The position numbers and the translations under genes are program-made. The notes beneath the pieces are model-generated. The model saw only the letters and a list, made by a program, of their open reading frames with translations, had not been told where the DNA came from and ran no database searches. Of a stretch of DNA of 32,247 nucleotides, positions 1-32,247 are shown one piece after another (within the stretch, counting starts at the first letter, position 1; each line of letters begins with the position of its first letter). Location of the stretch: contig VGRJ01000048.1 in the NCBI GenBank assembly GCA_016875405.1, forward strand, positions 1 through 32,247. The letters are read 5' to 3'. This DNA is from Deltaproteobacteria bacterium. GTDB lineage: Bacteria; Myxococcota_A; Polyangia; Polyangiales; Polyangiaceae.

Positions 1-590
1 TGCTCGAACGCCGGCGGAACCTGCTGGTCGTCGAAGCGGCTCTGATCGACCACGATGTCCCCGACCATGCGGACGCCGGCGCGGCGTAGATCGGCGACCA
101 TCGCGTACAGGTGCCCATGCTCGAAGTTCGGGTCGCCCTCGCCTCGCAAGACGAGCGTGTCGACGCGATCCTCTCGGATTTTTCCGTAGAGACCGGTGAG
201 GTAACGATGATGAGGCCCGAGCGCCTTCAGCGCCGCCCAAGCGGTGACGAGCTTGGCGTTCGACGCGGGGTTCAAGGCGAGCGTCTCGTCACGGGCGGCG
301 ATGGCCCTCCCGGTGCGCACGTCGACGACCGAGACGCCCAGCTTTCCGCCGTAATGCCGGACCGCGTTCGACAGCTTCTGGATTTTCTCGGTCAGCCGCG
401 AGTCCTCCGACGTGGGAGAGGCGCTCGCCGAGGCCGCGGGCTCGGGCCCTCGACCGTTCGGCTTGCGCTTCTTCTGGGCGCGGGCGTCGTCCATGCCCCC
501 CATCACGAACGCGACCACGACCGCGAGCGCGCCGCTCGCGAGGGCGAGCGCTCGGGAGCGCCGGCTGTGAGGAAACGAACGAAACATCAT
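1..590 (-). CDS. dacB: D-alanyl-D-alanine carboxypeptidase/endopeptidase (PBP4 type), N-terminal part
   Basis: This is the first ~196 residues of a PBP4/DacB-like serine peptidase that trims or cleaves D-Ala peptide cross-links in periplasmic peptidoglycan. The frame stays open to the window edge, so the C-terminal half is missing. An N-terminal basic stretch and a hydrophobic segment (residues ~13-30) look like a signal peptide or anchor, followed by a charged, Pro/Ala/Ser-rich linker. The catalytic SxxK motif is visible as SNAK, preceded by LNPA as in the family, and the later GEGDPNF and DQSRFDD blocks match PBP4. Two in-frame ATGs lie at 590 and 587, neither with a good ribosome site. The gene is divergent from the lipoprotein at 655, leaving ~64 bases for both promoters. 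The family call is firm; the exact role (carboxy- or endopeptidase) cannot be told from this fragment. Confidence 0.88.
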   Translation of the reverse strand, partial: MMFRSFPHSRRSRALALASGALAVVVAFVMGGMDDARAQKKRKPNGRGPEPAASASASPTSEDSRLTEKIQKLSNAVRHYGGKLGVSVVDVRTGRAIAARDETLALNPASNAKLVTAWAALKALGPHHRYLTGLYGKIREDRVDTLVLRGEGDPNFEHGHLYAMVADLRRAGVRMVGDIVVDQSRFDDQQVPPAFE

Positions 591-654
591 GTCCGAGGCG
601 ATCGACGGTGCAGGTTGTTCGTCCGCGCCGTTTGGGCTAGTGATCCTGCCGCTC

Positions 655-1194
655 ATGAGGACCTCGACGCAAGCACTGCTCATCGCTCTCCTTCTCGTTG
701 GAGGCAACGCCGTCGGTTGCAACGGCTCTCGGCGCCCGCGGACTCCGGACGAGGCTCCGGCGTCGACGGCCGCGACGACGAGCGAGTCGCCGGCGCCCGA
801 GGCGAAGCCCGAGAAGCCTGCCGCCGCCGAGGCAGCACCGAGTGACACGTCCGGCTTCGACAAGGACATGGCCGACATGGTGCTCGAGCGCGGCCGCAAG
901 CAGGCGGTGCAGTGCCCGACTGTCGTCGCCGCGACGCCGACGGGCGAGGGCGAGATCGAGATCGTGTTTGACGGCCCGAGCGGGAAGATCGTCGACGTCG
1001 TGCTCGGCACCACGTTCGCTGCGGGCTCGGCCGATGGGCAGGCGTGCCTGAAGAACGCCTTCCTCGGCCAGATCGTGACGCGCTTCGAGGGCAAGAAAAA
1101 GGTCTCGTACACGCTGAACGTCCCGGCGCCACCTCCCCCCGAGAAGGCCACGAAGTCCCCGAGCGCAGCCGAGAAGGGCGGTAAGAAGAAGTGA
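655..1194 (+). CDS. Small lipoprotein with possible TonB/AgmX-like C-terminal domain
   Basis: A 179-residue exported protein of unknown function. I chose the ATG at 655 because it places a hydrophobic segment (residues 7-17) directly before AVGC, a lipobox-like site with Cys22 as the lipid-bearing residue; the longer frame from 589 would overlap the divergent dacB start. Residues ~25-65 are an Ala/Pro/Glu-rich linker. The C-terminal part (residues ~90-155) has the pattern GKIVDVVLG...ACLKNAFLGQIVTRF, which resembles the C-terminal domain of myxobacterial AgmX/PglI-type and TonB-like proteins (one conserved Cys, alternating strands), but this is a weak match. The tail is Lys/Pro-rich. The stop overlaps the GTG start of the next gene (GTGA), so the two are probably co-translated. 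Confidence 0.72.
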   Translation: MRTSTQALLIALLLVGGNAVGCNGSRRPRTPDEAPASTAATTSESPAPEAKPEKPAAAEAAPSDTSGFDKDMADMVLERGRKQAVQCPTVVAATPTGEGEIEIVFDGPSGKIVDVVLGTTFAAGSADGQACLKNAFLGQIVTRFEGKKKVSYTLNVPAPPPPEKATKSPSAAEKGGKKK

Positions 1195-1772
1195 CCCGTC
1201 GCCTCTTGGCGACCGTGGTGGTCTTGGGTTCGCTGCTCGCGCCGGGGCTCGTCCGCGCCGCGGATGACCCACCTGTGCCCGCAGCGGGTGAGGAGCCGAA
1301 GCCAGCCGCAGAGGACGCAAAGCCGGCGGCGGATGGCGCGAAGCCGGCGCCGGTGGTCGCGATCCCGGCGATCGAGCAGGCGCCAGTTCGTTATCCTCCA
1401 ACGCGCGTCCGTCTCCCGCTGATCCTCGGTGGCCTTGGCTTCACGGCCGCGGCCTACGCCGCCTCGGCCGGTACGGCCTACGGCTGGGATTACGTGCCCG
1501 GAGCGCAGTCGCTTTACATCCCGGTGGCCGGTCCTTGGATGGCCCTCGCCGAGAACCGCTGCCCCGCAGACGGCTCCGAGTGCGACCCGATGATCTACGC
1601 GCGCGGCATCCTCGAGGCCTTGAGCGGGCTCGCCCAGCTCGGGGGGCTCGCGGTCGCGGCGCAGGGGATCTTCATGACCACGGAAGCGAAGCCCGCGCCA
1701 CGCACGAGCCTCTCGATCGTCCCCGTGGTGACCGAGACGATGACCGGGGTCACCGTCGGTGGCGCCTTCTAG
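1191..1772 (+). CDS. Exported hypothetical protein with two hydrophobic segments
   Basis: A 193-residue protein that I do not recognise. It starts at a GTG sharing bases with the stop of the preceding lipoprotein gene. Residues 1-23 form a signal peptide with a probable cleavage after VRA. Next comes a low-complexity stretch built from repeats of the type (E/D)xAKPAAxxAKPA (residues ~30-55). The remainder has two Gly/Ala-rich hydrophobic segments, at ~78-100 and ~143-165, separated by a loop with two Cys residues (ENRCPADGSEC). The ending TGVTVGGAF, finishing in Phe, would suit an envelope protein. It is likely anchored in or attached to an envelope membrane. The gene ends in a convergent junction with the FAH-like gene; a weak 5-bp inverted repeat (1784-1799) lies between them. 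Confidence 0.65.
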   Translation: MTRRLLATVVVLGSLLAPGLVRAADDPPVPAAGEEPKPAAEDAKPAADGAKPAPVVAIPAIEQAPVRYPPTRVRLPLILGGLGFTAAAYAASAGTAYGWDYVPGAQSLYIPVAGPWMALAENRCPADGSECDPMIYARGILEALSGLAQLGGLAVAAQGIFMTTEAKPAPRTSLSIVPVVTETMTGVTVGGAF

Positions 1773-1866
1773 CGAGCGCCGAGCCGCTCCAAGCAGCGGA
1801 CCGAACCGCGGATGTTGGTGGGTCGGGTCGCTCACCTCGCCCATGCGCCTTTTGCGCCGCGCAACG

Positions 1867-2736
1867 TCAGAGACGCCGTCGCGAGCCTGCCGGGCGTCGC
1901 CATCGCTCCTCGAGCGATGCCTCCACCGACCAGGCCGACAGGGTCATCACACGCGGGAGCGTGACGGCGACCCGACCATCGCGCGGGCGGGCCAGGCGTG
2001 CGTTCGTGGGCGCGCCGAGACCGAGCACGTCGCCGGCGCGCAAGGAGACATGGTGGCTCACGTAGGCGACGAGCTCACCCGGGTCATGCTCGCCCCCTTC
2101 GAACGCGCACGTCTCGACACGGCGCCCCTCGGCTTCGATGACGAGGCGTAGCTCGTCGAGCCGGAGAGGTCCGGGCGTCGTGACGAGGTAAGGCCCGAGC
2201 TGCGCCGGAGTTGGAGGGGCCGCGCGCTCCCAGTCCCCCGGGAGGACCCAGTCGACGATCAGGGTGTACCCGACCACCGCTCGCTCCGCCTCGATCGCGC
2301 TGGCTTGCTCGAGGTCATCACCGAGCACGACCGCGAGGCCGACCTCGGCGAGCGCGCCCGACGAGGCGACCAAGGCCGGTTGACCACTCCCAAGGAAGGC
2401 GCGCGCGTCACGCATTCGAAAGCCGGGTCCGCCCGCCGAGAGCGCTCGCGGCGCTAGCTGTACGTGGCTCGCCCTTGATGGATCGCAAGGCGGAAGCAGG
2501 AGCGCGCCATCGTCTGGGAGGCGCGCCGCGGTCGGTCGACGCCCCGAGAGCAAGCGCGCCTCAAGCGAGTCGAGCCCAGCCGCCCGGGAGGCGATGACCC
2601 GCTCGAAGAAGTCGCCCCCTGCCCCCGCGAGGCCGAAGCTCTGCTCGAGCAACGCTACGTCGTAGAGCGCGCCGTCGCAGGCGAGCGCCACCGTCGGCAG
2701 CGCGCGCTCGGGCACTCGAATTCGTCCCAGCTTCAC
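1867..2736 (-). CDS. Fumarylacetoacetate hydrolase (FAH) family protein, altered metal site
   Basis: A 289-residue protein with the FAH C-terminal fold: the block AEVGLAVVLG, then AVVGYTLIVDW, LGPYLVTTPGP, and LRAGDVLGLGAPT follow the usual family order. FAH enzymes hydrolyse or decarboxylate beta-diketo acids using a metal held by two Glu of an ExE motif and an Asp. Here the first Glu (E131) and the Asp (D162) are present, but the second Glu is Gly133, and the RD after the Asp block is absent, so activity may differ or be lost. The open frame continues upstream to 2862 through sequence unlike the family and into the pyrG start; I chose GTG at 2736, which begins VKLGRIR as FAH proteins often do. 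It is divergent from pyrG. Substrate is unknown. Confidence 0.72.
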   Translation of the reverse strand: MKLGRIRVPERALPTVALACDGALYDVALLEQSFGLAGAGGDFFERVIASRAAGLDSLEARLLSGRRPTAARLPDDGALLLPPCDPSRASHVQLAPRALSAGGPGFRMRDARAFLGSGQPALVASSGALAEVGLAVVLGDDLEQASAIEAERAVVGYTLIVDWVLPGDWERAAPPTPAQLGPYLVTTPGPLRLDELRLVIEAEGRRVETCAFEGGEHDPGELVAYVSHHVSLRAGDVLGLGAPTNARLARPRDGRVAVTLPRVMTLSAWSVEASLEERWRRPAGSRRRL

Positions 2737-2803
2737 GCGCAAACTCTGTGCACTTCCGCACGCGAACGCAAACGTTGTGTCCACGGCACGTCGCCGTTTG
2801 CCA

Positions 2804-2831
2804 TTGACGCACGAGGGGCCTTCTCTGATAG
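2804..2831 (+). promoter_or_regulatory. Possible sigma70-type promoter of pyrG
   Basis: TTGACG (2804-2809) matches five of six bases of the -35 consensus; 16 bases later TGATAG (2826-2831) could be a poor -10 box. A transcript would then begin near 2838, which favours the ATG at 2874 over the GTG at 2841 as the pyrG start. The -10 match is weak and the call is by eye. Confidence 0.3.
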
Positions 2832-4526
<1,695 letters not shown>

Positions 4527-4529
<3 letters not shown>

Positions 4530-4546
4530 CCGTCAGCGCTCGGTCA
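4527..4546. terminator. Inverted repeat joining the two convergent stop codons
   Basis: TGACCG (4527-4532) and CGGTCA (4541-4546) form a 6-bp perfect stem around an 8-base loop. The left arm starts with the pyrG stop codon and the right arm ends with the complement of the stop codon of the opposite gene. There is no T-run on either side, so a role as a two-way terminator is only a guess. Confidence 0.3.
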
Positions 4547-7500
4547 CTGGATGCCGTAACGCGCGAGCCGCCGATAAAACGTTCGGCGCGGGATCCCCAC
4601 GAGTCGAGCTGCCTCGGCACGGTTCCAGCCCGTGCGCTTCAGGGCGTCGAGGATGCGGACACGCTCGGCCTCGTCGTAGTCCTCACGCGAGGCCACGTCG
4701 TCGAGCTCCGTCGCTCCCTCGTCACGATGGCTCGGCTCCGAGCTTCGCGGCGCGCGCACGGGAGGCGCACCGACCCTGGGGAGATCGAAGTCGTCGACGC
4801 CGAGTTCGTCGCCGTCGCTCAAGATCCAGGCGTTCAGGAGCACGTTCTCGAGCTGGCGGACGTTGCCGGGCCAAGCATACCCCTGGAGCACCCGCGTCGC
4901 CTCGCGACTGACGCTGCGGCGCTCGCGAGAGTATCGAGCGGCGAAGATGCGCAAGAAGTGGTCGACGAGGAGCGGAACGTCCTCGGCTCGCTCGCGCAAG
5001 GACGGTGACCGCACCGCGATCACGTTGAGGCGGTAGTACAGGTCCTCGCGGAAGGTGCCGCGCGCCACCATGTCCGCAAGGTCGCGGTGCGTCGCGGCGA
5101 TGACGCGGACGTCGACGCTCTCCTCCTTCGTGCCGCCGACGGGCCGAAGGACCTTTTCTTGCAGGACGCGCAAGAGACCCGCCTGCATTTTCTGCGGCAT
5201 CTCGCCGATCTCGTCGAGGAGGATCGTGCCGCCGTCGAGCTCACGAAAGAGGCCCTTCTTGTCCCGATCGGCGCCCGTAAAGGCGCCGCGCACGTGTCCG
5301 AACAGCTCGCTCTCGAGCAAGTGCTCGGGGATGGCCCCGCAGTTTAGGCCGACGAAGCGCTGCTTCGCGCGCGACCCCATCGCGTGGACCGTACGAGCGA
5401 TCACCTCCTTGCCGGTGCCGCTCTCACCTGTGATGAGCAGCGGGACGTCGGCGTCCTTCACGCGCTCGATCACCGCATAGACGCTGCGCATCGCGTCGCT
5501 CGTACCCACGATGTCGCCGTACCCGAAGTGCCCGCGCAGGACGGCCTTGACGCTTCGGAGCGAGCGCTTCGTCTCGGCGAGCTGCTCGGTGCGGCGACCG
5601 AGCACCTCCTCGAGCTTCGTGCGGGCCGCCTCGAGCTCTCGGTTCGCAGCCTCGAGCTCGAGCGCGCGCTCACGGTTCTCGGAGAGGAGCCGCGCCGTCT
5701 GGATCGCGATCGCCGACTGCTCGGCGAGCGCCAGCAGCGAGGGGATCTCGGCCGCAAACGTGGCGCCAGACCGGAGGCGCGTCTCGAGGTAGAGCGCCCC
5801 GAGTTTATCACCAGACCGCGCGCGGATCGGCGCGCAGACCACCGATCGCAGCATCAACTGGTGAACCGACACGTACCCGGCGACGCGCTCGTCGCTGGGG
5901 GCGTCGACCGCCAAGAAGACCTCGCCCGTCGCGAGCACGCGCTCGGCGATCGAGCGCGAAAACACTGTGTGCGGCTCGTTTCCGTCTCGCTCGCGCGCCG
6001 CGTGAATGCTGAGGTATGGCTCCCCCGAGCGACTTCGCAGAAGGACGAAGCCCTGCTCGGCGTCGAGGAGGCGGACCGCACACTCGGCGATGCGGTCGAG
6101 CAACCGCTCGAGGTCGTATTCGCCCGCGAGCTGGCGATTGATTTCGAGCAAGAGCGAGAGCCTGTCGTTGCGCGGAACCGGAGCGCCGAGCTGCGTTGCA
6201 GCGGACGCATCGAACTCGGCATCGAGGATGAACGACGACGACGGTCCTGCCACGAGCGACGGGCGCGGCGGAGCCACGCTCCCTGGTCGGCCTCGAAGGT
6301 CGCGGCGGCGCGGGTCGTTCCAGAAGACCTCCTTCAGGTCGCGCGGCAGCGGAGCCGCGATCGCCTCGAGGCTCGCAACCGCGCGGCGGGTGTCATCCGC
6401 CTCATCGGCGGGCCGAAACTCGGCGGCCGAGAGCTGCGCGCGAGCGAGGAGCGCACGCCAGACCCAGTCTCGCTGACCGCGCCTCTCGGCGGCCGCGAGG
6501 CACTCGTCGAACGCCGCGCGAGAGTCCGCCCAACGCCCCGCGAGGTATGCGACGGTCGCCTTCGCGAAGTGCCGCAGCGCCTCGTGCGTCGTGGAGTCGC
6601 CGAGGATCGCCTCAGCGGCGAGCAGCTCGTCCTGGAGCTGAAGCGGGTCCCATCCCGGCACCTTGGCGAGGACCAGGATCCTCTCGAGCAGTGCCTCGGC
6701 CGCGTCGCTGAGTCGCCCGAGCTCTTGGTAGATCTCTGCGCTCGCGACGAGCTTTTCCTGACCGAGCTCGAGCTCACCCGCGAGGACGCAACTCTCGGCC
6801 TCGAGCCCGAGGAGCTGCGCTCGCGCCGCGCCTGAGAGGCGGTCACGTTCGGCGGCGAGCGCGTCGAGGGAGGCCTGCGCGCGGGCGAGTCGTCCCACGT
6901 AGAGGTCGAGGCTCGCGAGGTTGAAGAGCGCCTGACGAAGCGCGGCCGCGCGGCCGCTGCGACGTCCCATGTCGACAGCGGCCTCGAGGTGAGCGAGAGC
7001 CGAGCCGATGTCTCCGCGTTGATGCGCGATCGTTCCGAGGTTGAGGCGCGTCGTGGCGACGTAGCCCGCGTCGCCCGCGCGCTCGGCGTGCTCGAGGGCG
7101 TCAAGATAGGCTACCTCTGCGTCGGCGAGCTTGTCGCTGCGCTGGAGCGCGAAGGCCAGCGAGCCGAACGCGACCGCGGCGACGCGCGGCTCACCGGGGA
7201 TCCGCGCAAGCGCGGCCGCACGCTCGAGGGTGTCGAGGGCGAGCGCATGTCGCCCGGAAAGGCTTCGCGCGAGCCCGGCGACGGCGAGCGCATCGACGAT
7301 GAGGTGATGCGCTCCGAGCGGGGCGAGCTCGTCGGCCGGTGCCTCGACGTCGGTACCAAGAGCGGAGAGGGCTCGGTTCGCGTGGACCTCCGCGTTCGAG
7401 TGATCGCCGGCACGCAGATGTGCGCGCGCCTTCTGTCCATGCCAGGCCGCAACCTCGAGGGGCATCGCCGAGGCGAGAAGCGACTCGGTCGCGACGAGGG

Positions 7501-9055
7501 CGTCGAGGGCGCTGACCGGTTCACCGCGACCAGTCAGCAGCTTCGCGCGCGCGAGCGACAGGGAGAGCGAGACCTCGTCAGCATAGGCCTCGAGGTACTC
7601 GGCCGCGGTATCGAGCCGGCCACGGTCGAGCAGGCGATGGACCTCCACGAGATCGATGCGCACGCCCGAAGGCACCGGAGCCTCCTCGAGCGCGGCGTCG
7701 AGGTCATCGAGCGACACCACGGCGCGCGACTCGAGGCGCTCGATTGTCGCGCGCAGCGGCCCGGGGAACCCGCCCGCGCGCGACACGAGCTGACGCGCGA
7801 CCTCGTCGCGGAGCGAGGGCATGAAGCGCGCCACGAGCGCGCGTGCGTCGACGTCCTGAAGAGGCGAGACCTGGAACCATCCAAAGGTCCGGTCGCTCTC
7901 GAGGCCCACCTCTCCGGGCCTCCCGCCCACCGTCGCGACGAGCCGGGCGCCGCGCGCGCGAAGGGCGTCGATGCGCCGAAAGTCGCTCTCGGGCAGTCGG
8001 TCGGCGTCGTCAACGAGCAAAACGAGCGTGCTCGGATCGTCGGGCAACATCGAGGGTGCAAGCGCGAGATCGAGGGTCGCAGGCTCACCGGCGGCGATGT
8101 CGACGACGGCGTGGCCACCAACCCCGAGCGACCAGGACAGGCGTCGGAGCAACGTCGTGCGGCCCGACCCGGATGGGCCGCCGACGATGAGGCCCGACCC
8201 CGAAGGCATGCCCGCGACGACCGAGAGCAGCTCGGCCGAGACGGCGTCACCTCCAACGATCGTCCAGACTCGACGGGTGTCGGTGCCGCGATGGGACATG
8301 GCCGCCGCATCGTCGAGCTGAAGCGCGGAGCGGAGGGCCTCGGCGAACTCGTCGACGCTCGGATACCGCTCGGCCGGCACCTCGGACGTGGCGCGGCGAG
8401 CCACCGCGCGTGCCGCGACGACGTGACGCTTGCCGAGCGAGCGCCCCGTCGCCGACAAGGTCTCCTCGAGGCTCGCGCCGAGGGCGTAGACCTCGGCCTG
8501 CGGAGTGAGCGGCTCGCAGCGGAACAGCTCGGGCGCCGCGTAGCGAGGCGTGAGCCCCTCGGGCCGCGCGCCCCCCTCGCGCCACGCGGCGGCCAGCCCG
8601 AGGTCGACCAGTGTCGCGCGCCCGTCGGGGCCGACGATGATGTTCGCGGGCTTCACGTCCCCGTGGAGCAAGAGGGCGCGATGGAGGCTCGTGAGGAGAT
8701 CGGCCGCCTGGATCAACGCGCCGAGGCAGACGCGCGCATCTGACTTGGTATTGATCAAGTCGGCGAGGCTCGAGCCGACCACGAGCTCGCGGGCAAGGTA
8801 AACACGCCCCGAGCGCGGGAGGCGCCCGAAATGGAGGACCCGCGGAACGCCGAGCCCCTCGATGCCGGAGAGCGCCGTGGCCTCGCGCACGAGGGCCATC
8901 ACCTCCGGCTCGTCGGCACCTGGCCTGAGGAGCTTCAACGCGACGTCGGCCCCGGTCACGCGATCGCGCGCGGACCAGACCTCCCCGCTCCCGCCCTGCC
9001 CGAGGCGCTCGATCGGTTCGTAACGTGCGGGGAACTCGGCCGTCATCGCGATCAT
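4544..9055 (-). CDS. Ser/Thr kinase - ATPase - TPR - GAF - sigma54 activator fusion regulator
   Basis: A 1,503-residue cytoplasmic signalling protein. Order: protein kinase (~10-245; Gly-loop GQGGSGEV at 19-26, Lys41, catalytic loop HGDVKPAN with Asp133, DLG at 151-153); a STAND/AAA-like ATPase (~265-440; P-loop GPSGSGRTT with Arg299 where Lys is usual, Walker B LVLLVDDADRL); TPR-like helices (~475-910); GAF (~970-1125); a coiled coil (~1126-1165); the sigma54-contacting AAA+ domain (Walker A GESGTGKE at 1210, GAFTGA at 1257-1262, Walker B GGTILLDEIGE); and a Fis-type helix-turn-helix in the last ~38 residues (NRAEAARLVGIPRRTFYRRL). The presence of GAFTGA means it should activate RNA polymerase-sigma54. 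The kinase-ATPase-TPR front resembles PknK-like proteins. Targets are unknown; no response regulator receiver domain is present. ATG at 9055 places the kinase at the usual distance from the N-terminus. Confidence 0.94.
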   Translation of the reverse strand: MIAMTAEFPARYEPIERLGQGGSGEVWSARDRVTGADVALKLLRPGADEPEVMALVREATALSGIEGLGVPRVLHFGRLPRSGRVYLARELVVGSSLADLINTKSDARVCLGALIQAADLLTSLHRALLLHGDVKPANIIVGPDGRATLVDLGLAAAWREGGARPEGLTPRYAAPELFRCEPLTPQAEVYALGASLEETLSATGRSLGKRHVVAARAVARRATSEVPAERYPSVDEFAEALRSALQLDDAAAMSHRGTDTRRVWTIVGGDAVSAELLSVVAGMPSGSGLIVGGPSGSGRTTLLRRLSWSLGVGGHAVVDIAAGEPATLDLALAPSMLPDDPSTLVLLVDDADRLPESDFRRIDALRARGARLVATVGGRPGEVGLESDRTFGWFQVSPLQDVDARALVARFMPSLRDEVARQLVSRAGGFPGPLRATIERLESRAVVSLDDLDAALEEAPVPSGVRIDLVEVHRLLDRGRLDTAAEYLEAYADEVSLSLSLARAKLLTGRGEPVSALDALVATESLLASAMPLEVAAWHGQKARAHLRAGDHSNAEVHANRALSALGTDVEAPADELAPLGAHHLIVDALAVAGLARSLSGRHALALDTLERAAALARIPGEPRVAAVAFGSLAFALQRSDKLADAEVAYLDALEHAERAGDAGYVATTRLNLGTIAHQRGDIGSALAHLEAAVDMGRRSGRAAALRQALFNLASLDLYVGRLARAQASLDALAAERDRLSGAARAQLLGLEAESCVLAGELELGQEKLVASAEIYQELGRLSDAAEALLERILVLAKVPGWDPLQLQDELLAAEAILGDSTTHEALRHFAKATVAYLAGRWADSRAAFDECLAAAERRGQRDWVWRALLARAQLSAAEFRPADEADDTRRAVASLEAIAAPLPRDLKEVFWNDPRRRDLRGRPGSVAPPRPSLVAGPSSSFILDAEFDASAATQLGAPVPRNDRLSLLLEINRQLAGEYDLERLLDRIAECAVRLLDAEQGFVLLRSRSGEPYLSIHAARERDGNEPHTVFSRSIAERVLATGEVFLAVDAPSDERVAGYVSVHQLMLRSVVCAPIRARSGDKLGALYLETRLRSGATFAAEIPSLLALAEQSAIAIQTARLLSENRERALELEAANRELEAARTKLEEVLGRRTEQLAETKRSLRSVKAVLRGHFGYGDIVGTSDAMRSVYAVIERVKDADVPLLITGESGTGKEVIARTVHAMGSRAKQRFVGLNCGAIPEHLLESELFGHVRGAFTGADRDKKGLFRELDGGTILLDEIGEMPQKMQAGLLRVLQEKVLRPVGGTKEESVDVRVIAATHRDLADMVARGTFREDLYYRLNVIAVRSPSLRERAEDVPLLVDHFLRIFAARYSRERRSVSREATRVLQGYAWPGNVRQLENVLLNAWILSDGDELGVDDFDLPRVGAPPVRAPRSSEPSHRDEGATELDDVASREDYDEAERVRILDALKRTGWNRAEAARLVGIPRRTFYRRLARYGIQ

Positions 9056-9182
9056 GTCGTCGCCGGAGAGAGGTTGCGGCGGCGAGCGTCGAGAGGTTAC
9101 AACGGTCCCCTCGAGCCATGACGGAATTCGCCACGCAGCGACCTCATCCGGCGTACGCCCCGTCGCTCAGTGCGAACTCACC

Positions 9183-10367
9183 ATGACGGCCGTCATCCTG
9201 AACAGCACCGCGGTCCTGCAGACGATCGACCGCGAGCGCAAGGGGCGCTTCGTGAAGGAGATCGTGCTCGCAAGGCCCGAAGGCGCCGCGCTGCCGCTCG
9301 ACGAAGAGCTCGAGGACAAGGAGGACGACGACGCGCCCCTGTCCTCGGAGCACGACGAGATGCCGCCGGTCGGAGGGCTTGGTCCTAGCCGACAAGCGGT
9401 GCCGCTCGCGATGGTGCGCAAGCGCGACGAGGATGTGGCGAGCGGCGTCAAGGGGAGCCGCGGCGCGGTCCTGCTCATCCATGGCTACGGTCAAAACCGC
9501 TACGTCTGGCACCTCCCTGCTCGGAGCTTCTCGAATTACCTCGCGGCCGAGGGCTTCGATGTCTTCAACCTCGACCTGCGCGGGCACGGACGCTCACGGC
9601 ACCTCGGCGCCCGCCCTCCGCGCGACCTCGCCGACTACGTGAGGGACGATGTCCCGGCTGCCGTCGCCGCGGTACGCCGCGTCTCGGGGCACGACCGCGT
9701 GTTCCTCATCGGGCACTCGCTCGGCGGTCTCATCAGCTACGCCGCCGCGCCCGCCCTGATCGAGCACGTGGCGGGGATTGTGACGCTCGGGAGCCCGTAC
9801 CACTTCACCCGCGGGTCCCGGTTCCTTTCGCTGTTCGGGAGCGCCATGCTCGCCCTCGACCGACGCCTGTCGCTCGGCGACGGGCTCCACTTCAAGGACG
9901 CCGGCGAGATCATGCGCCTCGCCCGCGTGTTCATCGAGAGCCCGGTATTTCCGCTTCCGATCCGCGGGCATGCGCCCGGCGCCATCGAGCCGCGGGTGCT
10001 CGGGCAGCACATGTCGCTCGCGATGGATCGCGGGAGCCTCGCGGTGATGCGGAACCTGTTCCTGCGCGCGGCCGAAGCGCGTGCAAGCGGGCACCGCCTC
10101 GGCGTCCTCTACGGCTTTGCCGCCGCCTTCGAAGCACTCGACGTTCCGCTCTTGGTCATCGCAGGGAGCGACGACGGCCTCGCACCGCCCGAGTCGGTCC
10201 GACCCGCCTACGAACGCTCGAACTCCCCCGACAAAGCGTACCGCGTGTTTCCCAACGGCCACATCGACATCGTGGTCGGCAAGGACGCGCCGACCACCAT
10301 CTGGCCACTCATCAGCGACTGGATGCGTAACCGCAACAAGCGCCAGTCGAACGCCGTCAACGCCTGA
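9183..10367 (+). CDS. Alpha/beta hydrolase with acidic N-terminal extension
   Basis: A 394-residue protein with a complete alpha/beta-hydrolase core: oxyanion-region LLIHGYGQNR (~97-106), strand-turn DLRGHGRS, nucleophile elbow GHSLGG with Ser179, acid in AGSDDGLAPP (Asp331) and His360 in PNGH. It is therefore probably an active esterase, lipase or related acyl hydrolase; the substrate is unknown. The first ~90 residues are unusual, with a short region (KGRFVKEIVLA) followed by a very acidic stretch (EELEDKEDDD) and Pro/Gly linker. No signal peptide is seen, so it is likely cytoplasmic. I chose the ATG at 9183; the open frame reaches back to 9054 but that part runs into the divergent regulator start. 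The next gene follows after 18 bases and is probably co-transcribed. Confidence 0.85.
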   Translation: MTAVILNSTAVLQTIDRERKGRFVKEIVLARPEGAALPLDEELEDKEDDDAPLSSEHDEMPPVGGLGPSRQAVPLAMVRKRDEDVASGVKGSRGAVLLIHGYGQNRYVWHLPARSFSNYLAAEGFDVFNLDLRGHGRSRHLGARPPRDLADYVRDDVPAAVAAVRRVSGHDRVFLIGHSLGGLISYAAAPALIEHVAGIVTLGSPYHFTRGSRFLSLFGSAMLALDRRLSLGDGLHFKDAGEIMRLARVFIESPVFPLPIRGHAPGAIEPRVLGQHMSLAMDRGSLAVMRNLFLRAAEARASGHRLGVLYGFAAAFEALDVPLLVIAGSDDGLAPPESVRPAYERSNSPDKAYRVFPNGHIDIVVGKDAPTTIWPLISDWMRNRNKRQSNAVNA

Positions 10368-10385
10368 ACCGAGGAGACCGCCGCC

Positions 10386-10649
10386 GTGAGCCTGAAGGAC
10401 AAGGTCATGACCGAGGGCATGAAGCTCGCGAGCCACCCAGCCGTCGCGGGGGTGATGCAAGACCCGCGCTTCATGAAGCTTGTGATGCTCGCGCTCAGCA
10501 TGCCAGGAAAGCTGAGCGACCTCACCGACGAGCAGAAGGCGAACTTCCTGAAGGCCGTCGGCGCCGCGCCGCAGCGCGAGGTCGACGACCTGCGCCGCGC
10601 CGTGCGCTCGCTCGAAGAGGAGCTGTCACGGCTACGCACGAAGGGGTGA
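10386..10649 (+). CDS. Small coiled-coil protein, partner of the upstream hydrolase
   Basis: An 87-residue protein starting at GTG 10386, with a good ribosome site GAGGAG (10371-10376) nine bases upstream. The first half (MSLKDKV...ASHPAVAGVMQDPRFMKLVMLAL) is an amphipathic helical region; the last ~28 residues form a heptad-like coiled coil (REVDDLRRAVRSLEEELSRLR). I do not recognise a named family. The layout of a short hydrophobic/amphipathic helix plus a C-terminal coiled coil recalls polyhydroxyalkanoate granule-associated proteins, and the hydrolase upstream would suit that, but there is no direct evidence. The 18-base gap to the hydrolase gene indicates an operon. Confidence 0.72.
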   Translation: MSLKDKVMTEGMKLASHPAVAGVMQDPRFMKLVMLALSMPGKLSDLTDEQKANFLKAVGAAPQREVDDLRRAVRSLEEELSRLRTKG

Positions 10650-10668
10650 GGGAGGGCCCCGCCGAGAG

Positions 10669-10684
10669 GGCCGCTCGAGCGGCC
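10669..10684. repeat. Perfect 16-bp palindrome between convergent genes
   Basis: GGCCGCTCGAGCGGCC reads the same on both strands. It lies 19 bases after the stop of the coiled-coil gene and 67 bases before the end of the prkA gene, so it could fold in both transcripts. No T-run follows. It may be a two-way terminator or a protein-binding site; the sequence alone does not decide. Confidence 0.4.
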
Positions 10685-10751
10685 GAGCGGTCCCCGCGAA
10701 GGCGAGGAGTGGCGCGGCCAGCGACGGACCCGATGCTCACTCCCCGAGCGG

Positions 10752-12803
<2,052 letters not shown>

Positions 12804-12888
12804 CGCGTTCGCCTTCTCCTTGCTCGCGTGCGAGCGCTCCATCCGCACGACGACGTCCTCGCGCCGTCTCTCCATGCTACACCCCGAC

Positions 12889-14061
12889 TCAAGGGGGTGA
12901 ATAGGCTGCCGAGGCCTCGAGGAAGGCCTGCCATGAAAGCTTGGGCGCCCCGTCCGACTCGCGCAAACCCGAGGCGCAAGCGAAGGTGATCTCCGGGGCG
13001 TCGAGGGCGAGACCTTGACGGGCGGCATGCTGCGAGCACGCGGAGCTCCCGAGATCATGGAGGCTCGTCACGCTGACGACACGAAAGGCGCCGCGCCGCG
13101 GCTCGAGCGCCGAGAAGAACGTCGTGAGGTGCTGCGCCTGCGCAGAGGGGGTCGCACCGAGCGACGCCGCGCTCGTGAAGGACACGTCGAGCAGGAAGAT
13201 CGGGCGCTTCGCCGCGAGCTCGATCATCGCGTCGAGGTCGCTCGCGGCCGAGAGCACGCTGGGGACCGCGTCGGCGCCGAGCCCGGGCGCGTACGAAAAC
13301 GCCGAAGCGCCGCCGATGCTCGCAAGCTTGACTCCGATCTTGTCGAGAGGTGCGCGGGCGAGGCCGACCGCGAGGTGCGCGGGCGCACCCGGGAGCACCG
13401 AGACGGTGGCCACGGCGTGCTCGAGCGCAGCCGCTAACGCGACGCCGCCATCCGGGAGGCTCGCCGCGTGGACATCGACCCCGCGCCCGAGCACGAGCGC
13501 CGACGCGTCCTTGCCCACCCGCGCGACGACCGCGGCAAGCGCCGCGTCGAGCGCGGCCTTCGACTCATCGGCGTCCCACGCCACGCCAGCGAGCTGCACA
13601 GGGCGACCGGACCAGCGTCGATCGACGAACTCGAAGGCGAGGACCACGTCGAGCGCGCGCTCGCGCAAGCCTGCGACCCGCGCCGCGAGCGCATCGAGCC
13701 CGGCGGTCGACTCGACCGCGGACCACGACACCGGGACCACCACCGCGCGAACTCCGGCGGCGTAGCTCACGAGCTCGGCGGAGAGCGTCGCCGCCGCCGA
13801 GGCCTCACCATCGCCGGGATGCGCGGGGTTCGAGGCCACTCCGAGCTTGAGCGGAGGAGCCTCGGGCGCCTCGCCACCTTGCCCGCCCATGCCGGTGGTC
13901 GTCATCCCGACAACGGAGCCCGACGATGAGGGGCCGACCGTCGCGGCCGCGATGCTCGCGACGCTCGCCTCGACGCGCGGCTCCTCGCGGCAAGCCGGCA
14001 TGAACCCAAGCCCCGCGAGGGCGACGACGATCGACACGCGTACGAGACGAAACGAACCCAC
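12889..14061 (-). CDS. Putative lipoprotein, possible TIM-barrel domain
   Basis: A 390-residue exported protein of unknown function. A hydrophobic segment (residues ~9-20) ends in MPAC, a lipobox-like site with Cys24. Residues ~25-70 are Ser/Thr/Gly-rich, a likely linker. The rest ([13 protein letters not shown]..., [32 protein letters not shown]-type strands, and later [11 protein letters not shown] and [12 protein letters not shown]) has the strand-helix rhythm of a TIM barrel, and phrases such as WSAVE recall glycoside-hydrolase-like lipoproteins; I cannot identify catalytic acids with confidence. It precedes prkA on the same strand and is divergent from the histidine kinase at 14154; about 90 bases between the two starts would hold both promoters. 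Confidence 0.7.
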
Positions 14062-14153
14062 GAACTCAAGGATAGCGCGCTCGCGAACCCCTGGGCGTCC
14101 AAAGCGTGCGCAACGTTCCTCGGCATGGACCGCGGAGGTCGAGCGTCTTACAG

Positions 14154-15278
14154 ATGTTCACCTGCATGGCAGCCCTCCTCGGATCCGCGCTCCGTACCGC
14201 CGGGGTCGTGTGCCTCACGACCGCCTCGGTGCTCGTCGGCGTCCGCGCGTTGGTCGCGCGCGAGCTCGGCTCGGAGCGCACCACCCTCGGGGCGCGAGCG
14301 CTCGTTGCGGAACTCGAGGAGCGCGTCCTCCTCGCCGGTGGGCTCGGGCTCTGCCTCGCGCTCGCCGTGACGCTGTTCTGGGCGTGGGCCACCGAGGCTC
14401 GCGACGAGGCCGCACCTCCGGACGGCGCGCGCGACCGAAGCGAGGCTGTGTCGGCGCTCCTCGACGAGGACTCGTCCCCTCACGAAGCGCGCGGCCGCGA
14501 CGGGATCGTCGCGGAGCTCGACGCCGCGCGGCAGCGGCTCGCGAGGACGGAGCGGATCGCGGCACGGCGCGAGGTCGCAAAACAAGTCGCTCACGAGATC
14601 AAGAACCCGCTCGCGCCCATTCAAGCCTCCATCGAGACCCTGCGGCGCCTGCGTGATCGAGGCTCACCAGAGTTCGACAACTACTTCGACGAGGCGACTC
14701 GCACCGTGCTCGCGGAGGTCCGGCGCATCTCGAGCATCGTTCGAGAGTTCTCGGAATACGCGCGGCTGCCTGCCCCGCGCTTCGCGCCCGTTGACCTCGA
14801 GGCGGTGTTGCGGAGCGTCGCGTCGCTGCACGACGCACCTCACGTAACGGGCGGGCCACGCGTCACGGTGGATGCGACGCCCTGCAGCCCGATCGTCGGG
14901 GATACGGATCAGCTCACGCAGGTGTTCACGAACCTCGTAAAAAATGGGCTCGAGGCGGCGGCCCCCGGTCCCGCTCGCGTCGACGTCGCGCTCCGACCTC
15001 TCGGGGACGGAGAGGTTCGAGTGGTCGTCCGCGACCACGGCCGCGGCGTCGAGCCCTCGATTCGCGATCGTCTCTTCGAGCCTTCGCTCACGACGAAGCA
15101 CGATGGCGCCGGCATCGGCCTCACCATCGTTCAGACCATCGTGCACGAGCACGGCGGGGAGGTCCGACTGCTGCCGGACGACGGGACAGGCGCAGCGTTC
15201 GAGGTCCTGTTGCCAAAGGATGGCCCGCCGCTCCTCGCGCGAGCTCCCGCCGTCACAAAGGAGCCCGACGCGCCATGA
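14154..15278 (+). CDS. NtrY-like sensor histidine kinase
   Basis: A 374-residue membrane histidine kinase. Two hydrophobic segments (~11-31 and ~59-79) are separated by only ~28 residues, so there is no room for a folded periplasmic sensor. The dimerisation/phosphoacceptor motif AHEIKNPLAPIQ, with His147, is the form typical of NtrY-type kinases. The ATP-binding domain has its N box (NLVKNGLEA), G1 (DHGRGV), F (RLFEPSLTTK) and G2 (GAGIGLTIV) boxes. No receiver or PAS domain is visible and no response regulator is next to it, so it is an orphan here. I chose ATG 14154 because it puts the first membrane segment near the N-terminus; GTG 14106 is an alternative. The lipoprotein gene at 15316 follows after 37 bases and is probably co-transcribed. 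Confidence 0.9.
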   Translation: MFTCMAALLGSALRTAGVVCLTTASVLVGVRALVARELGSERTTLGARALVAELEERVLLAGGLGLCLALAVTLFWAWATEARDEAAPPDGARDRSEAVSALLDEDSSPHEARGRDGIVAELDAARQRLARTERIAARREVAKQVAHEIKNPLAPIQASIETLRRLRDRGSPEFDNYFDEATRTVLAEVRRISSIVREFSEYARLPAPRFAPVDLEAVLRSVASLHDAPHVTGGPRVTVDATPCSPIVGDTDQLTQVFTNLVKNGLEAAAPGPARVDVALRPLGDGEVRVVVRDHGRGVEPSIRDRLFEPSLTTKHDGAGIGLTIVQTIVHEHGGEVRLLPDDGTGAAFEVLLPKDGPPLLARAPAVTKEPDAP

Positions 15279-15315
15279 TTGCGCCAGAGACGCTCGGGTG
15301 CGATACCGGCCGACG

Positions 15316-17961
15316 ATGAACCGCGACCACGCTCGCCGTCGCCGCTGGCTTGCGCCCTGCGCGGCGCTCATCGCCGCCGCCTGCGCGCCGAAGGAGCCGC
15401 CGCTCGCCGCGCCCAAGGTCCCCCTGCCGCCGATGCGCAGCGAGGCGGTGCCGCCGCTCGTCCCTGTGGCGATGCCTGCGACCGTGGTGGCCGAGCTGAA
15501 GACGCCCGAGCGCGAGCTCCGCTTCGCGAGGAACGGCGAGCGCGCGCTGTTCGCGACACGGAGCAGCGGCCGATGGCTCGTCGGCCCGGTCCGGCTCGAC
15601 CGAGACGGAGCGGCCGCCCTCGCCCCGAGCGGTCTTCGCGCGGTGCATCCCGCAGCGGAGGGCTCGCCTGCAGCCCTGGAGCGGCACGGCGATGGCTTCA
15701 TCCTCGCCTGGGTAGAGCATGAGCTGGCGGGCGGCGAGTCGCGCATTCTGGCCCTCGAGCTCGACGCGGACGGTACCGCGCGCGGAGCGGCGAGCGTCGT
15801 GGGACGCGTGTCCTCGACCGTCTCGTGGGTCGATCTGCACGACGCTGGCGCGACCACCTTCGTGCTGTGGGACGCGACTCGAGGCGCCGCACACGAGGTC
15901 GCCGTCGCGGCCCTGCGAGGCACCGTCGCGACAGCCCCGGTCGCCCTCGACGGCGGACGCGGCTGGCACGCGGTCGGAGCCCGCGACGCGCTGTGGTTCG
16001 CGAGCACCCGAGGAGGCGACAACGCGGACGCAGGCCAAGTCAACGTCACGCTGGTGAGCGCCTCCGGCGCCGCGCTGACGAAGGCGGTCCACCCGGTCAG
16101 CGGGACCGCGACCGCCCTCGATGACGTCCAGGTCGCGAGCGTCGGCGCGGGCGCGGTCGTCGCCTGGAGCGATCGACGCGACGACGACCTGCGCGTGTAC
16201 CTGTCGACCGTGTCGCGCGACGGGAAGGCGAGCCCGCCGCGAGCCCTGGACCGCGTCGTGCCCCGCGCGCTGGTGGGCCTCGCCGCGAGCGAGGACGGCG
16301 CCCGCGCGGTCATCGCGACCGAGCGGGTCGGAAGCGCTGGGGGCGAGCGCCGAGTCCTGCAGCTCGAGACGTTGCGCGAGGACGGAACGAACGAGGGCGC
16401 GTATGGCGAGCTCTTGTTCTTTGGGGCCGGCGCGGTCCCCGCCCTCGTCGGTGACGGGAGCGGGTTCGCGACGCTGACCCTCGCGCCGTTGAAGCAAGTC
16501 GGCGCCGCGGCCCCGAGCCTCGACGGAGTCCCGACCTTCGTGCGGATGGACCGCGACCTCAAGGTGAGGAGCTCCGAGCCGGTGCGCATCGAAGATTTCG
16601 GGGGCGAGGGCGAGCTCGGCGGGCTGCCGCTCGACGTGCGCGCGCCAGCCTGCGAGCGCGAGCGTTGTACGGTCGTCGCGAGGAGCGCCGACGGCTCGCC
16701 TCTCGTCGCGATCGCCTCCGCGCCCGCGCGGGCTACGAGCTGGGCTCCGGCCGCCAGGCGCGTCGCGCCGCCCGAGCCTCCGCTCGCAAGCGAGCTCTCG
16801 ACCCTCGCGGTGGCGGAGCACCCGGTCGTTGCGCTCGATTCGGTTCGCCTCGGGAGCGGCAAGACATTGCTCGCGTGGCTCGAGGACGCGCCGCCAACGT
16901 CGGAGCGAAACCGCGCGGACTCCGGGGCCAAGCTCTTCGTCCGAGCGCTCGAGGCGGATGGCTCGGCCGCCCCACCCGTCTTGATTTCGGACAAGGCGTT
17001 TCCGGACGGCGGGCTCGACCTCGAGGCGCTGCCCGACGGGGGCGCGGCGCTCGCGTGGGTCGGGCCGAACCCAGGGCCGCAGGTGTTCCTGACGCGCCTT
17101 GGCGGCAAGGGCGAAAAACTCCAGCAGCGCACCGTGACACGCCTGCCGCGCGTGCGATCGAGCGGAGGACCCCGAGCTGGCTTCGTGCGGGACTTGGAGC
17201 TGGCGGTCGATCCTCGCGGCGGCTTCCTCGTCGCCTGGAGCGACCTGCGCGAGGGCGAAGGAGAGATCTACCTCGCGCGCGTCGACGCACGCCTCGAGCG
17301 TAAAGGCGCGGATTTCCGGGTGACCACCACGCCGACGGCGTCGGCCGAGCCGACGATCGCGCAGACGGCCGAAGCGACGCTCGTCGCCTGGTCCGAGACC
17401 GCCGCCGACGGCAGCCAGGGCGACATCCTGGTCGCGTCGTTCGATGCCGCGACGTCCAAGCTCATCGAGGCGCCCCGCGCGCTCGCTCCGTCGCGCGGGC
17501 ATTCACGGACGCCTCGGTTCGCGAGCGCTCCGGGCGGAGTCGCGTTGGCCTGGCTCGAAGACGCCCCCGTCGGCGTGGCGCGCGACAAAGAGGCGCCGAA
17601 CGACGACGATGTTCCGGGGCTCCGACTGGTTTCGCTCGACGGGCGTGGTCGACCGCTCGCCCAAGTCACGCGCGTCGGCCTGGACGGCGAGGTCGCGCTC
17701 GACACCGCGCTCACCTGCGACGACGGCGCGTGCCGCGTCCTCTTTGCGATCGGCGAGGCGAGCGAGCTAAGACTCGACGCGCTCGCGCTGGCCTTCGGCG
17801 CCTCGATCGCGCCGATGCGGCGGACGGTCGCGACGTTGCCCGCGAGCGCGAAGAGGAGCCCCTCGCTCTCGCTTGCGCCCGGCGGGAGCCATGCCTTCTT
17901 CGTCGACGCCCGCGACGGAGTCCAGCGTCTGCGGCAGCTCGGGCTGAGCTGGATGCGGTGA
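15316..17961 (+). CDS. Large lipoprotein with repeated AW(S/L)D-type blade motifs
   Basis: An 881-residue envelope protein of unknown function. The ATG at 15316 gives a basic start, a hydrophobic core and Cys23 (LIAAAC, lipobox-like). The long open frame reaching back to 14944 merely overlaps the kinase gene. The body carries repeated units around VVAWSDRRDDD, TLLAWLEDAPP, AALAWVGPNPG, FLVAWSDLREGEGEIYLARV, LVAWSETAADG and VALAWLEDAPV, spaced roughly 50-100 residues apart: a hydrophobic strand, Trp, an acidic turn, then a second strand. This is what a beta-propeller blade looks like, and such lipoproteins are common in myxobacteria. No enzyme motif is recognised. It ends 27 bases before the convergent membrane-protein gene. 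Confidence 0.78.
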   Translation: MNRDHARRRRWLAPCAALIAAACAPKEPPLAAPKVPLPPMRSEAVPPLVPVAMPATVVAELKTPERELRFARNGERALFATRSSGRWLVGPVRLDRDGAAALAPSGLRAVHPAAEGSPAALERHGDGFILAWVEHELAGGESRILALELDADGTARGAASVVGRVSSTVSWVDLHDAGATTFVLWDATRGAAHEVAVAALRGTVATAPVALDGGRGWHAVGARDALWFASTRGGDNADAGQVNVTLVSASGAALTKAVHPVSGTATALDDVQVASVGAGAVVAWSDRRDDDLRVYLSTVSRDGKASPPRALDRVVPRALVGLAASEDGARAVIATERVGSAGGERRVLQLETLREDGTNEGAYGELLFFGAGAVPALVGDGSGFATLTLAPLKQVGAAAPSLDGVPTFVRMDRDLKVRSSEPVRIEDFGGEGELGGLPLDVRAPACERERCTVVARSADGSPLVAIASAPARATSWAPAARRVAPPEPPLASELSTLAVAEHPVVALDSVRLGSGKTLLAWLEDAPPTSERNRADSGAKLFVRALEADGSAAPPVLISDKAFPDGGLDLEALPDGGAALAWVGPNPGPQVFLTRLGGKGEKLQQRTVTRLPRVRSSGGPRAGFVRDLELAVDPRGGFLVAWSDLREGEGEIYLARVDARLERKGADFRVTTTPTASAEPTIAQTAEATLVAWSETAADGSQGDILVASFDAATSKLIEAPRALAPSRGHSRTPRFASAPGGVALAWLEDAPVGVARDKEAPNDDDVPGLRLVSLDGRGRPLAQVTRVGLDGEVALDTALTCDDGACRVLFAIGEASELRLDALALAFGASIAPMRRTVATLPASAKRSPSLSLAPGGSHAFFVDARDGVQRLRQLGLSWMR

Positions 17962-17972
17962 CGAAGAGCGAG

Positions 17973-17988
17973 CGAGGCCCCCGCCTCG
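17973..17988. terminator. CCCC-loop hairpin between convergent genes
   Basis: CGAGGC (17973-17978), four C, and GCCTCG (17983-17988) form a compact 6-bp hairpin in the 27-base gap between two convergent stop codons. It would fold in both transcripts. It lacks a T-run, so terminator function is inferred from position only. Confidence 0.38.
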
Positions 17989-18750
17989 TCAAGCGACGCG
18001 GCGCGCGATCTCGTCGCTGATCTCGCGGTGAAAGCGGGCGAAGCAGGACTCTTCGGACCAGCTCGGCGCGTTGAGGATGAGCTCCCGCGCCTCGACGATC
18101 TCGCCCTGATCGACGGCTGCGATGGCCGCCGCGTAGCGCATCGCCCAGAACACCAGCGGACTCGCCTGGCTGGCCTGAAGGAGCAACCGGCGGTCGTTCG
18201 GCGCAGCGTTGTGAGCGAACGCGCGCACGAGCGCGAGCACCGCACCGCGCAGCACGCGGATGCGCTCATGAAGACGTGCGCCCGCCGCCGGGACGGGCAA
18301 GCGCTGCAGACGCTCCGCCTGCTGCGAGGCGAGCTCGAGGTCGCCCTCGAAAGCCGAGAGCATCGCTTCGAGGAAGAGTCGGTGCTCGAGGGCCGCGTCC
18401 CACGCCGGTCCGCGCGCCGCCTCGTCGATCGCCGCGCGTGCGCGCTCGGTCCAGCCGTAAGCGGCGAACGCGGTGGCCGTCATGAGCGGCGCCATGGTCC
18501 CTGGGTGCGGCATCGTCCCGAGGGCCGTCGACCAGCGCGCGAGCACGCCTCGGACGTCACCCGAGCGAAGCATCCGGTCGATCCTTCGGCGTACGCGCCA
18601 ACGATGGGCGGCCAGCATGCCCGCCGCGACGAGCAAGACGCCGCCGAACAAGGGCTCGACCCACGCCGCGTGGAGCGCCCACGCCGCGAGGGCGGCCGAG
18701 CCTACGTACGTGACGGCGGCCGCGAGGCGCGCTGGAACCCGGATCACCAT
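17989..18750 (-). CDS. Membrane protein with helical (TPR-like) cytoplasmic part
   Basis: A 253-residue protein not assigned to a named family. Two adjacent membrane segments (residues ~8-27 and ~31-48) are followed by RWRVRRRIDRM, a positive stretch that would keep the rest in the cytoplasm. The remainder is nearly all helical with repeated small-residue pairs (YGWTERARAAIDEA, FEGDLELASQQAERL, DQGEIVEARELIL) typical of TPR-like repeats, suggesting protein binding. ATG at 18750 was chosen because the membrane segments begin directly after it; the open frame reaches 19335, but that would cross the SRP RNA and T-rich tract and reads as low-complexity sequence. It is divergent from the ffs RNA. 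Confidence 0.68.
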   Translation of the reverse strand: MVIRVPARLAAAVTYVGSAALAAWALHAAWVEPLFGGVLLVAAGMLAAHRWRVRRRIDRMLRSGDVRGVLARWSTALGTMPHPGTMAPLMTATAFAAYGWTERARAAIDEAARGPAWDAALEHRLFLEAMLSAFEGDLELASQQAERLQRLPVPAAGARLHERIRVLRGAVLALVRAFAHNAAPNDRRLLLQASQASPLVFWAMRYAAAIAAVDQGEIVEARELILNAPSWSEESCFARFHREISDEIARRVA

Positions 18751-18838
18751 GTGGACTGAAAGCAACGTACCATCCGCGGCTCGCTCGGCAACGAAAGGCG
18801 TGACAGGTCGCGACGCCTGGGCTACGTCCCTTTCATCC

Positions 18839-18862
18839 GGCGCGAGGCTTCGGTCTCGTGCC
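18839..18862 (+). other. Stable UUCG hairpin just upstream of the SRP RNA
   Basis: GGCGCGAGGC (18839-18848) pairs with GTCTCGTGCC (18853-18862), 10 bp including two G-U pairs, closed by a C(UUCG)G tetraloop, one of the most stable RNA hairpins known. It lies 5 bases before the closing helix of the SRP RNA. It may be part of a longer primary transcript that is trimmed, or a separate structural element. A possible promoter further upstream has GTGACA (18800-18805) and TACGTC (18823-18828) with 17 bases between, but the -10 match is poor. Confidence 0.4.
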
Positions 18863-18867
18863 CTTGT

Positions 18868-18946
18868 GGGTCCGCCGACAGCGCGCCGTGAACCCCGCCA
18901 GATCCTGACGGAAGCAACGGTAGTGGAAAGCGAGTGTGGCGGGCCC
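18868..18946 (+). ncRNA. ffs: Signal recognition particle RNA (4.5S type)
   Basis: The RNA pairs with Ffh to send nascent membrane and secreted proteins to the translocon. The conserved domain IV is clear: CAGA (18899-18902), UCC, tetraloop UGAC (18906-18909), GGA, AGCA (18913-18916), the same arrangement as CAGG-UCC-GGAA-GGA-AGCA in E. coli 4.5S RNA, with a CCG/CGG helix below. Upstream, GUGAACC (18888-18894) matches the region before domain IV in other SRP RNAs, including human. The ends pair as GGGTCCGCC (18868-18876) with GGCGGGCCC (18938-18946), nine pairs with one G-U, closing a hairpin of ~79 nt, which fits the small bacterial type. The A at 18902, G in E. coli, and the UGAC loop are deviations. 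Exact ends are inferred from pairing. Confidence 0.85.
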
Positions 18947-18993
18947 TTTCCTTTTCCATTCCTTTTTCTTTCTTTGTTTCCTTGTTGTTCTTT
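18944..18993 (+). terminator. T-rich polypyrimidine tract after the SRP RNA
   Basis: Of these 50 bases, 46 are pyrimidines and only 17 are G or C (34%), in a window that is otherwise extremely GC-rich. It starts in the last three bases of the SRP closing helix, so GC-rich stem followed by T-runs (TTTCCTTTT...CTTTTTCTTTCTTT) would act as an intrinsic terminator for ffs. It also has mirror-symmetric parts such as TTTCTTTCTTT. Confidence 0.5.
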
Positions 18994-19021
18994 GGGGTGG
19001 CCGTTGGAGCGCTGAGGCCCT

Positions 19022-19035
19022 CCGCCGCGCGGCGG
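19022..19035. repeat. Perfect 14-bp palindrome upstream of the endopeptidase gene
   Basis: CCGCCGCGCGGCGG lies between the T-rich tract and the start at 19118. It could form a hairpin or bind a dimeric protein. Given the GC content, chance is possible. The rest of 18994-19117 shows no gene or other structure that I can support. Confidence 0.3.
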
Positions 19036-19117
19036 TCCTGGCGAGCTCCATGAGAGCACTTGGCGGCCTTCGCTGAAGATTTGCGGCCTTGACGAGCGTC
19101 GGTGTACCCCGTCGGTC

Positions 19118-20980
19118 ATGGGCCGAAGTCGGGTGAGCGGGAGGGTCGCGCGAGCTGCGCTCGTGGCGAGCATGCTCGTGGTCCACCCGGGCGCCGCCGA
19201 AGAAGAGGCTGCCCCTCCGATCCGGGAATTTCCGTTCCTCGCGGACGAGTCGTCGGAGGGGTCACGCTCGGTCGGTGACACGGCCGACGGGTACCTCGTC
19301 GGTGCGCGTCGCATCGAGGAGACCAACAAACTCAAGATCCTCCCGCGCCAGAAGGAGCGCGGCCTTCGCTATGGAACCGACGAGCTCGTCGCGACGCTCG
19401 AGCACACCGCGCAGGTCTTCTTCGAGGCGACCGCGACGCCGTTGTGGATCGGGAACGTGTCGCGCCCCGCAGGGGGCGATATCTCGTGGTCGGTGAGCCA
19501 CAACTCTGGCCGCGACGCGGACCTGGCGTTCGCGTACGTCGACGGCGCCGGGAATCCGGCCGATCCGCCCGATCTCGTGCCGCTCGACGCGCGTGGCCTC
19601 GCGCCGCGCTTAGGCCTTCGCTTCGATGCGCCTCGGACATGGCGCATCGTGCGGGCGCTGCTCGAATCGCCACACGCGGACGTGCAGTACCTGTTCATCA
19701 GCACGCCGCTGCGCGGACTGCTCCTCGCTCACGCGCGGCAGCAGGGCGCGCCCACCGACCTCGTCAAGCGCGCCGAGGAGGCGCTCCGGCAACCGGCCGG
19801 CTCCAGTGCCCACGACGACCACCTGCACCTCAGGCTCTACTGCAGCGAGCGCGACGTCCTCGCGGGCTGCATCAACACCGGCGTCGAGCACGCGTGGTAC
19901 CGCTCGCATGAAGCCGCCCGCGCGCGACGCATCGAAGAAGTCCGCGGCTTCCTCGCTGACCCAAGGCCCGAGCAACGCCGCCGCGCGCTCGACCGGCTCG
20001 TCGTGCTCCACGCCGAGGAGCAGCTCGACGCGATCGCGTCCTCCGCCGCCGATCCCGATCCGACCGTGCGCCGCTCGGCCGTGCTCGCGCTCGCCGCGCT
20101 CGACGCGCGCGATCGCATGCCGCGGCTCGCCGCGATGTGGGCGGGGGAACACGACCTCCAGGTCCGCCTCGCACTCCTCGACGCGGCCGCGCTCCTAAGT
20201 GGGAGCGAGGCGGGCGAGCTCCTCGCGCGCGCGGTCGGAGAGCCCGAAGATGGGCCGACCGAGCTCGACCGAGCGCTCGAGGCCTGGCATGACGCGACGG
20301 TGCCGACGGCGCTCACCATGGCGCCGAAGCTCTTCACGCTGCCGCCGCCGTCAAGCGACAGGGTGGCGGCGCTCGACGCGCTGTTCACGCCGTCGCTCCC
20401 CGAAGACCGGGATTGGCTCGATCCGCTCGCGATGCGAGCACGCCTGGCCGGGGCGATGAAGCTCGCCGCCCTCGACGCCGCAGCTCGGAGCGAGCGCCTC
20501 GAGCCTGCGCGCGCAGCCCTCGCGATGCTCGACTCGCGCCACCCGGACGTACGCCTCGCCGCCGACCGCGCGCTTGCCTTCGGCACGAACCTCGCGCGGC
20601 AGCTCACGAGCCCGGTGCACGACGACGCGCAGCGCCGGAGCGCCATCGAGCGATGGAAGCGCGCCCTCGAGCAGAGCCCCGGCGTCGAGCGGGAGGCGTG
20701 GCTCGTCGCGGGCTTTCGAGCGTCCGGCTACGATATCCCCGAGCTCCACCCACGCTACTCGTGGGAGCTCGTGCGCGCGACAGCCGGAGACGACCACAAC
20801 TCGTTCAACGCGCAGCGGGTTCTCATGACGATCTTTCGTCATCGTCCGCCGAGCCTCACTTGGACGAAGCGCGACGCCTGCGAGCACTGGGCTCGCTGGA
20901 TCAAGACCTACAAGCCTCAGACCCGCAAGCCTGACCCTCCCCCCGAGGTGCTCGCGGCCTGCATCAACGCGCGCGGTTGA
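19118..20980 (+). CDS. MepA-like murein endopeptidase (M74) fused to HEAT-like repeats
   Basis: A 620-residue exported protein. The N-terminal ~30 residues are signal-peptide-like. Residues ~45-250 match penicillin-insensitive murein endopeptidase MepA, a zinc LAS peptidase that cuts peptide cross-links in peptidoglycan: the first zinc motif is SHNSGRDAD with His128 and Asp135 seven residues apart, and the second is HDDHLHLRLYC with His237 in the place of the third ligand. Known MepA proteins are ~270 residues and end soon after this. Here residues ~265-600 continue as short helical pairs (DPDPTVRRSAVLALAALD, HDLQVRLALLDAAALL, HPDVRLAADRAL) that are HEAT/PBS-lyase-like repeats, usually protein-binding. 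A scaffold or regulator role for the C-terminal part is inferred. The dCMP deaminase gene begins 53 bases later. Confidence 0.85.
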   Translation: MGRSRVSGRVARAALVASMLVVHPGAAEEEAAPPIREFPFLADESSEGSRSVGDTADGYLVGARRIEETNKLKILPRQKERGLRYGTDELVATLEHTAQVFFEATATPLWIGNVSRPAGGDISWSVSHNSGRDADLAFAYVDGAGNPADPPDLVPLDARGLAPRLGLRFDAPRTWRIVRALLESPHADVQYLFISTPLRGLLLAHARQQGAPTDLVKRAEEALRQPAGSSAHDDHLHLRLYCSERDVLAGCINTGVEHAWYRSHEAARARRIEEVRGFLADPRPEQRRRALDRLVVLHAEEQLDAIASSAADPDPTVRRSAVLALAALDARDRMPRLAAMWAGEHDLQVRLALLDAAALLSGSEAGELLARAVGEPEDGPTELDRALEAWHDATVPTALTMAPKLFTLPPPSSDRVAALDALFTPSLPEDRDWLDPLAMRARLAGAMKLAALDAAARSERLEPARAALAMLDSRHPDVRLAADRALAFGTNLARQLTSPVHDDAQRRSAIERWKRALEQSPGVEREAWLVAGFRASGYDIPELHPRYSWELVRATAGDDHNSFNAQRVLMTIFRHRPPSLTWTKRDACEHWARWIKTYKPQTRKPDPPPEVLAACINARG

Positions 20981-21033
20981 CGCCAAGTGCGGGTGCCCTT
21001 GCCGCCGCGGCAGCGCCTTGCCAGCGTCACCGC

Positions 21034-21486
21034 GTGAGCGGCTCGACACGCGCCTCCTGGGACGAATACTTCATGAACATCGCGCGTGTTGTTGCGACCC
21101 GCGCGACCTGCGACCGCAAGCACGTCGGGGCGGTGATCGTCCGCGATCGCTGCATCCTCGCTACCGGTTACAACGGGTCCGTCCGTGGCCTCGAGCACTG
21201 CGACGAGGCGGGCCACATGATGGAGGATGGGCACTGCGTCCGAACGATCCACGCCGAGGCCAACGCCATCATCCAGGCAGCGCGGCATGGGACCTCGATC
21301 GAAAACTCTGGCATCTACATCACGGCGTCGCCGTGCTGGAGCTGCTTTCGGATGATCGCAAACGCGGGGATCCGTCGCATCGTGTTCGGAGAGTTCTACC
21401 GCGATGAGCGGATCTTCACGTATGCCGCAAAGCTCGGCATCGAGCTCGTCGACCTCACCGGCAGCGGCGGCGCAGCGCCCCCCTGA
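21034..21486 (+). CDS. dCMP deaminase (zinc-dependent cytidine/deoxycytidylate deaminase family)
   Basis: A 150-residue enzyme that deaminates dCMP to dUMP, feeding thymidylate synthesis, in the cytoplasm. The zinc and proton-shuttle motif is HAEANAI (His73, Glu75), and the second zinc motif is SPCWSCF (Cys101, Cys104). The N-terminal WDEYFMNIARVVATRATCDRKHVGAVIV-type region, here broken over residues 9-36, is typical of ComEB/dCMP deaminases, including extra His and Cys (CDEAGHMMEDGHCVRTIHAE) that bind a second zinc in some members. I chose GTG 21034 because it gives the usual short N-terminus; a TTG at 20977 overlapping the previous stop would add 19 unrelated residues. Length is normal. 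The other nucleotide genes nearby are purD and, further off, pyrG. Confidence 0.92.
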   Translation: MSGSTRASWDEYFMNIARVVATRATCDRKHVGAVIVRDRCILATGYNGSVRGLEHCDEAGHMMEDGHCVRTIHAEANAIIQAARHGTSIENSGIYITASPCWSCFRMIANAGIRRIVFGEFYRDERIFTYAAKLGIELVDLTGSGGAAPP

Positions 21487-21532
21487 CCACTCCCCGCACT
21501 CGCAAGGAGCGGGCGTCGAAATCGTGCGCTTC

Positions 21533-21558
21533 GGAACAAATCGTCATGAGGAGTCGTC
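21533..21558 (+). promoter_or_regulatory. Possible ECF-sigma-type promoter of the exported protein at 21608
   Basis: GGAAC (21533-21537) and CGTC (21555-21558) are 17 bases apart, the pattern recognised by many extracytoplasmic-function sigma factors. A transcript would start about 40 bases before the ATG at 21608. A short inverted repeat GGGAC/GTCCC (21571-21586) lies in the leader just before the ribosome site GGAGG (21594-21598). Short motif, seen by eye only. Confidence 0.33.
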
Positions 21559-21607
21559 ACACCCGGCACGGGGACGACGATGTCCCGAGCAACGGAGGCC
21601 ACTCACC

Positions 21608-22306
21608 ATGACGACCAGGACCACGATGCGCACCCTCTCCCTCTCCCTCGCCCTCTTCACCTCGCTCGGCATCGCGACCGCAGCGCCGAGCGCGCTCGCG
21701 TGCGGCGTCGGTTGGTACCCTGAAGTCCAGATGGATTACCGCGTCGAGGGGATCGCCAGCGCAGAGAGGGACCTCGCGAACGGACGAACGCTCGCCGCGG
21801 CCGGCAAGGTCATCCGAATGATCCCGCACATCAAGAGCTACGTGGGCGCCTCGAATGACACGATCGTCAACCGGTCGATGCGCGTCCTCGCCCTCGCGGC
21901 CGCCCGTCACGAGGGCGACCTGTCGACGCTCGCCGACGAGCTACCGGACGAGCTCCGCGTCGAGTTCACGGGCGCGTCTCCCGAGGCCAAGCGAGCGAAC
22001 GTCGAGTGGTCGCTCCGGGCGCTCCGAGCGCTGCGCAAGCAGAGGAAGGACGACGTGACGCTGAAGACCGAGCTCGCGGAGGCGCTCGCCGCGCTACCCG
22101 AGAAACGCGCAAAGGCCCGCAAAATGCTTGAGAAACTCGCACAGAAGGACCTCATCACGACCCCGGAGGCCTACCGCGCGCTGGGGCGGCTGCGCGCCGA
22201 CGCTGGAGACGCGAGCGGCGAGGCTGCGGCGCTCGCGAGGTGCCGCGCGATGGCGAGTGACGCATCGGTGTGCGCCCCGGCGCCTGGGCCCGCGGGCGAG
22301 AGCTGA
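21608..22306 (+). CDS. Exported helical protein, TPR-like
   Basis: A 232-residue protein that I cannot place in a named family. ATG 21608 has a strong ribosome site, GGAGG nine bases upstream, and starts a clear signal peptide (SLSLALFTSLGIATA...SALA) before CGVGWYPEV; the Cys may be lipidated (ALAC) or simply the first mature residue. The mature part is helical: ASAERDLANGRTLAAAGKV, then repeated helix pairs with Ala/Leu/Arg (ALRALRKQRKD, LAEALAALPEKRAKARKMLEKLA, AYRALGRLRADAGDASGEAAALARC), which suggest TPR-like repeats. It likely sits in the periplasm or on the outer membrane. A possible ECF promoter is upstream. The four-haem lipoprotein gene follows after 33 bases and may be in the same transcript. 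Confidence 0.75.
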   Translation: MTTRTTMRTLSLSLALFTSLGIATAAPSALACGVGWYPEVQMDYRVEGIASAERDLANGRTLAAAGKVIRMIPHIKSYVGASNDTIVNRSMRVLALAAARHEGDLSTLADELPDELRVEFTGASPEAKRANVEWSLRALRALRKQRKDDVTLKTELAEALAALPEKRAKARKMLEKLAQKDLITTPEAYRALGRLRADAGDASGEAAALARCRAMASDASVCAPAPGPAGES

Positions 22307-22339
22307 CACGCCCCGAAGCCGCACACGGAGAGCCCAGCC

Positions 22340-23635
22340 ATGCGCGGTAAGATGTTCGCCGTCGTTCTCGGGTTTCTCGGCGCAGCGTGCGCCAAGAACG
22401 CCGACGAAGCGCGGCCTGACGCGCCACCGAGAGCAACAGCCTCGGCCGATGACGCCACCAGCGTGTCCTCGGGTGAGCGCCCCGAACCCGCCGGCGACGC
22501 GGCGCGCGGCAAGGCGCTGGTCGGCAGCTTCGAGTGCCGCCGCTGTCACGAGGGAACGGGGCTCGAGCCCGAGCCGCTCGCCCGCAATTGTCGAGGCTGC
22601 CACCTCCACGTGCTCGCTGACGGGTTCTCGAGCAAGCCCGCCTCGGCGACCTGGAAGAGCCACGTCGCCCACCTCGGCCCGGTGCCGTCGCTCGTCGGGG
22701 CTGGACGACGCCTCCGCTACGAGTGGCTCGTTCGATTCCTCGTCGAGCCTCACGACCTGCGGCCCGCCCTCACCCAGTCGATGCCCCGGCTCGCGCTCTC
22801 GCGCGAACAGGCACGAGACGTGGCGACGTACCTCGCCTCACTCGCAGGGCCGAGCCCGACGGACGCGCGAGCCCTGGTCGGCGCTGACGCTGCGCGCGGC
22901 CGCAAGCTCATGGACGAGATGGAGTGCGGGGCCTGCCACCGCATGTCCGGCGTCGAGCCACTCCGCGCGGGGACGCCGCTCGGCCCCGAGGCACCCCGCT
23001 TCTACGAGCGCCACGCCGAGGAGCTCCGCCCCGCGGTGATGCTCGCGCCCGACCTCCGGCATGTGCGCGAGCGCATGACGTCGACGCAGCTCGTCGAGTG
23101 GCTGCGCGACCCGCCGGGGATCAAGGGCGACACCTTGATGCCACGCCCCGGCCTCACGCCAGAGGCCACGCGCGACGTCGCGGCGTACCTGCTCACGGCC
23201 CCGCTCGCGCCGGCCGAGCCGAGGCGCATCCCCGAGGCGCTCCCCAACCTCACGCGTCGCGTCGCCTACGAAGAGGTCGCGCGCGAGGTGCTCGACGTGA
23301 CCTGTCGGCACTGTCACGGCAGCCCAGACGTCGCGGTCGGTGACGGAGGCCCAGGAAATTCTGGGGGATTCGGCTTCAAGCGGCGAGCTATCAACTTCAC
23401 CTCGTACGAGCACGCGCAGGGCGGCTACGTGGACGACGCGGGCGAGCGACACAGCCTGTTCGAGCCGCTCGCAGACGGCACGCCACGCATCGTCGCCGCG
23501 CTATGGGCGCGACACCGCGAGGTCGCGGGCAGCCCCGACCCCAGCGTGCGGGGCATGCCGCTCGGGCTCCCTCCGCTCGCGCCGGAGAAGATCCAGCTCG
23601 TCGCGACGTGGATCGCCCAGGGCCGCCCGCGCTGA
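22340..23635 (+). CDS. Four-haem c-type cytochrome lipoprotein
   Basis: A 431-residue exported electron-transfer protein. A hydrophobic N-terminus ends in LGAAC, a lipobox-like site (Cys17), followed by a linker. Four CxxCH haem c-binding motifs are visible: CRRCH (66-70), CRGCH (84-88), CGACH (196-200) and CRHCH (322-326). SMPRLALS (Met149) and LMPRPGLT (Met267) are of the type that supply the sixth haem ligand in monohaem class I cytochrome c domains. The spacing suggests an N-terminal double-haem unit, then two single-haem domains, an arrangement that I do not recognise as a named cytochrome. The start ATG has GGAG nine bases upstream. It may transfer electrons across the periplasm to or from an unidentified partner. 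A 17-base inverted repeat lies just after its stop. Confidence 0.88.
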   Translation: MRGKMFAVVLGFLGAACAKNADEARPDAPPRATASADDATSVSSGERPEPAGDAARGKALVGSFECRRCHEGTGLEPEPLARNCRGCHLHVLADGFSSKPASATWKSHVAHLGPVPSLVGAGRRLRYEWLVRFLVEPHDLRPALTQSMPRLALSREQARDVATYLASLAGPSPTDARALVGADAARGRKLMDEMECGACHRMSGVEPLRAGTPLGPEAPRFYERHAEELRPAVMLAPDLRHVRERMTSTQLVEWLRDPPGIKGDTLMPRPGLTPEATRDVAAYLLTAPLAPAEPRRIPEALPNLTRRVAYEEVAREVLDVTCRHCHGSPDVAVGDGGPGNSGGFGFKRRAINFTSYEHAQGGYVDDAGERHSLFEPLADGTPRIVAALWARHREVAGSPDPSVRGMPLGLPPLAPEKIQLVATWIAQGRPR

Positions 23636-23640
23636 TACCT

Positions 23641-23657
23641 GTACGTCCGTCACGTAC
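23641..23657. repeat. Inverted repeat upstream of purD
   Basis: GTACGT (23641-23646), five bases CCGTC, and ACGTAC (23652-23657) are perfect 6-bp inverted arms. The site lies 6 bases after the cytochrome stop and ~42 bases before the purD ATG. It could be an operator for a dimeric repressor or a short hairpin; chance is also possible. Confidence 0.35.
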
Positions 23658-23698
23658 TCGTTGGCTCGACGCGCCGAGGTGTGTTACCCGAAGGCCCG

Positions 23699-25015
23699 AT
23701 GGCGTGGCGGCGCGTGATGGTGATCGGGTCAGGAGGACGTGAGCATGCGCTCGCCCTCGCGCTCGCGCGGTCGCCCAGCGTCACCGAAGTCCTCGTAGCG
23801 CCCGGCAACGCGGGGACCGAGCGCGGCGACGGCGCATGGACGATCCGCCGCGTCCCGCTCGCGTCCCTCGAGCCCGACGCGATCGTCGAGGTGGCGCGAG
23901 CCCACGCAGCCTCCCTGGTCGTCGTAGGCCCAGAGGCCCCCCTCTGCGCCGGCGCCGTCGACGCGCTCGAGGCGGCGGGGATCCCGGCCTTCGGACCAAC
24001 CCGCGCGGCCGCGACGCTCGAGGCCTCGAAGGCCTACTTGAAGGAGCTCGCCGCGCGCGCCGGGATCCCGACCGCGCCGTTCGTCATCGTCGATCGGTTC
24101 GAAGACGCCGCGCGCTACATCGACCGTCGCGGACGTCCCGTGGTGGTGAAGACGGACGGACTCGCCGGCGGAAAGGGCGCGGTCGTCACGAGCACCCCCG
24201 AAGAGGCAAAGCGCGCGGCCCACGCGATGCTGGTCGAGCGAGCCTTCGGCGACGCGGGCGCGCGCGTCGTGATCGAAGACCGGCTCCTCGGTGAGGAGCT
24301 GAGCGTCCACGCCGTCACCGATGGCGACCGCGTGCTCGTGCTCCCGGTGGCGCGCGATCACAAGCGGATCGGCGACGGCGACACCGGACCGAACACCGGC
24401 GGCATGGGAGCCTTCGCGCCCGTGGCGCTCGACCGGACCCTTCGCGAGCGCATCGAGCGCGAGGTCTTGCTTCCGACGCTCACCGCGATGCGTGACGCCG
24501 GCGCGCCGTTTCGAGGCGTGCTCTTCGCCGGGCTGATGGTCACGGGCGACGGCACGCCCCACCTGCTCGAGCACAACGTACGATTTGGAGATCCGGAAAC
24601 GCAGGTCTTGCTTCCGCTGCTCGAGGGCGACCTCGCCGAACTCTTCGCCTCCGTCGCGGCCGGTCAGCTTGCCTGCGATGCGGTGCGGCCGGCAGAAGGT
24701 CGTCACGCGGTCGGCGTGGTGCTCGCCGCACAGGGATACCCCGCCGCCCCTCGCTCGGGCGACGTGATCACGGGCCTCGAAGCAGCCGCGCGCGTCGAGG
24801 GCGGGCACGTCGTTCACGCCGGAACGTCCACCGAGGGGGCGCGCGTCGTCTCGAACGGGGGGCGCGTCCTCACCGCGGTCGGCGTGGCCGCGGACCTCGC
24901 GACCGCGCGCCAGCGGGCCTACGCGGTCGCCGACCTCGTTCACTTCGACGGCGTGCACGCGCGCCGGGATATCGCCGCAACCGCGATCGTCGGGAGCGTC
25001 GAGCGAGAGAGCTGA
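23699..25015 (+). CDS. purD: Phosphoribosylamine-glycine ligase (GAR synthetase)
   Basis: PurD joins glycine to 5-phosphoribosylamine with ATP, the second step of purine synthesis, in the cytoplasm. The 438-residue product has the full family pattern: [12 protein letters not shown] at the N-terminus, the APGNAGT loop, [28 protein letters not shown], the ATP-grasp motif [35 protein letters not shown], and [15 protein letters not shown]. Length is normal. I chose ATG 23699 ([13 protein letters not shown]), with GAAGG just upstream; ATG 23717 (MVIGSGG) is a possible shorter start and GTG 23681 a longer one. serA follows after 33 bases on the same strand, so the two may share a transcript, although a palindrome sits between them. 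Confidence 0.96.
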
Positions 25016-25017
25016 TC

Positions 25018-25029
25018 CAGGGCGCCCTG
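25018..25029. repeat. Perfect 12-bp palindrome between purD and serA
   Basis: CAGGGCGCCCTG begins 3 bases after the purD stop and ends 5 bases before the purine-rich serA ribosome site (GGGAAGGAAAGAG). Such a place suits an attenuator, partial terminator or translational control of serA. No T-run follows. Confidence 0.35.
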
Positions 25030-25048
25030 CCCGGGAAGGAAAGAGAAC

Positions 25049-26638
25049 ATGTTCAAAGTATTGGTGAGCGATTCGTTGAGCGAAGAAGGCCTCGAGGTAC
25101 TTAAGGGACGAGCCGGCCTCGTCATCGACTACCGGCCGGGCCTGAGCGAGGCCGACCTCGCCGAGGCTGTGAAACAGGCGGATGCCCTGCTCGTGCGCTC
25201 GGGCTCGAAGGTGACGGCGCGCGTCATCGAATCGGGTGAGCGACTGAAGGTGATCGGTCGCGCCGGCATCGGCGTGGACAACGTCGACGTACCAGCCGCG
25301 TCGAAGCGCGGCGTGGTGGTCATGAACACGCCGACCGGCAACTCGGTCACCACCGCCGAGCACACGCTGAGCCTCATGATGTCGCTCGCGCGACACATCC
25401 CCCAGGCCACGAGCACGATGAAGGCCGGAAAGTGGGAGAAGAAGAAGTTCGAAGGCGTCGAGCTCGCCGGCAAGACGATCGGCGTCGTGGGCCTCGGGAC
25501 CATCGGCCGAATCGTCGCCGACCGCGCCCGTGGTCTTGCGATGAAGGTGATCGGCTTCGACCCTGTGATGTCCCAGGAGCGCGCCGCATCCCTCGGGATC
25601 GAGCTCGTATCGCTCGAGCAGATCTGGGCCCGCGCCGATGTGATCACCGTCCACACCCCGCTGACACCGCAGACGAAGAACCTCATCAACGATGAGGTCG
25701 TCCCGAAATTGAAGAAGGGCGTCTTGCTCGTCAACTGCGCGCGCGGCGGCATCTACGACGAGGAGGCGATCGTCCGTGGCCTCGACAGCGGGCACATCGG
25801 CGGCGCCGCGTTCGACGTGTTCGTCGAGGAGCCCCCGCCGAAGGACTCGAAGCTCGTGGCGCACGAGCGCGTGATCTGCTCACCGCACCTCGGCGCGTCG
25901 ACCGCCGAGGCACAGGTGCGCGTCGCGGTGCAGATCGCGGAGCAGGTCGTCGACTACCTGGAGAACGGCGAGATCAAGAACGCCGTCAACGTGCCCTCGA
26001 TGAGCGGGGACGTGGCGCGCAAGGTCGCCCCGTACCGGACGCTCGCCGAGCGGCTCGGGAAGTTCCTCGCGCAGGTCGAGAGCGCCACGCCGAAGGGCAT
26101 CGAGATCGACTGCATCGGCGAAGCCGGCGAACAGGGGAGCGAAGCGCTCACCGCGGCAGCCGTGTCGGGCTACCTCGGCCACTTCCTCTCCGTGCCGGTG
26201 AATGCCATCGCGGCACCTCACGTGGCGGCGGACCGCGGGATCGCGGTGCGTCAGCTGAAGAGCACCCGCAGCGTCGGGCGCTTCGCGTCGCAGGTCGTCG
26301 TCCGCGTCATCGGCGAGGACGGGAGCGAGCACGTCGCGGCCGGCGCGCTCGGCAGCGACGGGAGCCCGCGACTCGTGAGGTGGGGTGACTTCGACATCGA
26401 GGCGGGCCTCGGCGGCTCGGCCCTCGTTGTGTCGAGCGTCGACAAACCCGGCGTGATCGGGTTCCTCGGGACGCTGCTCGGCGAGCATGCGATCAACGTC
26501 GCGTCCGTGCACCTCGGCAAGTCGTCTGCGGGGCAGGCCCTCAGCGTGTGGAACCTCGATGACAAGCCGTCGTCCAAGGTTCTCGACGCCGTCCGCGCGT
26601 CGTCGAACGTCAAGAAGGCCCTCGCGATCGAGCTCTGA
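25049..26638 (+). CDS. serA: D-3-phosphoglycerate dehydrogenase (long form with ASB and ACT domains)
   Basis: SerA oxidises 3-phosphoglycerate to 3-phosphohydroxypyruvate, the first step of serine synthesis. The 529-residue product is the long form: substrate and NAD domains (~1-315), the intervening ASB-type domain (~320-450) and a C-terminal ACT domain (~455-529) used for serine feedback in many long forms. The NAD motif is GVVGLGTIGR (Gly148, 150, 153). The catalytic Arg is in NCARGGIYDE (Arg232), the Glu in DVFVEEPP (~Glu261) and the His in SPHLGAST (His280). ATG 25049 has a strong ribosome site, AAGGA, about 8 bases upstream. It follows purD by 33 bases. A strong hairpin 15 bases after the stop probably ends the transcript. 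Whether this copy is feedback-regulated cannot be seen. Confidence 0.97.
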   Translation: MFKVLVSDSLSEEGLEVLKGRAGLVIDYRPGLSEADLAEAVKQADALLVRSGSKVTARVIESGERLKVIGRAGIGVDNVDVPAASKRGVVVMNTPTGNSVTTAEHTLSLMMSLARHIPQATSTMKAGKWEKKKFEGVELAGKTIGVVGLGTIGRIVADRARGLAMKVIGFDPVMSQERAASLGIELVSLEQIWARADVITVHTPLTPQTKNLINDEVVPKLKKGVLLVNCARGGIYDEEAIVRGLDSGHIGGAAFDVFVEEPPPKDSKLVAHERVICSPHLGASTAEAQVRVAVQIAEQVVDYLENGEIKNAVNVPSMSGDVARKVAPYRTLAERLGKFLAQVESATPKGIEIDCIGEAGEQGSEALTAAAVSGYLGHFLSVPVNAIAAPHVAADRGIAVRQLKSTRSVGRFASQVVVRVIGEDGSEHVAAGALGSDGSPRLVRWGDFDIEAGLGGSALVVSSVDKPGVIGFLGTLLGEHAINVASVHLGKSSAGQALSVWNLDDKPSSKVLDAVRASSNVKKALAIEL

Positions 26639-26653
26639 GTGACCGCGTCGCGC

Positions 26654-26687
26654 GCGGGGCGTCGCCACGACGACGACGGCGCCCCGC
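26654..26687 (+). terminator. Strong GC hairpin after serA
   Basis: GCGGGGCGTCG (26654-26664) pairs with CGGCGCCCCGC (26677-26687), 11 bp with one G-U pair, around a 12-base loop. It begins 15 bases after the serA stop. There is no T-run, so termination may depend on the stem alone or on Rho; the hairpin itself is clear. Confidence 0.45.
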
Positions 26688-26767
26688 ACGACGAAGAGCA
26701 AGCTCTCGTCGCTCCGGATCGGAGCCGGTTGTTCGCGTCCTCCGTCGAAGTGTGTGAAGGGTCGAAG

Positions 26768-27949
26768 GTGATCGCTAGGAGGCTCCGCCCGCTCGTTGCC
26801 GTCGCCATCGCGGCGCTGCTCGGCGGCGCCCGCCCTTCGTACGCCGAAGCACCGAGCGAGCCCGTCCCCCCGACGGCGCCAACGGTGACGGCCCCCGAGT
26901 CTCCGACGGTGGCTGAGCCCAATGCCGGCGCGACACCGGATGGCGCCGCAGGCGACGCGACCTCGACGCCGGCGAAGAAGCGGCGCCCCGCGAAGGAGCG
27001 CCCGGGCGGGATCAACCCCTGCATGACGCCGGACCCCGGGTTCGGACTCTACGACGGGTGGTCACGCGCGATCAGCATGGGGCAGCTCCTCGCCCCAAAG
27101 CGCGGCGGCGTGACGAAGTCGGGCGCGTTCGATCTGCTGATCCACTTCCACGGGCACGAGCCGATCCGCAAGGAGTTCGTGAAGAGCGCGAGCGGCATCG
27201 TGCTCGTCGGCATCGACCTCGGAATCGGCTCGGGTGCCTACTCCTCGGCGTTTGCGACGCCGCAAGCCTTCGAGCGCCTGCTCGAGAGCATCCGTCAGGA
27301 GATGGCGCGGCGCACGGGGCGCGCGGACACGACGATCCGCCGGCTCGGGCTGTCGTCATGGAGCGCAGGCTACGGCGCCATCCAGCAGATCCTCCGACAG
27401 CCTGCCGGCGCGAAGGTGGACTCGGTCGTGCTGCTCGACTCGCTCCACGCCGGGTACCAGGACGGATCGAGCGCGGTCGCTCCGCTCAGCCTCGAACCGT
27501 TCGTCGCGTTCGCGCAAAAGGCGGCGCGGGGCCAGAAATTCCTGTTTCAGTCCTACTCGTCGATCGTCCCGCCGGGCTACGCGTCGACGCGCGAGGTCGC
27601 GCACTTCCTCGTGGAACGACTCGGCGGGCGCGTCCGCAGGACGAAGCGCGCGGATGTGCTGGGCCTCGCGATGGACGAGCGCTTCGACCGCGGCAATTAT
27701 CACGTGCGCGGCTACCTCGGCGACGACAAGCCCGATCACTGCGCCCACCTCGGGCTCATCAAGGACGTCGTGAGGTCGCACCTCAATCGACGCTGGGCTC
27801 CCCCGAAGGCCCTCCCCGAGCCGCGGCGCACGCTGCCGCGAACGACGAAGGGCACGAGCAAGACCGCAAACAAGGAGCGCGGCGTCGGCAGGCTCAGCGG
27901 CTCTTCCGACCGGGCGTCCAGGCCGCGAACCAAGCCCGCGCCGCGCTAG
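26768..27949 (+). CDS. Exported serine-hydrolase-like (esterase-like) protein
   Basis: A 393-residue protein not placed in a named family. GTG 26768 has a good ribosome site (GAAGGG, six bases upstream) and starts a signal peptide (RRLRPLVAVAIAALLGGARPSYA). A Pro/Ala/Thr-rich linker follows (~28-75). The mature part has alpha/beta-hydrolase features: LLIHFHGH early, then SSWSAGYGAI, a GxSxG-like elbow whose Ser would be the nucleophile, and VVLLDSLHAGY after it; the catalytic His may be in the NYHVRGY or CAHLG region. The C-terminal ~50 residues are basic and Pro/Arg/Lys-rich. It is probably an envelope esterase or related enzyme, substrate unknown. Its last 56 bases overlap the 3' end of the convergent M1 aminopeptidase gene. 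Confidence 0.77.
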   Translation: MIARRLRPLVAVAIAALLGGARPSYAEAPSEPVPPTAPTVTAPESPTVAEPNAGATPDGAAGDATSTPAKKRRPAKERPGGINPCMTPDPGFGLYDGWSRAISMGQLLAPKRGGVTKSGAFDLLIHFHGHEPIRKEFVKSASGIVLVGIDLGIGSGAYSSAFATPQAFERLLESIRQEMARRTGRADTTIRRLGLSSWSAGYGAIQQILRQPAGAKVDSVVLLDSLHAGYQDGSSAVAPLSLEPFVAFAQKAARGQKFLFQSYSSIVPPGYASTREVAHFLVERLGGRVRRTKRADVLGLAMDERFDRGNYHVRGYLGDDKPDHCAHLGLIKDVVRSHLNRRWAPPKALPEPRRTLPRTTKGTSKTANKERGVGRLSGSSDRASRPRTKPAPR

Positions 27950-30650
27950 CCTGACGGGCGCGAAGGTCGACGCAGACCCCGATCGACTCGAGCGCCTCGG
28001 AGAGGCGGCGCGACGAGCCGCCGAGCTGCGTGACGAGCGGACCGAAGACACCCGCGACGCGAGCGCGCTCCTCCTCGCTGCACGCGCGCGCGTAGGACGT
28101 GAGGTAAGAGGACGCACTCATCGGATCGGTGCGGCTCACGAGGGCGTTGAAGTTCGCTTCGAGCCAGGCCGCGAGGACGGCGCGCCCCGTCTCGGTCGCG
28201 GCGGCTGCACGCGCGAGGTAGCGCGCGTCCGATGGACGAACCCCACCCGAGAGGATGAGGTCGAGCGCGCGCTGAAGCTCTGCCGGCTCGCCGAGGCTTC
28301 CGAGGGCTCGGAGCAGGCGAATTCGATGCTCGGGAGCCGAGTCGGCCGCGAGTGCGCGTAGGAGCGCCTCCCGGTCGACCGCGCGGCGGCGCGCCGCGAT
28401 CCGGAGGGCGACGCCCGCGACGTCCGGGCTCACGCTTTCCGGCGAACGCAGGTAGGCGCTCGCCCGCCGCGCCGCCTCCTCCTCGAGCGCACGCGTGCTC
28501 GCATGCACCCCGAGCACCTCGAAAACGAGCTCGCGAACCAGCGGAACGTCGTCACGCTCACCGCGCCGCGGCTGCCAGCCGAGGTCTTTCGCTGCAGCCG
28601 AGAACAAGCCGCTCACCCAGCGACCGAACGAGGCCCTCGAGGGCTCGTCGACGACCGTGAGCGCGAGGCGATCGACGAGCTCGACGACGACGGTCATGGT
28701 CTCGAGATCGCGAGAAGCGGCAGCCTCCTCGAGGAAGCCGAGGAGCTCGACCAGCTCGAGCTCACCGCTCTCGACGAGTCCCCAAGCGTTGCCGAGGAAG
28801 CCGACACGCGCGCGCACATCGGTCGCGGGGGTGCTACGCCAGAGCCGACGGAGCTCGTCGGCGGTCATCGCGTAGCGGTAGTAGCCTCGATGGTCCTCGT
28901 TCGGGGCGATCCACGACGGGCATCCGTCGAGCGCGAGCTCCTGACGAGGCTCCGCGAGCAGGGTGCAGACGCGCCGCGCAGCGCTGCTCGCCGAAGGAGA
29001 CGACCCCTCGAGCTCGTAGCGTAGACACATCGGGATGCGCCAGCGCCCCTCGTCGCTCGCGCGCGCGGTCGGTCGATGTCGTCGCTGCTCGAGGGCGAGG
29101 CGCCCGCGACCTCCCTCGCAGGACCGCGTGACACGAACCACCGGAACCCCCGGCTGATCGACGAACGAACTCGCGATCCCTGCGACGTCGATGCGCCTTG
29201 CCTCACCGAGCGCATCGAACAGGTCGCGCGCCGTCGCGTTCGCGTGCGCGTGCCGCGTGAGGTAGAGGCCCACGCCCCGACGAAACGGCTCGTCGCCGAG
29301 GTACGAGTGGAGCATCCCGAGGATCGCGCTCCCCTTCGAGTAGGTGATCGCGTCGAACGCCTCCTCCGCCTCGTACACGGTTCGCACCGGCTCCCGAACA
29401 CGTCGCGCCGAGTCCAGGCCATCGAGCCTCATCACCGAGCCGAGGTGCACGAGATCCTCGAGCTCTGCGCGCGTCTCGGGGCGCCACTCGTCGGCCGCGA
29501 GCCCCTCGAAATACGAAGCAGAGCCCTCGTTCAGCCAGAGGTCGTCCCACCACCGCAGGGTCACGAGGTCACCGAACCATTGGTGCGCGAGCTCGTGGGC
29601 CATCAGCTGGAGGGCGTTTCGGCGGGCTCGCGCGCTCGATTTCGCATCGACGAGCAAGAGCTCCTCGCGGAACGTGACGAGCCCGGCGTTCTCCATCGCC
29701 CCCGCGGCAAACGCGGGCACCGCGACGAGATCGAGCTTTGAGTAGGGGTAAGGCGTCCCGAAGCGGCGCGCAAAGATCGCGAGCAAATCGCTCGCCATGG
29801 CCGCGGCAACACCGCCGCGGTCTGCCATGCCGCTCGGCGCGATGACGCGCACGGGGACAGGGTCTCGAGGGCCCTCATACACGTCGAAGGGACCGACGGC
29901 GAGCGCGAGCAAGTACGTCGGCAGAGGCCGGGTCGTCTCGAAGTCGTGACGCACGCGCGCGACTCCGGTCTCGGTGTCTTCGCCCGCATCGCGCTCGCGC
30001 AACAAGGCGCTGTTTGCGAAGACTCGCTGTCCGCGAGGCGCGATCACCGAGAGATCGACGGGGACCTTGTAGGAAGGATCGTCGAAGCACGGCAGGACCC
30101 GCCGCGCGTCGGCCGGCTCGAGCTGCGTGACGAGGTAACTCTTCCCATCGCGCTCGGTGCGATAGAGGCCGCGAAGTTTGTCGTCGAGCGGCGCCTGGTA
30201 CGCGATGCGAAGCTCCGCGGTCCCGGGCGGAAGCGCTTCGGCCACCTCGACGACGAGCTCCTCGGCGGAGCCCCCACCGTGCTCTGCCCCCGCAGCCCGC
30301 CGAAACGAGGCCTTCCCCGAGAGCAGTCGCTCCCCGGTCCCGACCTCGGCGCTGTCGATGGTGAGCCCCGCCCCGTGCAGGATGACCGCGCGGGTCTCGC
30401 GGACGATCTCGAGCGCGATCCGCACCTCTCCGCGAAAGCGCTTGCCGGATGGGTCGACCTCGAGCGTCCACCGGTAGCCCATCGGTCGGACGTCGTCGGG
30501 CAGGCGACCATCCGCCCGCGGCGGCGGGATCGACAGCGCGGGCGCGACGCGCTCGACGACGACGGGGGGCGCGACCACCAGATCCGAGCTCGGTCGGCAT
30601 GCGGCGACGAGGCCGACCACGAGGGAAAAGCCGAGGAAAGACCGCTTCAT
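27894..30650 (-). CDS. M1-family metallo-aminopeptidase, lipoprotein
   Basis: A 918-residue zinc aminopeptidase that removes N-terminal residues from peptides. Lipobox VAAC with Cys18 indicates that it is a lipoprotein facing the periplasm or cell surface. The M1 features are complete: the exopeptidase motif GAMEN (317-321), zinc site HELAH (His352, Glu353, His356) with the second Glu at 375 in LNEGSA, and catalytic Tyr in ITYSKG. Residues ~560-910 are helical and resemble the C-terminal domain of ERAP1/aminopeptidase N-type enzymes. ATG 30650 places the lipobox correctly; an in-frame start 13 residues further upstream would bury it. The 3' end overlaps that of the exported hydrolase by 56 bases. 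It lies 96 bases downstream of the Tox-PAAR cassette on the same strand but need not be functionally linked to it. Confidence 0.94.
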   Translation of the reverse strand: MKRSFLGFSLVVGLVAACRPSSDLVVAPPVVVERVAPALSIPPPRADGRLPDDVRPMGYRWTLEVDPSGKRFRGEVRIALEIVRETRAVILHGAGLTIDSAEVGTGERLLSGKASFRRAAGAEHGGGSAEELVVEVAEALPPGTAELRIAYQAPLDDKLRGLYRTERDGKSYLVTQLEPADARRVLPCFDDPSYKVPVDLSVIAPRGQRVFANSALLRERDAGEDTETGVARVRHDFETTRPLPTYLLALAVGPFDVYEGPRDPVPVRVIAPSGMADRGGVAAAMASDLLAIFARRFGTPYPYSKLDLVAVPAFAAGAMENAGLVTFREELLLVDAKSSARARRNALQLMAHELAHQWFGDLVTLRWWDDLWLNEGSASYFEGLAADEWRPETRAELEDLVHLGSVMRLDGLDSARRVREPVRTVYEAEEAFDAITYSKGSAILGMLHSYLGDEPFRRGVGLYLTRHAHANATARDLFDALGEARRIDVAGIASSFVDQPGVPVVRVTRSCEGGRGRLALEQRRHRPTARASDEGRWRIPMCLRYELEGSSPSASSAARRVCTLLAEPRQELALDGCPSWIAPNEDHRGYYRYAMTADELRRLWRSTPATDVRARVGFLGNAWGLVESGELELVELLGFLEEAAASRDLETMTVVVELVDRLALTVVDEPSRASFGRWVSGLFSAAAKDLGWQPRRGERDDVPLVRELVFEVLGVHASTRALEEEAARRASAYLRSPESVSPDVAGVALRIAARRRAVDREALLRALAADSAPEHRIRLLRALGSLGEPAELQRALDLILSGGVRPSDARYLARAAAATETGRAVLAAWLEANFNALVSRTDPMSASSYLTSYARACSEEERARVAGVFGPLVTQLGGSSRRLSEALESIGVCVDLRARQASAARAWFAAWTPGRKSR

Positions 30651-30746
30651 GCGACGCCGAGCGTCGTCTTCGGGCGCCGCGCGCGTCAAGCTCGAGTCGA
30701 AGCCCCCCGCGGACGTGCCAGCGTCGAGCCGCTCGGTCGCGCGTCC

Positions 30747-31157
30747 TTACCCCGAGACTCGGACCTTCGTCTGAGAGGCGGCGTCGTGGATCCCCTTCGC
30801 GTTGGCGTTCGAGCCGTTCGCGTCCACGGGGCACGTTTGATAGCCGGCTTGAGCCCCCTCGACGAAGAGCTTGCTCGAGCCTTCCGCGAGGCGCGCGCGC
30901 TCCATGTTCTTCCCCGAAACGACGCCCCCAAGCGTGCCGGCCTCGTCGCCGGACGTCGCGGGGACGACGGAGGAGACGAGGACGATCGGCCGCCCCGCGA
31001 TCCGCACCTTTTCCGCGCACGTGCGAGGACAGGTCCGCGCAAAGCTCGCCTGGTTGACGAACGGCGTCGGCAGCGGAGGCCCTGCAGGCGCCGGGACCTT
31101 GCAGGTGTCGGGGACGGAGGTGGCACCTCCGCCTTCGCGAGTGGTCACGGGAAACAT
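30747..31157 (-). CDS. Tox-PAAR-like (DUF4150) protein
   Basis: A 136-residue protein with the DUF4150/Tox-PAAR-like pattern: PDTCKVPAPAGPPLPTPFVN near the start, then VRIAGRPIVLVSSVVPATSGDEAGT, GGVVSG, and a C-terminal Asp/Asn-rich stretch (VDANGSNANAKG). Family members sit at the tip of type VI secretion spikes or related contractile systems, or form the N-terminus of toxins that these deliver. Here there is no toxin domain: the protein ends just after the PAAR-like part. ATG 31157 has a near-perfect ribosome site (AAGGAGGAG, eight bases upstream) and overlaps the end of the pentapeptide gene by 13 bases, so the two are translated as a unit. No VgrG, Hcp or sheath gene is in the window. Cys residues (positions 19, 43, 47, 109) are notable. 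Confidence 0.82.
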   Translation of the reverse strand: MFPVTTREGGGATSVPDTCKVPAPAGPPLPTPFVNQASFARTCPRTCAEKVRIAGRPIVLVSSVVPATSGDEAGTLGGVVSGKNMERARLAEGSSKLFVEGAQAGYQTCPVDANGSNANAKGIHDAASQTKVRVSG

Positions 31158-31726
31158 GCGCGAGAGCTCCTCCTTCGGTCGTCCGATGGCATCCAGGCTT
31201 CGGCGGCGGCGAGCTCGACGTCGGTGAGACGAAGGTTCGCACATGAAAGATTGGCGGAGGCGCCGGTCCATCCCGACGCGCGGTGCAGGTTCGCCGAAGA
31301 CAGCTCGGCATCGGAGAACTGCGCGCCGTCGAGCGCCGCATGAGCGAAGCTCACCCGCAAGAGCTTCGCGCCGCGAAGATCCACGCCTCGCAGCGACGCC
31401 GCGACGAACGAGGCGTCGCTCGCCGTCACGCCCGCGAGCGTCGCGCCGTCGAGGACCGTGCGGTCAAAGAACGCCTCCGTGAGTTCGCTCCCGGTCGCGT
31501 CGACGCGCTCGAGGTTCGACGCGCTGAGGTCGCACTGCTGCGCCCGCGCGCCGAGGAGCCTCACGAAACGAAGGTCCGCGCCGCGCAGGCGCACTCGAAG
31601 GAACCTGAACCCCGTGGGGTCGAGGCGCGAGAGATCGCGGCCGCTCCAGTCCACCTCCGACACCACCCGCGCGCCCGTCCATCCGCCGGTATGCGGCGCG
31701 GCGAGGAGGTCGTCGTCTCGAGTCAT
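31145..31726 (-). CDS. Pentapeptide-repeat protein
   Basis: A 193-residue protein whose centre (residues ~25-170) is made of pentapeptide repeats of the form A(D/N)LxX: RGADLRFVRLLGARAQQCDLSASNLERVDATGSELTEAFF and on to SSANLHRASGWTGASANLSCANL (parts quoted below 20 in a row where possible: RGADLRFVRLL, DLSASNLERV, SSANLHRA, SANLSCANL). Such repeats form a four-sided beta helix. In type VI systems, pentapeptide proteins often sit with DUF2169 and PAAR-like proteins and help load effectors, which suits this context. ATG 31726 has AGGAGGG five bases upstream. Its start overlaps the stop of the preceding pentapeptide frame by four bases (ATGA), and its end overlaps the Tox-PAAR start by 13 bases. 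Confidence 0.87.
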   Translation of the reverse strand: MTRDDDLLAAPHTGGWTGARVVSEVDWSGRDLSRLDPTGFRFLRVRLRGADLRFVRLLGARAQQCDLSASNLERVDATGSELTEAFFDRTVLDGATLAGVTASDASFVAASLRGVDLRGAKLLRVSFAHAALDGAQFSDAELSSANLHRASGWTGASANLSCANLRLTDVELAAAEAWMPSDDRRRSSRACFP

Positions 31727-31918
31727 CGCGGCCCTCCTCGTTGAAGCTTCGTCCGCCCGACATGGGTTCCCTCGAGGCGGACGTCATCGAGCCGCGCGTC
31801 GAAGAGCTTGGCGCCGAAGAGGTTTCCGCTCGAGGGGTTTGCCCGAGCGAGGTTCGCCTCGGCGAGGCTCGGGGGTGTCGATCTGGAAGAATTGATGGGT
31901 CTCGGCGTCGTCGCTCAT
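31723..31918 (-). pseudogene. Short pentapeptide-repeat gene with a one-base frameshift
   Basis: Two frames make one gene. From ATG 31918 (GAGG four bases upstream) the frame reads MSDDAETHQFFQIDTP, then goes into a basic, unlike-protein tail that stops at 31784. One base later in frame, the sequence reads SLAEANLARANPSSGNLF and GAKLFDARLDDVRLEG, clear pentapeptide repeats, ending at a TGA that overlaps the ATG of the next gene (ATGA). That second frame has no start codon of its own: it meets a stop right at the ATG. The switch lies in a run of five G on the plus strand (31871-31875); with four, one 64-residue-type open frame would result. It is either a sequencing/assembly error, a real broken gene, or +1 slippage during translation. 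Upstream is the window-edge gene. Confidence 0.75.
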
Positions 31919-31998
31919 CGAACCTCGGGGAGGAAGCGACCGGACCTCTTCCCGTCGAGCGACGACAACCCTGTCAGGGCTCGCTCCGCAGGACAACG

Positions 31999-32029
31999 AC
32001 GCCCGCCGAGCGTCATGCCGGGCGGGCGT
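31999..32029. terminator. Hairpin after the choice-of-anchor-L-like gene
   Basis: ACGCCCGCC (31999-32007) and GGCGGGCGT (32021-32029) form a perfect 9-bp stem with a 13-base loop. On the minus strand it begins 22 bases after the stop of the window-edge gene and precedes the start of the pentapeptide cassette at 31918, so it may separate the two transcripts. There is no T-run. Confidence 0.42.
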
Positions 32030-32050
32030 GGATTATGACACGAGCGTGCC

Positions 32051-32247
32051 TCAGCCGGTGCCGGGCACCGTCGCGTTCGTCAGCCACTTGAAGCCATCGA
32101 GGATCGCGAGCGAATCGAAAATTGAATCACCCACGTCCCAGATCACGATCCGCAGCTCGACGATGTCGCCCGGGATGACATTCCCGGCCGTCGTGAGCCA
32201 GAACGAACCTCCGCCGATGACGCAGCCGCTCGACGTCGCTTCGAATC
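32051..32247 (-). CDS. Choice-of-anchor-L-like secreted protein, C-terminal fragment
   Basis: Only the last 65 residues lie in the window: the frame is open to the edge and ends at TGA (32051-32053). The motif series FWLTTAGNVIPGDIVELRIVIWD followed by DSIFDSLAILDGFKW (quoted in parts: WLTTAGNVIPGD, LRIVIWDVGDS, DSLAILDGFKW) is that of the end of choice-of-anchor-L-type domains, large secreted proteins common in myxobacteria. What lies before this domain is unknown. It is on the same strand as the pentapeptide cassette, with a hairpin in the 132-base gap. Confidence 0.72.
   Translation of the reverse strand, partial: FEATSSGCVIGGGSFWLTTAGNVIPGDIVELRIVIWDVGDSIFDSLAILDGFKWLTNATVPGTG

What the first reader, a model, noticed from the sequence alone, without database searches (positions are those of the whole stretch)
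30747..31918. Compact pentapeptide/pentapeptide/Tox-PAAR cassette without effector or secretion genes
Three genes overlap by 4 and 13 bases with strong ribosome sites, so they are made in fixed ratio. Pentapeptide proteins next to DUF4150 proteins are known from type VI loading modules, but here the DUF2169 adaptor, VgrG and toxin are absent within the window, and the PAAR-like protein carries no toxin domain. It may be an orphan spike-tip module or a different use of the fold.
Basis: partly seen in the sequence, partly recalled or inferred. Interest (0 to 1): 0.6.

Follow-up and report, generated by a model that had tools for sequence, protein, structure and literature searches.

The report
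Headless remnant of T6SS spike-loading operon
A myxobacterial contig carries the last part of a known type of operon that builds the tip of a bacterial injection machine, with the chaperone part missing, so it is most likely a broken-off leftover copy rather than a new kind of device.

Summary
The PAAR-like gene (30747-31157, -) and one pentapeptide gene (31145-31726, -) are real and overlap by 13 bases. The third gene is not an open reading frame: the ATG at 31918 stops at 31784, and the pentapeptide frame that gives the 4-base overlap has no ATG/GTG/TTG. That frame encodes the C-terminal tail of TvpAB (DUF2169-pentapeptide); it ranked first of 1137 in-register pentapeptide stretches. The middle gene is a short TvpB, with a terminal signature that in 105 loci occurred only at the ends of pentapeptide frames (38 of 38). 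Order and overlaps match complete Class III-like Tvp clusters, one on contig C3 of the same genome. DUF2169 and VgrG are missing. Upstream lies a lipoprotein gene end, and four congeners (two incomplete) lack the cassette at this site. The PIPY protein has the longest branch of 13 relatives and breaks the most invariant columns, though its frame was selected in the past. Best reading: the 3' remnant of a Tvp operon, at most dependent on another cluster's DUF2169 and VgrG. The genome elsewhere holds a T6SS sheath gene and six DUF2169/DUF4150 pairs.

The parts
30747..31157 (-). PIPY (DUF4150, PAAR-like) spike-tip protein, 136 aa, single domain
   Evidence: PF13665 E 8.7e-22; 52% identical to the 136-aa PIPY of the complete cluster on contig C3 and 51% to its congener copies; groups with that clade, support 92/95, and outside it, support 87/87
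31145..31726 (-). TvpB-type pentapeptide repeat protein, shortened to 193 aa
   Evidence: PF00805 E 3.9e-19; terminal signature TDxxxAxAEx[WFY], found in 38 of 11317 frames of 105 related loci, each time within 30 aa of the end of a pentapeptide-rich frame, and in 1 of 307 window frames, this one
31723..31869 (-). C-terminal tail of a TvpAB (DUF2169-pentapeptide) gene, without head and without a start codon in frame; ends in the ATGA overlap with TvpB
   Evidence: Frame reading; position-specific score 17.8 against a best decoy of 0.15, rank 1 of 1137; the same 4-base TvpAB/TvpB overlap in C3, L107 and L108
31784..31918 (-).
31870..32050 (.). Probable junction and spacer of unknown origin, with a GC-rich hairpin (stem about 9 pairs) downstream of the lipoprotein stop
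   Evidence: No match to this stretch among the 7 matches listed in the own genome (40 of 498 candidates scored); fold of the minus strand
32051..32247 (-). 3' end of a lipoprotein-like gene (the C20 copy matches Pfam Stig1), cut by the contig end; near-identical copy on contig C20
   Evidence: 98.5% over 197 bp with C20:2125-2321; Pfam of the C20 copy

Best explanation
The cassette is the 3' remnant of a Class III-like Tvp operon, the type VI secretion accessory operon that loads a DUF4150/PIPY tip onto VgrG. A complete operon of this type in the same genome runs VgrG, a 541-aa protein, TvpAB (DUF2169 plus pentapeptides), TvpB, PIPY. Here only the last ~48 residues' worth of TvpAB (no head, no start), a TvpB of only 193 aa, and the PIPY gene remain, in the original order and with the original stop/start overlap. 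They sit between an M1 peptidase gene and a lipoprotein gene where congeners have nothing of the kind. Shown: identity of the three pieces, order, missing head, site occupancy. Inferred: the way it arose (a rearrangement with a breakpoint near 31870) and its activity. PIPY tips are reported to need their DUF2169 chaperone, so on its own the remnant should not load a spike. If TvpB and PIPY are still made, they would have to borrow TvpAB and VgrG from another cluster; otherwise they are decaying.
For: Tail test: rank 1 of 1137 in-register pentapeptide stretches, and 12 of 12 true tails beat every decoy in leave-one-out. TvpB signature: 38 of 38 occurrences terminal and in pentapeptide frames; single window hit in the middle gene. 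Collinear complete clusters: C3 (L029) and its orthologues in G001 and G004. Own genome: of 9 PF13665 matches, the 6 that are neither the window nor cut by a contig end all lie within about 4 kb of a PF09937 match (one of the 6, on C60, is below the Pfam cut-off); 2 more are cut by contig ends. Wider survey: a DUF2169 frame in 33 of 35 loci with about 8 kb on both sides, and in 58 of 80 overall, many of the rest cut by contig ends. Site: no cassette next to the M1 peptidase in G001, G004, G003 and G002. Relaxed constraint: 5 of 26 otherwise invariant columns broken, most of 13 sequences (next 4 of 25); terminal branch 0.74 against a median of 0.22; 4 of 25 in a 37-sequence set, tied for most with L152 (4 of 26), median 0. 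Chaperone need: PMC11883445 and PMC13373197 (passages).
Against: PIPY and TvpB are both open, with good ribosome sites. PIPY has the same length as its C3 relative and no gaps against it, and 52% identity lies above all 2000 neutral placements of the same number of base changes (mean 0.345, max 0.449; this covers both lineages together), so selection acted for much of their history. With a looser conservation rule the window is only tied for most broken positions (8 of 44, G053 8 of 45). The contig ends 378 bases upstream of the tail, so the upstream context is only partly known. The 29-residue tail alignment was set by eye, and 11 of the 23 frames caught by the DUF2169 search were left out of the profile. 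A generic profile HMM of the same tails separates poorly: the window ranks about 29th of 1904 stretches. The C3 cluster shows no Pfam DUF3540 (TvpC) gene; its 541-aa protein matches no family, so 'Class III' is a likeness.
Confidence: 0.78

Rival explanations
1. A functional trans-acting spare tip: TvpB and PIPY are still expressed and are loaded onto a VgrG by a DUF2169 protein from another cluster (for example C3, or the DUF2169 genes on C2 and C12), giving an interchangeable spike tip.
For: Both frames are open; past purifying selection; the genome holds type VI sheath genes (3 VipB matches) and about 12 DUF2169 genes (16 matches, some in pieces), more than its 9 PF13665 matches.
Against: Five otherwise invariant positions changed and the longest branch; TvpB shorter than all 38 signature-bearing frames; no closer relative than 51% in two near-complete congeners; no sigma-70-like promoter matched, though that scan is weak for this phylum.
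Confidence: 0.15
2. The start of the first gene is intact in the living strain, as a short pentapeptide protein made from the ATG at 31918, and the frame break is an assembly error or is bridged by frameshifting.
For: An ATG with a weak ribosome-site-like GAGG lies upstream of the junction. No reads were available to check the assembly.
Against: The residues before the junction are not pentapeptide-like, and tail homology starts at the junction. Even as one protein it would be about 65 aa and lack DUF2169, so the cassette stays headless.
Confidence: 0.12
3. The operon is complete and simply interrupted by the contig end or a misassembly at the right end of C48.
For: The window is a whole contig of a 218-contig assembly, and its last 197 bases are a repeated sequence.
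Against: TvpAB homology stops about 180 bases before the lipoprotein gene 3' end begins, well inside the contig. C48 and C20 fit a tandem M1 peptidase-lipoprotein duplication in a locus syntenic with congeners.
Confidence: 0.08
4. A different use of the PAAR-like fold, unrelated to type VI secretion.
For: No secretion gene among the window proteins scanned.
Against: All 12 nearest relatives' loci that I looked at (L107-L118) hold a DUF2169 frame, and 9 of the 11 whose rows are visible also show VgrG (not L113, L117; the rows of L112 were cut from the output); collinear relic of such a cluster; no defence-system profile match.
Confidence: 0.03

Closest known systems
Class III Tvp accessory system (TvpAB, TvpB, TvpC, PAAR; Serratia marcescens VgrG1 cluster), PMC13373197 (abstract and passages seen)
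   Same: TvpB-type pentapeptide protein next to a DUF4150 tip; TvpAB tail, TvpB and tip in operon order
   Different: No DUF2169 domain, no VgrG, no DUF3540 TvpC in the contig; TvpB short; TvpAB reduced to a tail without a start
PIPY (DUF4150) domains with DUF2169 chaperones, synteny type C, PMC11883445 (abstract and passages seen)
   Same: PF13665 match, single-domain tip, P-x-P-[YF] motif as PTPF
   Different: The reported co-occurrence with DUF2169 is broken at this locus; several conserved residues changed
Own-genome cluster C3:80278-88286 (L029 278-8286)
   Same: Closest complete in-genome relative; PIPY 52% identical, both 136 aa; same 4-base TvpAB/TvpB overlap
   Different: Complete: VgrG, 541-aa protein, DUF2169-pentapeptide protein, 698-aa TvpB, PIPY; a short gap instead of the 13-base TvpB/PIPY overlap
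Dispersed PIPY fragment in congener G001 (L163, contig CANMZR010000053.1)
   Same: Partial copy of a Tvp operon 3' end away from its cluster (387 bp, 96.9% to the G001 main cluster)
   Different: Recent copy, truncated at the 3' end of PIPY; the window copy is old and keeps a TvpB

Membership tests
DUF4150 / PIPY tip proteins | PF13665 profile match above cut-off | tested here: met
   E 8.7e-22, 77.7 bits against 31
DUF4150 / PIPY tip proteins | P(I/V)P(Y/F) motif | tested here: inconclusive
   PTPF; Thr is not I/V, but PTPF is found in 6 of the 13 aligned sequences, this one included
DUF4150 / PIPY tip proteins | PAAR-like cone fold | tested here: inconclusive
   Model pLDDT 72.7; PDB ranks 1, 3, 4 and 6 are PAAR-repeat proteins and 2 and 5 phage baseplates, but best E is 0.13. 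By sequence, a profile of 37 relatives matches one PDB sequence, 8qjc_A, a T6SS-associated Rhs protein (E 1.2e-15)
Class III Tvp system | DUF2169 TvpA/TvpAB | tested here: not met
   Only the pentapeptide tail of TvpAB remains; no DUF2169 match among the 24 window proteins or fragments scanned
Class III Tvp system | Pentapeptide TvpB | tested here: met
   PF00805 and terminal signature; shortened
Class III Tvp system | TvpC (DUF3540) and VgrG in the cluster | tested here: not met
   None among the window proteins scanned; the contig end 378 bases upstream of the tail limits this, and the complete C3 relative also shows no Pfam DUF3540
Class III Tvp system | Required for VgrG-PAAR spike assembly | not testable with these tools
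   Needs genetics or biochemistry
Type VI secretion context | Sheath protein TssC/VipB in the genome | tested here: met
   3 PF05943 matches on C5 and C16

The most novel reading that the evidence does not exclude
The TvpB-PIPY pair is kept and used without its own DUF2169 protein, either as a spare tip loaded by a foreign TvpAB or as a tip that has become independent of DUF2169. That would break the reported dependence of PIPY on a cognate DUF2169.
Probability: 0.15. Interest if true: 0.5.

Novelty: new member of a known kind. Interest (0 to 1): 0.2.

Why it matters
Mostly as an annotation lesson. A window that looked like an orphan module with an unusual three-gene set is the collinear 3' end of a known operon type, and the frame break explains the odd first gene. 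It also gives a simple terminal signature for TvpB proteins. If the pair were shown to work, it would test whether DUF2169 chaperones can serve PIPY tips encoded elsewhere.

Tried and rejected
Rejected: a complete operon directly upstream (a lipoprotein gene end is there); a shared role with the M1 peptidase (the cassette is absent at that site in 4 congeners; the locus looks like a tandem duplication of M1 peptidase-lipoprotein); a defence role (no PADLOC match); Qnr or effector-type pentapeptide identity for the middle gene (all 16 NCBIfam matches are below their cut-offs).

Led nowhere: AlphaFold of TvpB alone gave pLDDT 42.6, unusable. The PIPY model gave no PDB match with E at or below 0.001. 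A generic profile HMM of TvpAB tails did not separate tails from other pentapeptides well (window about 29th of 1904), so a score in pentapeptide register was used. The promoter and terminator scan was uninformative. Papers: PMC13373197 and PMC11883445 were seen as abstract text and passages only; others only in search listings. No title or abstract start on headless TvpB-PIPY remnants appeared in those listings, which were capped (15 of 29, 10 of 45 and 8 of 121 papers), so this says little about what is in print.

Limits: absence in G002 (67% complete) and G003 (85%) is weak evidence; G001 (97%) and G004 (98%) are stronger. The 29-residue tail profile used 12 of the 23 frames caught by the DUF2169 search; the other 11 (L030, L031 twice, L032, L033, L034 twice, L038, L039, L040, L109) were left out because they come from other cluster types, are not pentapeptide fusions, or differ in gene order. 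The DUF2169 survey used my own HMM at E 1e-5, not Pfam's, on the best 80 of 240 relatives. Some of the 105 loci are the same place fetched twice. Part of the output was cut from view (L111-L112).

Full report
What is in the sequence. The window is the whole of contig C48 of a 5.02-Mb, 218-contig genome. Two same-genus genomes appear, by equal contig lengths, to be Polyangiaceae MAGs (L124 and G001:C14, 22352 bases; L143 and G004:C13, 163360 bases); the genome's own name was not shown. On the minus strand, 30747-31157 is an open 136-aa frame matching PF13665 (E 8.7e-22) and 31145-31726 an open 193-aa frame matching PF00805 (E 3.9e-19). They overlap by 13 bases and each has a clear ribosome site. 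The ATG at 31918 stops at 31784. The frame that ends with the 4-base overlap at 31723 is open from 31914 but has no ATG, GTG or TTG. Its homology starts near 31869.

What the pieces are. In the same genome, contig C3 (locus L029) carries VgrG (278-1792), a 541-aa protein without Pfam match, a DUF2169-pentapeptide protein (3512-5770), a 698-aa pentapeptide protein and a 136-aa PF13665 protein (7876-8286), all on one strand. Orthologous clusters lie in congeners G001 (L107) and G004 (L108); in all three the two pentapeptide genes overlap by 4 bases. By the names of the 2026 EMBO J paper PMC13373197 (abstract and passages seen) these are TvpAB, TvpB and PAAR of a Class III Tvp system, although no DUF3540 TvpC was matched in the C3 cluster; another own-genome cluster (L031) has one. 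JBC 2025, PMC11883445 (passages), calls the tip domain PIPY and reports that it needs a cognate DUF2169 protein.

The first 'gene' is the tail of TvpAB. I aligned the last residues of 12 TvpAB proteins and scored a 29-column stretch against a background of pentapeptide repeats in the same register. The window tail scores 17.8; the best of 1136 decoys from TvpB proteins, TvpAB interiors and the window's own middle gene scores 0.15; all 12 true tails beat all decoys in leave-one-out. An ordinary profile HMM was much less clear (about 29th of 1904). Eleven further frames from the DUF2169 search were not used in the profile, and the placement of the 29 columns was set by eye.

The middle gene is TvpB. 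The pattern TDxxxAxAEx[WFY] occurs in 38 of 11317 frames of 105 loci (some loci are the same place fetched twice), every time within 30 aa of the end of a frame rich in pentapeptides. In the window it occurs once in 307 frames, at the end of this gene. At 193 aa (212 stop to stop) the gene is shorter than all 38 (smallest 269 stop to stop).

The tip gene. In a 13-sequence tree the window PIPY groups with C3, G001 and G004 (support 92/95) and falls outside those three (87/87, moderate), on the longest end branch, 0.74 against a median of 0.22. It breaks 5 of 26 columns that are invariant in the others; the next worst, G053, breaks 4 of 25. With columns conserved in at least 10 of the 12 others it breaks 8 of 44, tied with G053 (8 of 45). 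In a 37-sequence set it breaks 4 of 25 strongly conserved positions, tied with L152 (4 of 26) for most; the median is 0. Against this, it has not drifted freely: 52% identity to the C3 copy exceeds all 2000 neutral placements of the same 155 base changes (max 0.449; both lineages counted together), and there are no gaps or stops. Changes on the window side at codon positions 1, 2, 3 were 31/17/24 (outgroup G067), 23/9/36 (G050), 31/14/28 (G022), 25/19/29 (G004b) and 21/8/32 (G031): position 2 always lowest, a constraint that is present but not strong. The AlphaFold model is middling (pLDDT 72.7); the best six PDB fold matches are PAAR proteins or phage baseplates, but none is significant. By sequence, the family profile matches one PDB protein, a T6SS-associated Rhs (8qjc).

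Missing parts. In the own genome, of 9 PF13665 matches (8 over the cut-off), one is the window, two are cut by contig ends (C136, C44), and the other 6 all lie within about 4 kb of a PF09937 match (the C60 one is below the cut-off). Among the best 80 of 240 related loci from GTDB genomes, a DUF2169 frame is present in 58 of 80 and in 33 of the 35 with about 8 kb on both sides. So the absence here is unusual, but not unique. Pfam finds no DUF2169, VgrG or DUF3540 in the 24 window proteins or fragments scanned. The sheath gene of type VI secretion is present elsewhere.

The site. The last 197 bases of the window (32051-32247) are the 3' end of a lipoprotein-like gene, 98.5% identical to C20:2125-2321, and similarity stops at the gene end. 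On C20 that gene lies next to a second M1 peptidase, 65% identical to the one at 27894-30656. In G004 and G001 the order serA side, M1 peptidase, C20-side genes is continuous, with one close M1 peptidase copy and no cassette (a 575-aa gene stands upstream of the peptidase); G003 and G002 also lack the cassette next to the gene. C48 and C20 therefore fit a tandem M1 peptidase-lipoprotein duplication, with the cassette lodged in one junction. That joining is inferred, not shown.

Conclusion. The simplest account is a 3' remnant of a Class III-like Tvp operon. A recent scattered fragment of the same operon end in G001 (387 bp, 96.9%, L163) shows that such debris occurs in this genus. The remnant might still supply a tip to other clusters in trans, which I put at about 0.15. 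I would not file the locus as a Tvp system, because its defining DUF2169 part was tested and is absent; the two intact genes are members of the PIPY and TvpB families.

Noticed in passing
window 27894-30656 and 32051-32247; C20:1-4038 (L037): M1 peptidase and lipoprotein-like genes both occur twice: the peptidases are 65% identical, yet the last 197 bases of the lipoprotein genes are 98.5% identical with a sharp end at the stop, suggesting a recent copying or conversion event.
   Followed up: partly
L163 6213-6599 (congener G001, C53): A 387-bp, 96.9% identical dispersed fragment of the G001 PIPY gene, truncated, away from its own cluster and near a frame that looks like DUF3540 by eye.
   Followed up: partly
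L160 8001-8411 (Sandaracinaceae) and L181 3407-6856 (Sorangium): PIPY genes with no DUF2169 found by my HMM in the fetched locus; L181 has a pentapeptide protein, a TvpC-like protein and PIPY behind a VgrG-like frame (by eye). Possible further cases of DUF2169-less tips.
   Followed up: no
38 related loci, and window 31145-31726: TvpB proteins end in a conserved signature TDxxxAxAEx[WFY], seen in 38 of 38 cases only near the C-terminus.
   Followed up: yes
window 4544-9055 (-): 1503-aa protein with Ser/Thr kinase, TPR, GAF and sigma-54 activator domains plus Fis-type HTH in one chain (Pfam).
   Followed up: no
own genome C2:97186-97779, C12:12381-12959, C24:14022-14828: DUF2169 matches without a PF13665 match on the same contig; those on C2 and C12 lie next to large frames that look like VgrG by eye.
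   Followed up: no
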